Below, piece by piece: positions 1 through 64,000 of a DNA stretch of 64,000 nt. Numbering within the stretch: the stretch's first letter is position 1; every line of letters begins with the position of its first letter. The stretch is from assembly GCA_003023695.1 (NCBI GenBank), contig PXYW01000011.1, forward strand, positions 1 to 64,000. The letters run 5' to 3'. Under the pieces are notes generated by a model, which was given only the letters and a program-made list of their open reading frames with translations, did no database searches and had not been told where the DNA came from. A program made the position numbers and the translations under genes. This DNA is from Sulfobacillus benefaciens (GTDB lineage: Bacteria > Bacillota > Sulfobacillia > Sulfobacillales > Sulfobacillaceae).

Positions 1-107
1 TGCATACCATGCATGAGCGCTTTGGCGTCACGCTGCGCAAGGCGGCGTATTTAGTGGCGACGGAACGCATTGCGCAAGCCATGCGGGTTCGCGGCTGGTT
101 GCATTAA
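1..107 (+). CDS. Glu/Leu/Phe/Val dehydrogenase, C-terminal fragment
   Basis: The window opens inside a gene. The frame starting at base 3 is open to a TAA at 105-107 and encodes 34 residues. The stretch RKAAYLVATERIAQAMRVRG followed by a short tail resembles the last helix of the Glu/Leu/Phe/Val dehydrogenase family, where an R-x-A-A-Y-x-x-A-x-x-R-x-A pattern near the C-terminus is typical. These enzymes oxidatively deaminate amino acids with NAD(P). Only the tail is visible, so the substrate cannot be told, and the assignment rests on that one pattern. Confidence 0.5.
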   Translation, partial: HTMHERFGVTLRKAAYLVATERIAQAMRVRGWLH

Positions 108-307
108 TCCAATGGAAGTTTCATGCCATAGAGTGCTGTCGTGTCTAAAATGGGGGTCCGGGATTATAATTCCTTGACCCCGATGTGCTCCATCGCGTTT
201 TTTTGACGATCGCATCTTTGAATGTTCTTATTGTCTTTAGCTTGCGTTTTTGATAAATGACGGTTTTCAACTAAGTAGGAACTTCATCGCTCCACCTCAC
301 CATTTCT

Positions 308-470
308 GACTATTTGCAATCTACGGTTGGATGGCCTTCTGCTTCATCCCGACGGAGTTGGCCCGTTTGGTGCCAAACGTGGTGGGTTGGATCTGCGGAA
401 TAATCCGCTGTCTCATGCAAAAGACGGTTGGAATGCCGCCTGGGTTTGACGGAACTTACTGAACATTCGG
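308..470 (+). repeat. Dispersed repeat, copy A
   Basis: This non-coding stretch matches 31500-31660 along its whole length, by eye roughly two bases in three. The best shared blocks are GACTATTTGCAATCTA at 308-323 and GGAAT-ATCCG at about 398. It contains three degenerate units starting near 315, 369 and 415. Each has a TGC-A-A core followed 4-6 bases later by GGTTGGAT or a close variant. No reading frame is preserved between the copies, so it is not a gene remnant of ordinary kind. Confidence 0.6.
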
Positions 471-647
471 ACCGGTTAGTCCACTATTCGCTGCACTAAA
501 CAACCGACCGCATGGCATATGACTCCCGATTCTTTCATGCCCGTTCCCCATGAAAGAGAGATTGGGCAAGCGCCACAAAGGAGCGCACCGCGGGTGTCGC
601 CTCGTGGATAAAGAGGCAACGGAGACCGACACGATCACAAGACCCTC

Positions 648-822
648 GGCATCACCTTTTCGGTACCCGCGTTCGAAGTGTTGTGGGGATGGCTGTTTTT
701 GCACGAATCCGTAGCGATGGGAACCTTCATGGGTTGCTCGGGATTCTTTTCAGCGTCACCATGGTGACCAAACATCCCCCTGAAATTTCGGCGCAAACGA
801 GCACCTATATCGGGCTAACATG
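648..822 (+). pseudogene. EamA/DMT-type transporter, decayed C-terminal end
   Basis: Reading from the codon at 663, the peptide VPAFEVLWGWLFLHES then VAMGTFMG matches the penultimate helix and conserved Glu of EamA-family drug/metabolite transporters, which usually read PVFAxLLGWLFLxE. The frame then breaks near 738-744. A shift of one base restores a fitting last helix (LGILFSVTMVTKH) that ends at a TGA at 820-822. Upstream residues cannot be followed in one frame. The simplest reading is a transporter gene that has lost its front and acquired at least one frameshift. Confidence 0.4.
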
Positions 823-1275
823 AGCCTCTGGCAGAGCTTCAATGCGATAGGGGTCCTTCCGCACCCGCAAACACCGCACGGGCTCAATGATGCCATATTA
901 TCGGAATAACATTGCCGGCGCTTGTGGTGTATTTTGGAGCGGTGGTACAGGAGGGGTCGTATGGCATTATCGGGGGCGATTGCGCGGCAGTGGCTGCGCT
1001 TGACCATAGTTCGTAGAGCCCGTCGTCGGGGGATTCCCACCAACGGCAGAGTAGTAGGCCGTCCATACGGACCGCATATTCCCACCTTGGCCGGCCGTGA
1101 TGACAACGGAAGACTGTGCCTAGAAGCGAGGAACTCCAACACCATTTTGCACTCTATTCTAAGGCTTGCTTTGTCTCCCATACTTCGATACTTTAAACCT
1201 GCGAACGTCACAGACCTGTAACCCACCAAACGTTTATTTCGTTTTTGTGGCATAACACGTTAAAGAAAGAGGTCA
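823..1275. other. Intergenic stretch, no recognisable gene
   Basis: About 450 bases lie between the decayed transporter and the lipoprotein gene. Open frames of 60-165 codons exist on both strands, but none has a ribosome binding site, a recognisable motif or plausible composition. I see nothing I can name here. The last 100 bases presumably hold the promoter of the lipoprotein gene. Confidence 0.4.
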
Positions 1276-2580
1276 ATGATGAACCTCCCAAGGGCACGAT
1301 TACTTAGTCCACTTTTGCTTTCTCTGGCTGTAGCAGGTTGCGGTGTCGCAGGAGCCCCGCCTTCGTCCCCTCCCACACCCAATCCTCATGGCACTGTACC
1401 AACATCTGTAGTCATTGGTGCCACGCCTCCTCGAGCCATCGCACTTAAGCCTTCTCGTGTGATATCCCCTCCATATAGTGCGGGACCCGAAACCATTCAG
1501 GCGCCGGTCGTTCCCGGCACTGGGATGGATACCTTATCGGTTAGTGACATCACGCCAGGTACCAGCACACTGACCGTGACGTCGTCCTCGCATGCCCTGC
1601 TTTGGACTCTTCCCAATACCGGATGGGTTGGCGTCGCCGAGTTTGGCAACCAACATGGCCCGATTCTGTTAACTGAAGGAGACCAATCGTTTTGTGGCAG
1701 TGGTGGATGCATGTACACTGGATATACCTATAGCAACGCCACCCACCACTTCCTGCCAATTCCCTTTGATCCTTTTGCGAACTTAGCTTACCGCTTGAAA
1801 CCATCCCATCGCCATTGGCAGGCGATTGTGCAAACAGGACTTACGGCGTCAACTTTACTAGGATCAGCGAGTCTCACCCAGTCAGGTCTCAACACAAGTT
1901 TTCGCACCTATGGGCCTCTCAATGGAGCGGCTGGTCAACGTGATCTTTACGCGTTGGACGGCTTGCCTAGCGGAGAATGGGTTCCCGTGGGACCGGTAAA
2001 CTTTGGACCCGACGAGTTAAACGGATTTGTCGTGTATCCTGCTACAAGTCTTCAAAATGCGGCCTCCACATATCTTAGCGAAGCAATGCAAAATCACCCA
2101 AGAGCCGCTGCCAAAATGGTTGCCGCTGGAATCAATCCAAACACGCTATGGAAAGACGTGCAGCCGCTGACGGCATTCGGCCTCAGCGGCTCCATAAACA
2201 TGGCGCAATCTCATCGCATTGATCCGACCGAGGAAGTCTTCCCGGTATCCACCACTAAGGCTGCGGGGCCGCAAGAAACGCTCATTACCTATGACGCTAC
2301 GGTCTTCGGAGCCCATGTTCATGGCGGATGGTATGTTACTCGCGTAGATCTTAGGAAAATTGCCATGAAATACAATACCGTGGCGGATGTGCTAAAACTG
2401 CTGATGCAAGATCGCATTGTGACAACTTGGTATCATGATCATCCAGATGGGGTCACCACGATAAATTCCAATACTATCGGATCCACAGATTGGCAGGCTA
2501 ACCTCAGCGCAGGCAACACCAACTTGTTCGTAAATATCGATGCCGTGTCTGGAAAGATTACATTAGCCCCCAATAATTAA
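1276..2580 (+). CDS. Secreted lipoprotein of unknown function
   Basis: A 434-residue protein with a clear lipoprotein signal: a basic start, a hydrophobic stretch, then the lipobox LAVAGC at residues 17-22, so it should be lipid-anchored outside the membrane. A Pro/Ser/Thr-rich linker follows (about residues 27-75). The remaining 350 residues form an exported domain I do not recognise, with a late HDHPDGVTTINSN segment. AAAGAGGTC precedes two adjacent ATG codons, at 1276 and 1279; the second has the better spacing. It stands alone, with no co-directional neighbour within 100 bases upstream. Confidence 0.75.
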   Translation: MMNLPRARLLSPLLLSLAVAGCGVAGAPPSSPPTPNPHGTVPTSVVIGATPPRAIALKPSRVISPPYSAGPETIQAPVVPGTGMDTLSVSDITPGTSTLTVTSSSHALLWTLPNTGWVGVAEFGNQHGPILLTEGDQSFCGSGGCMYTGYTYSNATHHFLPIPFDPFANLAYRLKPSHRHWQAIVQTGLTASTLLGSASLTQSGLNTSFRTYGPLNGAAGQRDLYALDGLPSGEWVPVGPVNFGPDELNGFVVYPATSLQNAASTYLSEAMQNHPRAAAKMVAAGINPNTLWKDVQPLTAFGLSGSINMAQSHRIDPTEEVFPVSTTKAAGPQETLITYDATVFGAHVHGGWYVTRVDLRKIAMKYNTVADVLKLLMQDRIVTTWYHDHPDGVTTINSNTIGSTDWQANLSAGNTNLFVNIDAVSGKITLAPNN

Positions 2581-2629
2581 CCATCTTAAAATCTTCCTGT
2601 GACAAGCCATTTTCTATCCTCGATAAAAA

Positions 2630-2662
2630 CCCAGTCTGCCATTGCCAAAAAAACAGACTGGG
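2630..2662 (-). terminator. Stem-loop with T-tract on the minus strand
   Basis: Nine-base arms (CCCAGTCTG at 2630-2638, CAGACTGGG at 2654-2662) enclose a 15-base loop. On the minus strand the stem is followed by GTTTTTATCG, the form of an intrinsic terminator. On the plus strand no T-run follows. Both flanking genes are on the plus strand, so its orientation is unexpected. Confidence 0.5.
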
Positions 2663-2717
2663 CTGTCAGGGTATCGCGAACTGACAATGAAATAGGTGAC
2701 AATTTTGTTATTGACTT

Positions 2718-2738
2718 CACTCAGACCCCCTCTGAGTG
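2718..2738 (+). promoter_or_regulatory. Perfect dyad upstream of the germination permease
   Basis: CACTCAGA and TCTGAGTG form an exact inverted repeat around five C residues. It lies between a TTGACT hexamer (2711-2716) and TATAAG (2739-2744). The 22-base gap is too long for a normal sigma-A promoter, so either a regulator binds here or the true promoter uses another (sporulation) sigma factor. Binding is inferred only from symmetry. Confidence 0.4.
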
Positions 2739-2786
2739 TATAAGCTGTCACAATGGGAATGACTAACAAGTAAAAGGAGGTCCAGC

Positions 2787-3947
2787 ATGGATGCACACCC
2801 AAGTGACCGGTTACCTCGTATCTCAGCTCTACAATTTGCGACGATGGTCACTGCAGGATATCTTCCGTGCGGTATCTTTTATTTTCCACGGCCCGCAATA
2901 GCAGACGCAGGAAAATCCGGACTCTGGTGCATTTTTCTAGATGGCGGGGTGACATGGTGCCTCATGGCGCTTATGTTCCGTGTAACTCGATTAGTGCCAG
3001 ACGAAAGCATCATTGCCATTTCCCCTAAAATAGTGGGACGGCCACTAGGTTGGTTTCTCGGCGTCTACTTAATTATCTATCACTTAGTTCTGACGATAGC
3101 GGCAGTTTCCTTATTTGGCTTCGTCATGAGGGAAGTGTTTTTGCCGCATGACCCCATTTGGGCCATTATCGGAGCGTTAACCGCGACCGCTGTTTATATG
3201 GGTTGGGGAGGTGCCGTGGGTATAGCGAGAACCTTGATGGCCGGCTATGGTCCCGTAGCCTTTTTTACGATTTTGACAGGCATGGTTAGCGTAATCTTGA
3301 TCCGTCACCCCGTCTTGTTAAAACCACCATTATTTGGTCCACTTTTTCCGATATTGTCTGGGGCATGGCACGAGTATATTTTATTCATTGGATTTCAACT
3401 CACCATTACGCTGTATCCCTTTATTCGTAATGAACAACGGCTGGCGGCGCAACGTTACACTTATTGGGGCCTCTTGATGGTTGTAACCGCACTGGTTATC
3501 CAATACGAGGTCATGATGGCAGCCTTTGGCCCATCGTATCTCATCGACTTGCGTTGGCCGTTGGTGAGTTTTTTACGCATTATATCGGTGGAAAGCTTTT
3601 TTATCGATAAATTTGGCCTTTTAGTATTGGCTCTATGGACAATGATTGTCGTAGGCTTTACTGCCGTTCGATTCTGGTGTATCACCCACGGCACGCTAGC
3701 ATTAGCGGGTTGGCATAGTACGTCCGCCTATCGCGTAACGCTAGCTGTTTTCGGTTCTCTAGCTGTCATCGGCGCGGTCATGATTCCTAATGCCACGACC
3801 AACGAATATGTAATCCAGACATATTTAATTCCGGGAGGTCTCCTATTTCTCATTATGACTCCTGGTATTCTTCTGCCCATGGCGTTTTTTCGTTCCGGCA
3901 CGGTCCGCAAATTGCGAATGCAGTACGACACACCTGCCCAAGAATAA
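2787..3947 (+). CDS. GerAB-family spore germination permease
   Basis: A 386-residue integral membrane protein with about ten hydrophobic segments. The pattern of GerAB/endospore germination permeases (APC superfamily) is visible: a first helix near ALQFATMVTAGYLPCG, a second helix with DGGVTW, and an FIGFQLTITLYPFIRN segment about 60% along. These proteins sit in the inner spore membrane and act in germinant sensing together with GerAA and GerAC partners. No such partners are adjacent, so this is an orphan B-type subunit. AAAAGGAGG eight bases before the ATG fixes the start. Confidence 0.8.
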   Translation: MDAHPSDRLPRISALQFATMVTAGYLPCGIFYFPRPAIADAGKSGLWCIFLDGGVTWCLMALMFRVTRLVPDESIIAISPKIVGRPLGWFLGVYLIIYHLVLTIAAVSLFGFVMREVFLPHDPIWAIIGALTATAVYMGWGGAVGIARTLMAGYGPVAFFTILTGMVSVILIRHPVLLKPPLFGPLFPILSGAWHEYILFIGFQLTITLYPFIRNEQRLAAQRYTYWGLLMVVTALVIQYEVMMAAFGPSYLIDLRWPLVSFLRIISVESFFIDKFGLLVLALWTMIVVGFTAVRFWCITHGTLALAGWHSTSAYRVTLAVFGSLAVIGAVMIPNATTNEYVIQTYLIPGGLLFLIMTPGILLPMAFFRSGTVRKLRMQYDTPAQE

Positions 3948-4222
3948 GAAACTCTTGGTGTTACCGGGTCTGCAATGCATTGACCCTGAAGATCCTTTCA
4001 ATACTGGATTATGTGCCGTCTGAGGTCCCTCGTCCGCAATTTCGACCTGGCCTCTCGTTGGTGTCCATGCGCCGTCATGGGAGCCAATAGCTGCGCGAGA
4101 ATATAGCATACCATATCGCGAAGGTCGTTTTCGGCGGGCGCCGATACAAGCACGCTATAATCTGTGATTAGCAACGCCCTAGCGTATGTCGTACATCATC
4201 CGCGAGCGGGCGCTTGCGGCCT

Positions 4223-4780
4223 TCACGGACCGCCGTGAGACCGTGATGGCAACTCCATCAGCCAACAATCATGGTGCCGCCCTTCATGCCACTCCCAGCT
4301 AGATAATCGGCGCACCTTTGTAAATCCGCATTTTTCGTACACATGGATTGCTCTTTGGTTGTCTGCTCGCGGGTCCATCACAACATAATCCGCCCCATAT
4401 TGGGTTAATAGCCACTTAGACACCACACTGACTAAGGTCGTGCCGATGCCCTGGTTCCACATTGTGGTCTCGCCAAGAAATTGATCCATGCCATAAATCA
4501 CTATTGAAGACTGGACGTAACCATAGTCTGAAATTTCTTTTGCTGTCAGACGATATGTTTGCAAGTACCCCACCGGCAATGAATCCCATAACACAAGACA
4601 ACCCCACACAGGATTGCCCACCTTCGCCAGTATCCGTTCGTATACCATGGGCAAATCGTAAGGGGCATCTCTTCCCCCATAATATTGCAGCACTTTAGGA
4701 TCCGAGAGCCATTTTTGCAACAGAGTGGCATCCTCTTCGCTGAGGGGGCGAACTGTTAAGTGGCCATGGCTTATCTCCAT
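4223..4780 (-). CDS. GNAT acetyltransferase, AAC(6')-like
   Basis: A 185-residue GNAT protein. The start (LTVRPLSEEDATLLQKWLSD), the acetyl-CoA loop (NQGIGTTLVSVVSKWLL, about residues 110-126) and the end (DPRADNQRAIHVYEKCGF) follow the layout of aminoglycoside 6'-N-acetyltransferases and related enzymes. Those modify an amino group with acetyl-CoA. The actual substrate cannot be read from the sequence, and many chromosomal homologues are not resistance enzymes. AGGAGATG precedes the ATG at good spacing. It follows a second GNAT gene on the same strand, 30 bases away, so the two may be co-transcribed. Confidence 0.75.
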   Translation of the reverse strand: MEISHGHLTVRPLSEEDATLLQKWLSDPKVLQYYGGRDAPYDLPMVYERILAKVGNPVWGCLVLWDSLPVGYLQTYRLTAKEISDYGYVQSSIVIYGMDQFLGETTMWNQGIGTTLVSVVSKWLLTQYGADYVVMDPRADNQRAIHVYEKCGFTKVRRLSSWEWHEGRHHDCWLMELPSRSHGGP

Positions 4781-4810
4781 TGGACATCTCCTAATAGCCA
4801 GCGATCTTAA

Positions 4811-5620
4811 CTACACCGGCAAAGTCAACTCCGCCGTCACGTAGGCAAGGCGAAATCCCATGCGTTCGACATTGCGTTGAGAGTCTGAGCCGGGATCCGT
4901 CTCAATTGTCGCCCAACGCATCCCCTGCTGTTGTGCATAACGTAGCCTCCAATCAAGCAGACCCATATGGAGCCCCTTGCGGCGGAACGACAACTGAGTG
5001 CTGGTTGCAAACAATGCGGCAATGCCATCATTTACGGCTAACATTCCCGCTCCAGCCGGTAGGCCATTTTCGAAGGCAATAACCGGAATGCCGCTTGACA
5101 TCCGAAATAACGCGCGTTCGAAATCAAAATTTTGATTATCATTTTCTTCAGCCGAAAATCCTGTGGCCATAGTCCGCGCCCATAGCATTTCTTCTCCAAG
5201 GTTTGCAGCGTGTACGCGTGGATCTTTGGTCGCCAATGGAGATTTCCAAGACGTCAAATCTAAAACCCAACGATGGGTAAATCCCGTAAGCCGATATCCT
5301 CGTTGCTGCACTAGATCAATAAGCGAGGGATCCGCTAGCGAACATACGCGAATCGTCGATGGGTAGTCATAGGATTCATAAAACGCCTCCACCCGATCCA
5401 GCATTTCAACCGTCACGGGATCCTCCATTCCAAGACCTATTGCTTCATTAATAGGACAATCTTTCCCCCCAAAGACAGCAATTCCTTGGTTCCAATGTAG
5501 AGTGCCAATAGTTTCTGCTGAGGGTAGAGTTTCCCAGGCCTCCATTATTTGTTGGGTTCCTCTTACCGCATCGATTTCGAGTAGAGCGGCAAAACTGCGA
5601 TTCAAAAACGATATGGTCAT
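4811..5620 (-). CDS. GNAT-family acetyltransferase
   Basis: Around 269 residues. The N-terminal half has no recognisable motif. The C-terminal half is a GNAT fold: a strand ending AGAGMLAVNDGIAALFATST, the CoA loop FRRKGLHMGLLDWRLRYAQQ, and the closing helix SQRNVERMGFRLAYV. Two nearby ATG codons are possible. AAAGGA directly abuts the first (5626) and sits six bases before the second (5620), so 5620 is preferred. It is divergent from kynA across about 220 bases. The substrate is unknown. Confidence 0.7.
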   Translation of the reverse strand: MTISFLNRSFAALLEIDAVRGTQQIMEAWETLPSAETIGTLHWNQGIAVFGGKDCPINEAIGLGMEDPVTVEMLDRVEAFYESYDYPSTIRVCSLADPSLIDLVQQRGYRLTGFTHRWVLDLTSWKSPLATKDPRVHAANLGEEMLWARTMATGFSAEENDNQNFDFERALFRMSSGIPVIAFENGLPAGAGMLAVNDGIAALFATSTQLSFRRKGLHMGLLDWRLRYAQQQGMRWATIETDPGSDSQRNVERMGFRLAYVTAELTLPV

Positions 5621-5843
5621 ATTCATTCCTTTCTATTACGAGACACTTCGGCGGTCAATAAACATTGTGAGTCTCTGGATATGATTCGTGTTTAGTCTCG
5701 TTTTTCCTGCTTGGTTCCAAATCCCGCAGTTCTCCTTCCCAGCAACGAACATGTGGAAAATTTGCGGTTTCCCGTCAAATCCGCTACGATAGCCATTGAA
5801 ACCCAAAAATCACAGCAAGACTAGGCGACAAAGGAGCCAAAGC

Positions 5844-6677
5844 GTGGCTGCTGTAAACCATATTCACACGGACTTCAACAATGATATGAGTTATGGAGAC
5901 TATCTCCAGCTCAACGCACTCTTATCGAGTCAAAAGCCTTTATCTACCCATCATGATGAGATGTTGTTTATCATCATCCATCAAACCACAGAACTTTGGA
6001 TGAAATTAATCCTCCATGAACTGGATGCAGCTACTCACGCTATTTCGCAAAACGAATTGGAACCGGCGTTCAAGATGTTATCACGAGTTTCACGGATTCA
6101 ATTGCAATTGATTCAATCATGGGATATTCTCTCAACACTAACGCCTGCGGATTATATGGAATTCCGGAACGTTTTGGGACATGCCTCGGGATTTCAATCC
6201 TATCAAAATCGCCTAATAGAATTCGGATATGGCTATAAAAATGCCGAGGTGCTTGCTGTCTACGAACACCAACCTGCCTTACACCAACGGCTACTGCAAG
6301 CACTACATACCCCCAGCATTTATGATGCCTCGATTGCCGCTCTCGCAACTCGCGGATTATTTATTGATCCCAGCCTGCTTAATCGAGACTGGTCTCAAAA
6401 CTACACACCTCATCCAAGTGTGGAGGCGGCCTGGCTTGCCGTCTACCGCAACGTTGACCAATATTGGGATCTATATCAGTTAGCGGAAAAACTTGTGGAC
6501 ATTGAAGATCACCATCAACAGTGGCGATTTAACCATATGATTACCGTTGAACGAATCATCGGCCATAAAAGTGGGACTGGCGGATCCAGTGGCGTAGGAT
6601 ATCTTCAAGAGAGACTTCGTCATAGATTTTTCCCAGAATTGTGGAGCTTGCGCACCCATTTATCAAACGCGCCGTAA
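5844..6677 (+). CDS. kynA: Tryptophan 2,3-dioxygenase
   Basis: The haem enzyme that opens the indole ring of tryptophan with O2 to give N-formylkynurenine, the first step of tryptophan breakdown. About 277 residues, the usual length of bacterial forms. Family blocks are clear: the MSYGDYLQL start, [19 protein letters not shown] (substrate and haem pocket), [33 protein letters not shown], and the C-terminal [11 protein letters not shown] loop that closes over the substrate. AAAGGAG at 5830-5836 points to the GTG at 5844 rather than the TTG at 5796. kynU and kynB lie downstream, separated by an insertion sequence. Confidence 0.93.
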
Positions 6678-6679
6678 AA

Positions 6680-6727
6680 CTCCGTCGTTCAGGGCGGAGA
6701 TATAAGGCGCTCGCCGTAAGGCGAACG
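6680..6727 (+). repeat. Left-end hairpins of the insertion sequence
   Basis: Two stem-loops follow each other directly after the kynA stop codon. CTCCG pairs with CGGAG (6680-6699). CGCTCGCC pairs with GGCGAACG across a GTAA loop, with one mismatch (6708-6727). Such hairpins are recognised by the TnpA transposase in autonomous relatives. They would also fold in the kynA transcript. Confidence 0.5.
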
Positions 6728-6764
6728 TTTGTCTATACACGCTACCCCAATTACTATATAATAT

Positions 6765-8054
6765 TTGTATAGAAAGACGGTGGCGTGGGTGTACCTGACA
6801 CAGAGTAACCAAATCAAGGGACTCGATAAGAACGAATACGAAGCCTTGCGGGAAATGTGCCGGTATGCGAAAAATCTCTATAACGTGGGGTTATACTCGA
6901 TCCGTCAATATTTCTTTGCCGAAGGTCGTTACCTGCGCTACGAATCGAACTATCAAGTGGTGAAGGAGAACGAAAACTACGCCTTACTGCAAGCCGGTGT
7001 CAGTCAGCAAATTCTCAAGGTGGTGGATCGCTCGTTCCGATCCTTCTTTAACCTACTCAAGAAGGCAAAGAAAGGCGAGTATCGCTATCAGGATGTGCGA
7101 ATTCCGCACTATCTGGAGAAAGACGGCTACTTCCCGTTAATTCTCTCGACGAATGCGATTGTCATCAAAGAGGGCTTCTTGCACGTACCGATGTCGCGCA
7201 GATTCAAACAGGCGCATCCCGACTTGGGACGTATCAAAATTCCGTTTCCTGTGCGATTGGAACGCAAGACCATTAAAGAAGTGCGCATCATCCCCGTGGA
7301 ACGTGCGCGATTTTTCGCCGTGCAATTCGTCTACGAAGCGTCAGAAGCAGCGCAACCGACTCTCTCCCCCGATAAAGCCCTGGTAATTGATCTGGGTTTA
7401 GACAATCTTGCGACGTGCGTGAACAGTACGGATGGGTCGTCGTTCATCATTGACGGAAAATACTTAAAATCCCTTAACCATCTCTACAACGCGAAAATGG
7501 CCAAGTTACAGTCTCTCCTTGACCAGCAAAAGCTCCCGCGATCCGAGCAAATGGCACGGATTACGGTCAATCGTAACAACCGTGTTCACGATTACCTGAT
7601 GAAGGCGGCACGGTACATCGTGAACTACTGCCTCACGCATAAGATCAGTACGATCATCGTAGGTTACAATCCTGATTGGAAACATGATGCGAACATGGGC
7701 AAGCGGAACAATCAAAACTTTGTACAGATCCCCCATGGACAACTGCGTACCCAACTGGAAAACCTCTGTGAGCGTTACGGCATGCAGTATGGGGAGCAGG
7801 AAGAAAGCTACACGTCCAAAGCCAGTTTTCTTGACGGTGATCCAATCCCTATCTGGAACGGCAATCACCCAGACGTTAAATTTAGTGGGAAACGGATCAA
7901 ACGTGGACTGTACCGCACGAAAGACGGGCGCACACTGAATGCGGACGTCAATGGTGCGGCGAACATCCTGCGCAAAAGTAACCATAGACTCATCAGTGAT
8001 GAGCGAGTGGCTAGGGGGCTTTTGGCAAACCCTTTGCGAGTAAAGCTGACGTAA
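6765..8054 (+). CDS. tnpB: TnpB-family RNA-guided nuclease with altered RuvC site
   Basis: About 429 residues of the IS200/IS605 OrfB (TnpB) family, relatives of Cas12 that cut DNA guided by an RNA from the element's right end. RuvC-I is present (D209 in [10 protein letters not shown]) and RuvC-III is present (D394 in [13 protein letters not shown]). At RuvC-II the usual Glu is replaced: the strand reads [10 protein letters not shown] (G300). A Glu pair (E346/E347, before SYTSK) is the nearest candidate substitute. The zinc-finger CxxC pairs normally found before RuvC-III are absent. The start is uncertain: TTG at 6765, or GTG at 6780. Confidence 0.85.
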
Positions 8055-8069
8055 GTCAGTTCCTCGCAA
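7989..8069 (+). ncRNA. Candidate guide-RNA scaffold at the element's right end
   Basis: Two hairpins overlap the 3' end of tnpB: CTCATCA/TGATGAG at 7989-8003, and a long imperfect stem at 8034-8069 with arms TTGCGAG/CTCGCAA. In studied TnpB elements the guide RNA (omega or reRNA) is made from just this position, and its guide lies immediately outside the right end. Here that would be the bases leading into kynU. Position and folding support the call; expression is not shown. Confidence 0.4.
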
Positions 8070-8088
8070 GAATCACCGAGGTGTAATC

Positions 8089-9366
8089 ATGACACTGGAT
8101 ACGTCGCTTCAGTATGCCGGCACATTGGACCGTAACGATTCGTTATCCCGTTTCCGTTCAGAGTTTCCGCTGGCAGCTTCCCACATATATCTAGATGGCA
8201 ATTCCTTAGGACTCATGTCAGTACGCGCAGAAAAGTCATTAATCGCGATAATGGAAAGTTGGCGCCAATTGGGCATTGATGGTTGGTCCGCCGGCCCCTA
8301 TCCCTGGTTTGATTTATCGGAGCGTCTAGGCAGCATGATGGCTCCTTTGGTAGGCGCCGACCCTGATGAAGTGATAATTACAGGATCGACAACGGTCAAT
8401 TTGCACCAATTAATGGCCACATTTTATCACCCTGAGGGCACACGGACGAAAATATTGGCCGACTCTCTCACCTTTCCTTCGGATATCTACGCAATAAAAA
8501 GCCAGTTGCGGATTCATGGCCAGGATCCTGACGAGGACTTAATTCAGGTACCGAGCAAGGACGGTTTTACCCTCGATGAAGACAGGATAATTCAGGCCAT
8601 GACAGATGACGTAGCGTTAGTGATTTTGCCGTCGGTACTTTATGTTAGCGGCCAATTGCTCGACATGGCGAAGCTCACGCAGGAGGCCCATCGACGCCAA
8701 ATTGCCATCGGTTTTGACTTAGCCCATTCCGCCGGTATCATGCCGCACCAACTCGCGGCCTGGGGTGTGGACTTTGCTTTTTGGTGCACGTACAAATATT
8801 TAAATGGCGGACCCGGCAGCGTTGGCGCTCTTTATGTTTCTCGCAGGCATTTTTCAAAAACGCCGGGCTTAGCTGGTTGGTTCAGTTCGGATAAACACAC
8901 TCAATTTGATATGGCCCACACGTTAGTGCCCGCCCCGAACGCAGGTGCTTTTCAAATTGGCACCCCCCACCTATTAAGCTTGGCTCCATTGCTGGGATCT
9001 TTGGAGATGTTTTTAGATGCCGACATGGACCAGATTCGTGACAAGTCCTTGCGGTTAACTCGTTATTTGATGGATTTAGTGGACCACCGACTAAAACATT
9101 ACGGCTTTCGCATTGTCAACCCTGATACAGATTCGCGCCGCGGAGGCCACGTGGCCCTCGCGCATCCTGAGGCAGTAAGAATTTGCAAGGCATTAAAAGC
9201 CCGCCACGTCATTCCCGATTATCGACCACCTCAGGTGATCCGCTTAGCCCCTATCCCTTTCTATACCACCTACCAGGACGTCTGGAATGCCGTGGACCAG
9301 TTGCTCCAGATTATGGAACATCACGAATATGAACACTACCCCAATCAACGGGAGGTCATCGCGTGA
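8089..9366 (+). CDS. kynU: Kynureninase
   Basis: PLP enzyme that cleaves kynurenine to anthranilate and alanine. 425 residues, standard length. Visible blocks are [11 protein letters not shown] at the N-terminus, [13 protein letters not shown], the FDLAHSAG cofactor segment, and [18 protein letters not shown], where the Lys binds PLP. The C-terminal RGGHVALAH and [20 protein letters not shown] match the family. CGAGGTG precedes the ATG. Its TGA overlaps the GTG start of kynB (GTGA), so the two are translationally coupled. The insertion sequence separates it from kynA, and its expression may depend on read-through or on a promoter in the element. Confidence 0.93.
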
Positions 9367-9986
9367 GCGTTTGGATAGATGTTTCACAGAAGATTCGTTC
9401 AGGTATTCCCGTCTGGCCAGGTGATGTCCCCTACGATTTCCGACTATCGTGGACCAAACCGGAGAGCGGTTCGGTCAACGTCGGGCAAATCACCATGAGT
9501 ACCCATACGGGTACTCACATTGATGCGCCTTTTCATTTTGATGATCAGGGAACAACAGCCGCTGAATTGGACCCTGACATATACATTGGCCCTGCCCTCG
9601 TGGTGTATCTACCCAACATCGAAAGCATCCAGCCATCCTCGCTGACTGAGATCGACTTTAAGGGTTTTCCTCGATTATTGGTACGAACGGATGCTTGGCA
9701 AGACCTAGACTCCTTTCCATCACACATTCCTCCCGTGGATCCGGACTTGGCCCCATTTCTTGCATCCCGAGGCGTTGGCCTATTAGGGGTGGACTTGCCA
9801 TCGGTGGACGCCATTAACAGCAAAGAGCTTAAAGCTCACCATGCCTTGTACCAACATAATATCCATATTTTAGAAGGTCTCGTGTTGCGCCATGTAGCTC
9901 CAGGTCCCTATAGCCTAGTCGCGCTGCCGCTGGCCTTGACCGATGGCGATGGCAGCCCAGTCCGCGCTATGCTCAAGCCATGGTAA
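9363..9986 (+). CDS. kynB: Kynurenine formamidase (cyclase family)
   Basis: Hydrolyses N-formylkynurenine to kynurenine and formate, the step between KynA and KynU. 207 residues. The cyclase-family metal motif [12 protein letters not shown] (about residues 47-58) is intact, as are the WPGDVP start, [10 protein letters not shown] and the [10 protein letters not shown] segment near the end. The GTG start overlaps the kynU stop. With kynA and kynU it completes the bacterial three-enzyme route from tryptophan to anthranilate. Confidence 0.92.
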
Positions 9987-9993
9987 CTCATAG

Positions 9994-10014
9994 AGGCGCA
10001 TCAACGATGCGCCT
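9994..10014. terminator. Bidirectional stem-loop between kynB and the aminotransferase
   Basis: AGGCGCATC and GATGCGCCT form a perfect nine-base stem with a three-base loop. It is followed on the plus strand by GTTCTT. It sits exactly between two convergent genes, and its stem includes the stop codon of the minus-strand gene. The T-run is short, so efficiency is uncertain. Confidence 0.55.
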
Positions 10015-11149
10015 GTTCTTCATGAATAAAGTCACGCAGTTTTTCCAACCCAACTGCCAAGTCTTGTTCAGATGAGGCTAACGAAATCCGGACATAGTTT
10101 TCCGCGTTTCGTCCAAATGCCGAGCCCGGCGCCACCGCTACCCCTTTGTCATTAAGCAACCTCAATGCCAACGTTCTTGACGGCAACCCGCTAGGACTTA
10201 TGTCCACCAACAAATAGAAGGCTCCATCGGGGCAGTTGGTCGCAAGGCCATAGTTTTTCAATTGGGCTATGGCCCGATCTCGTCGTTGGCGATATTGGGC
10301 TACCATATCTGACACAACCTGTTGCGGCCCTTGGAGAGCACCCAGTCCTGCATATTGGAGTGGCTCGGAGACAGACGACCACACTCCCATCGCCACTCGC
10401 GTTAAGGACTGCACCGCGGGTTCCGGCCCGGCTAAATATCCTAACCGCCACCCCGTCATGGCATAAGTCTTGGAAAAACTATAGACCGACAACGTGCGTT
10501 CTGGTGCCATCCTCGCTGGAGACCATGGCAGCACATCAAAAACAATTTGATCGTAGACTTCATCGGAAATAATCCAGAGATCATGATGCTCGGCAAATCT
10601 GACGAGGTCTTCCATATCCGCTTTCGGCAAAACCCGACCCGTCGGATTGCCAGGGAAATTCAAAACAATGGCCCGGGTGTTGGGCGTAAGTATGCGCTCT
10701 AATTCATCTAATGAGGGGTTGTAATGCGGCGGTTTTAATGCGTAGCCGATCGGTTCAATGCCTAGGCTCATCATGCCGCCTAAATAGTCCGGCCATCCAG
10801 GATCAGGCACCATTACAGCACCGCCTCGCCCACAAGTACCCAAAAAAGCAAGAAATAGCGCGGGGAGCCCGCCAGGAGTCACCAAAATTTCATCTGGGTT
10901 GCGCACTACACCATTGACCCGTTGAATTTTCTCTTGTAATGCTTCTCGAAGGGGAAAAATGCCCTGTGTTGAGGTATACCGATTATGGCCGCGACGAGAA
11001 GCATCAACATAAGCGCTTAAAACGTGGGGCGGCGGAGGAAAATTGGGTTCTCCCGTTTCCAAGCGAATTGTCCCGGGGTGTTCCAGTGCCAAATTCAAAA
11101 TTTCGCGAATCCCGGATTGTGTTAAATCCGAAGGAAGATCCCAATGCAT
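10001..11149 (-). CDS. PLP-dependent class I/II aminotransferase
   Basis: 382 residues of the aspartate-aminotransferase fold I group. Landmarks: ETGEPNFPPPPHVLSAY near the start, GGLPALFLAFLG, NFPGNPTGRVLP (the substrate-side Asn), DEVYDQIVFD (the PLP-binding Asp and Tyr), SFSKTYAMTGWRLGYL with the PLP Lys, and YVRISLASS with the carboxylate-binding Arg. It converges on kynB. Neighbourhood might suggest kynurenine or aromatic substrates, but specificity cannot be read from the sequence. Confidence 0.85.
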   Translation of the reverse strand: MHWDLPSDLTQSGIREILNLALEHPGTIRLETGEPNFPPPPHVLSAYVDASRRGHNRYTSTQGIFPLREALQEKIQRVNGVVRNPDEILVTPGGLPALFLAFLGTCGRGGAVMVPDPGWPDYLGGMMSLGIEPIGYALKPPHYNPSLDELERILTPNTRAIVLNFPGNPTGRVLPKADMEDLVRFAEHHDLWIISDEVYDQIVFDVLPWSPARMAPERTLSVYSFSKTYAMTGWRLGYLAGPEPAVQSLTRVAMGVWSSVSEPLQYAGLGALQGPQQVVSDMVAQYRQRRDRAIAQLKNYGLATNCPDGAFYLLVDISPSGLPSRTLALRLLNDKGVAVAPGSAFGRNAENYVRISLASSEQDLAVGLEKLRDFIHEEQAHR

Positions 11150-11211
11150 GAAGTTGTCCCCTTATGTCAGATTAAGCGGACGATGATATCCACTGCGTTC
11201 CATTATAGCGT

Positions 11212-12114
11212 TCATCCCAGCACGGGAACCCATAAATCCAAAGTGTCGTGACTTCGATAAAACTCCACGGTAGGACGCGCGCTATCCCATGGCGCGGATT
11301 CCATCATCCACTGAACTATATCCCCAAGTCTATCAATATATTGTTCCCAGTGCTTGAGGCGACAAGTAACATAGGATCCTCCCGCGATTGTCAAAGGTTC
11401 GAGTCCCATACCTTCAGCGGTGTCTTCACGGAAGAGTCCAACTGCCGCACGGTATATCTGCCCGTCGTAGATGCCATAAAATTTACGGCCTTTCAAGGTA
11501 GATAATTTAGCTTCCAAACGGGAAAACGCATCTTTTGCTTGGGACCCCAAATCCCATTGGGGATTGCCCGCCAAAGCTCCTACAGAAATTTCCTGTAACA
11601 CAATATTGCGTATGGAAAGCGAGTTAACCAATGGAATTCCCTTGGGCTCCAATACCAAAATCATGTCCACAAATTCAAATGTGCCGCCATTGGCGTCCTT
11701 GCGATAGACGTCAGAAGCAATGCGAAATCCCGCACGCTGGTAAGTCGTGATGGCACGTTGATTAAAGTGGGCCACCGAAACGCGCAATGTCTTGGTCTGA
11801 TACCGCTGGCGGCAAAATTCGATTGCCGACTGAACAAAAGATAGACCGAGTCCTCTGCCGGTAGGTTCCGGTGCCAAGCCCAGCCCGATTTCCACGATAT
11901 CTGGCCCCACCGTAAATTCTAAAAACCCGACCAAACCGTCACTTTGGTTTCGCACCGCAAAGTACTTGCCTTGATCATTGGCAACCGATTGAAGCAATTC
12001 ATCCAGATCGTCCGGATCAGCATCCCAATCATAAAATGCATAACGTCCAGGATAGTGCCATTGTGACACCACGACGGCTTCATTTGATGTCATCGGCATG
12101 ATGGCGTAATCCAT
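11212..12114 (-). CDS. GNAT acetyltransferase fused to a GyrI-like domain
   Basis: 300 residues in two parts. Residues about 1-155 are a GNAT domain, with the CoA loop EPTGRGLGLSFVQSAIEFC and the end NQRAITTYQRAGFRIASDVY. Residues about 175-300 resemble the GyrI-like/AraC effector-binding fold: FYGIYDGQIYRAAVGLF, then EPLTIAGGSYVTCRLKH, a W-rich helix, and RPTVEFYRSHDTLDLWVPVL. In that fold the domain binds small hydrophobic or cationic molecules. The pair suggests an acetyltransferase whose substrate is captured by the second domain (inference). GAGGGGG lies upstream of the ATG. Confidence 0.65.
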   Translation of the reverse strand: MDYAIMPMTSNEAVVVSQWHYPGRYAFYDWDADPDDLDELLQSVANDQGKYFAVRNQSDGLVGFLEFTVGPDIVEIGLGLAPEPTGRGLGLSFVQSAIEFCRQRYQTKTLRVSVAHFNQRAITTYQRAGFRIASDVYRKDANGGTFEFVDMILVLEPKGIPLVNSLSIRNIVLQEISVGALAGNPQWDLGSQAKDAFSRLEAKLSTLKGRKFYGIYDGQIYRAAVGLFREDTAEGMGLEPLTIAGGSYVTCRLKHWEQYIDRLGDIVQWMMESAPWDSARPTVEFYRSHDTLDLWVPVLG

Positions 12115-12797
12115 TATTTGGCCCCCTCAAAATTCGCCGCTTCCATTTATCCAACATTCGGTAGAATAGGACGCCTAATACCATTTTTATTCAATGCTTA
12201 ACATGAAAGCCAATCTGCTGACCCCAAAATAGCCTATCACAATATCGCGCCGCTAGGCGAATCAACTATCCACCGTGGAGTTGCCATTTAGAGGCAACCC
12301 TAGCAAATTGATGACTATGTTCCCTTATCGATACTAACAGCCATTGCACAAATTCTGAAGCAGTCCAAAATGGTAAGACTCTTCGCTATGATTGGCAAAG
12401 GCAAATCCTCCACAATCTAACCACACCCTGCCGACCCTTCTAGCACAACTCGCCTTGTACTTCGAAGACCGCGTCAGACTGCCACTAGAAAAGCCCACCT
12501 AAATCGGATTTACACCTTGACACTACCTTCATACTTCTTGCGCTATCGCTAAAAGGGGATGCGCCACTAACGTCCGGAGGAAATATTGATACGGACAATG
12601 AAGTAGTAGGTGAAATCTTTGTCACAATTCATCTGGACTGTCGTTTATGTCTATAGCGTGCACGCCGCAAATGCTATCAGGAGATGATGTTGATGGCTTC
12701 ATCACGCCACCCCTTCGCATTGTGGAAAGCGAATTTACGGGGTGCAGAACCGTCGAGGGCAACAGTGCTTGTCCGCACGGTTCAGCAAGGAGAAATC
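12115..12797. other. Long intergenic stretch before the sigma-factor gene
   Basis: Nearly 700 bases separate the divergent GNAT-GyrI and ECF sigma genes. Frames here are short and interrupted, without motifs. A longer frame does run into the sigma gene from 12684 but lacks a ribosome binding site. CCGGAGGAAATATTG at about 12574 looks like a ribosome binding site but leads to no open frame. I see no repeat or RNA gene. Confidence 0.4.
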
Positions 12798-13304
12798 GTG
12801 GCAGATACCGACTGGCTGACCCCATGGATAACCGAATTTGGGGATAAGATTACCCAATTTCTCTTTACCTACACACATGATCGCCTTTTAGCCGAAGATC
12901 TTGCCCAAGAAGTCTTTGTCCGTTTGATCCGTTTCCATCAAACGCATCCGCATCAAGCCATTCATGGAGGATGGCTTTACACTACCGCTCGTCACGTAGT
13001 CATTGATGCCTACCGTAAGGCCGAGCGTCACCCGGAAAAGCGCGGGGCAGACCAGGAAAACGGCGTGCCTCAGGATCCAGGGTTTGAATCCACCCTTACC
13101 ACTCGCCTTGCCGTTCAAGACACGTTAGATCGTCTTCCCCGACGCGACCGGGAATGCTTATGGCTCTTTTACTATCAGGAGTGGTCCGTGCCCCAGATTG
13201 CGGTTGCACTCCATCTATCCGAAATGAACGTCCGGACTCGCTTACACAGAGCCCGTAAGAATTTTGCAGCACTATGGGGAGGCGATGAGTATGACCCGTC
13301 ATAA
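12798..13304 (+). CDS. ECF-type RNA polymerase sigma factor
   Basis: 168 residues with the two ECF regions. Region 2 covers about residues 10-75, with LAEDLAQEVFVRLIRF (promoter -10 contact) and WLYTTARHVVIDAYRK. Region 4 covers about residues 105-165, with LPRRDRECLWLFYYQEWSVP and IAVALHLSEMNVRTRLHRAR (the -35 helix-turn-helix). The frame is open for 38 more codons upstream, but AAGGAGA at 12788-12793 places the start at the GTG at 12798. It overlaps the next gene by 14 bases, the usual layout of a sigma factor with its regulator. Confidence 0.87.
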   Translation: MADTDWLTPWITEFGDKITQFLFTYTHDRLLAEDLAQEVFVRLIRFHQTHPHQAIHGGWLYTTARHVVIDAYRKAERHPEKRGADQENGVPQDPGFESTLTTRLAVQDTLDRLPRRDRECLWLFYYQEWSVPQIAVALHLSEMNVRTRLHRARKNFAALWGGDEYDPS

Positions 13305-14289
13305 GATTTCGCAAGAGATGACCGATGTCCAATTGCGCCAATGGTTTGAACACTTTGGACCTCCACCATTGGACGACACCATTCGCTTTAACTTCCAGCG
13401 ATTGATGCAAGAGATAGCGCCACGACAAATCCGACATCGTCGTTCCTGGGGCTGGTCTGTGGCTATAGCTGGAATCTTAATCGGACTTATCGGAGGCGGG
13501 GCATGGTTAACGAAACGACCGGCGCCTCCATCGCCAGCCCAAAATCATCTGGTGAGCCCCCTGTTTAACCCGGTCGTCAACCAGACGCTCCAGTGGCTTC
13601 ATCAACACACTCGCCTGTCCCTGTCGGCGCCAACTTGGCTGCCTCCGGTATCTTCAGGGGCATCGGACCTCTCAGGCATGGCTAAAATTTATCATGTCGC
13701 TGGGGTATCCGGAGTCAATGGATGGCAGATTACACTGTATCCAACCAACACAACTTATGGCGTTAATAGCCCAAAGATCTTGAAATCGGGTGCCCACCCT
13801 TGGCTCAGTTGGCTTCAACTGCAAATTGGGCCCTCCGAAATTGCCGCCACTACTAGCACTCCTTTGGAACGATTGCAAACGTTAGAATCCAGCAATGCCA
13901 GCATCGGTCCCAATGGCCCGCAGATCACGAGTCAAACTTCACGTGCCGTTGTGCTAGGGTCTGGTGTTTCGGGTACTTTATACACCACTGTTAACACAGT
14001 TCTCTGGCATGAGGGAGCCTGGACATTTCTCGTACTAGGTAATAACGGACACCAAAATGTTCAGATGGCGAAGATGGCCGTCCGCACACTACGCAATGTA
14101 TTCCTGCCCCAAGAGCCGGGATTGGCAGTCATTGCTGGAAATCGCTCGCAGGCGGAGTTTACTCACAACATCGTGGCTCTTGATTGGTTCCAAGGTTCCA
14201 ATCTAATCAAGATTGACGGCTATTCCTTAAGCATGGATTCCGTGTTTCATGTCGCAGCGTCATGGGCCCCGTACACACTCAGTCACTAA
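13291..14289 (+). CDS. Membrane-anchored sigma-factor partner (putative anti-sigma)
   Basis: 332 residues: a cytoplasmic N-terminal segment of about 50, one transmembrane helix (WSVAIAGILIGLIGGGAWL) and a large external domain. Position and topology fit an anti-sigma factor, though no zinc (ZAS) motif or known anti-sigma domain is visible. The external domain resembles that of the lipoprotein at 45362-46342: both have a Trp-ending WHEGAWTF/WTEGDWTI strand, an LP-x-x-PGL segment and a late DW-x-x-G-x-x-LI-x-x-D motif. GGGGAGG at 13276-13282 favours the ATG at 13291 over the one at 13285. Confidence 0.65.
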   Translation: MTRHKISQEMTDVQLRQWFEHFGPPPLDDTIRFNFQRLMQEIAPRQIRHRRSWGWSVAIAGILIGLIGGGAWLTKRPAPPSPAQNHLVSPLFNPVVNQTLQWLHQHTRLSLSAPTWLPPVSSGASDLSGMAKIYHVAGVSGVNGWQITLYPTNTTYGVNSPKILKSGAHPWLSWLQLQIGPSEIAATTSTPLERLQTLESSNASIGPNGPQITSQTSRAVVLGSGVSGTLYTTVNTVLWHEGAWTFLVLGNNGHQNVQMAKMAVRTLRNVFLPQEPGLAVIAGNRSQAEFTHNIVALDWFQGSNLIKIDGYSLSMDSVFHVAASWAPYTLSH

Positions 14290-14298
14290 TCATCCCCC

Positions 14299-14329
14299 GA
14301 TCGGCAGTCTGTTCTCATGACTGCCGATC
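14299..14329 (+). terminator. Ten-base stem-loop after the sigma operon
   Basis: GATCGGCAGT and ACTGCCGATC form a perfect stem with an 11-base loop, ten bases after the stop codon. No T-run follows, so it may be a transcript-stabilising hairpin or a factor-dependent stop rather than an intrinsic terminator. Confidence 0.45.
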
Positions 14330-14462
14330 ACCAGGGGTCACAGGCCAGTTGTTGTCGATGTAGGACAATGTGTTCCCATATACTCGGGGCCCGGTTACAC
14401 CCAACGAGGAAGTAAGTAGACTAAGGATATCGCCACGAGAAAAAACAGGGGGTCTCAAGAAG

Positions 14463-14485
14463 AACCGATTTTCATCGGTTTTATT
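14463..14485 (+). terminator. Intrinsic terminator
   Basis: AACCGAT and ATCGGTT pair around a TTTC loop and are followed by TTATT, the classic form. It lies about 180 bases before msrB in a gene-free stretch (14290-14667). It would end transcripts from the sigma operon, or an untracked leader, before msrB's own promoter (TATACT at 14611-14616). Confidence 0.5.
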
Positions 14486-14667
14486 CACCCAAAATCGCCC
14501 TAGCCAATCGTTTTACATAGGGTCTGTGGCTAGGCGAGCACTTGGCTAGCCCGAAAGCTATAGCAAGAGACATTACGGCGTGTGCCGATAAAATTTCCCC
14601 GCAGTTTGTCGTATACTAATAACTGCCGAAGAGCAGCATCGTTATCTAGAAAAGGAGCGTTCCAGAC

Positions 14668-15105
14668 ATGCCCGTCGATAAAGAGAGCTTGCGCCAGAAG
14701 CTTACTCCACTTCAATTCGAAGTCACTCAGCACGCAGCTACCGAACCCCCGTTTCGTAATGACTACTGGGATAACGAAAAAGAAGGCATTTATGTTGATG
14801 TGGTATCCGGGGTTCCTTTGTTTTCCTCACGAGACAAGTATGATGCAGGCTGTGGATGGCCCAGCTTTACGCGCCCGCTGAATCCCCAGTCAATTTATCA
14901 ACAGAAGGACTTAAGCCACGGTATGGTTCGCCAGGAAGTCCGGAGTCAAGGAGCAGATTCTCATCTGGGTCATGTGTTTAACGATGGTCCGGCCGCCACC
15001 GGTGGATTGCGCTATTGTATCAACTCGGCGGCCTTGCGTTTTATTGCGAAACAGGATCTTGAACGAGAAGGCTACGCCCAGTACCTCTCATTGTTCGAGT
15101 CATAG
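14668..15105 (+). CDS. msrB: Peptide methionine-(R)-sulfoxide reductase
   Basis: Repairs oxidised methionine (R isomer) in proteins. 145 residues, the normal single-domain length. Motifs in order: [52 protein letters not shown], then CINSAALRF, whose Cys is catalytic. The two CxxC pairs that bind structural zinc in many MsrB proteins are missing, which places it in the zinc-free group. AAAAGGAGCG precedes the ATG. In an acidic, iron-rich habitat such repair is expected. Confidence 0.92.
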
Positions 15106-15302
15106 GATCATAGAAGCAAAACCGTCACTGTCTCATTTTTGTCTCAATGTTGCTTCACCGTCGGCCTAAACCTTCTTAAACATAGACGCAAGATCCCCAT
15201 TTCTTCATACTCATACTATAGCCGCAAATGCCCGTCCCTAAGGCGGCATTAAGCACCTCTCTTAAACGATTACCCTATTTCGGGATGGAGGGGAGTGTTT
15301 TG

Positions 15303-16463
15303 ATGGATAAGTCTGTGCTTTCGTTGTCAGACTTGTGGATTGCCTGGCAACCAATCGTCGAGTTAAAGTCTGGCAAAGTTTATGGCCACGAAGCCCTTAT
15401 CCGGGGAGCCGTCGGTTCCCCATTTGCCATGCCTGCCCAGATATTTCCTGCAGCAACCGCACAAGGCATCGCTGCTGAACTCGAGATAACCTGCCGTCGT
15501 CTGGCTTTTTGGGGGGCCACGCACGACATCCCTAATTCCCAGCATGTTTTCATCAATATTGCCAGCCATCTATCGCAACTGCCGCTCAACGTTCCCAAAT
15601 CACTAGATCTGCATCCGGAACGTTTAGCTATTGAAATTTCCGAGGCCGAACCCATATTGGGCAATCAAGAATTGTTGCAGGCCGTCCAGCAGTGGCGGCG
15701 CCATGGCTATACCATTGTACTTGACGATTACGGCAGCGGATACGCCAGTGCCGCCACCGTGCTGGCTTTGGCACCCCAAATAATCAAGCTGGATCGCCAA
15801 CTAGTGGCGAATCTTGACCAAGATCCCGCAAAACAGAGCATCGTGTCATCAGTACGAGATTACACAGCCGATCTCGGCATCAAAATTGTCGGCGAAGGCA
15901 TAGAAACCGAAGCTGAGTATCGCATGCTTAAAGAACTTCAAGTGGACTTTGGACAAGGATACTGGTTGGCTCGTCCTTCACCTTCGCCTCGCCGATCGCC
16001 CTTCGACCTGGGCACAACGCAAGAATTTGCTTTTGCGACAAACCTGACACATCCCAAAGGGCTGCATCCTTTTGATTTTTACCGCGAGGCTATTTTCTCA
16101 TCCCCCATTCCTTCATACATTGTTGATCGGCGGCGTACCATTGTCGCCTGGAACCCCGCAGCAGCCCGGCTCACCGGGTACGAATCTCTCTTAGGACAAA
16201 AGTGTTTCGATGGTACCTTGCTGCATCAAGATGCCTCAGGCAATGTTATTTGTTTTGGCGCATGTCCTCTGGTATGGGGTATGGCTCGGCGACGCATCGA
16301 AGGTCCCCACCTGGTGTCATTCCGCAGTGCAGACGGAAGCCGAAAAAACGCATTAACTACGGTGTTCCCGATTTGGGATGCTCACACGCAGCGCGTTATC
16401 GGTGCTTTAGAGCAATTTCAGCCATGGCCAGTGCTTGATGCATTGACGGGCGATCCCGGTTAA
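15303..16463 (+). CDS. EAL-domain c-di-GMP phosphodiesterase with C-terminal PAS
   Basis: About 386 residues. An EAL domain comes first (residues about 5-240) with its key residues in place: EALIRG, the Asn of FINIASH, the Glu of IEISEAE, DDYGSGYAS, the Lys of IIKLDRQ, and GEGIETEAE, ending GQGYWLARP. It should hydrolyse cyclic di-GMP. A PAS sensor follows (about 270-385) with conserved-looking cysteines in QKCFDGTLL and CFGACPL. EAL before PAS is the less common order. GGAGGGGAG at 15287-15295 selects the ATG at 15303 over 15228. Confidence 0.85.
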   Translation: MDKSVLSLSDLWIAWQPIVELKSGKVYGHEALIRGAVGSPFAMPAQIFPAATAQGIAAELEITCRRLAFWGATHDIPNSQHVFINIASHLSQLPLNVPKSLDLHPERLAIEISEAEPILGNQELLQAVQQWRRHGYTIVLDDYGSGYASAATVLALAPQIIKLDRQLVANLDQDPAKQSIVSSVRDYTADLGIKIVGEGIETEAEYRMLKELQVDFGQGYWLARPSPSPRRSPFDLGTTQEFAFATNLTHPKGLHPFDFYREAIFSSPIPSYIVDRRRTIVAWNPAAARLTGYESLLGQKCFDGTLLHQDASGNVICFGACPLVWGMARRRIEGPHLVSFRSADGSRKNALTTVFPIWDAHTQRVIGALEQFQPWPVLDALTGDPG

Positions 16464-16927
16464 TTCCAACAAATGCTGGAACTAACACTAAACACAGCGG
16501 TCGGATAAGGCAGCCCTAACAACGCACCGATCTGATCCACCGGCACGTAGCGGAATTCGATGGCCTCCCCGTCCATTGGAGACAACTGGCCTCCAGTAAC
16601 TTCGCAGGCAAAGAGCACTACGAGATATTCCACCTGATCTTTATTGGGGTATTGAACTCTAAAATCCGGGCCTCCAAATACTCCCAAAACCCGACTTGGA
16701 TTCACAAAAAGTCCCGTTTCCTCCAGTACCTCACGAGCAATGGCTTCACTGGGGGTTTCTCCCGGATCCACAGCTCCTGCTGGCAAACTCCACTCTTGAG
16801 TGTCACTACGGCGTAGCACCAAAATATTCCCACCCTGATTGCGAATTATGGCAGCCACTGCAGGGCTCAAGATCAGTTGGTGACCGATCAACTTGCGCAG
16901 ATTTCGCAGATACGCCGAGATTGGCAC
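16460..16927 (-). CDS. NUDIX hydrolase
   Basis: 155 residues with an intact NUDIX box (GAVDPGETPSEAIAREVLEE, then TGL) that binds Mg and hydrolyses a nucleoside-diphosphate-linked substrate. The N-terminus (LRNLIGHQ-like LRKLIGHQLILSPAVAAII) is that of the MutT/ADP-ribose pyrophosphatase-type group often annotated with 8-oxo-dGTP or ADP-ribose activity. The exact substrate is unknown. Its 3' end overlaps the EAL gene by four bases, tail to tail. Confidence 0.82.
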   Translation of the reverse strand: MPISAYLRNLRKLIGHQLILSPAVAAIIRNQGGNILVLRRSDTQEWSLPAGAVDPGETPSEAIAREVLEETGLFVNPSRVLGVFGGPDFRVQYPNKDQVEYLVVLFACEVTGGQLSPMDGEAIEFRYVPVDQIGALLGLPYPTAVFSVSSSICWN

Positions 16928-16980
16928 GCCATTCCACCCTTTTCAATCAGATTTTGACCCCGGTATAGGCGATTCCCTTG

Positions 16981-18747
16981 TTAAAATGGATCATCAAACT
17001 GTTCCGACATAATGTGCCGTTGGCGTAATCGACGATTGGCGCGCCGTTTTAGGCGCACAAACCATAGCAAGAAGAGGATGCTAAAAGCCCATGCTCCATC
17101 ACGCAAGACTATCCAATGATAATTCATGAAGAGAAAGCCGCTGGCAGCCACCCCAAAAAACGCTAGCAAAAACACTAAACTTTCGATGAGGTCACCAATC
17201 CGATCCACTCGTCGCATCATCTGAGTAAGTTCTGGCCGTGTTACCAATTCACCCGCTGCAGCGGTGGCCACTATTCGATCTACCGATCCGGGCAATCGTC
17301 CTGCCATAAGCACTGTATCCCACACCCGACGGCCTATGGTATCCACCAGGGTGGCAGCTTCAGCACCAAACATGTCCGTTACCGCTCGACGTATGGAACC
17401 CAACCAAGAAGGACCCGCCGCCTGACGTCTAGCATTGATTAAAGGCAATGCCTCCTGTCGGAGCACCTGCAGCCAATCCAAGTCCGGATCCAATGCCGAA
17501 ATTAACCCGAAAAGCATCCCAATAGCCCGGCCTAAAAACATGTACTGGGCAGGAAACAGCAAGGGCTCTTCATACAGAAAATCTTGAAAATCGCTGACTA
17601 CCCGGGTGAGTTGCGGCCCTGGGCTCAAAGGTGTTCCAGCACTACGATTTAAAAGGACCGTCATCGCCCGCTGCAGCAGTTGCTTTTGTGCATGAGGCGC
17701 TAGAAATCCCAAGCCATCAATGGCATCGACGACCCGACTGGCATCCTGGCTCAACACGCCTTCAACAAGTTGAGCCGCATACGCCAGATGTTCTGGAGGA
17801 ATGTGGCCAATCATTCCAAAATCTAAAAAGATCAACTTCCCGTCATAGCCCGCGAAGAAGTTTCCTGGGTGGGGATCGATTTGAACCACGCCATCCACCA
17901 CAATTTGTTGCAAAAAAGTGTTGACCAGGGTGTGGGCCAACGCTTTAGGATCCAACCCCGCCTTAACAAGGGCTTCATGATCGGTCAGTTTATAACCCGA
18001 TACGTATTCCATCACCAAAACCGATTTAGATGAATAGGCAGGGTATACCTGAGGAATCTTCACCGCGGGGTTGTCTTTAAAATTTTCGGCAAACGCCTCC
18101 AAATTTTGTCGTTCTTGAACGTAGTCCAATTCGCGATTGACCATGTCGCGGAACTCGCGAAATATCCGGACGGTGTCTAAACGGCGGCCGGCACGCGTCC
18201 AACGTTTAAGCGCTGCCATCACCAATGCCAGGGCCCTTAAATCTATTGAAGCCAGTTCCTTAATGCCGGGACGTCTCACCTTAACGGCGACGTCCTGGCC
18301 TTCGTCGCGCAATAAAGCATGATGAACCTGTCCTAGCGAGGCGGCCGCCACCGGTTCTTGGCCAAAATCCCTAAACACCTCCGAGACAGGTTTTTGATAG
18401 ACCGATTCCAGCAATTGTTGAACTTCAGAATATGACGCCGCGGGAACCTGGTCCTGCAGACTCGCCAATTGACGGGTAAACTCCAGGGGCAAGACATCAG
18501 TGCGAGCACTTAAGAATTGTCCCACTTTAATTATTAAGCCACCCAAACGTAGGGCTTCGCGTCGAAATCGTTCACCGCCTAATTCATAGATACGAGCTTC
18601 TTTGGCCTTGGCCTCTATCTCGGGCAATCGGCGCTTGGCCCGGGCAATTGCCCGGGCATCCCGCCAATAACTGAGTGCCAAAGCAAAAATCGCATAGGTC
18701 CGAACCAGAGGGTTTTTTGGTACCGCTTGCTTCTTTCTCAAACTCAC
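16981..18747 (-). CDS. UbiB/ABC1 (ADCK) family atypical kinase
   Basis: 588 residues. The family signature KVGQFLSARTDVLP is present (about 72-85). So are the atypical nucleotide loop AAASLGQVHHALL, the VAVKVRRPGI lysine strand, the catalytic VQIDPHPGNFFAGYDG and LIFLDFGMIG metal-binding segment, and two C-terminal membrane helices. UbiB proteins support quinone biosynthesis or membrane lipid handling. The GTG start directly follows the stop codon of the small upstream gene (TAG then GTG), which implies translational coupling. Confidence 0.88.
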   Translation of the reverse strand: MSLRKKQAVPKNPLVRTYAIFALALSYWRDARAIARAKRRLPEIEAKAKEARIYELGGERFRREALRLGGLIIKVGQFLSARTDVLPLEFTRQLASLQDQVPAASYSEVQQLLESVYQKPVSEVFRDFGQEPVAAASLGQVHHALLRDEGQDVAVKVRRPGIKELASIDLRALALVMAALKRWTRAGRRLDTVRIFREFRDMVNRELDYVQERQNLEAFAENFKDNPAVKIPQVYPAYSSKSVLVMEYVSGYKLTDHEALVKAGLDPKALAHTLVNTFLQQIVVDGVVQIDPHPGNFFAGYDGKLIFLDFGMIGHIPPEHLAYAAQLVEGVLSQDASRVVDAIDGLGFLAPHAQKQLLQRAMTVLLNRSAGTPLSPGPQLTRVVSDFQDFLYEEPLLFPAQYMFLGRAIGMLFGLISALDPDLDWLQVLRQEALPLINARRQAAGPSWLGSIRRAVTDMFGAEAATLVDTIGRRVWDTVLMAGRLPGSVDRIVATAAAGELVTRPELTQMMRRVDRIGDLIESLVFLLAFFGVAASGFLFMNYHWIVLRDGAWAFSILFLLWFVRLKRRANRRLRQRHIMSEQFDDPF

Positions 18748-18984
18748 CTACACAACATCCTCAGGTTTGTCTTCGGTGTCCATCCCTTCTTTAGGTTCCT
18801 TCCAGACATCAAAAGCCTCTCGCAATTTTTGACGAAACCTTCGGCGGCGATCCCGATCATCTTCATCGTCATCGCCCCAGGTTATCCGGTATCCTCCACG
18901 CCATAAGGACTTTAGCCCTAAAAACGCCAGCAACACCAGCCACCAAGGCCGACGATACCGTCTCCTCCACCACATTTTGCTCAT
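18748..18984 (-). CDS. Small Arg-rich membrane protein upstream of the UbiB kinase
   Basis: 78 residues. A very basic, Trp-rich N-terminus (WWRRRYRRPWW) leads into one short hydrophobic helix (LVLLAFLGLKSLW). An acidic run (DDDEDDRDRRRR) and a charged tail follow. No family is recognised. AAGGAAG sits just before the ATG, and the stop codon abuts the start of the UbiB-like kinase, so the two are made together. It may be a membrane partner of the kinase (inference). Confidence 0.6.
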   Translation of the reverse strand: MSKMWWRRRYRRPWWLVLLAFLGLKSLWRGGYRITWGDDDEDDRDRRRRFRQKLREAFDVWKEPKEGMDTEDKPEDVV

Positions 18985-19114
18985 CTTCCTTCTCTGTGTG
19001 ACCTATTGTGCCACCTCTCATTATACCGCAGGTCATGTGACTATGATTCAGGCGGGTACGACTTCTCCAGCCCGCTCCCTTTATGGAAACGTAACTCAGA
19101 TACCATTTCGCCAG

Positions 19115-20554
19115 TTATTCCGGAACCCCAATAGTTCTCCAATGGTGTCCCGCAATCATTAGCCGATCCTGACCCTTAGGCCCTTGGGAGCCGGCATCAT
19201 AAGGCTCTGGCGCACCTGTCCTCCACGCATCCAACACCGGTGTCAAAATGCGCCACGATTCCTCGACTTCGTCAAAGCGCAAAAAGTATGCGCGGTCCCC
19301 ATGCAACGCCTCTAATAACAATTGTTCATAGGCCGAATAATCGGGTTCATCGATCTTTTGATAGGGCGTGGCCAAAATGATCTGCCTTGTCTCAAGCGCT
19401 AAACCCGGTTCCTTGGCCCAGGCAACCACGTCAATGCACTGGTCTGGCCACATGCGAAATATTAGCCAATTGCTCAAGGGCTTGCCAAACAAGCCGGGCG
19501 GCACATCACGCAACTCCAAAGCAATCTCGGAAAACCTTGCGGCCAAGCGTTTGCCGCTGCGAAGATAAAACGGCGTGCCATGCCACCGCCAATTGTCAAC
19601 ATAAAGCTTGAGAGCAGCAAAAGTATCGGTAATGGAGCTGGCAGGAATCCCGGTTTCCTCATGGTAGCCTTTCACAGGTTGACTACCGACTACTCCTGCC
19701 TGATACTGTCCCCGCGAGGCAAAAGCCTCTACTTGATCGGCAGGAATCGGGCGCACCGCCCTAAGTACCTCCACTTTATGCTCGCGAAGCACATCTGCAT
19801 CCCAGGTAGAGAGCGGGTCCAGGGCCGTTAGGGTGAACAACTGCATCAGGTGATTTTGGATCATGTCGCGCAGTGCACCAGCTTGATCGTAATATTGCCA
19901 TCGGCCTTCCACTCCCAATGTCTCGGCCACCGTAATTTGCACCTGACGTACATGGTCCGAATTCCATACCGGTTCTAAAAATCGATTGGCAAATCGAAAT
20001 ACCAACAGATTTTGTGTGGTCTCTTTGCCCAAGAAATGATCGATTCGGTACACCTGATTTTCTGGCCAATATTTATGGATCCGTTCGCGTAGAGCCTTAG
20101 CTGAGGCAAAATCCCAGCCAAAAGGTTTTTCCACCACTAGACGTCGCCACCCACCAGTAGTGGACGATAGTCCCGCTTCTCCCAATCCTTCTGCGGCATC
20201 CCCGAACAATTGCGGCGGGAGCGCAAGATAGAATAAGGCGTTGTCTGTAATTTTGCCTTTTAGCTGGCTCAAGGACGCGGCTGTCAAATCTCCTGACATA
20301 TATTCGACTTGGTTTTTCAAACTATTCCACACCGCTTCATCATAGTCATGCTCAAATTGCTGTAAGTTCTGCTCCAGATGCTGCAGAAACTGGGCCTGGG
20401 TGAAGTCCTCTACTGCATAACCGATAATTCGGGTATTGGGCCACTGTTTTAACGCATAAAGGCGGTAGATGGCGGGGAACAACAGTCTTCGGGTCAAGTC
20501 TCCTGTAGCGCCAATGATCACAATCGTCGAAACTTCCTGGGAATCTAAGGTCAT
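19115..20554 (-). CDS. zwf: Glucose-6-phosphate 1-dehydrogenase
   Basis: First enzyme of the oxidative pentose phosphate route: oxidises glucose 6-phosphate with NAD(P). 479 residues, normal length. Landmarks: the IIGATGDLTRRLLFPAIYRL nucleotide loop, VEKPFGWDFASAK, the active-site YRIDHFLGKETTQN, NHLMQLFTLTALDPL, and YLRSGKRLAAR. AAAGGAGCAG lies upstream of the ATG, and a TATAAT hexamer sits on this strand at 20609-20614. It is divergent from the GH31 gene. Confidence 0.95.
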   Translation of the reverse strand: MTLDSQEVSTIVIIGATGDLTRRLLFPAIYRLYALKQWPNTRIIGYAVEDFTQAQFLQHLEQNLQQFEHDYDEAVWNSLKNQVEYMSGDLTAASLSQLKGKITDNALFYLALPPQLFGDAAEGLGEAGLSSTTGGWRRLVVEKPFGWDFASAKALRERIHKYWPENQVYRIDHFLGKETTQNLLVFRFANRFLEPVWNSDHVRQVQITVAETLGVEGRWQYYDQAGALRDMIQNHLMQLFTLTALDPLSTWDADVLREHKVEVLRAVRPIPADQVEAFASRGQYQAGVVGSQPVKGYHEETGIPASSITDTFAALKLYVDNWRWHGTPFYLRSGKRLAARFSEIALELRDVPPGLFGKPLSNWLIFRMWPDQCIDVVAWAKEPGLALETRQIILATPYQKIDEPDYSAYEQLLLEALHGDRAYFLRFDEVEESWRILTPVLDAWRTGAPEPYDAGSQGPKGQDRLMIAGHHWRTIGVPE

Positions 20555-20675
20555 ATCTGCTCCTTTCTCGAAATCGCTATCATTTGGCCTCCATAGCCAG
20601 TATGTTCCATTATAACCTAATTCCCAGTAACGGTATTCCTAAGGCTGGTATAGCAAATCAATCCCCGCAAAAGCT

Positions 20676-20687
20676 TATAATGAAGCA
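20676..20687 (+). promoter_or_regulatory. TATAAT hexamer next to the GH31 start codon
   Basis: TATAAT at 20676-20681 ends five bases before the ATG at 20687. A transcript from it would begin at or just inside that codon and would have no ribosome binding site. No good -35 hexamer is seen at the right distance. Either the mRNA is leaderless, or the hexamer is chance and the start is mis-set. Confidence 0.35.
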
Positions 20688-23101
20688 TGAAAACATATGG
20701 GGAGGCGGACAACGTCTGGCATTGGACGGTAAATTCTCGCTATATCATCCTGTGGTCTCCGGATGGCAAGGCAATCTTGACGTTTGAGACCAAAGCGCTG
20801 TGGACATCGAAGCCAGGAAACATCCGCATTCGCCGACGATGGGCGTGGGACTTTATCTCTGAAAGTTCTCGTTCTCGCGTCAATGCCCTTATACCACAAA
20901 TGACTGATAAGACGCAGGTCACCATTCCCACTACCGATCCCCACACAGCCATTGTCATGACCCTTAAGAATGTATCGCCGTGGCACGCAGAAGTTACCAT
21001 TGGGTCGACCAATGAAGACATGAAGCGATTACACGTGGGATTTCGCACGCCGACTACGGAACATTGGCAAGGATTCGGTGAACACAGTCATACCATTATG
21101 CCTCCGGCCCGGTTTGATACTTGGATCGAAGAAGGACCTGTGGGACTAGGACCCTTATCTCCGTGGCTGCGGTTTACCGGGCGGGTGCCTATTCCCAAAG
21201 GGCCATACCCATCTTATGCCACTCTTCCTCTATGGCTTTCTTCTGCCGGCTATAGCGCCTGGTTCGAAAATTCGGAGCTCTTAAGATGGCACATCCGATG
21301 GAGTTTGCGTATGGTAGAGGCCTGGACCAATACTTTGACACTACACGTCGTAGTGGGCAATAGCCCCTTGCAGGTTTTGGAACGACAGTCCTCGGTTTTG
21401 CAGAGGGCCGCGTTGCCTCCAGATTGGATTTTTGGCCCTTGGAATGATAGTGTTCGCGGGCAAACCCGGGCCGCAACGATAGCATCCCTATTACGGCGAG
21501 AACGAATTCCATCCAGCGCCATATGGATAGAAGATTGGATGGGATCCTGGGAGGACTCCCGACGCTTTTGGATGCGCCCGCTATCTCATCAGGTCGATGC
21601 CGCCTTATATCCTGATTTCCCCTCATTGTCAAGTGATCTGCATCGCACCGGATTTCGTTTGTTAGGGTATTTCTGCCCCGAGATTACTCAAGGCAGCGCC
21701 CTTTATCAATCGGCGCTGGACGAGGGCTTGCTTGTAAAGGACCGAAACGGCGATCCGGTCGTCATTGATGTCTTAGGTATTGAACACGGCGAAGTGGATT
21801 TCACGCACCCTAAGGCCGAAAAGTGGATTCACCAACATTGGTTTCAGCCAGCCTATGACCAAGGATTTGATGGATGGATGGCAGACTTTGGAGAATATCT
21901 GCCAACCAATGCAGTGCTGTACGATGGCAGCCACGGCTGGCAACGCCATAACCAATGGCCCCTATTGTGGCAGAAAGTAAACCGTTCGTTCTGGGACCAG
22001 AACCGGCCCACAGGCGACTACACATTTTTTGTGCGATCTGCCGCGTTGGGCAGTCAACATGTGGCGCCAATTCTTTGGGGCGGGGATTCCGACACCGATT
22101 TCGATCCCGCCGATGGATTGCCTACCGTCATACCTCAGGTGTTATCCGCCCAACTTGCAGGATTTAGCTATTGGGCAACAGACATAGCCGGGTACATGAC
22201 TTTTGGATTAACGCGCCCTTCGACAAAAAAACTGTACATTCGTTGGCTGCAATTAGCTTCTCTACTGCCGGTGATGAGAACTCATCATGGCACAGCCCGT
22301 CCCCGCAACTGGCATTGGGACCGAGATCTGGAAACCCGGTCCATTTACACTCGTTACGCTCGGTTGCACACCGCGTTATTTCCCTTTTGGCATCACCTAT
22401 CACGATTGGCGGCGACGCGCGGCTATCCCCTGATTCGTGCCTTGTTTTTAGAATTCCCCCAAGATCCGGTAGCATGGATAGTAGATCAAGAGTTTCTTGT
22501 TGGCGATCGCCTTTTGGTGGCTCCCGTTGTCAAACCTCAAGGCTCCCGCCACCGAGTCTATATTCCTTCTGGCCACTGGCGTTACTGGTGGAGCCAGCGT
22601 ATTGACACAGGGCCCGGATGGATTCATTTAGATGTCCCTTTAGACCAACTCCCATTGTGGATTCGTGTCGGGTACCCCTTGCCGATCTTTGAAGGCATCC
22701 CGTTAGATAACGGACATCCTGAAGGAATCGTTGATAGCTTGGCTGATATAGACCAAGGACCCGGGGTCGATTTGAGACAAGCCACCCAGCATCTCACTAT
22801 TTACCTGGTCGGCAATCTGGACAGTCCGAATATTTTTTTGCCAGGCGGGGGCTGCTTAGAACTCTCGTTCAATGATAAGCTAACATTTAAGGATCACCCT
22901 GGCTGGCCAGTCGCCCAAACTGCTGATCATTTGCCCCAGGAATTCGGCATGGGATGGCGGACCAAGTTAGCTCCCGGGGCGCAATCCCGCTATTGCAGTT
23001 CGTCTCAAGGAACCCTAAACATGATAACGTCACCAGACAGTATCGAACGCTACTATGCCATTCGATGGATTCCGGCCCCACCAGATGTCCAAGGAGGGTG
23101 A
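20687..23101 (+). CDS. GH31-family alpha-glycosidase, YihQ-like layout
   Basis: 804 residues, TIM-barrel glycoside hydrolase family 31. The nucleophile Asp lies in WMADFGEYLPT and the acid/base Asp in ILWGGDSDTDFD. Other blocks are IEDWMGSWEDSRRFWMRP, the SYWATDIAGYMTFG loop, LPVMRTHHG, and YLIGD-like FLVGDRLLVAPV. The barrel order and HNQWPLLW region resemble the sulfoquinovosidase YihQ. However, the QDW Gln and KRxxWxW motif that hold the sulfonate there read EDW and RRFWMRP here, so another alpha-glycoside is more likely. A GPH symporter follows in the same operon. Confidence 0.78.
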   Translation: MKTYGEADNVWHWTVNSRYIILWSPDGKAILTFETKALWTSKPGNIRIRRRWAWDFISESSRSRVNALIPQMTDKTQVTIPTTDPHTAIVMTLKNVSPWHAEVTIGSTNEDMKRLHVGFRTPTTEHWQGFGEHSHTIMPPARFDTWIEEGPVGLGPLSPWLRFTGRVPIPKGPYPSYATLPLWLSSAGYSAWFENSELLRWHIRWSLRMVEAWTNTLTLHVVVGNSPLQVLERQSSVLQRAALPPDWIFGPWNDSVRGQTRAATIASLLRRERIPSSAIWIEDWMGSWEDSRRFWMRPLSHQVDAALYPDFPSLSSDLHRTGFRLLGYFCPEITQGSALYQSALDEGLLVKDRNGDPVVIDVLGIEHGEVDFTHPKAEKWIHQHWFQPAYDQGFDGWMADFGEYLPTNAVLYDGSHGWQRHNQWPLLWQKVNRSFWDQNRPTGDYTFFVRSAALGSQHVAPILWGGDSDTDFDPADGLPTVIPQVLSAQLAGFSYWATDIAGYMTFGLTRPSTKKLYIRWLQLASLLPVMRTHHGTARPRNWHWDRDLETRSIYTRYARLHTALFPFWHHLSRLAATRGYPLIRALFLEFPQDPVAWIVDQEFLVGDRLLVAPVVKPQGSRHRVYIPSGHWRYWWSQRIDTGPGWIHLDVPLDQLPLWIRVGYPLPIFEGIPLDNGHPEGIVDSLADIDQGPGVDLRQATQHLTIYLVGNLDSPNIFLPGGGCLELSFNDKLTFKDHPGWPVAQTADHLPQEFGMGWRTKLAPGAQSRYCSSSQGTLNMITSPDSIERYYAIRWIPAPPDVQGG

Positions 23102-23106
23102 AACGC

Positions 23107-24411
23107 ATGACAAGACCCGAGCCTCATTGGTATGCTCTCGGTAACCTAGGATCCAATATCTTTAGTCAAGCGTTTGCCACCTACGCGATTTTCTTTTACA
23201 TCGACCATTTGCGGGGCCCTGTCGGCGCCATTACCGCCGCACTCGCAGTACAAAGCATCTGGCATGCGGTGCTCAATCCGGTGATTGGTCAATTATCGGA
23301 TCGGACCCATACTAGGCGTGGGCGCCGGGTGCCATACATTGCGGGTCTCAGCCTCCCACTAGGCATTATTTTTGTTCTGATGTGGCATCCGCTGGTAGAC
23401 CACTCCAATCTTGCTTGGTATTTTCTAGTCATCGTCATGCTGTTCGACCTCACCTATTTAGCCGTGGTATTAAACTGGACCAGTTTGTTTCCGGAAATGT
23501 TTCGTACCATTCAAGCCCGATCTCAAGCTCAGTCCCCGCGCCAAGCCATCGGCATTGTCGCCCTGATGGTCGGGGTAGCAGTGCCTCCGCTGCTCTATGG
23601 ACATTTTGGCTGGACTGCGATGGGCCTTATCTTGGGTGTCATCGGTACTGCGGGGTTTTTGCTATCACTGGTTGGGGTCAAAGAAACATCCCCGTTGGAT
23701 ACCTCCCTTCGACCACCCACTCAAACCAATTTACGCGATTCGTGGCGTCTCATCCGTACCTCCCAAGGATTTGGACAATTTCTAGGAACCAACTTCCTGG
23801 TGCAGCTGACCTTAGGTATTATACCGGCAGTCCTTCCGTTTTACGCCAAATATGTGCTTCATGCCAGTCACTCCATGCTGTCAGCCCTATTAGCCAGCAT
23901 TTTTGTTGTTGCCTTGATTGCCGTCATCCCCTGGACCCGTTGGATCCGCAGTAAAGGTTCTCATCGGGCTATTTTATGGGCAATTGGGTGGTTGGGTTTG
24001 GGTGTCATCCCTTTTATCTTTGCTCCCAATATCGCATGGGCCCTTACCGGTGCCATTTTGCTAGGCATTGGTTTGGCCGGATTCCTGGTTCTGGCCGATG
24101 TCCTCATTTCCGAAGTTATTGATCAAGACGCCCATCAGCACGGAAGGCGTCGCGAAGGCATCTTTTATGGAATTAACGGCTTTATCTTGCGGCTGGGTGT
24201 CTCAATTCAAGCCCTATTGCTCTATATCGTTTTACATTTTTCCGGATATTACGCCAACGCTATGGGTCTTGCACCACCGTTAGCGCGTATCGGATTTCGT
24301 GCATTAGCGGGAGTTGTCCCGCTGTTCTTGTTACTAGGAGCCTGGATTCTCATCCGCAACTTTAGTGTGCCACAAAGCCCGTCGCAGTGGGCTGAATCTT
24401 CCGGAGCATAG
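23107..24411 (+). CDS. GPH-type sugar:cation symporter (MFS superfamily)
   Basis: 434 residues with twelve hydrophobic segments. The glycoside-pentoside-hexuronide symporter pattern is visible: WYALGNLGSNIFSQAF at the start, NPVIGQLSDRTHTRRGRR after the second helix pair, and SPRQAIGIVALMVGV. Such carriers bring glycosides in with Na+ or H+. AAGGAGGGTG, which contains the GH31 stop codon, sets the ATG at 23107. It is probably the uptake partner for the GH31 substrate. Confidence 0.82.
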   Translation: MTRPEPHWYALGNLGSNIFSQAFATYAIFFYIDHLRGPVGAITAALAVQSIWHAVLNPVIGQLSDRTHTRRGRRVPYIAGLSLPLGIIFVLMWHPLVDHSNLAWYFLVIVMLFDLTYLAVVLNWTSLFPEMFRTIQARSQAQSPRQAIGIVALMVGVAVPPLLYGHFGWTAMGLILGVIGTAGFLLSLVGVKETSPLDTSLRPPTQTNLRDSWRLIRTSQGFGQFLGTNFLVQLTLGIIPAVLPFYAKYVLHASHSMLSALLASIFVVALIAVIPWTRWIRSKGSHRAILWAIGWLGLGVIPFIFAPNIAWALTGAILLGIGLAGFLVLADVLISEVIDQDAHQHGRRREGIFYGINGFILRLGVSIQALLLYIVLHFSGYYANAMGLAPPLARIGFRALAGVVPLFLLLGAWILIRNFSVPQSPSQWAESSGA

Positions 24412-24433
24412 CCCGGATAAGAAGGAGCATGCA

Positions 24434-24964
24434 ATGAAATTGACATCGAAGCAGATCAAGTTGCGAGAATTCAATCCAGGGGATACCCCGTCGGTACACG
24501 CTTATGCCAGTGACGAACAGGTGACTCGGTACTTAATTTGGGGTCCCAATCGCTGGCATGATTCCACTCAATTTATTTCACGGGCTATTGCCACAGCAGC
24601 CGCTACTCCCCGCGTCAATTATGAGTTGGCAATCGTTGAAAATGCATCGGGACTTGTCATCGGTGGGACACGCCTCAGATTAATGGCGTCTGATCCTAAA
24701 AATGCACAACTGGGATACGTCTTGGCCCGCTCCTACTGGGGACGCGGACTGGGATTCGAGGCAGCCACCCTATTAGTCCAATTAAGTGCTCAACTCCATC
24801 TCCACTCCGTGAGCGCCACCTGTGACCCCAACAATATTGCTTCACAGCGCGTTTTGAAAAAAGTGGGCATGCAATATGTAGGGTATCTGAATTGTGACGT
24901 CTATGTGCGGGGGCAGTGGCGCGATTCCCTACTATTTACCCGCAAGATTCCGCAACTAGCCTGA
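24434..24964 (+). CDS. RimJ/RimL-type GNAT acetyltransferase
   Basis: 176 residues. A typical start (IKLREFNPGDTPSVHAYASD), WGPN substrate loop, acetyl-CoA site (YWGRGLGFEAATLLVQLS) and end (NNIASQRVLKKVGMQYVG) place it with N-terminal or small-molecule acetyltransferases of the RimJ/RimL group. GAAGGAG at 24421-24427 gives the ATG at 24434. It is the third gene of the GH31-GPH run and overlaps the convergent NUDIX gene by 29 bases. Confidence 0.78.
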   Translation: MKLTSKQIKLREFNPGDTPSVHAYASDEQVTRYLIWGPNRWHDSTQFISRAIATAAATPRVNYELAIVENASGLVIGGTRLRLMASDPKNAQLGYVLARSYWGRGLGFEAATLLVQLSAQLHLHSVSATCDPNNIASQRVLKKVGMQYVGYLNCDVYVRGQWRDSLLFTRKIPQLA

Positions 24965-25688
24965 TAAGACTTGGCGGAAGATAGTCCACCATAGGACGAG
25001 ATTCGTCCGCTAGAAATCGTGAAACCGCCTGAGGGTTAGCAGGCACAGCTACCATCTTGGCAAACTCAGGAGTTTGCCCTTGACACCTTAGCCATGCTTC
25101 GTAATCCCAATAGCGGGCCGTTAAATTGGCCAACGTCATGGGGACGTTAACCACATATACCAAGACTACAAAATTCCAAGGACCGCCGGTTTTCAGAGCG
25201 AAAGGCACAACGTTTGCGGTGTCGACCCCGATTTCTTCTTTTAGTTCCCGCAAAAGACTTCTCACCATAACGATTCGGTCCCCTATCACATCAGTAGAGT
25301 CCAAACCTCCACCAATACCTTGCAGCCTTCCTGGGTATGCCGTGTGCTCACCCATTTGGCCAAACACCAAAAACTTGTCGGTAGTGCAGACAATGCCCGC
25401 CCCATAGAGTACACGGCAAGCATAGGATCCAGACACCCTTCCGGAAATAGTGGCCCAGTAATGGGCATAGTCTGTAGCCCGTAGCTCAAACCTTAATTCG
25501 GAGGAATTTTTCATCATTCCTGTTATGGTGAAAACCACTCCCCGAAACCATCCAGGATGCTGATTCGTTGCCTCAGCCCAATGGGCATCAATGGTAGACT
25601 GCACCCACGGCGGCAATATCAGAGACTGCGGGTGCACCACCACAGACACCTTATCCGGAACCGACTCTAAAAAAGCCTCCACTGGCAT
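24936..25688 (-). CDS. NUDIX-domain protein with a long N-terminal region
   Basis: About 250 residues. The middle carries a NUDIX box with an intact catalytic half (RSLLRELKEEIGV). The first half is stretched (GGGLDSTDVIGDRIVMV), and the usual Glu after the Gly has no clear counterpart. The N-terminal 90 residues (WFRGVVFTITGMM, ATDYAHYWAT) look like the extra domain of some eukaryote-like NUDIX proteins. AGGGAGG at five to six bases selects the ATG at 25688 over 25706. The substrate is unknown. Confidence 0.62.
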   Translation of the reverse strand: MPVEAFLESVPDKVSVVVHPQSLILPPWVQSTIDAHWAEATNQHPGWFRGVVFTITGMMKNSSELRFELRATDYAHYWATISGRVSGSYACRVLYGAGIVCTTDKFLVFGQMGEHTAYPGRLQGIGGGLDSTDVIGDRIVMVRSLLRELKEEIGVDTANVVPFALKTGGPWNFVVLVYVVNVPMTLANLTARYWDYEAWLRCQGQTPEFAKMVAVPANPQAVSRFLADESRPMVDYLPPSLIRLVAESCG

Positions 25689-25848
25689 AGCTGCCCTCCC
25701 TGCCATAACCGCCTAGTCCCATACTGCCGTATCCAAATGGCAGCTTCAAATGCACTTGAGAGCGAATCCCGGTCCCGGAATTTACCGATCCACTCCGCGA
25801 AAGATTCAGCGATAGCGAAGCACTCACTCCAGAACCGGGATAAATCAT
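25651..25848 (-). CDS. Possible small Gly/Ser-rich protein
   Basis: A 65-codon frame between the synthetase gene and the NUDIX gene, overlapping the start of the latter by 38 bases. The peptide is low-complexity with Ser and Gly repeats (LKLPFGYGSMGLGGYGREGS). AAGG lies directly before the ATG, which is poor spacing. It could be a spore-coat-like peptide or a chance frame. Confidence 0.25.
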   Translation of the reverse strand: MIYPGSGVSASLSLNLSRSGSVNSGTGIRSQVHLKLPFGYGSMGLGGYGREGSYASGGFFRVGSG

Positions 25849-25882
25849 CCTTAATTTCCAATATTGGCTCGAGACATCCTAG

Positions 25883-27169
25883 TTAAGGTTGTAGCCGCTT
25901 CATGTCACGCGGGAACAGTGTCACGTCGCGAATGTTGGACACTCCGGTCAGACGGGCCACGAATCGCTCTAATCCAATGGCAAATCCTCCATGGGGCGGC
26001 ATGCCATAGAGAAACGCGGCCAAATAGCCAGACATGCCATGCTTTGATAAACCACGCCGTTTCAAAGCCTCAATATAATCCGCAAAACGATGCAAGCGCT
26101 GCCCCCCAGTGATGAGTTCCTGACCACGAAAAATCAAGTCAAAGCTCCTGGTATATTGCGGGTTTCCCGGATCCAGGTGAGTGTAAAATGGCCGCTTCAA
26201 TGCTGGATAGCCCTCGACAAACAGAAAATCGGACCCGAAATCACTTCTCGCCCACTCGCCAAGCCAAGCCTCGTGCGCCGGAGACAAATCCGGCTCTTCA
26301 GTAACATCTTCTCCGATGGCGCGGGAAATCATCGCCATCGCATCCTTAAAGTGGACCACTGGGAAGGTTTCTGGAAGCAACGGCCAATCATATGCCCAGT
26401 CACCGAAATGAGTTTTGGCCTCTTGCAACATTCCGGCCACCACGTTCTCGGCTAAATCCATCACCGTGTGATGGTCTTCAATAAACCCTAACTCGACGTC
26501 AAGAGAAGTATATTGGCTCAAATGCCGGGCGGTGTCATGAGGCTCCGCTCGAAATACCGGCCCAACTTCAAACACACGCCCTAGAGACCCGACCATCATT
26601 TGTTTGTAGAATTGAGGGCTTTGGGCCAAATATGCGGGTCGGCCAAAGTATTCTATCTGAAACACATTAGCACCGCTTTCACTTGGCGTTTCCAAAATTT
26701 TCGGCGTATGAATCTCCACAAACCCTAAAGAAGAAAGGGTATCGCGAAACCCTTTAACCAAATGGGCGGTGATTTTAATCCAGTTTTGGGCCTGGGGATG
26801 GCGAAGAGCCACTGCGGCAGTATTCAATCTGGTGGGTAACGATGCAGGCGGGAATTGCCCAGCAACGTCTATGGGCACCGGATTCGCTGCCTCCGACAAA
26901 ATTTCCACTTCAGGATCACGTATTTCAATACCCTGGGGCGCTCTTGGTTCACTTGAGACAATCCCGGTAACGCGAACTACAGTCTCTGGATTCACGGATA
27001 TCAAAGACTTCCGCAATACCAATTGCACGGTTGCCGATCCATCTCGCAGAACCACAAACTGAACGCCGCCTAAATTGCGTACAGCATGAATCCAGCCACC
27101 GACTGTGACTCGTTGGTTAATGGCATGGGGCAACTCTGAAATCAAACGCGGCAAATGAGAAATGGACAT
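25883..27169 (-). CDS. aspS: Archaeal-type aspartyl-tRNA synthetase (likely non-discriminating)
   Basis: 428 residues, class IIb synthetase: an N-terminal OB fold (VTVGGWIHAVRNLGGVQFVV) and a catalytic domain. Motif 2 is FEVGPVFRAEPHDTARHLSQ. The end, YGMPPHGGFAIGLERFVARL then LFPRDMKRLQP, is that of AspRS type 2. AsnRS would read differently there. The length, without the bacterial GAD insert, agrees. Such enzymes often charge both tRNA-Asp and tRNA-Asn, the latter for amidation by GatCAB. A T-box leader precedes it and GGAGG lies upstream of the ATG. Confidence 0.85.
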   Translation of the reverse strand: MSISHLPRLISELPHAINQRVTVGGWIHAVRNLGGVQFVVLRDGSATVQLVLRKSLISVNPETVVRVTGIVSSEPRAPQGIEIRDPEVEILSEAANPVPIDVAGQFPPASLPTRLNTAAVALRHPQAQNWIKITAHLVKGFRDTLSSLGFVEIHTPKILETPSESGANVFQIEYFGRPAYLAQSPQFYKQMMVGSLGRVFEVGPVFRAEPHDTARHLSQYTSLDVELGFIEDHHTVMDLAENVVAGMLQEAKTHFGDWAYDWPLLPETFPVVHFKDAMAMISRAIGEDVTEEPDLSPAHEAWLGEWARSDFGSDFLFVEGYPALKRPFYTHLDPGNPQYTRSFDLIFRGQELITGGQRLHRFADYIEALKRRGLSKHGMSGYLAAFLYGMPPHGGFAIGLERFVARLTGVSNIRDVTLFPRDMKRLQP

Positions 27170-27172
27170 TAA

Positions 27173-27411
27173 AAATCCTCCATAGGTTCCGGACTATGCG
27201 GACGGGCCGGTCCCGTGGTGCCACCGCATTTCACTCAGTTACTGGAGGTTAGCCTGAGTCTCATGTCCCTTAACGCGGGAGACGGCCAATTTCAGGAAGA
27301 CCCTAAAAGGCAACTCCGGAGGGTCTTCACAACAGATTTTGGGTCACACTTTCACCCCGCATGACTCGCTGTACCAAAAGTGCTGCCGTTACTGGACTCC
27401 ATCATCGTGTT
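27173..27411 (-). promoter_or_regulatory. T-box leader of the tRNA synthetase gene
   Basis: The roughly 240-base leader is highly structured. On the minus strand, GCGGTGGCACCACGGG (complement of 27212-27227) matches the T-box antiterminator consensus. Its UGGC bulge would pair with a GCCA tRNA end, as expected for tRNA-Asp or tRNA-Asn. ACGGG...CCCGT can form the competing stem before the ribosome binding site. A long upstream hairpin (GAAGACCCT...AGGGTCTTC) fits stem structures of the class. The specifier codon was not resolved by eye. Confidence 0.65.
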
Positions 27412-27417
27412 ACCGGG

Positions 27418-27446
27418 AGTATAACAGGATATTTTGGTCCTGTCAC
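27418..27446 (-). promoter_or_regulatory. Sigma-A promoter of the T-box transcript
   Basis: On the minus strand, GTGACA (27441-27446) and TATACT (27418-27423) are separated by exactly 17 bases, each one base or two from consensus. Transcription would start near 27411, right after the end of the upstream GNAT gene, and read the T-box leader and the synthetase gene. Confidence 0.7.
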
Positions 27447-27456
27447 GCCCCCTCCA

Positions 27457-27966
27457 TCATCGCACAAGAGGTTTCAGCCAATGTTCTTCGTCGAACAGCA
27501 CGTCACCCCAAGATAAGCTCCCAGGCTCGATTCCCCATGGTTTATAACCCAATTTGCGATAGAGATTGCGGGCTGCCAAATTCGTCGTCACCACCGACAG
27601 AGTTAATTGCTGCAAGTTCGGATAGGCAATGATTGCTTGACGCTCCAGTTCTTCCATCAACTGGGACCCTAGGTTCCGTCCCCGGGCTCTCGGTGTCACG
27701 TAGAGACCCCAGATCACGCCTTTATGCATGAGGCGATGGCGCGGAACAATATAAAGGCCTACAATTCCCACCAAGACTGATTCGTAGGCACCGACCACCA
27801 TACCGCCAACACCTGGTTGCAAGCGTTCCTGTACCTTCTCCCATGGTTCGGTTACAACCTCGTCATACGTGGTGCCAAACCATTCCGGCTCGAGTTGTAA
27901 CGCCTCCAGCCGCAGCGGCCAAAAGTCCTCGGCATCATTAGAACTGAGAATGCGAATTTCCCTCAT
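27457..27966 (-). CDS. GNAT-family acetyltransferase
   Basis: 169 residues. A typical GNAT: IRILSSNDAEDFWPLRLEAL at the start, VGIVGLYIVPRHRLMHKGVI strands, the CoA loop YVTPRARGRNLGSQLMEELE, and TTNLAARNLYRKLGYKPWG at the end. It is the last of three consecutive acetyltransferase genes; its start lies inside the end of the preceding gene (29-base overlap). The substrate is unknown. Confidence 0.77.
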   Translation of the reverse strand: MREIRILSSNDAEDFWPLRLEALQLEPEWFGTTYDEVVTEPWEKVQERLQPGVGGMVVGAYESVLVGIVGLYIVPRHRLMHKGVIWGLYVTPRARGRNLGSQLMEELERQAIIAYPNLQQLTLSVVTTNLAARNLYRKLGYKPWGIEPGSLSWGDVLFDEEHWLKPLVR

Positions 27967-28516
27967 GAAGTTCCCAATCCTCTTTTATTAGGCTAAATAT
28001 CTCATGATCTTCCCACTGATCTGCAATCTTCAAATAGTGTCTGGCATAGCCTTCGTACTTGAATTTGGCATTTTTAATGACCGTCAAAGATGCCCGGTTC
28101 CGAGGCATTATCGCCGCTTGAATTCGGTGCAATCCCAAAGACGCAAACGCCGCCTGAGATACCAAACGCACGGCACCAGTAGCCAGCCCTTGGCGATTAT
28201 ATTGTTTTGCCACCCAATACCCTAGCGTACAACTCTCCCAAGCGCCTCGTACAACATTACTCAATGTCACGCGTCCTACCGGATTGGGTTCCCCGTTTCG
28301 ATAAATACCATAACCGTATCCCCGATCTGCTTGCCAATATTCGCTAGCCTTTTGCAAAAGTTGCGTTTGGCCTGCAACAGTAAAGAATTCGGGTCCCATA
28401 ACGGGGTTCCAAGGTTGCAAAAAGTCTTTATTGTCCACGTATATCCGTGCCCAAATCGCAGCGTCTTGTACATTTAGCTGTTGAATTCGCAAAAATCCAT
28501 CGGTAACGACCATCAC
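27938..28516 (-). CDS. RimJ-type GNAT acetyltransferase
   Basis: 192 residues. IQQLNVQDAAIWARIYVDNKD at the start, WQADRGYGYGIY, the CoA site VAKQYNRQGLATGAVRLVSQ, LGLHRIQAAIMPRNRASLTV and the FKYEGYARHYLKI end are those of ribosomal-protein N-acetyltransferases (RimJ group). The start ATG overlaps the stop of the upstream GNAT by four bases. Middle gene of a three-GNAT operon. Confidence 0.82.
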   Translation of the reverse strand: MMVVTDGFLRIQQLNVQDAAIWARIYVDNKDFLQPWNPVMGPEFFTVAGQTQLLQKASEYWQADRGYGYGIYRNGEPNPVGRVTLSNVVRGAWESCTLGYWVAKQYNRQGLATGAVRLVSQAAFASLGLHRIQAAIMPRNRASLTVIKNAKFKYEGYARHYLKIADQWEDHEIFSLIKEDWELHEGNSHSQF

Positions 28517-28965
28517 TCAAATTCCTTCTCGAAGTGAACCCATGGACTAACCTTACCACCCATCTTGTAATATAACTTTTGCGCAGTGAGATTATCTGAA
28601 GCCGTTGCCCACTCGAGACTGGAAAACCCCTTAGACTCCACATACCCCAAAATAGTGATAAACAATGACTCACCCACATGATGACCACGTTGCTCCGGCA
28701 CCACGAAGAGGTCGTTCAATATCGCCACCTGCCGCACTGTCAAGGTGTTCCAGCTAAAAAACAGCGTAGCAAACCCGATCAATCGGCTGTCATCGTCGAG
28801 AGCCACCCACTGTCGCCCTGCATCAGGGTGAGAGAGAAGATGCGTCACCAATCCCTCTACTCTCTCGGGTCCCGGATCCGGTTGCTGATAAAACGTCACA
28901 ATATAATCCAGCATAAGCGGCGCCAACTCGTGGATATCGGTTTCTTTGACAGGACGTATTCGCAT
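28513..28965 (-). CDS. GNAT-family acetyltransferase
   Basis: 150 residues. IRPVKETDIHELAPLMLDYI start, the LFVVPEQRGHHVGESLFITI CoA loop, and the SDNLTAQKLYYKMGGKVSPW end are standard GNAT features, close to the small-polyamine or diamine group in style. GAAAGGAT lies six to seven bases before the ATG. First of three overlapping GNAT genes. The substrate cannot be told. Confidence 0.77.
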   Translation of the reverse strand: MRIRPVKETDIHELAPLMLDYIVTFYQQPDPGPERVEGLVTHLLSHPDAGRQWVALDDDSRLIGFATLFFSWNTLTVRQVAILNDLFVVPEQRGHHVGESLFITILGYVESKGFSSLEWATASDNLTAQKLYYKMGGKVSPWVHFEKEFE

Positions 28966-28980
28966 TATGTCAATCCTTTC

Positions 28981-29505
28981 TCAAGGAGTGCCCGCCAAAA
29001 TTTGTCGCCGTTGCCGCAGCAATGACTCGAGCTCGCTCAAACCCAACTCCAAAGCATTCGTATCCATAGGTGAAGTCGCCAAACTGCTGGCTTCAATGCG
29101 CCGGGCAATTGCCGCCAATGCACGATCCACTTCGATAAGCGTGTCGAGCAGGGCAGTGTTGTCCCGAATGCGATTATAGACCCGATCTTGTGAGGGTGCC
29201 TCTAGCGCAGCCACTTGCGAGGCCAATTGCGATAAATGGTCGGCTAGTGCTTTAAGCTGTTTTGCCTTTTGCAATAAGTGATGATCGGGAAATGGGTTAT
29301 CGCGGCTTGGCGCTGGAATCTCGGCACTGGCTTCCTGGTACCGGTGACGCCATACCGCGGCGGCCGCGACCAAGTCCCCTGATAAGGTGTTACGGATGAC
29401 TTGGTCCAAGGCCCGCATGGTGGCAGCGCTGGCATAGGGATTGATATCGCGAGCCTCAGAAAAAAACTTGGCTACAATCTCTTGAACGCTGTCGTGTTTT
29501 TCCAT
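28981..29505 (-). CDS. Helical protein of unknown function
   Basis: 174 residues, almost entirely predicted helix with heptad-like Leu/Ala spacing (LKALADHLSQLASQVAALEA; LGLSELESLLRQRRQIL). No family is recognised. It lies five bases downstream of the SPFH gene and just ahead of the GNAT run, all on the minus strand. It may be a coiled-coil partner of the SPFH protein, judged from adjacency only. Confidence 0.6.
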   Translation of the reverse strand: MEKHDSVQEIVAKFFSEARDINPYASAATMRALDQVIRNTLSGDLVAAAAVWRHRYQEASAEIPAPSRDNPFPDHHLLQKAKQLKALADHLSQLASQVAALEAPSQDRVYNRIRDNTALLDTLIEVDRALAAIARRIEASSLATSPMDTNALELGLSELESLLRQRRQILAGTP

Positions 29506-29510
29506 TACCC

Positions 29511-30350
29511 CTACCTTTTATCCGGTGGAATTGGCTGGGTATAGTCCTGGACATTGACCAGAGGTGATGTTCCTTGAATGGTGAAACCTGTGCCGCTGAT
29601 CATATTGGGTGCCGTAATCAACCCTCGTTCCGCCATCAGCATGGCAATGTAATACCGTATCGCGGTTTCTTCGTTTAGGCCGAACGCCCGTAACGAAATA
29701 AGCTTCTTCATCAACTCATCTGCCGGCGCCACCAACACTTTCACGTTGTTTAATGTGATTCCATAGGTACTGAGAAACTCTTGCAAATGACTCGTGACTA
29801 AATCAGTGATGTCGTGAATTTTCTCGTTAATTTGTTCAAGGGGCGTGACCTGGCATATTTGATTAATGGATTGCTCCAATACCGGCGCAGCGTAGGTATT
29901 CACCTCGGCAGTCTTGATGTAATGCCCTTGATAAGGCATATGCTGCACCAATTTCAAGGCATCGTCTTTGGAATCAACATGAATGTAATAATCCACTTGA
30001 TAACGCAATTGCGCCATTTCCCTGGAGAGGGCCTGACCCTCTGCTCGAATGACCAGTTTAGCCCGATTGACATAAATAGCCTCGTACTGCCAGGGAGACT
30101 GTCCCCCATAAAATGCCTGTTGAATGGCTCCGACCAAAACCTTTTGCGGCGTATCGACTCCATATTGTCCGGTTTCATATACGTTTAAGATGGCGCCGCG
30201 ACTCTTTAAGACACAAAAGTGGTTGGATTCCACAGTCAATAACGAACCGTTCATAATATCATTTCCGGGGTAGTGGTACAGTAGGACATCGGGACCCATA
30301 ATTTCTTCGCCTGAACTTGTCAAGGTTGAAATGACATTGCGAATCGCCAA
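29511..30350 (-). CDS. SPFH (band 7)-domain protein
   Basis: 279 residues. SLLTVESNHFCVLKSRGAIL and VYETGQYGVDTPQ match the opening strands of bacterial SPFH proteins of the YdjI type. Further SPFH-like strands follow (YEAIYVNRAKLVIRAEG, YQVDYYIHVDS), then a helical segment and a short disordered tail. No membrane helix is seen, so it would be peripheral or cytoplasmic. The start is a TTG preceded by GGGGGGA. Function in this organism is unknown. Confidence 0.65.
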   Translation of the reverse strand: MAIRNVISTLTSSGEEIMGPDVLLYHYPGNDIMNGSLLTVESNHFCVLKSRGAILNVYETGQYGVDTPQKVLVGAIQQAFYGGQSPWQYEAIYVNRAKLVIRAEGQALSREMAQLRYQVDYYIHVDSKDDALKLVQHMPYQGHYIKTAEVNTYAAPVLEQSINQICQVTPLEQINEKIHDITDLVTSHLQEFLSTYGITLNNVKVLVAPADELMKKLISLRAFGLNEETAIRYYIAMLMAERGLITAPNMISGTGFTIQGTSPLVNVQDYTQPIPPDKR

Positions 30351-30468
30351 TAAAATCCCCCCATTTTGAGTGAGTTCATTTCCTCATTCAGTATAGCATG
30401 ATCCTATCTAGAGCAATCGGCAGGACGGAAAAAGGCAATGGGTTCCCATCCGAAGCCAAAATGGTCGC

Positions 30469-30813
30469 TTAGGCTTCCCTCAGCCCCCAAACGTTTCCAA
30501 ACGGGTCTTGCATTTGGCAGACACGAAATCCATCAACGCCTATAATAGGTCCCCGATACCGTTGGCAACCTATCCGTTCCATAAATTCTCGAGCCTGGTC
30601 CAAATCTCGAACCGCCCAATAGACTACCTGCCCACCCGACCGTGCGGGGGATTTATCATCTGCCGGATGCAACCCAATTTGGATGCCGGGGCCCTGAAAA
30701 AGGCAGAACTCGGGGGATTCAAAGATGGGGGTGCCGAATAACGCCATGTACCAAACTTTGGCCAATTCCAAATCGGGAACAAAGTACGTCACTTCAGCCG
30801 GGGATCCGATCAC
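30469..30813 (-). CDS. VOC (glyoxalase/bleomycin-resistance) fold protein
   Basis: 114 residues, a single VOC module pair. EVTYFVPDLELAKVWYMALF and FCLFQGPGIQIGLHP form the first unit; VVYWAVRDLDQAREFMERIG and GFRVCQMQDPFGNVWGL form the second. Metal ligands are partly kept. These proteins bind or transform small molecules. The GTG start overlaps the stop codon of the upstream gene (GTGA), so the two are coupled. Confidence 0.75.
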   Translation of the reverse strand: MIGSPAEVTYFVPDLELAKVWYMALFGTPIFESPEFCLFQGPGIQIGLHPADDKSPARSGGQVVYWAVRDLDQAREFMERIGCQRYRGPIIGVDGFRVCQMQDPFGNVWGLREA

Positions 30814-31139
30814 TTTTTTAACACCGCCAGTACCACTACTAATGCATCCAAAGCCAGCACCGCAAACGCCCCTAGCCCACCATCATAACCCCCGGCGATT
30901 GCCATCAAGGCTATTGATACACCTAAAACTGGCATGATTTGATTCATGGGCAAAGGTCCCTGGCTGCGGCTATAATGCCGAATCATACGACGGCGCTCAC
31001 GATCACTGAGGCTTTCCCAACCTGGTTGCTGCCATGGTTTTAACGATAACGAAGGTTGCCGCAGCAACTCCATAATTTGATCCGCAGTGTGTTCATCATA
31101 GCCAGGGCCTAACTCGCGATTGGCTTGCAAGATCGCCAT
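30810..31139 (-). CDS. Small membrane protein of unknown function
   Basis: 109 residues. The first 65 are soluble (AILQANRELGPGYDEHTADQ, then a WESLSDRERRRMIRHYSRSQ segment), and the rest forms two hydrophobic helices (MPVLGVSIALMAIAGG; FAVLALDALVVVLAV). It overlaps the VOC gene by four bases. No family is recognised. Confidence 0.6.
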   Translation of the reverse strand: MAILQANRELGPGYDEHTADQIMELLRQPSLSLKPWQQPGWESLSDRERRRMIRHYSRSQGPLPMNQIMPVLGVSIALMAIAGGYDGGLGAFAVLALDALVVVLAVLKK

Positions 31140-31208
31140 AATGTCGTCTTTGCTCAGCGGTTTAATGTCTTGATCCCGGCTGATAACAGTCCCCTCCCCA
31201 AAATTGCC

Positions 31209-31409
31209 TTACACGGTTTCATCGCTATGTCTGACCAAACTAGGAAGTTCGCGATCTTTAGTCATCCTAAGATAATTGGCAATCAACTGATCCATCAGGT
31301 GAGAGACTTCCACTACTTCTGGATCCGACAACTCAAGACCACGAGCAACCGCAGTGTCAAGCCGTTTTCTTAATCGTTCGATACGTCGAAGCAATCTTGC
31401 TTCTGTCAT
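31209..31409 (-). CDS. Spo0E-like aspartyl-phosphate phosphatase
   Basis: 66 residues. The Spo0E pattern is clear: an N-terminal helix LLRRIERLRKRLDTAV, a turn with LSDPEVVEVS, and SHLMDQLIANYLR, where the family shows S-x-x-x-D-x-x-I/L. Spo0E proteins remove phosphate from Spo0A~P and so delay sporulation. AAAGAGGCGG lies before the ATG. Together with GerAB it supports a spore-forming host. Confidence 0.75.
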   Translation of the reverse strand: MTEARLLRRIERLRKRLDTAVARGLELSDPEVVEVSHLMDQLIANYLRMTKDRELPSLVRHSDETV

Positions 31410-31490
31410 ATGCGGCCGCCTCTTTAATAAATCAACTCTAGGTTAATTGTCTCTTGCTTTTAAACTCTGTCAAGAGGCTTGCCGCTCTTA

Positions 31491-31660
31491 ACCTTTAAAG
31501 GACTATTTGCAATCTATGGTTGAATGGTCTTCTGGCTCATCCCACGGGATTCAACGTTTTGTGCAAAATCTGGTTGATAGTCGCTCCGGAATCATCCGTT
31601 GTAGTGTGCAAAACATGGTTGGAATAGCGGCGTGAGTCGGGGGTTCTTAATGCGTCTTCG
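31491..31660 (+). repeat. Dispersed repeat, copy B
   Basis: Matches copy A (308-470) over its length. GACTATTTGCAATCTATGGT is nearly identical, and GGAATCATCCGTTGT is followed by TGCAAAA then GGTTGGAAT. Three internal units begin near 31506, 31560 and 31605, each with TGCAAAA/TTGCAAT followed by TGGTTGAAT or TGGTTGGAAT. It lies in the 370-base gene-free stretch between spo0E and marR. A CTTTAAAGGACTAT lead-in (31493-31506) is shared with copy C. Confidence 0.65.
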
Positions 31661-31782
31661 GGCCGGATAACCATTTATCCGAATGTTCTATATAATAAAA
31701 CTAGCTGGGGCACGCTGCCATATCACGCGATCCCGGGGATTAGTAGTCGTGGAAATAGACTCCGGCAACGGCCTTCTCTATA

Positions 31783-32229
31783 TTATTTGATCCGTTCGAG
31801 ATTGTCCAGTAACTGTCGCAAATCCTCGGTCAACCTCTCCAAATGCACTTGACTCAGGCCGGCCACCAACGCATGGTAAGCATCGGCTTTAATCCTCAGT
31901 ACATCCGGGCGCAGATGGTGGGCTTTTTCCGTAAGCACGAGCTTTTTCTTTCTCGGGTCGGAGATATTGCGTTCGCGCCGAATGAGGTCTTTCCGGACAA
32001 GCCCGTTAATCACCACGCTTAATGTGGCTTCGGTCACGTTGTTAATACGACAGATCTCTCTCTGCGTGAGGTTTGGGTTTTGGTACAGCTGAAACAGAAC
32101 ATCACTCTGAACCTTAGTCAGACCTATCGCACCCATGCGCGTACCAATAGCCCGAGCATAGGCATTCGTCAATTCCTTGAGCAGCGTGCCCAAAGAGAGA
32201 TTTTGACCGTTCCGCGGTTGATTATCCAT
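31783..32229 (-). CDS. MarR-family transcriptional regulator
   Basis: 148 residues, winged helix of the MarR type. IGLTKVQSDVLFQLYQNPNL leads the DNA-binding domain; TQREICRINNVTEATLSVVI is the recognition helix pair, and RRERNISDPRKKKLVLTEKA is the wing with its conserved D-R. It is divergent from a small monooxygenase-like gene, with a palindromic operator in the shared promoter. No ribosome binding site precedes the ATG: the inferred transcription start falls within a few bases of it, so the mRNA may be leaderless. Confidence 0.87.
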   Translation of the reverse strand: MDNQPRNGQNLSLGTLLKELTNAYARAIGTRMGAIGLTKVQSDVLFQLYQNPNLTQREICRINNVTEATLSVVINGLVRKDLIRRERNISDPRKKKLVLTEKAHHLRPDVLRIKADAYHALVAGLSQVHLERLTEDLRQLLDNLERIK

Positions 32230-32266
32230 TAATAATTAGTATACTAAGTATTATTCAACTACGCAA
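32218..32266. promoter_or_regulatory. Overlapping divergent promoters on a MarR operator
   Basis: TTAGTATACTAA at 32236-32247 is a perfect 12-base palindrome (extending imperfectly to AATA...TATT). Its centre serves as -10 hexamer on both strands: TATACT 32240-32245 plus, with TTGATT 32218-32223 and a 16-base gap; TATACT 32238-32243 minus, with TTGCGT 32261-32266 and a 17-base gap. A regulator bound here would shut both genes. Confidence 0.65.
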
Positions 32267-32287
32267 AGAGGTGAGAAAGTAATACAG

Positions 32288-32596
32288 GTGGTTTCGGTGG
32301 ACTTATTTCGTGTGGCCGAAGAATCCAAGGCGGCTTTCCAAGACTACTCGAACACGGTGCAAAATTTGATTAAAGGCAGCCCTGGGCTGGTTGAAGCGTT
32401 CTCTTACGCCAAGACTAACGGTGACAGCGTATACAGTTACATAACCGTTGCGGTGTGGGAAAGCGAGGAGACATTCGAAAGCGCGGGAAAGGTGCTGTGG
32501 TCCGCCTTTCAACGCCAGGGTCTTAATCCTCAAGCGACTTTGGATACGTTGCGTGTGAAAAGGATTCGTTCTGAATACACGAGAAGCCCGTTCTAG
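32288..32596 (+). CDS. ABM-fold (antibiotic biosynthesis monooxygenase-like) protein
   Basis: 102 residues, a single ferredoxin-like ABM domain: VDLFRVAEESKAAFQDY, then SPGLVEAFSYAKTNGDSVYS, and the YITVAVWESEETFESAGK strand typical of the fold. Such proteins are small monooxygenases, haem-degrading enzymes or dimeric binders. Two starts are possible: GTG at 32288, or GTG at 32297 preceded closely by AGGTGG. The MarR gene opposite probably controls it. Confidence 0.68.
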   Translation: MVSVDLFRVAEESKAAFQDYSNTVQNLIKGSPGLVEAFSYAKTNGDSVYSYITVAVWESEETFESAGKVLWSAFQRQGLNPQATLDTLRVKRIRSEYTRSPF

Positions 32597-32716
32597 GATG
32601 AAAAGGTCTGAAGTTGAGAGGAAACCCTGGGGCTGGTTGGCGCGACCGTGTTGCGGAACGAATGGGGGCGTAAGCGCGCCAGGGGTCTTCGCTTGGGATA
32701 ACGAGGACTAGTTTGA

Positions 32717-32744
32717 TTGCGAGGGTCACGTCCTGATCTATACT
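32717..32744 (+). promoter_or_regulatory. Promoter of the toxin-antitoxin locus
   Basis: TTGCGA (32717-32722) and TATACT (32739-32744) are 16 bases apart. A purine-rich ribosome binding site (AAAGGGGG) and the GTG start at 32772 follow. Confidence 0.45.
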
Positions 32745-32771
32745 ACAATAAAGAGAAAGGGGGACCCCAGC

Positions 32772-33008
32772 GTGAGTGTTCCGGCCGACGAAGTGTACAA
32801 AGTCATCGAGCAGCTGTCGCCGTCTGATCGAAAGACGGTGTACGACCTGGCCCAATTCCTCCGCGCCCGCCATCAGACCGTGGTCAAGGCCTGGCGCGAC
32901 ATCGAGGCACAAGAACCTGATTCCGAACCATTGAGCCCGGAGGAAGCCGCTCAGTTGCAGGATCCCGAGTTTGTATCCTGGGATCCGGACAAGCACCATG
33001 GCGTATGA
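32772..33008 (+). CDS. Antitoxin-like protein of a type II toxin-antitoxin pair
   Basis: 78 residues. The N-terminal half (VYKVIEQLSPSDRKTVYDLA, QFLRAR) is helical. The acidic C-terminal half (EPDSEPLSPEEAAQL, then VSWDPDKHHGV) is of the kind that wraps a RelE/ParE toxin. It overlaps the downstream toxin frame by 11 bases, the normal antitoxin-toxin layout. GTG start with AAAGGGGG. The region is richer in G+C than its neighbours, which suggests recent arrival. Confidence 0.6.
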   Translation: MSVPADEVYKVIEQLSPSDRKTVYDLAQFLRARHQTVVKAWRDIEAQEPDSEPLSPEEAAQLQDPEFVSWDPDKHHGV

Positions 33009-33254
33009 GGTCCGCATTAGACGGTCTGCGCTCAATTACCTCAACAAATTAGATGGCCCACCCGTCGGCGTCTCACGGCTGCCATCGAAGGGCTTGCGGA
33101 AGTCCCACCTGCGGGAGACATTCGGCCACTGACAGGACAGACCGGCGCGTATCGGTTGCGGGTTGGTGGGTTTCGCCTCCTCTTCCACATCGACCACCAG
33201 CAGGAAGTTATCTTCTTGGACGCCATCGGCTCACGAGGCGACATCTACAAATAG
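32998..33254 (+). pseudogene. RelE/ParE-type toxin, frameshifted
   Basis: From the ATG at 32998 the frame reads MAYEVRIRRSALNYLNKLD, the usual RelE opening, then diverges and stops at 33130-33132. Shifting by one base after about 33054 gives the rest of a RelE: LTAAIEGLAEVPPAGDIRPL, YRLRVGGFRLLFHID, EVIFLDAIGSRGDIYK, ending at the TAG at 33252-33254. One missing base near 33052-33056 (GAT-GGCCC, where GAT-NGGCCC would read D-R-P-T-R-R-R) explains it. Full length would be about 85 residues. The toxin is therefore inactive, unless this is a sequencing error. Confidence 0.7.
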
Positions 33255-33622
33255 CGTGCCCCGTGGCAGGAGAGCGCCGATGGTTTTAGGCCGTCTTGGC
33301 GGCTCGTACAGGTTGGCTTGCAGCGAGCATCGTGCCGACACCGGCCACGGTTGCTGTGCCGAGCGCCTGTCTCCGAGATGAGGACTGGCTAGACGTGATC
33401 CTGACAATAGTTCATGTGATGAATCAGGGATTATTGGGGGCGTTAGTGCACGGGTACCGGCCTTCCATCCATGGTTGTGACACACGATTAGCCGAGGCTC
33501 CATCATGGCGTTCTCCGCAGGAGTTTCCAACCCGTGAGACATGCAAATCATGGTAGCTCAGAACGTCCGTTGCAACCTTAGGCAGGATTGCCGACGAGAG
33601 CGGATTGATCTAAAAAACGGGA
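33255..33622. other. Gene-free stretch between toxin remnant and repeat copy C
   Basis: About 370 bases, G+C-rich at first. Overlapping frames on both strands reach 86-106 codons but have no motifs or ribosome binding sites, and their amino acid composition is unnatural. It may be debris from insertion events. I recognise nothing specific. Confidence 0.35.
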
Positions 33623-33657
33623 AAATCCAACCACATTTTGCACATAGCCCTTTAAAG
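33623..33657 (-). repeat. Dispersed repeat, copy C (partial)
   Basis: On the minus strand this reads CTTTAAAGGGCTATGTGCAA, then AATGTGGTTGGATTT. It matches the start of copy B (CTTTAAAGGACTAT, then TTGCAATCTATGGTTG) and the consensus of the internal units. Only one clear unit is present. The TAA in CTTTAA is the stop codon of the S9 peptidase, so the element abuts that gene. Confidence 0.55.
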
Positions 33658-35769
33658 ATGGTTCAAGAAATATTCCGTGCGTCTGCGTATAACCGTCAAA
33701 ACGTTGTGAAATCCCCGGACAGCATGTCGAGATTCCGGCAGTAAAACTAGGTCGGCTGACTTTCCCACTTGATTAAGCGCTTGGATCAACCGCACCGAAT
33801 TGCGAAAATGCACATTTTCATCTAACAGACCATGGATGATCAGAAGATCGCCCTGCAATTGGTCAACATAGGATAATACCGATGCCTCATGATACCCTTG
33901 GGGGTTGTTCTGTGGGGTTTCCATATATCTTTCGGTATAAGCGGTATCGTAAAACCGGAAATCGGTTACTGGAGCTCCTGCCACTGCCACCCGAAATATG
34001 TCTGGAGCCTTTAATAAAGCCATTAAAGACATATACCCTCCGTAGCTCCAACCATAAATTCCGATGCGGTGTGGATCGACGTGACGATTCTCAACTAGCC
34101 AGTGAACTCCTGTGACCTGGTCCTGCACTTCCACGGTAGCAAATCTGCGATATACATATCCCTCAAACTGTTTCCCCCGGTGATAGCTGCCGCGATTATC
34201 CAGTTTAAACACTAAGTATCCCTTTTGACTTAATAATTGGGCTTGCAGGTCTATCGTCAGATTCCAAGAATTCAACACCATTTGGGCATGCGTGCCACCA
34301 TAGACATTAACGATGGCGGGTACCGGACGCACATCGGTTTTCGCTGGATAAACGGCGCCGTAGAGGGTAATGCCATCATCTGCGGCAACGGTCACCAATT
34401 CCGGCGCCTTTAGCCCTAAATTCTCCGGAGTTAAGCGGTTTTCTCCATGTAAAATTGCCTCGATATCTCCCGTCATGGTCATGAGGCGGGTTTGCGGTGA
34501 ATACTGCAGGGAACCGGATTGATCCACCCATAAATTGAAGTCTGGCGAGATTACCGCATGGTGAACTCCGGGTTCGTTCGACAATCGCGTCATCTGTCCA
34601 TCATCTAGGCCGACCCGATAGATATGCACCTCCAGTGGAGTCTCCTTGGTGGCTGCGACGTAGGCTAAGCGATGAGGTTCATCGACCGCAAGCAGCCGTT
34701 GTACTTCGTATTCACCGTGGGTAATTTGACGTCCACCTGGCGTGTCCTGATCATATATCCAAAGATGGCGAAAACCGCTGGCCTCGCTCGAAGTGAGAAT
34801 CTCTCCGGTATCTAAAAACCGGGTGTCATCCCCCACATTGACCCAAAGCGGAGAGCGTTCTTCAAACAAAGGAGCATAGACATTCTTCAACACGTCATAC
34901 AGCACCCACCGCAGTCGCTTATTATCACGTGAAAGCAGCATCACCGCAAGTTCGCGATCATTTCTCCATATCACCCGCGCAATATACTGCTCCTCTTCTC
35001 CGAAATCCAGCCAACGGATAGGACCTCCATCCATGGACACCAAACCTAAGCGAGTCTTGGCGTTGGGCTCTCCGACAAAAGGATAGCGATGCGGTTCCAC
35101 CATCGCTAAGTCCCTCTCCCAATGCACGAGAGGAAATTCCGGCACATGGCGATCATCCACTTCCTCAAATGCTAGCCAGGTCCCTTGGGCACTGACCCAA
35201 AATCCCGTGGTCCGACCCAGTTCTTCTTGTGCAGCATACTCAGCAATCCCCCGAGTGACTTCGGGGGCGCCCCCATGGGTCAATTGAATCGGCGAACTGC
35301 CATCAATATCTGTCCGCCATAGTTCACCCTGTTTTACGTAGACCACGCGGCCATCGGTGAGAAGTAAAGGATTTTGGGCCGACAACACGCCAGCCAACTC
35401 TTGTGGCGAGTTTGCGCCTTTCAGCACAAAAAGTTTATCTCCTTGCGGAATCAGGATCACCTGCCGTCCGCGACACTCAGCCACTTGGTAATCGGTAATC
35501 CCCTCCCAAATCATCCGCGTACGCTCCCGCCGCAGTTCTTCGTCCAGGTTCCATGCGCTTCCAGATTGGGGACCAGCGATCTTTTCATGATAATCCATAG
35601 CAATATCATATTTCCATAAGGAAAGCGCAAGGTTCTCGGTATCACCAAGCAGGTACAGGACACATTTCCCATCCGGACTGAACCGTATTTTCTGGGGAAT
35701 GGTAGTTCCTGGCAGAGGTAAAGAGGCCACCATTTCTGGGGTAAGATGTTCAGAGGATTTGTCGGTCAC
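33652..35769 (-). CDS. S9 family (dipeptidyl peptidase IV-like) peptidase
   Basis: About 705 residues: an N-terminal beta-propeller (residues about 1-450, with WD-like strands such as IRFSPDGKCVLYLLGD) and a C-terminal alpha/beta hydrolase. The catalytic Ser is in GWSYGGYMSL, the Asp in IHGLLDENVHF and the His in PESRHAVRG. NVYGGTHAQMV forms the oxyanion region. No signal peptide, so cytoplasmic. It would clip dipeptides after Pro or Ala. AAGGAG sits two bases from an ATG (35775) and eight from the GTG at 35769; the latter is preferred. It follows the MFS gene. Confidence 0.87.
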   Translation of the reverse strand: MTDKSSEHLTPEMVASLPLPGTTIPQKIRFSPDGKCVLYLLGDTENLALSLWKYDIAMDYHEKIAGPQSGSAWNLDEELRRERTRMIWEGITDYQVAECRGRQVILIPQGDKLFVLKGANSPQELAGVLSAQNPLLLTDGRVVYVKQGELWRTDIDGSSPIQLTHGGAPEVTRGIAEYAAQEELGRTTGFWVSAQGTWLAFEEVDDRHVPEFPLVHWERDLAMVEPHRYPFVGEPNAKTRLGLVSMDGGPIRWLDFGEEEQYIARVIWRNDRELAVMLLSRDNKRLRWVLYDVLKNVYAPLFEERSPLWVNVGDDTRFLDTGEILTSSEASGFRHLWIYDQDTPGGRQITHGEYEVQRLLAVDEPHRLAYVAATKETPLEVHIYRVGLDDGQMTRLSNEPGVHHAVISPDFNLWVDQSGSLQYSPQTRLMTMTGDIEAILHGENRLTPENLGLKAPELVTVAADDGITLYGAVYPAKTDVRPVPAIVNVYGGTHAQMVLNSWNLTIDLQAQLLSQKGYLVFKLDNRGSYHRGKQFEGYVYRRFATVEVQDQVTGVHWLVENRHVDPHRIGIYGWSYGGYMSLMALLKAPDIFRVAVAGAPVTDFRFYDTAYTERYMETPQNNPQGYHEASVLSYVDQLQGDLLIIHGLLDENVHFRNSVRLIQALNQVGKSADLVLLPESRHAVRGFHNVLTVIRRRTEYFLNHL

Positions 35770-35841
35770 TTCCATTGCTCCTTCGTCAGTGCTATATTCC
35801 ATCACTATTAGCATACCAGACAGACAAACCTCCACAGGACC

Positions 35842-37092
35842 TTAAACTGAAGCCGGTTTTATTCCGCTCGGTGATCCCGGGTCATCCGGCACCTTGGTAA
35901 ATATTACATAGGCGAGCGGAATCTCTGCTCCTGCACTCAATAGCCACATCCAGGATAGGGGCAATAAATGCAAAGTCGCTCCTGCGGCCAGCGCCCCTAA
36001 CGGAGTAGCCAGCCCAAATAACGTAATAATAATTCCCATAACTCGACCCATTAAGTGCTGGGGAATAATTCGCTGCATGAACGTAATAAACAATGCATTG
36101 ATCATTCCGTTGGCAATGCCTGCAGCAAACAACATCGATCCGGCCACTAGATCCTGATGCGCAAACACGAATCCTAAAATACTGCCACCCATGGCTATTC
36201 CCAAATATCCCACGGTAACTCTAAGTGAACGCGGCCGAACCAGTCCTGTTACCAAGCTCCCCAAGACCAGTCCCGCAGACCAAGCAGCATCAACGACCCC
36301 ATAGGTCAAAGGGCCTGCGTGGAGCACATGATGCATCCAATACGGGAACATCGTAAAGGCTCCGTTGAAGGCAAAGTTGGTCAGGACAACAGGCAGTAAT
36401 AAAGCCATAAACCACGGCATCGACTGTAAACCTGCCCAGCCGTCTCTCAAGCTAGGCCAAAACCCCAAACCAGGAGACGAATGCTCGGGTGGTAGTGTGG
36501 CCGAGGGCGCTACCCTCATATGCGGCAACATCAACAGAATGGCTGTGGCACTGACCCAAAAGCTCACCATGTCAAAGGCAAATATGACTTTCATGCCGAT
36601 AAGGGCAATGGCCGCCCCCCCTATGGCGGATCCCACAGCCATCGACAATTGATTGGTGACAGCGTTAAGCCCATTGGCGGATCCTAGTTCCTGGCCCGAA
36701 ACCAATCGAGGCAAAACCACCATTTCCGCAGGGCCAAACAAGGCGCCTCCCAACGCATTAATCGTTAGAACCATAATAATTACCCAAATACGCCATTGGG
36801 GCTCTACCCAAATCACGCCTAATCCGACCAACACAGCTATTCCTCGCAACGCGTCCGTTCCTAGCATTAACTTGCCAGGGTGATATCGGTCCACAAACAC
36901 ACCGCCGGCCATAGCTAACATTGAGGGTATAGACATGCCAAGCCCGGCCAGGGATAGCAGGAACGGGGAATGCAATTGAATCTCCCACAAACCCATAATC
37001 AAAAATATCGCATTGCCTAATTGAGAAAACATTTGTCCCATCCAAAGCCACAAAAATCCCCGGCTGCGCAATGCACTCCACATGAATTTCAC
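35842..37092 (-). CDS. MFS efflux transporter
   Basis: 416 residues, twelve hydrophobic segments. MWSALRSRGFLWLWMGQMFS is a typical opening of drug-exporter-like MFS proteins. FVDRYHPGKLMLGTDALRGI corresponds to the motif A loop between helices 2 and 3, and a second set of six helices follows. It lies 97 bases downstream of an ArsR-type regulator and upstream of the peptidase, all on the minus strand, so it is probably under that regulator. The substrate is unknown. Confidence 0.82.
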   Translation of the reverse strand: MKFMWSALRSRGFLWLWMGQMFSQLGNAIFLIMGLWEIQLHSPFLLSLAGLGMSIPSMLAMAGGVFVDRYHPGKLMLGTDALRGIAVLVGLGVIWVEPQWRIWVIIMVLTINALGGALFGPAEMVVLPRLVSGQELGSANGLNAVTNQLSMAVGSAIGGAAIALIGMKVIFAFDMVSFWVSATAILLMLPHMRVAPSATLPPEHSSPGLGFWPSLRDGWAGLQSMPWFMALLLPVVLTNFAFNGAFTMFPYWMHHVLHAGPLTYGVVDAAWSAGLVLGSLVTGLVRPRSLRVTVGYLGIAMGGSILGFVFAHQDLVAGSMLFAAGIANGMINALFITFMQRIIPQHLMGRVMGIIITLFGLATPLGALAAGATLHLLPLSWMWLLSAGAEIPLAYVIFTKVPDDPGSPSGIKPASV

Positions 37093-37189
37093 TCCAACAT
37101 TAATTTAATTAGTAATAAAGTTAAACTATCACTATGCATTTGTAAACACCTATCGCAAATATTACAAATCTCGACCAAACCCGCAATAT

Positions 37190-37915
37190 CTAACCTTCTC
37201 CGTCATCCGCATTTAACGGAGAAATTATCGGGTCTTGCGAGGTCGCCTTGCGTACAATGCCCCGATTAACCCAGCGGTAGCCATCGGGAAGATCTTGGTC
37301 AGTGCTGACAAAATATTCTTGAGGAGTGATAAAACCTAGGTTCTGTAAAAAAAAGACATGCCCGGGATCGTCTTCCAATCCTTCGGCCATCCTCTTTTTG
37401 AATTCGGTTTCCATAGTTTCTAGTTCGGCGAGCAATTTGCGGTATCGCTGCAACCAATCGCGCAAGTCCTCGCTAGCAACCTTGAATTCGTAGGCTCCGC
37501 TCAACAGCAACGGTTTATCGCTATCGGATCCAAACAAGGGAAACGAGGCTTCTGGGGTGGCATAAATTCGGGCAATAGCCATCTGCAGTTGGGTGACCAA
37601 AACATCTTGGGCCAAGCCTGGCTCCATCTGCAAACTTGGCAACAATGCCTCATCAACCAAGTAATCAAATGCAGCTGCCCGAAAAAATTTTTGCACGATG
37701 CCGTTTTTTTCTTGGGTGCGGACGATCTCTACGATATTTCGTTGCTGCAACTCTTTTAGGTGGTAATGAACACGAGATGGGGAAAGATGCAACAGGTCTG
37801 CTAGTTGTTTGCCGGTAGCTTCTTGGGCAATCAACAACCCTAATAATTGCATTCTTAAGGGATCATTCAGTACGCGTAGAGTATCGTAATCTGTAATCAC
37901 AAAATATCGCTTCAT
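37190..37915 (-). CDS. ArsR-type winged-helix transcriptional regulator
   Basis: 241 residues. The N-terminal HTH is plain: LRVLNDPLRMQLLGLLIAQE, then ATGKQLADLLHLSPSRVHYH and LKELQQRNIVEIVRT (ArsR/HTH_20 type). The following 140 residues are an unrecognised effector or dimer domain with an acidic helix (KLLAELETMETEFKKRM). A large perfect palindrome overlaps its promoter, so it probably represses itself and the MFS gene downstream. GGAG lies nine bases before the ATG. Confidence 0.83.
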   Translation of the reverse strand: MKRYFVITDYDTLRVLNDPLRMQLLGLLIAQEATGKQLADLLHLSPSRVHYHLKELQQRNIVEIVRTQEKNGIVQKFFRAAAFDYLVDEALLPSLQMEPGLAQDVLVTQLQMAIARIYATPEASFPLFGSDSDKPLLLSGAYEFKVASEDLRDWLQRYRKLLAELETMETEFKKRMAEGLEDDPGHVFFLQNLGFITPQEYFVSTDQDLPDGYRWVNRGIVRKATSQDPIISPLNADDGEG

Positions 37916-37932
37916 GACACATTCTCCATATT

Positions 37933-37974
37933 CACGATACGTTCAATATAATTTGAACGTATCGTGTTTGTCAA
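37933..37974 (-). promoter_or_regulatory. Palindromic operator over the ArsR-type gene's promoter
   Basis: CACGATACGTTCAA (37933-37946) and TTGAACGTATCGTG (37953-37966) are exact 14-base arms around TATAAT. On the minus strand TTGACA (37969-37974) and TATATT (37945-37950) are 18 bases apart, so the palindrome covers the spacer and -10. Protein bound here would block polymerase. The inferred start is about 37938. Confidence 0.75.
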
Positions 37975-38084
37975 CCGATGACTGCGTTGAAAACGGTGTG
38001 GGTACTGCCAACTGCGCAAGCAGCAGCGTTTCATGGAGATATTTTGCGTCCCCTCTTTGAGATCCACGCTATTGGTGGACCGGT

Positions 38085-39095
38085 CTACTGCAAGTTTTGT
38101 CCAATAGCGAGACGCACTTGACGCATTGTTTCCTGAGCTAAATCCCGAGCCTCTTCTGCTCCCAGGCGAAATATCTTTGAAATAGCGGCAGAGTCGGTAA
38201 TTAAGTCACGGTAGCGCTCTCGCGGCTCGGCTAAACGTTGATCTAACACCTGAAATAACTGCTCCTTGGCATCTTTCCAGCCAATCCCCGAAAGAAATTG
38301 CTGACGAAATGCGAGCGTTTGCTCCGAAGTGGCCACTAACCTATACAATTGAAATATCGTAGAGGTCTCGGGATCTTTAGGCTCGCCAGGGCGCGACGAG
38401 TCTGTCGCAATACGGAAAACCCGCTTGCGCAATTCATCCGACGAGCCAAAAATTGGTATAGTGTTGTTGTAGCTTTTACTCATTTTGCGGCCATCCAGCC
38501 CGGGAATCACGGCGCCTTGTTCGTCAATCATGGCCTCCGGCAAGGTAAACACCGCCCGTTGATATTGGCGGTTAAAATATTGCGCGATATCCCGGGCAAT
38601 TTCGATATGTTGGACCTGGTCGCCGCCCACGGGAACCCAATGGGTTTGCATTAACAAAATGTCTGCCGCCATTAAAATCGGATAAGTGTATAGACCCATA
38701 TTCACGCCAGCGTCAATATCTGACTCCCCGTTTTCCTCGTTGCGCTGTACCATAGCCTTGTAGGCATGGGCCCTGTTCATTAGGCCCTTGGGCGCAAAGC
38801 AGGCCAGAATCCAGTTAAGCTCAAACACTTCGGGCACATCGGACTGTCGATAAAATACCACCCGTGTCGGATCCAGCCCCAAAGCTATCCACGCCGCTGC
38901 GACTTGTTTGGTGTAATCGCGGAGCAATTGCGCGTCTTTCAATCCAGTAAGCGCATGGTAATCGGCAATAAAATAAAATGCGCGTTTGTCATTGTCCTGG
39001 GACAGATCAATCGCCGGTTGAATCGCGCCCACTAAATTTCCCAAATGGGGGGTTCCGGTTGGTTTGATTCCAGTCAGCACCACCTGTTGCGACAT
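38085..39095 (-). CDS. trpS: Tryptophanyl-tRNA synthetase
   Basis: Charges tRNA-Trp. 336 residues. The class I signatures are GTPHLGNLVG (HIGH type) and GRKMSKSYNN (KMSKS). GDQVQHIEIARDIAQYFNRQ and the MAADILLMQTHWVPVGGDQ region are typical of TrpRS. AGGTG four bases upstream favours the ATG at 39095 over 39107. Its promoter is well defined. It stands alone on the minus strand. Confidence 0.95.
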   Translation of the reverse strand: MSQQVVLTGIKPTGTPHLGNLVGAIQPAIDLSQDNDKRAFYFIADYHALTGLKDAQLLRDYTKQVAAAWIALGLDPTRVVFYRQSDVPEVFELNWILACFAPKGLMNRAHAYKAMVQRNEENGESDIDAGVNMGLYTYPILMAADILLMQTHWVPVGGDQVQHIEIARDIAQYFNRQYQRAVFTLPEAMIDEQGAVIPGLDGRKMSKSYNNTIPIFGSSDELRKRVFRIATDSSRPGEPKDPETSTIFQLYRLVATSEQTLAFRQQFLSGIGWKDAKEQLFQVLDQRLAEPRERYRDLITDSAAISKIFRLGAEEARDLAQETMRQVRLAIGQNLQ

Positions 39096-39132
39096 GTGAC
39101 ACCTCAAATTCGTGGGATAGGTTGCTGACCCT

Positions 39133-39161
39133 AATATACCAAACTCCCATTAAGATACCAA
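39133..39161 (-). promoter_or_regulatory. trpS promoter
   Basis: On the minus strand TTGGTA (39156-39161) and TATATT (39133-39138) are 17 bases apart. Transcription would begin near 39126, giving a leader of about 30 bases, too short for a T-box. Confidence 0.6.
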
Positions 39162-39303
39162 CGTTATCAATTGCAACAGGTGAGCGCCCAGTGCCGATTC
39201 ACCATTAACCCTCTTCCGACCAATAAGTCCTAGGTGTGTTTGTTCAGATCTTATGCTATATTGCAGGTAATTTCCGGAGATTGGCCTAAGGGAGCTCTGC
39301 TAA

Positions 39304-40653
39304 ATGTCCAAGACACACGAACCGCCCCAAGACAACGATGACGTATTGTCCCATGGTGCTTCGGATGAGTTTAGCGGCGGCACAGATAAAGCAGATACCC
39401 CTTCATTGACGGAAGTGTTCGCCTTGCTAAAGGGTCACATGGTCGTTGGAGTGGATCTTCATACCCATCGTTTTCTTTATGTCAATGCCGCGTTGCAGTC
39501 AATGCTCGGGTATACTGAAGCGGAACTGTTGGCAATGAACGTATGGGACGTGTTTGAGGAGCCCTACAAGTCTCAGGTGAAGACTTCCGTTGCAGAGGGT
39601 CTAAAAACGTTAGGCCAGGTGAATTCATTGGTGTTAAAGGCAACCCGCAAACCTGGGGATAGTATATGGCTGGAAGCGTATGTGAGCTCGGTGCCCTTTC
39701 GTGGAAAAATAGCCCGGATTGCCAATTACATCAATGTCACTGAAGCCATTACCCTAAAGGAACGGATGGACCAGCAACTCGCATCGTTTTACTCGGCGCT
39801 GGACGCTATGCCGACACCAGTGGTTATTGCCAAAGAAACTTTTCAGTACGCCAATCCAGCGGCCATTGCCTGGTCCGGCTATTCTCAGGCGGAATTAGCC
39901 CAAAGGAAAGTCTGGGACCTTATCGTGGTAACCGATGACCTTCGCCACCGTATGGGAAAAAATATGGCTCGACGTTTGCGTGGCGAATCTTTTTTAGGTG
40001 AGTATCCGCGTATTGAAGTCAAATTGAAAGACGGTACCCCTAGGTGGGTTCACATCGTCACCCGAACCCTATGGCATCAGAACTCGTGGGTTGACTTGAT
40101 GATTTTGACAGATATTACGGATTCTGTCATTGCCGAGCAGCGCATGGCGAGAGAGCGAGAGCGGTACCGCGAATTGTCCGAGTTGGATCCTTTAACCCAT
40201 ATTTACAATCGCCGCCTATTTGACAATCAATTGGCCGATATGATTCAGGCCGCCGTTGCACGACATCGGCAGCTCACTCTAGTCATGATCGACATCGACC
40301 ATTTCAAAAGGGTCAATGATGAGTTCGGCCATGAGACGGGAGACTATGTTTTACAGGAGTTAGCCAAAGTAGTGCTGGCCGACTTGCGACCTACCGATAT
40401 ATTTGCCCGCTATGGAGGTGAAGAATTTATGATTATTGTGCCAGATATTAGCAGCATAAACGTCAAAGCACTAGCCGAGCGCTTGCGATTACGTATTGCC
40501 AGCCACGACTTCAAAATCGGGCAAAAAATCACCGTCAGCATGGGAATTACCGAATTGAAGCCAGGCGACACGACAACTCGCATGGTACACAGGGTAGATG
40601 ACGCTCTTTACGATGCCAAGCATGGTGGCCGCAATCGCATTGTTGTCGGTTAG
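39304..40653 (+). CDS. PAS-PAS-GGDEF diguanylate cyclase
   Basis: 449 residues, soluble. Two PAS domains (about 50-155 and 165-280; FLYVNAALQSMLGYTEAELL and FQYANPAAIAWSGYSQAELA mark their cores), then a GGDEF domain (about 285-449). It has DPLTHIYNRRLFDNQLADMI, the metal Asp in MIDIDHFKRVNDEFGH and an intact RYGGEEFMIIVPD active site. No RxxD inhibitory site is seen before GGEEF. It should make cyclic di-GMP in response to a PAS ligand, opposite in action to the EAL protein at 15 kb. AAGGGAGC precedes the ATG. Confidence 0.9.
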   Translation: MSKTHEPPQDNDDVLSHGASDEFSGGTDKADTPSLTEVFALLKGHMVVGVDLHTHRFLYVNAALQSMLGYTEAELLAMNVWDVFEEPYKSQVKTSVAEGLKTLGQVNSLVLKATRKPGDSIWLEAYVSSVPFRGKIARIANYINVTEAITLKERMDQQLASFYSALDAMPTPVVIAKETFQYANPAAIAWSGYSQAELAQRKVWDLIVVTDDLRHRMGKNMARRLRGESFLGEYPRIEVKLKDGTPRWVHIVTRTLWHQNSWVDLMILTDITDSVIAEQRMARERERYRELSELDPLTHIYNRRLFDNQLADMIQAAVARHRQLTLVMIDIDHFKRVNDEFGHETGDYVLQELAKVVLADLRPTDIFARYGGEEFMIIVPDISSINVKALAERLRLRIASHDFKIGQKITVSMGITELKPGDTTTRMVHRVDDALYDAKHGGRNRIVVG

Positions 40654-40700
40654 TCTGAATGATGGAAGTACGATAAAATTTGTGCTTAGGAGCGGTTGGT

Positions 40701-41645
40701 ATGAACGAGATTCCCCTCATTGATTTTTCCTCGTGGTCTCAAGGTTCTCCAAAACGGCGTCTGGACCTGGCCGCTGATATCATTTCTGCTGCACACCAGA
40801 CCGGGTTTATGTATCTGCAAAACTTCGGAGTAGATCCCAAGGAAACGACCAAAATGTTTGACATGTTGGAAGAATATTTTGCGCTGCCGTTATCCATCAA
40901 GCAGAAAACTCCTTATATCAGTGCTGAAGCTAACCATGGCTACAATGGATTCGAAGAAGAGCGCCTCGATCCTCAAGGGCCAGGCGATTTAAAAGAAACC
41001 TTTACGATGCGCAATGTAATCCAGGCATCGGCCAATCCGACATTATGGCCTTCAACAAATTTTCGCACCATGGCGCAACATTTCTTTTACAGTTGCCAAC
41101 TCGCATCAAAAAACATATTAGAGGCTTTAAGCCTTGGCCTGCGCATGCCACAAGATTACTTCGCAAAGTACCATACAGGAGAAAACCAAACCTTGCGGTT
41201 TCTGCACTATCCGCATCTTCCCTCCCACCGTCCGAATCAAATCGGCGCAGGAGCTCATACCGACTACGGCAGCATCACCCTACTGTTTCAAGACGATGTT
41301 GGCGGCCTTGAGGTCCAAGATTTCGACGGGCATTGGATACCGGCGCCGTACATTCCCGAAACCGCTGTGGTCAATATCGGTGATTTAATGCAACGATGGA
41401 CTAACAACTATTTGCGCTCCACGCTTCATCGGGTGTCGCCCACCTTTCGACCAGGACGCCATGATCGCTATTCGATAGCCTTCTTTTGCGATCCAGACAA
41501 CGACACCCTGGTGCAATGTCTGCCGTCTTGCATATCCCATGATATCCCGGCCCAATATGCCCCTATTACCGCCCGTCAGCACTTGCTGGAAAAACTCAGG
41601 GCTAGCCGCAAGTTAGTCGAGAACGATGTTTCTTTTGATCAGTAA
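40701..41645 (+). CDS. 2-oxoglutarate/Fe(II) oxygenase (isopenicillin N synthase family)
   Basis: 314 residues. The N-terminal DIOX_N part starts with IPLIDFSSWSQGSPKRRLDL. The core has the iron ligands in HTDYGSITLLFQD and LRSTLHRVSP, and the 2-oxoglutarate Arg in RYSIAFFCDPD. Family members hydroxylate or desaturate small molecules. AGGAG at 40688-40692 selects the ATG at 40701. No pathway partner is adjacent. Confidence 0.87.
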   Translation: MNEIPLIDFSSWSQGSPKRRLDLAADIISAAHQTGFMYLQNFGVDPKETTKMFDMLEEYFALPLSIKQKTPYISAEANHGYNGFEEERLDPQGPGDLKETFTMRNVIQASANPTLWPSTNFRTMAQHFFYSCQLASKNILEALSLGLRMPQDYFAKYHTGENQTLRFLHYPHLPSHRPNQIGAGAHTDYGSITLLFQDDVGGLEVQDFDGHWIPAPYIPETAVVNIGDLMQRWTNNYLRSTLHRVSPTFRPGRHDRYSIAFFCDPDNDTLVQCLPSCISHDIPAQYAPITARQHLLEKLRASRKLVENDVSFDQ

Positions 41646-41852
41646 CGGATTTAAAGAAGTCACGGACATCGAGAGGGAATTTAGCGGACTCCCAACTGGG
41701 TTTGGTGGTGCCCCCAGGTATTTTTCCAGGATGGTGAAGGGCGGCATGAGTCGGCCTCGGCATGCGCCATCGGGTGCGTCAACTTGCCAGCCTTGCACGA
41801 TATCCCATAACAGATTTGCCTGACAGGGGTCGGGACCACCGATATTCTTCAC
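41613..41852 (-). CDS. Possible small protein coupled to the nucleotidyltransferase gene
   Basis: 79 codons. The GTG start overlaps the stop of the nucleotidyltransferase-GNAT gene (GTGA), and the 3' end runs 33 bases into the convergent oxygenase gene. The peptide (DPCQANLLWDIVQGWQVDAP, then CRGRLMPPFTILEKYLG) has natural composition but no recognised family. It may be a real coupled gene or a chance frame. Confidence 0.35.
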   Translation of the reverse strand: MKNIGGPDPCQANLLWDIVQGWQVDAPDGACRGRLMPPFTILEKYLGAPPNPVGSPLNSLSMSVTSLNPLLIKRNIVLD

Positions 41853-43030
41853 GCGTTCACTTTCCCGTGACCCTGTATCAATTTCTCCATTTCAATTTCG
41901 TGGCGGATCGGCACTCCGTCCTCGGTAATCTCCGGAATTTCCGGTTTTAACCGCCGCGCTGCGGCAATGGCATCGCGGTGTACAGCAACCCAATCCCAGC
42001 CACGGTTTTGGTAAAAACGCAGCGCATCCAGGTTGTCGTTTGACGTAATGAGCCAGAGTCGGCCAACGCCCTGAACTGCCGCTTCATGCTCTACCGCCGC
42101 CAACAGCGCGGTCCCCACTCCGGATTTTTGATAGAGACTGTCAAGGCTGACGATTTCCCATTCGAACTGGGAGTGGGCAAAAACTGTCACCAGACCCACC
42201 CAGTCTCCAAACTCAGTTTCCGCGGCAAATCCGGTCATATGGCTGGCATCATGGACCATCCCCCGAGAAACCACATGCTGAGATCCCCAATGTTGTCGCC
42301 AAAATTCCGAAACACGGCTCTGGTCAGCGGCGGTCAGCGGCCGGATGTGAAACTGCGGTGGTACCGTGGCTGCCACGGAAAGCAAGGGGGCATCCGCTAA
42401 AGGAACCCACTGCGGTATGCCTAAAACTTCGGCAACCAAATTTTCTGCATCTTTATAGGCCTGGTTAAGATTAGTTTCTTGCAGCAAGCGTGCTACACAT
42501 GATGCTACATCATGATTCACCGTTTCCAGCATGGCTAACTGTCGTCGCACGGTAGGTACAGTGACTCCTGAGCGCTGAAGAACATATTTTACCAGCCCCT
42601 GTAGCCAAATGCCCAGGAAGTAGCGAAAGTGGGGGGCATTTTGATTCTCCATAGCCTGTTGCAAATATTTCAACCCTTGACGCAAATCCCACTCCAGATA
42701 TGGCAGCACCATGGGTGGTTTGTCTGTCGCGGACGCCAATAATTGTTGGAGACTTTCCGGATCCCTGGCCCATAGCACTTGAGCGGACTCGAGAATAGCT
42801 CGTGAACCCGCCGCCACTTGTTCAGACGATAGGTAAAGTGCTTCGACACCCCTTCCCTGCCACTCGCCACAACGTATGAATTGCGTAGAACTGCGAGTAA
42901 TCACGAGAATATCAACATCACTAACGGGATCAGCCAGGTTCCTCGCATGCGAGCCCACCAATATAACGGCGTGAACGCCCATCCCTTCGGGCACCGATCT
43001 CAATATCGAAACTAAGGATTCCCAAGCCAA
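41849..43030 (-). CDS. Nucleotidyltransferase fused to a GNAT acetyltransferase
   Basis: About 393 residues in three parts. A minimal nucleotidyltransferase domain comes first, with the pol-beta signature VGSHARNLADPVSDVDILVI. A helical region of about 110 residues follows (YLEWDLRQGLKYLQQAMENQ; HFRYFLGIWLQGLVKYVLQR), like the HEPN-type helical partners of such enzymes. A GNAT domain ends the protein (IRPLTAADQSRVSEFWRQHW; YQKSGVGTALLAAVEHEAAV; NDNLDALRFYQNRGWDWV). The frame is open far upstream, but only as antisense of the MFS gene. The TTG at 43030 is the best guess at the start and is uncertain. Confidence 0.68.
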   Translation of the reverse strand: MAWESLVSILRSVPEGMGVHAVILVGSHARNLADPVSDVDILVITRSSTQFIRCGEWQGRGVEALYLSSEQVAAGSRAILESAQVLWARDPESLQQLLASATDKPPMVLPYLEWDLRQGLKYLQQAMENQNAPHFRYFLGIWLQGLVKYVLQRSGVTVPTVRRQLAMLETVNHDVASCVARLLQETNLNQAYKDAENLVAEVLGIPQWVPLADAPLLSVAATVPPQFHIRPLTAADQSRVSEFWRQHWGSQHVVSRGMVHDASHMTGFAAETEFGDWVGLVTVFAHSQFEWEIVSLDSLYQKSGVGTALLAAVEHEAAVQGVGRLWLITSNDNLDALRFYQNRGWDWVAVHRDAIAAARRLKPEIPEITEDGVPIRHEIEMEKLIQGHGKVNA

Positions 43031-43145
43031 TGACTCATCTATTATGGAGATTAGCCTAGCAAAGTTGTACCCACCGGACAAGGGGTGATCAGGGGAAAAA
43101 CTGGCACCCACGCAAAACAGTATAATAAATGCGGAGGATGGTTCC

Positions 43146-44357
43146 ATGACAGGTAATTTGCGCTGGCTTTTGACTGGACGCGTTTTGCGCAGCTTTTCCA
43201 CCGCGTTTTTAACCGTAATTTTCCCGCTATATCTGGCGCGAGCGGGATATTCAGCAGCAAAGATCGGATTGGTATTAGCCATTTCTGGCGCCGTCACCGT
43301 ATTTTTAGTGGCCGGAGTCGGGTTGGCAGCTGATGCTTGGGGCCGGAAGCGTATGATCATCGGCCTGGCGGCATTGGCTTGTCTTGGTGGCATTGGCATG
43401 GCTTGGACCCCTAGTTTTTGGGTCGTGGTACTGGCTAGTGGGCTTGGCGGTGTAGGAAAAGGTGGGGGTGCTGGCAGTGGGGGCTCCTGGGGTCCAGTGT
43501 TTCCCGCTGAGCAACCCTTGGTTGCAGACTCGATCGAGCCGCACAACCGCACCCGGGCATTTGGTCAGTTATCGTTTGTCGGGGTATTAGCTGGTGCCGC
43601 TGGTTCATTGGTCGCAGGCATCCCAGAAATTTTACATGCCCAGGGAATGTCTTGGCTGGCCAGTTACCGCTGGCTATTTGGCGCCAGTTCTGTCGTTGCC
43701 CTGGCTATGATCTTGGTCACTTTGCCGATTCGTGAACCTCGACATGAGGCGGACCCTGATCAACCCATGACACCTATTCCCGTCCGTCGTCTGGTTGGGC
43801 GGTTAGGACTCACCAATGCATTAAACGGTTTGGGGTTTGGCTTTTTAGGCCCACTCTTGACCTACTGGTTTTATCGGCGTTATGGCGTAGGGCCGGCAGA
43901 AATCGGCATTGTGTATACCATTGTCAATTTGGCCTCAGCTTTTCCCTATCTATGGTCAGCCTCTTTAGCTAAAGTTTTGGGTGCAGTTCGCACGGTGGTG
44001 GTCACCCGCGCTATTAGCCTGGTGATGTTGATTCTCATGGTATGGGCTCCTAATTTCTGGGTAGCAGGCTTGCTGTATACTTTGCGCATGGCGTTCAACT
44101 CTCTGGGCATGCCAGCCCGACAGTCTTATGTCATGGGGGTTAGCGATCCTCGATATCGTAGCCGTGTCTCTGCCTTTGGATCATTGCCGTCTCAAGTGAC
44201 ATCCATGATTAGCCCTGCTATTGGCGGTGCCCTTATGGATACTTTTCTCGACATTCCATTGGTCGGAGCGGTTCTCTTTATGGGCCTAAACCTAGTGACT
44301 TATTATTACGCATTTCGCAACGTACCGGCTGAAGGGGAGGTGCCAAAGCCCTCGTAA
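43146..44357 (+). CDS. MFS transporter
   Basis: 403 residues, twelve hydrophobic segments. The motif A loop GVGLAADAWGRKRMIIGLAA follows helix 2. A glycine-rich stretch (GLGGVGKGGGAGSGGSWGPV, about residues 100-119) takes the place of the usual helix 4 region and is unusual. GGAGG before the ATG. It is divergent from the nucleotidyltransferase-GNAT gene, 115 bases apart. The substrate is unknown. Confidence 0.8.
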   Translation: MTGNLRWLLTGRVLRSFSTAFLTVIFPLYLARAGYSAAKIGLVLAISGAVTVFLVAGVGLAADAWGRKRMIIGLAALACLGGIGMAWTPSFWVVVLASGLGGVGKGGGAGSGGSWGPVFPAEQPLVADSIEPHNRTRAFGQLSFVGVLAGAAGSLVAGIPEILHAQGMSWLASYRWLFGASSVVALAMILVTLPIREPRHEADPDQPMTPIPVRRLVGRLGLTNALNGLGFGFLGPLLTYWFYRRYGVGPAEIGIVYTIVNLASAFPYLWSASLAKVLGAVRTVVVTRAISLVMLILMVWAPNFWVAGLLYTLRMAFNSLGMPARQSYVMGVSDPRYRSRVSAFGSLPSQVTSMISPAIGGALMDTFLDIPLVGAVLFMGLNLVTYYYAFRNVPAEGEVPKPS

Positions 44358-44375
44358 ATCGGTGCTTTACCTCAC

Positions 44376-44549
44376 TTACTCAGCATCATCTCGATGGTAC
44401 ACTGCCAATACCGACTGAGCTTCTTCAGTCCATGCGAGGTATTGCAAAGCCGGCCACAGCACCATTACCCGCCGAAGCTTCTGGCGGCGCCGCGATAAGG
44501 CTTCGGCGGAGAGGTAGGCCAACTTGCGAGCCCTTTCTCGTGAAGCCAT
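44376..44549 (-). CDS. Small basic protein of unknown function
   Basis: 57 residues from the ATG at 44549. A basic helix (SRERARKLAYLSAEALSRRR) leads to a hydrophobic stretch (VMVLWPALQYLAW) and an acidic tail. No family is recognised and the ribosome binding site is G-rich but not clear. It lies between the MFS and NUDIX genes and could be a chance frame. Confidence 0.4.
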   Translation of the reverse strand: MASRERARKLAYLSAEALSRRRQKLRRVMVLWPALQYLAWTEEAQSVLAVYHRDDAE

Positions 44550-44641
44550 CGCCGCCGCCCCCAAACTCCAGATTTAAAGCTATCATATTCTTGGCAACGC
44601 TGGTCCGTGTTTAGGAACCCTTGATTTAATGGCCAAAAAGT

Positions 44642-45244
44642 TCAAGCGGACAGCATCTCCAATGTTTTCTGGTAATATTCCATCGTATGCGGAACCATAG
44701 CACTAAAATCAACCCTGATCAAAGAACCCTGAGGTTCTTGCTGCAACATCATGTGCGGTATTTTACCTGCAGCCCAAAGGATAGCCTCCGCCAATGACAC
44801 AAAAGCCAACTCCTGTACCTCTTCTTGATTGATTTCACTTGTTTTTCCTCTAAGGTCCTCATAAATTTTAAATACATGGCACATCTCTCGGTCAACAAAG
44901 GTATCCATGACGATTTCATCACGCACCATGGCTAAATACTGAGGCTCTACCGATGGCACAATCCCCAGTTCTTCTTCAATTTCCCGTAACCCGTCAACGG
45001 GCTGTTCACCGCATAACAGATGACCTGCCACAGTAATATCCCACATCCCCGGATATTGTTGTTTTTTCATAGACCTTCGCTGAAACCAAACCAAAGGAGT
45101 CCCGTCGGTTTCGGTAACAATCCATGCATGAAAAGTTTGATGCCATAATCCCAAGCGATGAACGTCCGCGCGGGAAGCCGTACCGGTCCATAGCCCGTTA
45201 TCGGAGAAAATATCCAAGGTTTCCTGGTTTTCCGCAATCGTCAT
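44642..45244 (-). CDS. NUDIX hydrolase, IPP-isomerase-like (YfcD type)
   Basis: 200 residues. The start (LDIFSDNGLWTGTASRADVH), the WHQTFHAWIV strand and the NUDIX box (AGHLLCGEQPVDGLREIEEE, then LGI) match the YfcD/isopentenyl-diphosphate-isomerase-like group. The central YLAMVRDEIVMDTFVDREMC segment also fits. Members are putative hydrolases of unknown nucleotide or isoprenoid substrates. It stands alone and is divergent from the lipoprotein gene. Confidence 0.8.
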   Translation of the reverse strand: MTIAENQETLDIFSDNGLWTGTASRADVHRLGLWHQTFHAWIVTETDGTPLVWFQRRSMKKQQYPGMWDITVAGHLLCGEQPVDGLREIEEELGIVPSVEPQYLAMVRDEIVMDTFVDREMCHVFKIYEDLRGKTSEINQEEVQELAFVSLAEAILWAAGKIPHMMLQQEPQGSLIRVDFSAMVPHTMEYYQKTLEMLSA

Positions 45245-45361
45245 AGGTCCCTCCTACCAGCAAGACTGCATTCGGTAACAAGCTTATCATAGCCGCTTCG
45301 GCGCTAACGTGTAACCTTCTTGCACGACCCATCGTTAAACGGCTGTAGAGGAGGTTATACC

Positions 45362-46342
45362 ATGCTTAAATCCAGAGCGGTGTTAGTGTCCGCAGCGTTT
45401 TTAGTCACATTGACTGGGTGCGGACTAAGCGGCACTGCACACATCACCCAGTCGCCATCAAAATCCCAGGACTATACCGTATCAGGGCAAGTATCCACCA
45501 CACCCAGCACTACGCCGTCTGGTGCTACCAGCACCTCATCATCCCCATCAACGCCAGCATCAACCACGACCAGCACACCGAGCTCAAGTACCGGATCATC
45601 TCAATCCTCTAGCACCTCTCCTTGGAATCCGGTGGTAGCAAGCGCTATGAATGATTTGGTAAATTCGTCGGATCTGCCGTTGGCAGCACCCACAGTGGTC
45701 CCCCCACCCCCTGGACCGGGCTACGGATACCTAACCGCCCTGGTCATTCAAAATGCTACCTCATGGTCTGTGCGTCTCATTGACACCTCTATTCCCTTAA
45801 ACGTCAACAGCACCAATATCCAACAACACCTCATTGCCGGAGCTCCTTATGTTGGTTCGTTTGGCATCAATCTACTGAGCCAAAGCGAGTTGGTCAATAC
45901 TGCCCCGGAGCGTTCCTCTGTGCTCCGCACCAACAATGCATTGTGGGCAGCATCCGACGCCAGCGCCAAAGCCACGGCAAGTCAAAAAGTGACTGTGGGC
46001 AGTGGTGGCGACGCATTGGTCGCTACAGCATATGCGTTCAACGGCAGTTACAACAGTGCCAAACTGGTATGGACGGAAGGCGACTGGACGATTGAAATCG
46101 TGAACGCTAGTCCTCGCTATGAGCAGGCAATGGCGCTGTCAGTAGTGAATTACCTGCATACCCACTACTTGCCACCCTACCCAGGGTTAATCATGATTGA
46201 CATGATTAACAACGCGTCTGCCGTCACCCGAATCGACTGGATTAACGGAGACCAACTCATATTAATGGATGATCGGCAAGCGACCCCTAACAATCCTGTG
46301 AACACATGCTCAATGGCAGTGCACTGGACACCGTATCACTAA
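45362..46342 (+). CDS. Lipoprotein sharing its domain with the sigma-factor partner
   Basis: 326 residues. Signal peptide with lipobox LVTLTGC, then a Ser/Thr/Pro linker (about residues 25-95), then a domain of about 220. That domain resembles the external domain of the membrane protein at 13291-14289. Shared features are VVxSAMNxL-like start spacing, a WTEGDWTIEIV strand, LPPYPGLIMID and TRIDWINGDQLILMDD near the end. GGAGG lies seven bases before the ATG at 45362. A cell-envelope role linked to that sigma system is inferred. Confidence 0.7.
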   Translation: MLKSRAVLVSAAFLVTLTGCGLSGTAHITQSPSKSQDYTVSGQVSTTPSTTPSGATSTSSSPSTPASTTTSTPSSSTGSSQSSSTSPWNPVVASAMNDLVNSSDLPLAAPTVVPPPPGPGYGYLTALVIQNATSWSVRLIDTSIPLNVNSTNIQQHLIAGAPYVGSFGINLLSQSELVNTAPERSSVLRTNNALWAASDASAKATASQKVTVGSGGDALVATAYAFNGSYNSAKLVWTEGDWTIEIVNASPRYEQAMALSVVNYLHTHYLPPYPGLIMIDMINNASAVTRIDWINGDQLILMDDRQATPNNPVNTCSMAVHWTPYH

Positions 46343-46698
46343 TCTTGGCGCGCTTCCGACTCGGCCGCGACAGGAAAACGGGCCTCGTTGATAGTGAGTT
46401 TATCCGTTATCGCCCGACTCAGGTCAATTCCCGTTGTATGGCAAAACGAAAGCAAATATATAGCGACATCTGCCACCTCAAGGCTTACTTGCTGACGCTC
46501 CTCGGGGTCTTGGATTGCGGCATAATGAGCCAGATCCTGCCACTGGAAATGTTCCATTAACTCTGCGGCCTCAATGGCAATTGACATGGCCAAATTTTTG
46601 GGGTTATGCGCCGTTTGCCATTGACGCCGTGCCACAAAGTGGGCTACCTGCTCCTTTAGCGAGCCCACCGTGGTATGGCTGTCTTGCGCATCGGTCAT
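46339..46698 (-). CDS. MazG-like nucleotide pyrophosphohydrolase
   Basis: 119 residues. The all-alpha NTP-pyrophosphatase fold is evident: NLAMSIAIEAAELMEHFQW carries the first E-x-x-E metal motif and LEVADVAIYLLSFCHTTGID the second (E-x-x-D). This small form is of the dCTPase/RS21-C6 type that removes non-canonical nucleotides. GAGGAGATC selects the ATG at 46698. It converges on the lipoprotein gene with a four-base overlap. Confidence 0.82.
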   Translation of the reverse strand: MTDAQDSHTTVGSLKEQVAHFVARRQWQTAHNPKNLAMSIAIEAAELMEHFQWQDLAHYAAIQDPEERQQVSLEVADVAIYLLSFCHTTGIDLSRAITDKLTINEARFPVAAESEARQD

Positions 46699-46720
46699 AG
46701 CTGATCTCCTCGTTTTCTGT

Positions 46721-47296
46721 TTAATCAATCACCTGCGCTCCGAATGACCGGGCGATTAGTATGGCCTGCGCGGAGTCCACCTTAACTTTGTTTAAATCCA
46801 CTGTTTTCCAATCGATACCGCCAATTTCCGCGCCTCGCAGATCCGCTCCCGCAAGTTTAGCCTGGGTCAGCATAACCCGGGTGAGATCAGCATGGGTAAA
46901 ATTACAGTCACGCAGATCCGCGCGGTAAAAATCGGCATCTTTCCACGACATGCCGGAAAAGTCTTGTTGTCGCAAATACTGATTTCGCAAACGGCTGGCA
47001 CTCCAATTCCCACCCCTAATTACCGCGCCGCGCAGATCCGCCTCATCAAATACTCCCGCCGTCATTTTTAAATCCACCAGCGAAGCCCCAAATAACAAAG
47101 CCCACTTCCACTCGCAGGCAACAAACATACTATCCTTAATCACAGCGCTTTTAAGTGAAACGCCGGTGAAATCACAGTGCACAAATCGACAATGGCGAAT
47201 CTCCGCATAATCGAGAATGGCATGACGAAAACTCTCGTGCTCGAACTCTTGATGATGCCACACAGCCCCGCTGAAGTTACGTTCTTCATACTCCAT
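46721..47296 (-). CDS. Pentapeptide-repeat protein
   Basis: 191 residues made of A(D/N)Lxx units forming a right-handed quadrilateral helix: FHRHAI-like FRHAILDYAEIRHCRFVHCD, FDEADLRGAVIRGG, FYRADLRDCNFTHADLTRVM and AKLAGADLRGAEI. A short cap closes it (VDSAQAILIARSFGAQV). Homologues include DNA-mimicking gyrase protectors (Qnr, MfpA), but most are of unknown role. It lies 23 bases upstream of the MazG gene. Confidence 0.85.
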   Translation of the reverse strand: MEYEERNFSGAVWHHQEFEHESFRHAILDYAEIRHCRFVHCDFTGVSLKSAVIKDSMFVACEWKWALLFGASLVDLKMTAGVFDEADLRGAVIRGGNWSASRLRNQYLRQQDFSGMSWKDADFYRADLRDCNFTHADLTRVMLTQAKLAGADLRGAEIGGIDWKTVDLNKVKVDSAQAILIARSFGAQVID

Positions 47297-47383
47297 TCCC
47301 GGCAGGGATCCTCGCCACCTTTACCGTCCGTCCTGATTTGGTTATCATACAGCGAGAGTAGACACGAAGACAAGGAGCGCATC

Positions 47384-48976
47384 ATGGCGCAAGGTTCCGC
47401 AACCAATCGGGTGTTTCGCAACTCAATGGCCATGACTGCGGCCACTTTGATTATCCTGCTTATGGGATTTGTTGTAGTGCCAGTAGCGATATCCCGTGTA
47501 GGATTAGCGCTATACGGGGTTTGGGTCATCCTCTCCGGGGTTTTGAGTTATTTTTCTTTATTCGATCTTGGAGTCGGCGGGACCTTTGTCACCCAGTTGG
47601 CAATGGCATCGGCACAAGAAGATCGGACTGCCGTGCGCCAAGTCGTAACTACCAGCCTCCTGTTGTACATGTTGATGGGCGCCATACTGATCCCGGCAGG
47701 TATATATGTGGCGCCCCGGTTTGGCGGTTGGTTTCACCTCTCAATGGCCGACAGCCACATCGCCCAATCCTTGTTTTGGTGGGTTTATATCTACCTGTTC
47801 ATGTCCCAGGCATTTAGTGTTTTCGGCTCCCTGCTAATAGCTCAACAACGGTTGCGTCTGGTATCAACCGTCAATGTCATTTCCCAGATCGTCAACTACC
47901 TTATCTTGTTGACCGCGCTCAGTCTTCGTTTGGGACTCTATGCCTTTATTATTGCCAACTACATCTCATGGTTTGGCACCACCCTGATTTATTTCACCCT
48001 CAGTGTTCGTTGGTTAGAGCATTGGCCCATGATCAATCCCTTAAAGATACCTAAACAGTTTGTCAAGTCTCTCCTGGCATTCGGCGGTTGGATTCAAATC
48101 AATCGCCTATCCAATCAAATAAACAACGAAACTGACAGAATTTTGATTGGTCTGTACGTCAATGCCTCCGTCGCAGGCGTGTATCAGTTAGGTAATAAAC
48201 TAGCACAATTGACCCGCCGATTCCCCTTGAATTTCTCTTCTGCGTTGTTGCCGGTATTCTCCGTTTGGGAAGCCCAACATGAATCTCAAGATCTCATTCG
48301 TGCGCACTATGTGGATGCCAGCCGCTATTTGGCATTGGCGACATTCTACCTCGCAGGACTTCTTGCCGCGGCCAGTTCTCTGTTCATGTATTTTTGGCTG
48401 GGCCATCGGTATACCCATTTTTTTCTCATCGTAGGGTTGCTGCTTATTACCTATAGCGTTAATAATCTGACAGGCATCGGCACGACCTATCTCCGAGGTG
48501 TAGGCCGACCGCGCCTAGAGTCCTATTATGCCATTGTAGGCAGTGTGTTGAAACTGGGCTTGTCGCTTGCCTTAGCCCCGGAATATGGACTGCTCGGGAT
48601 TCTTCTTGGCACCGTCATTGGCACGGTTATGGGGTCACTGTATTTCCTTTGGCTATTCTTTCGTGTGCTGCACATCACCTGGTGGCAAGGACTGGGCCGA
48701 TGGCTGCTATCGCTTCTGCCCGCCACATTGCTAGCGCTGACGGTTGTGCACCAGGTCAGCCAGTGGGCCCTCAGTCTCGGAACCAGCCGGGGCATCACCT
48801 TCCTGTCACTGGCCGCCATGACAGGACTTTACACCATTTTCTTCGCCTGGCTGCTTCGCCTCAGCGGGTTTTATGCCCCCCGGGATATAGCTCGCTTGCA
48901 GCGCCATATCCCCCAAAGATGGCTTCGTCTATTGCAGAGGATCCAATGCCTCCCCCCTGAGGTGGACCTAACTTAA
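47384..48976 (+). CDS. Oligosaccharide flippase (Wzx/MATE-like) membrane protein
   Basis: 530 residues with about fourteen hydrophobic segments. FRNSMAMTAATLIILLMGFV and VGLALYGVWVILSGVLSYFS, then FDLGVGGTFV, are those of polysaccharide-biosynthesis flippases (MVF clan). NRLSNQINNETDRILIGLYV is the internal repeat start. They carry lipid-linked sugars across the membrane. AAGGAG at 47372-47377 sets the ATG at 47384. No glycosyltransferases are near, so its sugar is unknown. Confidence 0.83.
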   Translation: MAQGSATNRVFRNSMAMTAATLIILLMGFVVVPVAISRVGLALYGVWVILSGVLSYFSLFDLGVGGTFVTQLAMASAQEDRTAVRQVVTTSLLLYMLMGAILIPAGIYVAPRFGGWFHLSMADSHIAQSLFWWVYIYLFMSQAFSVFGSLLIAQQRLRLVSTVNVISQIVNYLILLTALSLRLGLYAFIIANYISWFGTTLIYFTLSVRWLEHWPMINPLKIPKQFVKSLLAFGGWIQINRLSNQINNETDRILIGLYVNASVAGVYQLGNKLAQLTRRFPLNFSSALLPVFSVWEAQHESQDLIRAHYVDASRYLALATFYLAGLLAAASSLFMYFWLGHRYTHFFLIVGLLLITYSVNNLTGIGTTYLRGVGRPRLESYYAIVGSVLKLGLSLALAPEYGLLGILLGTVIGTVMGSLYFLWLFFRVLHITWWQGLGRWLLSLLPATLLALTVVHQVSQWALSLGTSRGITFLSLAAMTGLYTIFFAWLLRLSGFYAPRDIARLQRHIPQRWLRLLQRIQCLPPEVDLT

Positions 48977-49569
48977 TCAAGATAACCCACATCGCCTCGC
49001 CAGACATGCTGCAATCGAGAAAAATGTCCTGGATGAAATTCATCGGGATTTAGTGGGGCATCCCGTTCAATCCAAACGGCCGACAGCACTTCAGATTCTT
49101 GTATCATAATTTCACCACCGATGGCAGTTCCTGCAATCACGATATGATATAAGTGATGAGCTAGTTCGCGGCGATCCATCCAATTGTCGAAGACCCCCAC
49201 TACCCGTTCGGGCCTCATTTGGATTCCGGTTTCTTCCAGAACTTCACGAGACACCGCTGCACTGGGCGCCTCCCCAATTTCTACGGCCCCCCCTGGCATG
49301 GCCCAAAGTTTTGAGTCCCGCCGTTGAATCAACAGCAGTTGCCCTTGGGAGTTAAACACCGCACCATCCACCCCAATTTTTGGAGTTACCGGTACGCGAG
49401 GTACCGGAGCGGTGTTCTCCACAGGCTCGGCCCCTAATTGATAGGCCAAATCGCGTATCCTCTGATAACGCTTTTTGTCATAGTCATCTTTTGCCCAATA
49501 AATTCCCTCAGTTGCCAGCGCCTCTAATATTTCCGCAATGTGCCGTCCGCTTAAGACCTTGTCTTCCAC
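48973..49569 (-). CDS. NUDIX hydrolase with NUDIX_N_2-type N-terminus
   Basis: About 198 residues. An N-terminal helical domain (HIAEILEALATEGIYWAKDD, YDKKRYQRIRDLA) is of the kind found in ADP-ribose/CDP-choline type NUDIX enzymes. The hydrolase follows, with the box GGAVEIGEAPSAAVSREVLE then ETGI. GAGGAGG at seven bases favours the GTG at 49569. It overlaps the flippase gene tail to tail by four bases and follows the Mrr-like gene by 26. Confidence 0.82.
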   Translation of the reverse strand: MEDKVLSGRHIAEILEALATEGIYWAKDDYDKKRYQRIRDLAYQLGAEPVENTAPVPRVPVTPKIGVDGAVFNSQGQLLLIQRRDSKLWAMPGGAVEIGEAPSAAVSREVLEETGIQMRPERVVGVFDNWMDRRELAHHLYHIVIAGTAIGGEIMIQESEVLSAVWIERDAPLNPDEFHPGHFSRLQHVWRGDVGYLD

Positions 49570-49595
49570 ACTTTTTCCTCCTCGTTGCAATTCCC

Positions 49596-50210
49596 TTAGT
49601 CCGTAATCAGTGTCCTACTAACAGGATATTTGTCCAGCAGAGCGGCGAGCGCTTGGGCATCGATTAATTGGACAGAACCATGGCGGCACAGGTTTCGGAG
49701 CGAAGCACTGGCGACACTAGGGGTCACCACCACAATCGTCTCCGGTTCTTTCTGTAAATGGTTGACAGTGGCCGAGGACGGGACCGTTAGCATTGGCACC
49801 ACACCAATCGCAGCCGTATCGCTTTTGGCAAACTGCCATACGCGAAGTCCTAGCATGGTCCGAGGCTGGGCCATGGTGGGATGATAGCCAGATGCCAAAA
49901 ACAATTGCGCCACAACCCGTTCGAAGGCCAGCGGAGACAACCGGACACAGTCTCCTAGACTCACCCATCCACTGGGTGCTTCGTTCAGCACCTCGAGCGC
50001 CATTAAATCTGCCGCGCGCTGCAACCGCTGCCGATCCACAGTCCCGAGATGAAAGGTTTCCTCCATGTAAAGCGCGTAGGCCTCTACTTGAACTCTGGTC
50101 AACGGTTGCCCCTGATTTAGAATATGCCGCTCCACCTGCGGCCGGATTCTAGGCCAATATTGATCAAACAATTGACGGCGAATTGCATCCATCTCTTCGC
50201 GATAACTCAT
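49596..50210 (-). CDS. Mrr-like restriction-endonuclease-fold protein, possibly inactive
   Basis: 204 residues. The N-terminal 90 are helical (YREEMDAIRRQLFDQYWPRI). The C-terminal part follows the Mrr pattern: LSPLAFERVVAQLFLASGYH (helix with conserved F-E), a strand pair, ETIVVVTPSVASASLRNLCR and VQLIDAQALAALLDKY. The catalytic strand, where D-(x)n-QxK is expected, reads RVWQFAKSDTAAIGVVPM without a clear motif. A binding rather than cutting role is possible. Homology is by pattern only. Confidence 0.45.
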   Translation of the reverse strand: MSYREEMDAIRRQLFDQYWPRIRPQVERHILNQGQPLTRVQVEAYALYMEETFHLGTVDRQRLQRAADLMALEVLNEAPSGWVSLGDCVRLSPLAFERVVAQLFLASGYHPTMAQPRTMLGLRVWQFAKSDTAAIGVVPMLTVPSSATVNHLQKEPETIVVVTPSVASASLRNLCRHGSVQLIDAQALAALLDKYPVSRTLITD

Positions 50211-50396
50211 AACTTGTCAAACCTCTTTTGTGGCCATTCTCTGTCCCATTATACGTTAGCCGACAAGAGCGGGTAAATTTGCCGCCAGTGCCATGACGAC
50301 ACCAATAGGCGATTATTTTAGTGGAGTCCGAAGCAGATAGTTTTCATGGACCTTGATACCGCTCAGGCATATTATAGTAAATAGGAGGCAGGTAAA

Positions 50397-50873
50397 ATGC
50401 TCAAGGCCAGCGCGCAACGAGTCCAGAGTGTATTGACGCAATTTGGACATCCCGACGCAGTTCTGGAGCTACAAGAGACCGCGCATAGCGCGGAAGATGC
50501 TGCCCGCGCTATCGGCTGCGGCGTGGGCCAAATTGTCAAATCCTTGGTCTTTCAAGGACAGAGTTCGGGTCAGGCCTTTTTGCTTTTAGTGAGTGGCCAA
50601 GACCGCGTTGATCTCAATAAGGCCGCACAAGCGGTTCACGAACCTTTGAAACGAGCCGATGCCAATTGGGTTAAAGATCGTACCGGATATGCCATTGGAG
50701 GAGTCCCTCCCATCGGCCACAGTAGTCCACTCACAACAGTAATGGACCCCGACCTGTGGCAATATTCCCTAGTGTGGGCTGCTGCCGGGCATCCTTTCGC
50801 CGTATTTCCTATCACGCCCGACCATTTGCAATCCATGACCAAGGCGCTGGTTCACGATATTCATTTAGCGTAG
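50397..50873 (+). CDS. YbaK/ProX-type aminoacyl-tRNA deacylase
   Basis: 158 residues. LELQETAHSAEDAARAIGCG, then QIVKSLVFQ with its conserved Lys, DRVDLNKAA, and TGYAIGGVPPIGH are the signature blocks of the YbaK/PrdX editing family. These hydrolyse mischarged tRNA, such as Cys- or Ala-tRNA-Pro. AGGAGGCAGG precedes the ATG. It is a single gene, about 4 kb upstream of a tRNA-Pro gene; the link is likely coincidence. Confidence 0.88.
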   Translation: MLKASAQRVQSVLTQFGHPDAVLELQETAHSAEDAARAIGCGVGQIVKSLVFQGQSSGQAFLLLVSGQDRVDLNKAAQAVHEPLKRADANWVKDRTGYAIGGVPPIGHSSPLTTVMDPDLWQYSLVWAAAGHPFAVFPITPDHLQSMTKALVHDIHLA

Positions 50874-51029
50874 CATCGCTTTACTTAAGTAAAATTTCAG
50901 CAAAATTTATGTTGACTTTATGTTAAATCCTCTGTTGTTAAGGCAGGAATTTTACTTTCCTTGTCGAAGTATATGGCGAGGTTGACGCCTTGAGATAGTT
51001 TAATTGCGTAAAAATAAGGAGGAGATCGC

Positions 51030-52787
51030 TTGAAGCGCAATTCCGTAGCTCTGGCTTCCGGTTTGTTACTAGCCTCGAGCTTAGCCTTGGCGGGATGTGG
51101 CAGTACCACTAGCCCCTCAACGACACCAACATCGACAACGCCACAATCTGGGGGCACCATCGTCACGGCCCTACCCGCAGACAGTAACGTAAACTGGTAC
51201 TTCCCTCTGATGAACGGCTTGGACGACAGCCTTTACAATGCATGGATTCAAAACTTGATGTACAAACCGCTATTTACCCTCAATGGCAACGGCTCTATAA
51301 ACTACTCCCGGTCGATTGCCTCGGCGATTACCCCCAACGCGGCGGGAACTCAATACACCGTCACCATGAATCCCAAATACAAATGGTCCAACGGAACCCC
51401 AGTAACTTCCACCGACGTCCTGTTCACCTGGCACATAATTCAAGGCGCCTCAGCCAGTAATGCACCAGCTCCATGGCCTTACGTGGGTGCTGGTACCGGT
51501 GATATCCCAAGCGGTGTCAAGAGTGTGGTAGCCGATGGACCTTACAAGTTTACGGTTACGCTAAATCAACCAGCGAACCAAGAATGGTTTATTTACAATG
51601 GGTTGTCTGATTTTACCCCGTTGCCTAAAGCGGCCTTCGACAAATACGGCACCAGCACCCCTAGCAAGATGCACCAAGAACTGGTATGGTTGGGACAAAT
51701 CGCCACAGAACCCACCAATCCAGCCTACCAGGTAGTCGACGGTCCTTTTAAACTTGTTTCTGCGACTGCAAGCCAGTCTTGGGTGTTTAAGCCCAATCCT
51801 AGTTATGATGGCCATAAAGCTTATGTCTCCAAACTCATTTTCCAGTATGAGACCAGCGATACCGCAGAATTTGCTGCCATCAAGACCGGTGCTATCCAAG
51901 TTGGATACCTGCCTACTTCCTTGTACAAAGAGCGGAACTCGGTCGCAGGCTATAAGTTTAGTTTGTACACCCCACTCGGATACAATGACGTCATCGTCAA
52001 CATGAATCATGGCAACAAACAAGCTAGCCAAAATGCTCCCAATGGCATTGGCAACATCTTTGACCAGTTGTATGTACGCCAAGCGTTGCAATATGGAATT
52101 AACCAACCCGCTATCAATACAGCGGCATTCCAAGGCAACGGGATTGTCGAAGACGGCATCGTGCTTCCCACCCCCAAAACCATTTTCTATGACCCCAACT
52201 TGAAGCTGCTCTATCCATACGATCCGGCTAAAGGTAAGAAATTGCTGGAGGATAATGGCTGGCATGAAGTAAATGGGGTGATGCAAAAGAATGGTCAACA
52301 GATGAAGTTCACGTTAGACTATTCTAGCGGATCCAACGCTTTTGTTCAGGAAGTTACGCTGCTTAAAGAAGGATGGGCGCAAGAGGGCATCCAAGTCACA
52401 TTGGTACCGCAGCCGTTTAGCACTATCGTCGCATTAACCAACGATCAATGGGACATGGAGGACTACGGAGGAATTTCTTGGGGTGGATCATATCCCACTG
52501 GCGGTGGTCTTTTTGGCACCCCGGGTGTTGGTTTAAACAGCCAAGGTTATTACAACCCGGAGATGGTACACTTAATTGCTTTGACCCATCAGCCTTATAA
52601 AACCCAAGCCGAATCACTCCAAGCATTATATAATTTCCAAGCCTTCGTCAGCAAAGATTTGCCAATACTGTTCGTACCGTACGCATCTGGTTACGACCTC
52701 ACCGCCGACAACGTACACGGCACCATCAAATATGCCAATCCGTTCACGCAAGGGATTTCTCCGCAATATTGGTGGGTTTCGAAGTAG
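51030..52787 (+). CDS. ABC importer substrate-binding lipoprotein (peptide/Opp type)
   Basis: 585 residues, SBP family 5. Signal peptide with lipobox LALAGC, Thr/Ser/Pro linker, then GGTIVTALPADSNVNWYFPL. The family core YTVTMNPKYKWSNGTPVTST and DVLFTWHII is present, as is VRQALQYGINQPAIN. TTG start with AAGGAGGAG at good spacing. It binds oligopeptides or related solutes outside the membrane and passes them to the two permeases that follow. No ATPase gene is in the cluster. Confidence 0.9.
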   Translation: MKRNSVALASGLLLASSLALAGCGSTTSPSTTPTSTTPQSGGTIVTALPADSNVNWYFPLMNGLDDSLYNAWIQNLMYKPLFTLNGNGSINYSRSIASAITPNAAGTQYTVTMNPKYKWSNGTPVTSTDVLFTWHIIQGASASNAPAPWPYVGAGTGDIPSGVKSVVADGPYKFTVTLNQPANQEWFIYNGLSDFTPLPKAAFDKYGTSTPSKMHQELVWLGQIATEPTNPAYQVVDGPFKLVSATASQSWVFKPNPSYDGHKAYVSKLIFQYETSDTAEFAAIKTGAIQVGYLPTSLYKERNSVAGYKFSLYTPLGYNDVIVNMNHGNKQASQNAPNGIGNIFDQLYVRQALQYGINQPAINTAAFQGNGIVEDGIVLPTPKTIFYDPNLKLLYPYDPAKGKKLLEDNGWHEVNGVMQKNGQQMKFTLDYSSGSNAFVQEVTLLKEGWAQEGIQVTLVPQPFSTIVALTNDQWDMEDYGGISWGGSYPTGGGLFGTPGVGLNSQGYYNPEMVHLIALTHQPYKTQAESLQALYNFQAFVSKDLPILFVPYASGYDLTADNVHGTIKYANPFTQGISPQYWWVSK

Positions 52788-52801
52788 CACCGAATTAGGG
52801 G

Positions 52802-52826
52802 GGACCCAGTCATAAAGATTGGGTCC
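52802..52826 (+). terminator. Intercistronic hairpin after the binding-protein gene
   Basis: GGACCCA and TGGGTCC pair across an 11-base loop, 14 bases after the stop codon; no T-run follows. Such hairpins behind binding-protein genes protect the upstream mRNA and lower permease expression. This is a role by analogy. Confidence 0.5.
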
Positions 52827-52851
52827 GTCTTCACTGTCGAAGGGTGATGTT

Positions 52852-53739
52852 ATGGCTGTTCAACCAAGCACTACCATAGTGCCGGAAGAGGTTCCCGACT
52901 CTTCTCTTGGTACCTCCCGTGCGGTGCACCTATTTTTTCGCAATCCCATGGCATGGGTGGGAATCATCGGTATTGTTTTGATTGTGTTGTTTTCCTTTGT
53001 CGGACCCCTGTTTTATCATGTGAGTCCGCTAGCCACTAATGTTACCGATCTGCTAGCGCCTCCCAGTGCGCACCACCTTTTGGGAACTGATGATTTAGGG
53101 CGCGATTACTTGTCACGGATGATGTACGGGGGACGCTTGTCACTAATCGTCGGGTTCAGCGCAGCAATCGCCTCGATGATTATCGGGGTGACCTATGGAC
53201 TGATTAGTGGATTAGTCGGAGGATGGCTTGACAACTTCTTGATGCGGGTCATTGACATATTGTTGTCTATCCCTACGCTGTTTCTTCTGTTGTTCTTGGA
53301 TGTGACGTTTCAACCGAGCCCTCTCGAGTTAATTTTCGTATTGGCTATCACCTCATGGTTTGGCGTCACTCGATTGGTACGTTCCGAAGTATTATCCATC
53401 AAACAACGTGATTACGTAGAAGCCTCACGCGCCTTTGGAGCCAATAACTTCCATATTATGATCAAAGAACTTCTGCCCAATGTGATGGGAACGGTTATGG
53501 TGGCTACCACTTTTCAAATTGCCGGGGCCATTATTACCATTGCCACATTAAGCTTTTTAGGGCTCGGACTGCCCCCGCCGGAACCAAACTGGGGTACCAT
53601 GCTATCCGACTCGATGTCGTACATGTACGAGAACACCTGGTGGCTAATCTACCCACCTGGAATTGCTTTGCTGTGGACGGTACTCTCTATCAACTTCATT
53701 TCTGAGGCATTGCGCGGAGCCATAGACAGCCGATTTTAA
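52852..53739 (+). CDS. ABC importer permease, DppC/OppC type
   Basis: 295 residues. N-terminal cytoplasmic tail, a first helix, the OppC_N-like segment HHLLGTDDLGRDYLSRMMYG, and the EAA loop (YVEASRAFGANNFHIMIKEL then LPN) that contacts the ATPase. Five to six helices. AAGGGTGATG precedes the ATG at 52852. It pairs with the DppB-type permease downstream. Here C precedes B, the reverse of the usual order. Confidence 0.88.
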   Translation: MAVQPSTTIVPEEVPDSSLGTSRAVHLFFRNPMAWVGIIGIVLIVLFSFVGPLFYHVSPLATNVTDLLAPPSAHHLLGTDDLGRDYLSRMMYGGRLSLIVGFSAAIASMIIGVTYGLISGLVGGWLDNFLMRVIDILLSIPTLFLLLFLDVTFQPSPLELIFVLAITSWFGVTRLVRSEVLSIKQRDYVEASRAFGANNFHIMIKELLPNVMGTVMVATTFQIAGAIITIATLSFLGLGLPPPEPNWGTMLSDSMSYMYENTWWLIYPPGIALLWTVLSINFISEALRGAIDSRF

Positions 53740-53764
53740 CGCGAGAGGAGGGACCTCACAACCC

Positions 53765-54715
53765 ATGCTAGTATATACGCTTCGGCGACTGTTGCAGGCG
53801 ATTCCGTCACTGTTCTTCCTGGCCTTGCTAAGCTTCTTTTTAATCCACATAGTCCCAGGTGGCCCAGCCCAATCTCTTTTGGGGCAGCATTCGACCCCCG
53901 CCCGCATCGCTGCCATCAATCGATCGCTGGGTTTGAACAAGCCACTGTATGTGCAGTTCGGGATTTGGCTATGGCACCTGGTCCACGGGAATTTCGGATA
54001 TTCATACACGTTTGATCAACCCGTTCTCCAGGTGATTGGCACCTATTTGCCACACACGTTGGAACTAGTGTCCGTAGCCATCGTCTTAGCCCATTTGCTC
54101 GCGGTGTTTTTGGGCACTGTACAAGGCTATTATCAGGGGCGTTGGTTTGATCATGTGATTACCACCATTACCTTTTTCCTGTGGTCAATGCCGGTGTTTT
54201 GGCTAGGCGTTTTGTTTGTCATGATTTTTGCCGTCGACCTCGGATGGTTTCCCTCTGGCGGTATATCTAGTCCTAACGGCCCCGGAGGCTTTGGCAGTTT
54301 TATCATGCATGCGACACTGCCCATCACTGTGCTGGTGTTGTCAACGGTAGCTTCCTGGGCTCGTTTTATGCGTTCTTCGCTCATGGATGCGATGGTTCAG
54401 GATTATGTCCGCACTGCACGGTCTAAAGGTCTGAGCGAATTTATGGTGCTGTTCAAGCATGCCTTAAAAAACTCCCTGCTCCCTATTATCACCTTATTCG
54501 GATTGTCCATTCCGGGATTGTTTGGCGGCGCACTGGTCATCGAATTGATTTTCAACTATCCTGGCATTGGCCTCTTAACTTGGAATGCGGCGTTTCAGCG
54601 TGACTACCCGATTATCCTGGCAACCGTCATGATTGTCGGCGTCTTGACGGTCCTGGGCAACTTGCTGGCGGATTTGCTATATGGATTAGTTGATCCGCGC
54701 ATCACTTATCGATGA
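53765..54715 (+). CDS. ABC importer permease, DppB/OppB type
   Basis: 316 residues. LRRLLQAIPSLFFLALLSFF, then HIVPGGPAQSLLG, is the standard B-subunit opening. The EAA loop reads YVRTARSKGLSEFMVLFKHA, and ends ILATVMIVGVLTVLGNLLAD and LLYGLVDPRI. GAGGAGGGACC lies upstream. Last gene of the three-gene importer cluster, followed by a strong terminator, so no ATPase gene is co-transcribed. Confidence 0.9.
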   Translation: MLVYTLRRLLQAIPSLFFLALLSFFLIHIVPGGPAQSLLGQHSTPARIAAINRSLGLNKPLYVQFGIWLWHLVHGNFGYSYTFDQPVLQVIGTYLPHTLELVSVAIVLAHLLAVFLGTVQGYYQGRWFDHVITTITFFLWSMPVFWLGVLFVMIFAVDLGWFPSGGISSPNGPGGFGSFIMHATLPITVLVLSTVASWARFMRSSLMDAMVQDYVRTARSKGLSEFMVLFKHALKNSLLPIITLFGLSIPGLFGGALVIELIFNYPGIGLLTWNAAFQRDYPIILATVMIVGVLTVLGNLLADLLYGLVDPRITYR

Positions 54716-54722
54716 GCAATAA

Positions 54723-54767
54723 AAATACGGCAAGAGATTATCGCGGTCTCTCGCCGTATTTCTTTTT
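54723..54767 (+). terminator. Intrinsic terminator of the peptide importer operon
   Basis: AAATACGGC and GCCGTATTT, with an inner AGAGA/TCTCT pairing, form a long stem followed by CTTTTT. It closes the operon right after the DppB-type gene. Confidence 0.85.
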
Positions 54768-54827
54768 AATAAAAAATGGCCGTTACCACGAAATGTGGCA
54801 CTATGGCGTGCTTTAGCCTGTGAGACA

Positions 54828-54856
54828 TTGAATTATCCTTTGGCATCTGGTATACT
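54828..54856 (+). promoter_or_regulatory. tRNA-Pro promoter
   Basis: TTGAAT (54828-54833) and TATACT (54851-54856) are 17 bases apart, and the tRNA begins 12 bases after the -10 hexamer. Confidence 0.75.
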
Positions 54857-54868
54857 AATTTTCGTCAT

Positions 54869-54945
54869 CGGGCTGTGGCGCAGCTTGGTAGCGCGCTACC
54901 TTGGGGTGGTAGAGGTCGTGGGTTCGAATCCCGCCAGTCCGACCA
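54869..54945 (+). tRNA. tRNA-Pro (GGG anticodon)
   Basis: A full cloverleaf of 77 bases. The acceptor stem CGGGCTG/CAGTCCG has one G-T pair. The D arm contains AGCTTGGTAGC, the anticodon stem CTACC/GGTAG encloses TTGGGGT with anticodon GGG, and the T arm is GTGGGTTCGAATCCCGC. ACCA is encoded at the end. It reads CCC and CCU proline codons. It is a single-gene transcript with its own promoter and terminator. Confidence 0.95.
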
Positions 54946-54949
54946 TTTT

Positions 54950-54981
54950 AATACAGGCTATGTTAATAGCCTGTATTTTTT
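54950..54981 (+). terminator. tRNA-Pro terminator
   Basis: AATACAGGCTA and TAGCCTGTATT pair perfectly around TGTTAA and are followed by TTTT. It starts five bases after the tRNA and overlaps the last codons of the convergent DUF192 gene. Confidence 0.85.
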
Positions 54982-55322
54982 GTGGGCTCTGAGCCCCACG
55001 GACCACCCTCCAAAGTTGTCCCCGGCTTGACACCAACTGCGCCGTCAGCCTCTAATTCGACAACCCACCAGGCTTTCCTTACCCAAGGGCCAACCCGCCA
55101 TGGTTCCATGCGGTGAACCACTTTTACCACCTCACCTTGGCGCGTGGCATAAATGACGTCAATCGGGATGCGCATAAAAAAAGTGTGGATCGCGTTAGTC
55201 CCAGGAAAAATATATGCTTCATCATGAATTTCCCGGCGGCCCATTAAGCCGATAAACCGGGAAATAAACGAATGTGCGATGGTGGTTTTTTGTGCAATAA
55301 TTTTTTCATTGGTTTTTAGCAC
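54963..55322 (-). CDS. DUF192-family protein
   Basis: 119 residues. FIGLMGRREIHDEAYIFPGT, NAIHTFFMRIPIDVIY and VRKAWWVVELEADGAVGVKP are the conserved blocks of this small family of unknown function. Members elsewhere are often exported; here no signal peptide is seen. GTG start. Its stop codon lies inside the tRNA-Pro terminator, so its last residues are set by that hairpin. Confidence 0.8.
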   Translation of the reverse strand: MLKTNEKIIAQKTTIAHSFISRFIGLMGRREIHDEAYIFPGTNAIHTFFMRIPIDVIYATRQGEVVKVVHRMEPWRVGPWVRKAWWVVELEADGAVGVKPGTTLEGGPWGSEPTKNTGY

Positions 55323-55408
55323 CTGTTATTCTCTTCCCCTTCTCTCAGTGTGGCCATAATTTGTGCATAAGGTATCATATCTTGGAACCGTCTCCTAGTC
55401 CTAATGAC

Positions 55409-56644
55409 TTAGCTTGACACCTGCCGCCCAATCCAATGACGCCCCTTAACCTGGATGCTCCAAAAAAACAAACCCGCACCCAGAATACGAATCCCGGTTG
55501 ATAGCGCCGCAGGCAATGCAACTGGGCCAAAAGCCAACAAGGCAACACCACTTAATGCCCCTGCTGCGCCGGCCAGTCCTGTCATGGCGGTATTGGCGCC
55601 TACCGCTAACAACCTGTCTTCCTCGGGTACCACCTCCATCAACCGTACAAACAACAATAGGTTTAAGCCCGCGCCAGCTAGCCCCCCAGTAATATTAGCG
55701 AAGATAATACCTTGGAGGGAAGGCGAAAAACTATAGATAAACGGGGTAATCGCCATTAATCCGGCGGCAATGGCCAACAATTGACCCGCCGACGTTTTTT
55801 GGCTCATTTTCCTCCATATGGGCAGAGCAACCATCGTGGAAATCGCGTTGGTTGCGGAATATATCGCCATCCATCCATTCGTGGCATGGACATCGGACAC
55901 TTGATACCTTAAGGCTACTGGCCATAGCATAAGCCAGCCAAAATAAAACAACACCCCCGCAATCACAAACCGTCGAAATGGCATTTGCTTCATTAATCGG
56001 GGGACGACTTCCACCCAATTGCCTGGCACCACAGGAGCCATTCCGGTCACCCGAAACTTTCGGTAAATCGTCACCTCGACAAATCCAAAGATAGCGGCCA
56101 CTGTATAAAGCACAATATAGCCATGCACACTAGGATCACTGGAGATGGCGACGCCGCCAATAATAACGGTTACCAAACCCACTAAGTTCATGCCCCATTG
56201 CCGCCACATTACCGCGGTGACTCGGGTGCGCGCCGAAAACATTTGCGTGGTCATGCTTTGCCATGACAACGTGGCTAACGCTGAGGGCATATCCATCGCG
56301 ACAATGGCCAGGAGCATCCAGGTTGCTGCTACACCCGGACCTTTTGCCAAGACGTCAATAAGGGCAAACACTAGATAGAAACCGCGAGCCAGAAGAAATA
56401 AGTGCATGGTCGTGCGATGCGGATCGCGGCGCTTTGACAACCAAGGAGTGCCCAAAAGAGCTACTACGCCACCGGCAATCGAAGGAACCGCATCCAATAT
56501 CCCTAAATCGATGTTTGGTGCTCCCAACCGTATCAGGTTGATCCCTAAAAAAGGGTTCACCAAGCGGAGCGCCATTGCCTTGAAAATGCCATTCCAGGTA
56601 TTAATTTTTTGATTATACTGCTCCGTGCCTCTATCTGGCTCCAT
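55409..56644 (-). CDS. MFS-like transporter
   Basis: About 411 residues, twelve hydrophobic segments. GIFKAMALRLVNPFLGINLI is followed by a degenerate motif A loop (GTPWLSKRRDPHRTTM). It resembles poorly characterised MFS proteins of the YfkF/MelB-independent type. AGAAGGGA before the ATG at 56644 fixes the start, well inside a longer open frame. It is divergent from the PaiB-like gene. The substrate is unknown. Confidence 0.78.
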   Translation of the reverse strand: MEPDRGTEQYNQKINTWNGIFKAMALRLVNPFLGINLIRLGAPNIDLGILDAVPSIAGGVVALLGTPWLSKRRDPHRTTMHLFLLARGFYLVFALIDVLAKGPGVAATWMLLAIVAMDMPSALATLSWQSMTTQMFSARTRVTAVMWRQWGMNLVGLVTVIIGGVAISSDPSVHGYIVLYTVAAIFGFVEVTIYRKFRVTGMAPVVPGNWVEVVPRLMKQMPFRRFVIAGVLFYFGWLMLWPVALRYQVSDVHATNGWMAIYSATNAISTMVALPIWRKMSQKTSAGQLLAIAAGLMAITPFIYSFSPSLQGIIFANITGGLAGAGLNLLLFVRLMEVVPEEDRLLAVGANTAMTGLAGAAGALSGVALLAFGPVALPAALSTGIRILGAGLFFWSIQVKGRHWIGRQVSS

Positions 56645-56750
56645 AGGGTCCCTTCTCTCTGATACCAATATACCAAGCTCCTTGAATAACCTCATCCCGT
56701 TAGCATGAATTACGCTATACTGAGAAAAACACTTTCCGGAGGTGTAGCAT

Positions 56751-57383
56751 TTGTACCGAAGCTCAGCATACCCGGCTGTCACACCCGCCCAAATCGACCA
56801 ATTTGTCTTGGAAAACTTTCATGGCAAATGCATTGCTGTTGATCCTGAGGGTTACCCGGTAGTCAGTCTGTTGCCATTTCAATACTACCCATCATCCGAT
56901 CCCAACATTCCCAGTCGTTTTGATTTACATTTAGTACAGGATGATACGACTTTCCAAGCACTGCAAAGTCATCCCCAGTGCACTTTTCTCATTGATCAAC
57001 CGTTAGCATTCACTCCCCATGATTTAGTGGATCCCGAGTATGCGGGAAACGCAACCCTGCATTTTCGTGCGGCAGTGTTCTATTGCCATGCCGAGACCAT
57101 AACCGCTCCGGATCAGGTAGCCCAGGTGCTCGACAACCTCGTCCACCATTACGAACCGGATAAATCTTTTCATCCGGTAACCGATACCTCTTATTACCAC
57201 GACGACTTATCTCGACTGGGTATCGCCCGATTAACCGTAGTGCGCTTTGAAGCCAAATTCAAATTGGCTCAGGGCCGCTCGCCTGAAGGCAAGAAGGCTC
57301 TAAGCCAATTTCTAGAACAGCGTAATTTACCGATGGACGCAACCGCTCTCGCCGAGATGCGCAAGGCCTGGGCTAATCTGTAA
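56751..57383 (+). CDS. PaiB-like FMN-binding protein
   Basis: 210 residues of the PaiB/FMN-binding split-barrel family: [20 protein letters not shown] at the start, [33 protein letters not shown] and the late [16 protein letters not shown] are typical. PaiB proteins were described as negative regulators of sporulation and protease genes; enzymatic haem or flavin roles are also proposed. TTG start with CGGAGGTG at eight bases. It overlaps ilvD by 11 bases, tail to tail. Confidence 0.78.
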
Positions 57384-59040
57384 CTGCCCCTACACTGCTG
57401 CTCGAGACTAGCTTGGCATATTTCGCCAATACCCCTCGAGTGGCTCGGGGAGCCGGCGGAGTCCATGCGGCACGCCTTTTGTCAATCTCTTCATCAGGTA
57501 CGTTAAGTTGCAGGAGTCTCCGGTCCGCATCTATGGTAATGGAGTCTCCTTCTTCCACCAAAGCAATGGTTCCCCCAACAAATGCCTCAGGCGCTACATG
57601 CCCGACAACCATTCCGTAAGTTCCCCCAGAAAAACGCCCATCCGTAATCAATCCCACACTATCACCCATTCCGGAGCCAATAATAGCGGATGTGGGAGCC
57701 AACATTTCTGGCATTCCTGGTGCTCCCTTAGGTCCCTCATATCGGATGACTAGGACATCGCCCGCATGAATCCGATGGTCTAAAATCGCCTTCAAAGCAT
57801 CTTGCTCCGAATCAAATACGCGTGCTGGACCAGTAATGGAAGAGGACTTGATCCCGGTAATTTTGGCCACAGCTCCTTCTTCGGCCAAATTGCCTTTCAA
57901 AATGGCTAAATGCCCCGTCTCATGAACCGGATTCGTCCATGGCTGAATGACCTCTTGGTCCTGGCGCGGTTCAGCAGGCACGTCCGCCAATGTTTCCTCA
58001 ATGGTACGCCCAGTAATGGTCAAACAGTCTCCGTGCACTAAACCATGAACTAATAACATTTTCATGACCTGAGGCACTCCACCAGCCCGGTGCAAGTCCG
58101 TCGCCACAAACCGACCTGAGGGTTTTAAATCGCAAAGCACCGGAACCTTCTCTCTAATGCGTTCAAAATCTTCAATCGCCAGGGGTACTTCGGCCGCGTG
58201 AGCCATCGCGAGCAAGTGCAAAACTGCATTGGTAGAGCCACCAAGGGCCATCACCACAGCGATCGCATTCTCAAACGCCTTACGCGTCATAATTTCGCGA
58301 GGCTTTAAATTATGAGCAATCGCTTGCACCAGTACCTGCCCCGACTCCCAGGCGCTGTCAACTTTCTCTTGATCCTCGGCAGCCATGGTTGATGAATAGG
58401 GAAGGCTCATCCCCATCGCTTCAATTACTGAAGACATCGTGTTTGCGGTATACATACCGCCACAGGACCCTGCCCCAGGACAGGCGTGTCGCTCTACTTC
58501 ATAAAGCTCCTCATCGGATATCTTTCCTGCAGCATATTCGCCCACAGCTTCAAAACTGCTGACAATGGTTAAGTCTCGACCCTGATAATGTCCAGGTTTA
58601 ATGGTCCCCCCATAAACAAAAATGGCAGGAATGTTCATGCGTGCCAAAGCGATCATGGCACCTGGCATGTTTTTGTCGCAACCGCCTACCGCTAATACCC
58701 CGTCTACACTTTCAGCCTCGCATACCGTCTCAATGGAGTCCGCAATGACTTCGCGAGAGACCAGAGAATAGCGCATACCCTCGGTGCCCATAGAAATTCC
58801 ATCACTCACGGTGATGGTCCCGAACATCTGCGGCATTGCACCGGCTGCATGAACAGCCTTTTCTGCAGCAGCAGCCAGTCTCCCTAGACCCATATTGCAT
58901 GGAGTAATGGTGCTTTGGCCATTAGCAATGCCCACGATCGGTTTAGTAAAATCGGAGTCGCCAAATCCGAGTGCTCTAAGCATAGCTCGATTTGGCGACC
59001 GTTCCGCTCCCTGGGTAATGCGTCGACTGCGACGATTCAT
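57373..59040 (-). CDS. ilvD: Dihydroxy-acid dehydratase
   Basis: Dehydrates dihydroxy acids to the 2-oxo acids that give valine, isoleucine and leucine. About 555 residues. The Fe-S cysteines lie in [20 protein letters not shown] and [40 protein letters not shown] closes the active site. Two ATG codons, 59052 and 59040, are possible; the latter gives the usual family N-terminus ([10 protein letters not shown]). No other ilv gene is near. A dyad overlaps its promoter. Confidence 0.95.
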
Positions 59041-59085
59041 ACCTTCTTGCATCCTTATCCCGCCTTTGTCCTAGTATTACTCTTT

Positions 59086-59107
59086 AGTATAGACCGAGCT
59101 CTATACT
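59086..59107 (-). promoter_or_regulatory. Dyad upstream of ilvD
   Basis: AGTATAGA (59086-59093) and TCTATACT (59100-59107) are exact arms around CCGAGC. On the minus strand TATACT at 59086-59091 may be the ilvD -10, about 45 bases from the start codon; no good -35 is seen. An operator is inferred from symmetry. Confidence 0.4.
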
Positions 59108-59142
59108 TGAAGAAAGAGCAAATGGACAACTAAAATGCATCG

Positions 59143-60084
59143 CTACTTGTTTATCGTGATTTTCATCGATTTTTCCACTTTATTGGCGAAAGCTTGGTAC
59201 ACGTTGTCTTGAGACTGTTGTAATAACAGCGACTTAACCTCACTTTGAACCTGAGAAAATGGCGTTACGGTGGATGGCTTGGTCGCCTGCAACTCAATCA
59301 CATGGTATCCTTGGCTTCCCTGGTAAACCTTGTACTGTCCCACTTTCATGGATAATACGGCCTCGTACATAGGAAGCGACATGCCGCCTTGTGGACTCAC
59401 CGGCAAATATCCCAAACTTCCTCCACTTTTCGCCGTCGAAGAGATGGAATTTTTCTTGGCCAATTGCGCAAAATTAGCTCCGTGTTGAAGATCCGACAGC
59501 AATGTATTTGCCGTCGCCTGGGTCTTTACCACGATATCATTAATCTCGTCCTGTTGCGGATTAGTAAACTGCACCTTATTTTTGTTGTAATACTGCTCTT
59601 CGGCTGCCGTTGTCGGGTCCTTGACGTTTTTCGTGGCATAGGTAAAGGCACTTTGGGTTACCATCTGTTGGGTCACATACGTTTGTAGCGTGGAAAATGC
59701 TAAATGCTTGGACTTTAGCAATTGGTCCAACCCCTTGGCTCCTCCCACTTGTGACTCAATTTGCGTTTTGATCAGTTTAGTGGCCTGGTTGCTGGCTGAT
59801 TTCATTGTGATTAAATGATGAGCCAGGGCCCACTGATTCACTGCCGTTTGTTGAACCAGAGCCTTCACTTCTAACGCTTTTTCCTGCTTGTTATTGGGCA
59901 GCGTGGACCCTTGAAAAAACTCTGTCATCGCAACGAAATTCGCCAATTGCGCAGCAGTCACCGGTTGTTTTTGCACGGTAGCCACATCCTGTGTTGCAGG
60001 ACTCGATGCGTTCGTTCCACAACCTGCTACTGTGGCTGTCAATCCTGCCGCCATCAATCCCAACGCCATCCCTTTCATTTTCAT
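59143..60084 (-). CDS. PrsA-like peptidyl-prolyl isomerase lipoprotein
   Basis: About 313 residues. Lipoprotein signal with lipobox TVAGC, an N-terminal SurA-like helical domain, and a parvulin rotamase domain at about 170-265 (DEINDIVVKTQATANTLLSD, FAQLAKKNSISSTAKSGGSL then GYLP, and GQYKVYQGSQGYHVIELQ). It helps exported proteins fold outside the membrane. AAAGGATG eight bases upstream favours the ATG at 60084 over 60096. Confidence 0.87.
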   Translation of the reverse strand: MKMKGMALGLMAAGLTATVAGCGTNASSPATQDVATVQKQPVTAAQLANFVAMTEFFQGSTLPNNKQEKALEVKALVQQTAVNQWALAHHLITMKSASNQATKLIKTQIESQVGGAKGLDQLLKSKHLAFSTLQTYVTQQMVTQSAFTYATKNVKDPTTAAEEQYYNKNKVQFTNPQQDEINDIVVKTQATANTLLSDLQHGANFAQLAKKNSISSTAKSGGSLGYLPVSPQGGMSLPMYEAVLSMKVGQYKVYQGSQGYHVIELQATKPSTVTPFSQVQSEVKSLLLQQSQDNVYQAFANKVEKSMKITINK

Positions 60085-60205
60085 CCGAACAACCATCCTT
60101 TCTGTCTTGCACGCCGCACTTGTCCGATGACCTACTATACACTACTTTCATTGCAAAGTTGTTACAAGTCCCCCGCGCAATTTATGGCATCATTGCCATT
60201 GGGAA

Positions 60206-60238
60206 CAAAAAACCGCTCCAGCCAACCAGCTAGAGCGG
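60206..60238 (-). terminator. Intrinsic terminator of the sHdr-linked operon
   Basis: On the minus strand CCGCTC...GAGCGG, extended by AGC/GCT with one mismatch, forms a stem followed by TTTTTTG. It lies 20 bases after the GAF gene stop codon and closes the operon that enters from the right edge. Confidence 0.85.
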
Positions 60239-60257
60239 CACCAGCAATATTCTCACA

Positions 60258-60761
60258 CTACTTCCATGTCTCAGTCAAAATGTCCGCAACATCGGTCATC
60301 ACGGCCAATTCTTCAACCCCTAGTCCGTCGGTCTTTCGTGATTGTACATCCAGCACCGCTACTACGCGGGATTCAATCACGAGGGGCACCGCGGCCTCCG
60401 AACGGGTATTGGGAACCACCGATAAATAGCCCGAAAAGCTCTTTACCCCGTGAACTAGTTGTACACTCCGTTCTCGTGCAGCCAACCCCGCCACGCTTTG
60501 CCCCCATTCTAAGCTTAGCGGAACTGGCGGCCCTTGAAACGGGCCCAGCATCAACGGCCGCTCCGGTGCGTCTACTAGATAAAAGCCAGTCCAGGCGACC
60601 TCGTTGCCGTTGACATTGAGGACCTGAAACAAAAGCGCGGCTATATTAGCCATTAGGCCGATTTTACCATGTCTTTGCGCTGCCCACCGGCGCACTTGGG
60701 GCAAAACAGCCTCCAAGGCGTCCATGGGGCTCAGTGTTCCCGAATTGTCCTGGTCCACCAT
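60258..60761 (-). CDS. fRMsr-like GAF protein lacking the catalytic cysteines
   Basis: 167 residues, a single GAF domain of the free-methionine-(R)-sulfoxide reductase group. MANIAALLFQVLNVNGNEVA, WTGFYLVDAPERPLMLGPFQ and TRSEAAVPLVIESRVVAVLD, then VQS, match family landmarks. The three positions that hold the catalytic Cys in the family read otherwise: PPVPLSL (for ACVRI), SVAG (for GVCG) and YLSVV (for HIACD). Reductase activity by the known mechanism is therefore excluded. Its ATG overlaps the dsrE stop (TAATG), so it is the last gene of the sulfur operon. A ligand-binding or sensory role is possible. Confidence 0.78.
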   Translation of the reverse strand: MVDQDNSGTLSPMDALEAVLPQVRRWAAQRHGKIGLMANIAALLFQVLNVNGNEVAWTGFYLVDAPERPLMLGPFQGPPVPLSLEWGQSVAGLAARERSVQLVHGVKSFSGYLSVVPNTRSEAAVPLVIESRVVAVLDVQSRKTDGLGVEELAVMTDVADILTETWK

Positions 60762-61138
60762 TAAAATGTAATCACCACGTCGGATTCCAACGCCATTTCG
60801 TTAACGGCGGTACCTCCGACCACACCATCATTTTCAATTAAATCGTCTACGGTACAGTCGTTAAGGTCTAAACTTGGCGCACAAACATAGAACTTAACCC
60901 CCGCTTCACGAGCCTGGTCAATAAAGAACTGAAGATTGGATCCTTCACCGCCTTCTTTAACAGTAAGTGTTTCTGCGAGTCCCTTTTTTAACAACCCTGT
61001 GGCCTTAATGGTAAAGACCATCGACACGTCATGGTCCATCAAGGCCGCAGTGGTAGCCAAAAAGAACGGTGAGGCCGACCGATATGCTACCTCCGGACCG
61101 GTAGTCAAAATGTAAAGATACTTTTTGGTCTCATCCAT
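60761..61138 (-). CDS. dsrE: DsrE-family sulfur carrier
   Basis: 125 residues. YLYILTTGPEVAYRSASPFF, then LATTAALMDHDVSMVFTIKA and EAGVKFYVCAPSLDLNDCTV, follow the DsrE/F fold, with Cys residues at the places where the family carries persulfide (VCAPS and NDC). With TusA it would pass sulfane sulfur toward the sHdr complex. AGGGGGGACA lies upstream. Its TAA overlaps the ATG of the GAF gene by one base. Confidence 0.83.
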   Translation of the reverse strand: MDETKKYLYILTTGPEVAYRSASPFFLATTAALMDHDVSMVFTIKATGLLKKGLAETLTVKEGGEGSNLQFFIDQAREAGVKFYVCAPSLDLNDCTVDDLIENDGVVGGTAVNEMALESDVVITF

Positions 61139-61160
61139 AATTACTCTGTCCCCCCTTGCA

Positions 61161-61412
61161 CTACTTCAACCGTCGGATTACAAACCGAAAAACGTCACCG
61201 TTTTGTTCTGCTAATAACAGCTCGTTGCCCGTAGAGCGAGCCCAAGCCTTAAAATCGGCCATTGCTCCGGGATCAGTCGCAATAATTTCCATGTTTTGTC
61301 CGATTTCTACGGTGGAGATTCCTTTCTTTGCCCGAATTACGGGCATCGGGCACTTCAATCCGGATGCATCGACCTTGAGGGCAATCGTTTCTACGCTGTT
61401 TTCTTCACTCAT
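61161..61412 (-). CDS. tusA: TusA-family sulfurtransferase
   Basis: 83 residues. VDASGLKCPMPVIRAKKGIS contains the C-P-x-P motif whose Cys carries the persulfide; the rest (NMEIIATDPGAMADFKAW) is the standard fold. TusA delivers sulfur to acceptor proteins; in sulfur oxidisers it feeds the sHdr system. GGGAGG precedes the ATG. It lies between the lipoate ligase and DsrE. Confidence 0.9.
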   Translation of the reverse strand: MSEENSVETIALKVDASGLKCPMPVIRAKKGISTVEIGQNMEIIATDPGAMADFKAWARSTGNELLLAEQNGDVFRFVIRRLK

Positions 61413-61436
61413 AGTTCAAACCTCCCTGAATTTTTG

Positions 61437-62522
61437 TTATCGGGAACTTAACGTCGACGTTTCAAGTGCCTGCGCATTAAGAAACGCCTGCCGAATGTTT
61501 TCTGCAGTCACTCCCCAAATGGTTATCTGTTTCAACAATTCATCCGCCGCCCTCGCCACCAGTGCGTCGTCGACAGGTTGCCCAACCAGTTTCTGTTGAA
61601 ACCTTTCAATCTTGCTGATATCCATCGGGGTGATAAAAAAGTCTCCAGTCAATGCCACATCATCAAATACATCCTGGCGGGTGCGAAACACAAGGCGAAT
61701 CAGGCCACCCGGCGCCTTGTAAATGCCTTCGTACAAGTGGACGTCTCCGAGAATTTTCACCCCCGGCTGCACCAACCCTCGTTCTCCCTGATAAACGAAA
61801 TCCGGATCAAATAGTTTTTGGGCATACACCTCCACCAAATCCCACTCCTCGCGACTGAGAAACCCGTTATGAATGTCCTGACCCAAAGCCGCTGCAAATT
61901 CTTGAACCAGCAGGTGGGTGGCATCCTCCCGAGATGGTGCCGCATTTCCCAATTCTCGGCGGACAGTGGTCATATATTCGTCAAGACTTTGAACCATTTT
62001 GTCCCGAAATTTTTCCGACGGAACCCGCAACACGCGAGACATCGCCACAATGTCAAAGTCCATGAGGATAGATCCGACGATGACCGTTGACCGCGCGATT
62101 TGAGCAGCTCCGGTTCCCCCAATTTTTCGGGGTCCCACCACAATGTCGTTCACCGGCCGATGAGAAGCTGCCACCCCCATTTTTCGATAAGCCAACACCG
62201 GAGCTTTGAGAATTTCATGGTATAAAGCATCTACTGTTCCAGTATATGACGGAAGCAACAGGTGCCAGAAGATCTGATCATGGTCGAGGTAGACCGCCCC
62301 ACCCCCAACCATGCGCCGACCGACGGCAATGCCCTGTTGCTCGCAATAATCCCGATCAATTTCACGACTTGCCAACTGATGATATCCAACACAAACATAA
62401 GGTTGTTCAGGACTCACGGTCACCAACACGGGTTCAGACCCTGTTGCCATGCTTTCGGCCAATGCGTGATAGACCGCCTGTGAATACGTGCTTGGTACTG
62501 TGCCAAGATTAAGATAACGCAT
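61437..62522 (-). CDS. Lipoate-protein ligase, sHdr-associated type
   Basis: 361 residues. The LplA core is present: GRRMVGGGAVYLDHDQIFWH and the Lys motif KIGGTGAAQIARSTVIVGSI, then LMDFD. The C-terminal 110 residues (PGVKILGDVHLYEGIYKAPG; DDVALTGDFFITPMDISKIE) correspond to the accessory (LplB-like) part, here in one chain. It would attach lipoate to the two LbpA proteins encoded just upstream. GGAGG nine bases before the ATG at 62522 sets the start, overlapping the LbpA gene by 14 bases. Confidence 0.83.
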   Translation of the reverse strand: MRYLNLGTVPSTYSQAVYHALAESMATGSEPVLVTVSPEQPYVCVGYHQLASREIDRDYCEQQGIAVGRRMVGGGAVYLDHDQIFWHLLLPSYTGTVDALYHEILKAPVLAYRKMGVAASHRPVNDIVVGPRKIGGTGAAQIARSTVIVGSILMDFDIVAMSRVLRVPSEKFRDKMVQSLDEYMTTVRRELGNAAPSREDATHLLVQEFAAALGQDIHNGFLSREEWDLVEVYAQKLFDPDFVYQGERGLVQPGVKILGDVHLYEGIYKAPGGLIRLVFRTRQDVFDDVALTGDFFITPMDISKIERFQQKLVGQPVDDALVARAADELLKQITIWGVTAENIRQAFLNAQALETSTLSSR

Positions 62523-62994
62523 CGGTGCCAACCTCCAGATCTTCCGCCATCGGTGCACACCGCATGCAGGTAATGCCCGCTTCTTGAAGTTTTGGTCGAT
62601 AAAATGTCGCCGCTTCGGATCCTATTTTGAGATCTTCCCGGTGCCAATCAGAAGGTTCTGGCCGTATCTCAACCAGCCAGCCTTCCCCATAAGGATCGCG
62701 GTTGATGAGGTTTGGATCCTTTAACACCCGAGAGTTTACGTTGACCACCGTGCCCGCCACCGGTGCCGGAAACGGTCCTACCCATTTTCCGGATTCAATG
62801 GTCGCCAAGCTTTTTCCGACAGGTTGGGTTTTTCCTGCCCGAGCCCGCACATGCAACACCTTTCCGGACCGGGTTTGGGCAGGGTCTGTCATCCCTAACC
62901 TCAAAAGGCCATTGTCAAGCGGGAGGATCCATACGTCTCGCTCGACGTCGAACCATAAGTGATCGGGAAAGTCACAAGCAAACACCATGGACAT
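62509..62994 (-). CDS. Lipoate-binding protein, second copy (LbpA, GcvH-like)
   Basis: 161 residues, a GcvH-like fold. The lipoyl-lysine site is TIESGKWVGPFPAPVAGTVV, and DPYGEGWLVEIRP follows. The C-terminus has a CMRCAPMAEDLE tail with two Cys not seen in GcvH of the glycine cleavage system. No gcvT or gcvP is near, and sHdr-type neighbours are, so it is a sulfur-oxidation carrier. Tandem with the first LbpA gene. Confidence 0.87.
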   Translation of the reverse strand: MSMVFACDFPDHLWFDVERDVWILPLDNGLLRLGMTDPAQTRSGKVLHVRARAGKTQPVGKSLATIESGKWVGPFPAPVAGTVVNVNSRVLKDPNLINRDPYGEGWLVEIRPEPSDWHREDLKIGSEAATFYRPKLQEAGITCMRCAPMAEDLEVGTDALS

Positions 62995-63025
62995 TTCCTA
63001 ATCCTCCCTTCACTTACATCCCTAT

Positions 63026-63472
63026 CTAACTCGCACTGCCGCACTGAATGCCATCTGCTGATAATTTTTCCCGATAGGCTTCAATGCCGCTAGGCCCGGT
63101 AACTAATTCGGCCATATCTGCCTCCCAATTGGCAGGCTGCACCCGAATAATCCATCCGGTGCCGTACGGATCCTCGTTTATCGTACTGGGTTTCCCCTTC
63201 AGATCCTCATTTATGGCTATCACGGTGCCTGCTACTGGCGTGGGTATCGATCCCACCCACTTGCCGCTTTCCAAAGTTCCCGCGCTTTTTCCCCGCGCCA
63301 GGGTCTTGTTGAGTGACCGTAAGCTGACCACAACAATTTTCCCCGCCAGACTTTGCGCGACATCTGTCATGCCGACCAGCACGGTGCCATCCGCCTCTGG
63401 TTTTGCCCACACATGTTTCTCCACCCAATAATATAAATCGTCTGGCAGATTGCACCCATTGACCTCGCTCAT
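63026..63472 (-). CDS. Lipoate-binding protein, first copy (LbpA, GcvH-like)
   Basis: 148 residues. NGCNLPDDLYYWVEKHVWAK starts the fold; the lipoyl-lysine site is TLESGKWVGSIPTPVAGTVI. INEDPYGTGWIIRVQP and a final GIQCGSAS complete it, with one Cys near each end as in LbpA proteins. In sHdr sulfur oxidation the lipoyl group carries bound sulfur intermediates. AGGAGG six bases before the ATG. It lies 28 bases downstream of the Hdr-like gene. Confidence 0.88.
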   Translation of the reverse strand: MSEVNGCNLPDDLYYWVEKHVWAKPEADGTVLVGMTDVAQSLAGKIVVVSLRSLNKTLARGKSAGTLESGKWVGSIPTPVAGTVIAINEDLKGKPSTINEDPYGTGWIIRVQPANWEADMAELVTGPSGIEAYREKLSADGIQCGSAS

Positions 63473-63499
63473 CGTTTACCTCCTATTTCCTTTGTGTCT

Positions 63500-64000
63500 T
63501 TACCGCGCAACGACCAAGGTGTCCGGCACCCCAAGACCCGCCGCTTCAGCCAACAGTTCCGCCATATCCACAACTTTGAGTCGACCCTCGTTGCCCGTCG
63601 AGGCCACTGCAGCGCTAAACATCGCCACATCTTTGGGGCAGGCCACGACAAAATGCGTCACTCCCTCAAGGGTTAAGGCTTCGCGAATACGTTGGTCTGC
63701 AGGTCTTTCTTTGATTCCTACTTCCTCCATCCAAATCCGTCCACCACCCGCACCACAGCAAAAGCTGTTTTCCCCATGGCGTGGCATTTCCACCAAATCA
63801 ACCCCAACACGTTTCATTAATTCGCGAGGGGCGTCGAAGATCCGGTTCCACCGTCCTAGGTAACAGGGATCATGATAAGTGGCACGTATCCCCAAGGGTT
63901 TTAACTGAAATTTCCCCTGGTCAATTAAATCCAAAAAGGCTTCCGTGTAATGCTTGACAGGTCGATGAAATCCATACTTCCCGTATTCGTTTTTCAGCGC
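63500..64000 (-). CDS. HdrB-like CCG-domain subunit, partial (sHdr)
   Basis: The C-terminal 166 residues; the gene continues past the window edge. HDPCYLGRWNRIFDAPRELM and NSFCCGAGGGRIWMEEVGIK form the cysteine-rich CCG motif of heterodisulfide-reductase B/D-type subunits, which hold a non-cubane Fe-S cluster. The last motif reads VACPKDVAMF, so the usual second Cys of CPxC is missing. With LbpA, TusA and DsrE downstream, it is best taken as an sHdrB subunit of the sulfur-oxidising complex. Confidence 0.75.
   Translation of the reverse strand, partial: ALKNEYGKYGFHRPVKHYTEAFLDLIDQGKFQLKPLGIRATYHDPCYLGRWNRIFDAPRELMKRVGVDLVEMPRHGENSFCCGAGGGRIWMEEVGIKERPADQRIREALTLEGVTHFVVACPKDVAMFSAAVASTGNEGRLKVVDMAELLAEAAGLGVPDTLVVAR

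Follow-up and report, generated by a model that had tools for sequence, protein, structure and literature searches.

The last gene of a sulfur-oxidation operon in Sulfobacillus benefaciens encodes a GAF protein derived from free-methionine-(R)-sulfoxide reductase (fRMsr). It has lost the catalytic cysteines and D143, has gained W86, E97 and Q101, and is the fixed neighbor of dsrE in the type II sHdr loci of its family and of Alicyclobacillus tolerans. The gene is encoded in the 64,000-nucleotide stretch analyzed here (contig PXYW01000011.1, positions 1 to 64,000; hereafter the window) and probably represents a hitherto undescribed working component of the sulfur-oxidation system. Our best explanation, which we hold to be on balance probable from comparison of the sequences, is that in the type II sHdr of Bacillota its product assists the DsrE/TusA relay as an accessory GAF protein without catalytic function.

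The genes at the end of the window are collected in Table 1. Past the etfD-like gene, the contig continues with etfA, etfB, sHdrB3, H, A, B1, C1, and dsrE2, where the sHdr and etf names were assigned by position and domain, and sHdrB3 is a fused CCG/4Fe-4S protein. According to the published rule, a type II system is recognized by shdrC1B1AHB3 and etfAB within one syntenic cluster (PMC11582611). Since all of these genes are found here in a single syntenic cluster, the operon belongs to type II and corresponds to what has been termed 'hdr cluster II' in Sulfobacillus (PMC4378227). The preliminary description of this DNA had pointed to a TAATG overlap with dsrE and to an operon terminator behind the GAF gene, and both were located: stop and start share one base, and a terminator-like hairpin with a 12-bp stem and a T-run follows the GAF stop codon. 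Overlaps of one or four bases between dsrE and the GAF gene occur in 11 of 21 family loci, which suggests translational coupling of the two genes. Two further proteins of the contig, both encoded outside the window, are without a Pfam match. A divergent ORF upstream of dsrE2 (L062 17016-17435; contig C13 73015-73434) is conserved in most type II loci that were fetched far enough upstream and is a possible regulator, and the protein at the sHdrH position (L062 12513-13238; contig C13 68512-69237) evolves at about the same rate as the GAF gene.

Table 1. Features at the 3' end of the window, given in window positions.
Feature	Position	Strand	Evidence
Terminator-like hairpin 3' of the GAF stop; 12 pairs, 4-base loop, T-run	60212..60239	-	Fold (-24 kcal/mol, z -2.6)
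Non-catalytic fRMsr-like GAF protein, 167 aa, ATG start, zero Cys; last gene of the type II sHdr operon	60258..60761	-	Homology and alignment
TAATG, dsrE stop and GAF start sharing one base	60759..60763	-	Sequence
dsrE; usual DsrE Cys86 plus extra Cys95 typical of GAF-linked DsrE	60761..61138	-	Pfam and alignment
tusA, sulfur carrier	61161..61412	-	PF01206
lplA-like lipoate-protein ligase	61437..62558	-	PF21948
lbpA2, GcvH-like lipoate-binding protein	62509..62994	-	Pfam and LbpA2 search
lbpA1, GcvH-like lipoate-binding protein	63026..63472	-	Pfam and LbpA2 search
CCG/4Fe-4S protein (etfD-like), C-terminal part	63500..64000	-	Pfam; in the contig the gene extends to 65497

The fRMsr fold had been proposed from the sequence alone, and the homology is real. 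Strong phmmer scores were obtained with fRMsr-type structures only (PDB 3ksg, E=1.2e-19; YebR, E=2.7e-14), and a profile of 22 orthologues, 21 from the family and one from A. tolerans, finds the Neisseria fRMsr at 1.3e-25. An AlphaFold2 model built from five sequences (mean pLDDT 76) ranks fRMsr structures first in both Foldseek (E 2.5e-11) and VIA-align (Z 18-21). The Pfam GAF model PF01590 reaches 23.1 bits, above its cut-off of 22.4, PF13185 remains with 24.7 bits below its cut-off of 28.6, and no NCBIfam family fits any of the GAF copies. Together the 22 copies make up one side of a 100/100 branch that separates them from 43 fRMsr-type sequences. The motifs LGPFQ and SEAAVPLV, named at the outset as landmarks of the fold, hold for the window genus, genus g9, and Alicyclobacillus only and are lost in 10 of the 22 copies.

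A joint alignment of the 22 sHdr-linked copies with 19 reference fRMsr sequences reveals what became of the active site. C84 and C118 are cysteines in all 19 references and in none of the 22 copies, and no copy has a cysteine at C94 either; the window protein carries P81, A91, and V115 in these three columns. This bears out the earlier claim that all three catalytic cysteines are replaced, and a dsrE-adjacent homologue that still possesses them was sought and not found among the 22. The epithet 'cysteine-free' applies to the window protein and to three other copies, which contain no cysteine whatsoever, but not to most orthologues, whose cysteines are located at other, non-catalytic positions. 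D143, which we take to be a substrate-site residue of the methionine sulfoxide pocket, is kept in none of the 22 copies, each of which has Q, R, or K instead. Because the catalytic cysteine columns and D143 are replaced, the known fRMsr chemistry, as judged from the alignment, cannot run in the window protein. The catalytic Cys118 and its partner Cys84 correspond to Cys84 and Cys60 in the numbering of the Thermoplasma enzyme (PMC6211008).

It might be argued that the protein is still an fRMsr, with relocated cysteines, that protects methionine during sulfur oxidation, and some copies do have other conserved cysteines (in GSC and LDC of genus g9). Given the four copies entirely devoid of cysteine and the universal loss of D143, we regard this as hardly credible. 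Moreover, fRMsr proteins with the catalytic cysteines have genes of their own: the window genome encodes one with C84 and C118 away from the operon, a separate fRMsr is found in most genomes, and that of A. tolerans is of the three-cysteine type. The fRMsr paralogues of the window family also lack C94 and resemble the two-cysteine 'type II fRMsr' of Thermoplasma (PMC6211008). Methionine sulfoxide reduction would then be performed by the separate fRMsr rather than by the GAF protein.

For the distribution of the gene, 34 genomes of the family were studied, in which type II loci were marked by DsrE and LbpA2 searches. Such a locus is present in 22 of the 34 genomes. The region past dsrE is assembled in 21 type II loci from eight genera, and in all 21 the GAF gene is the next gene directly 3'; the type II locus of G026, whose contig ends inside lplA, was not counted, and the GAF copy of L077 was overlooked by BLAST but aligns. 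None of the 12 family genomes without a type II locus, several of them 95-100% complete, contains the GAF gene, giving a Fisher p of 2.8e-9 for co-occurrence that is uncorrected for the relatedness of the genomes. In the same-genus pairs G001/G002, G007/G008, and G011/G012, type II locus and GAF gene are both present or both absent. An orphan dsrE2-tusA-dsrE island in G007 (L082, G007:C210, 9480-10904), a genome without type II, includes neither sHdr genes nor a GAF gene.

Outside the family, genome contigs were scanned with sHdrB3 for type II loci. The locus of A. tolerans (L094) shows dsrE followed by the GAF gene in the same order, and more DsrE2-, LplA-, and LbpA-like genes lie immediately after the GAF gene there (L094 18565-21272). 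No second case of dsrE-GAF was found among 59 genomes of the order of A. tolerans. Within the phylum, a sample of 398 genomes yielded no member of the GAF family outside the window's family, the remaining matches at E<1e-28 being fRMsr with catalytic cysteines, and an sHdrB3 search of 299 genomes gave no further type II-like match above 42% identity. Lone GAF copies elsewhere were also looked for; apart from the A. tolerans gene itself, there are none in the 59 genomes, and there are none in the 398. No GAF match was obtained within at most 10 kb per side, some contigs being shorter, for 26 type II loci from Chloroflexi, Actinobacteria, Deltaproteobacteria, Bacteroidota, and others, and the type I sHdr loci of the family genomes (L084-L091) have no GAF gene. 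Since type I loci and these 26 type II loci do without it, sHdr chemistry as such does not depend on the GAF protein. The preliminary description had spoken of a conserved GAF partner of sHdr, for which absence beside dsrE in all other sHdr loci would have been adverse; adjacency in every readable type II locus of the family and in A. tolerans upholds the statement for one branch of type II, that of the Bacillota, but not for type I or for the other phyla.

Two arrangements of the operon are found. The window genus, genus g9, and A. tolerans share the order B3-etfBA-etfD-lbpA1-lbpA2-lplA-tusA-dsrE-GAF, and the other genera of the family show B3-lbpA1-lbpA2-lplA-tusA-dsrE-GAF-etfBA-etfD. The GAF gene directly follows dsrE in both, even where etfBA-etfD has moved. 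Ten family loci have it inside the operon, between dsrE and etfB, which rules out that its position is an accident of the operon end. The same loci speak against a decaying fRMsr duplicate stranded at the operon end, a reading that we consider very improbable. The GAF gene does evolve faster than its neighbors dsrE and tusA, and the copy of G031, from the window genus (L063, G031:C21, 1-571), has lost one base around codon 32, which shifts the frame, and carries a different C-terminus close to where the contig ends; this is either decay or an assembly error. Yet the gene is retained in eight genera with W86 invariant, and its dN/dS of 0.06-0.18, in pairs with usable dS, indicates purifying selection comparable to that on LplA, EtfA, and the H protein, and weaker than that on DsrE and TusA.

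The constant neighbor has a feature of its own. Of the 22 GAF-linked DsrE, 21 possess a second cysteine, C95, which is missing from all 18 DsrE whose type II loci, in other phyla, lack the GAF gene. Common descent may be all that lies behind this correlation, because the GAF-linked DsrE may be a single lineage. The spacing of their two cysteines, Cys-X8-Cys, is close to the Cys-X7-Cys of DsrE3A (PMC4175335). For Metallosphaera, an exchange of thiosulfonate groups between DsrE and TusA has been described, as has a complex of the two (PMC4175335).

Conservation within the GAF protein points to one segment. W86 is found in 22/22 copies, E97 and Q101 in 21/22 each, none of them conserved in fRMsr, and G87, G92, and A95 between them are nearly invariant as well. 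The columns of the methionine sulfoxide pocket, presumably formed in fRMsr by W62, Y66, E125, D141, and D143, are kept less well: W62 and E125 persist in 12/22 copies each, Y66 in 21/22, and D141 is retained in 11 copies and exchanged for E in 10. Most pocket residues differ between the two main GAF clades, and a single ligand common to all copies therefore seems unlikely. One clade retains the old substrate pocket in part and the other has largely lost it; the 86-101 segment persists in both, and DsrE is the constant neighbor. This would favor conservation of a protein surface rather than of a ligand common to all copies.

Two further roles have to be weighed. GAF domains commonly bind small ligands, and the protein could be a sensor that takes up a sulfur-oxidation metabolite in its pocket (an organic thiosulfonate, for instance, or a sulfonate, or a lipoyl or octanoyl compound) and signals to the pathway or its regulator, the link to DsrE being operon membership only. 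Of the former methionine pocket, W57, Y61, E122, and D138 persist in both the window genus and genus g9, and the exchange of D143 for Q, R, or K alters the charge of the pocket. We nevertheless rate a ligand sensor as unlikely: W57, GPF, and E122 are gone from 10 of the 22 copies, leaving no single conserved pocket, and the protein has neither an output domain, as judged by Pfam, nor a DNA-binding part. The poor conservation of the pocket argues as much for a protein-binding role as for the 'sensor or ligand carrier' envisaged initially. A different, cysteine-independent enzyme acting on a sulfur or lipoyl substrate is improbable. The new, nearly invariant E97 and Q101 beside W86 could serve such an enzyme; against it, they are the only polar side chains in a conserved set made up mostly of Gly, Pro, Ala, and Trp, in which no catalytic triad or metal motif was seen.

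For the accessory protein that we prefer, the following course can be proposed. A soluble, non-enzymatic GAF protein would be made together with DsrE, and its surface around residues 86-101 would bind the DsrE/TusA sulfur-relay module. It would hold this module in place or switch it, possibly when the remodeled GAF pocket is occupied by a small ligand. More tentatively, with rather less than even confidence, we suggest a dedicated subunit or regulator of Bacillota type II sHdr, whose disarmed methionine sulfoxide reductase fold might bind the two-cysteine DsrE directly and gate the hand-over of sulfur to TusA and LbpA.

Little work has been done on type II sHdr, and how the lipoate-binding protein and the sHdr complex receive sulfur by way of DsrE and TusA is poorly understood. 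With its constant place next to dsrE in eight genera, the GAF gene is a concrete, testable candidate for an extra component in bioleaching organisms. It also exemplifies how an enzyme fold, once its catalytic cysteines were gone, was recruited to the operon of a pathway which itself works with thiols. Published gene-cluster definitions and NCBIfam hold no model for it. The published Sulfobacillus, sHdr, and DsrE literature that we examined makes no mention of the GAF gene, which other papers could name; the paper on hdr cluster II of Sulfobacillus shows 'hypo' genes only and never mentions it (PMC4378227).

Compared with known systems, both fold and pathway are familiar, and the protein represents a new variation within them rather than a system of a new kind. 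With fRMsr/YebR (PDB 3ksf, 3mmh, 1vhm, 1f5m; Thermoplasma type II fRMsr 4mmn) it has whole-length fold and sequence homology in common, and the window copy shows their WxGFY, LGPFQ, SE, and P landmarks; it differs by the absent C84, C94, and C118, the replaced D143, its own W86/E97/Q101 signature, and its fixed place beside dsrE. The ligand-binding GAF domains of sensor kinases, phosphodiesterases, and NifA share the fold (VIA Z 13-17), whereas the window protein stands alone, without an output domain, and is nearer to fRMsr in sequence. All core genes of the type II sHdr-LbpA cluster (PMC11582611; PMC4378227) are present in the window contig, and the published definition of this cluster does not name the GAF gene.
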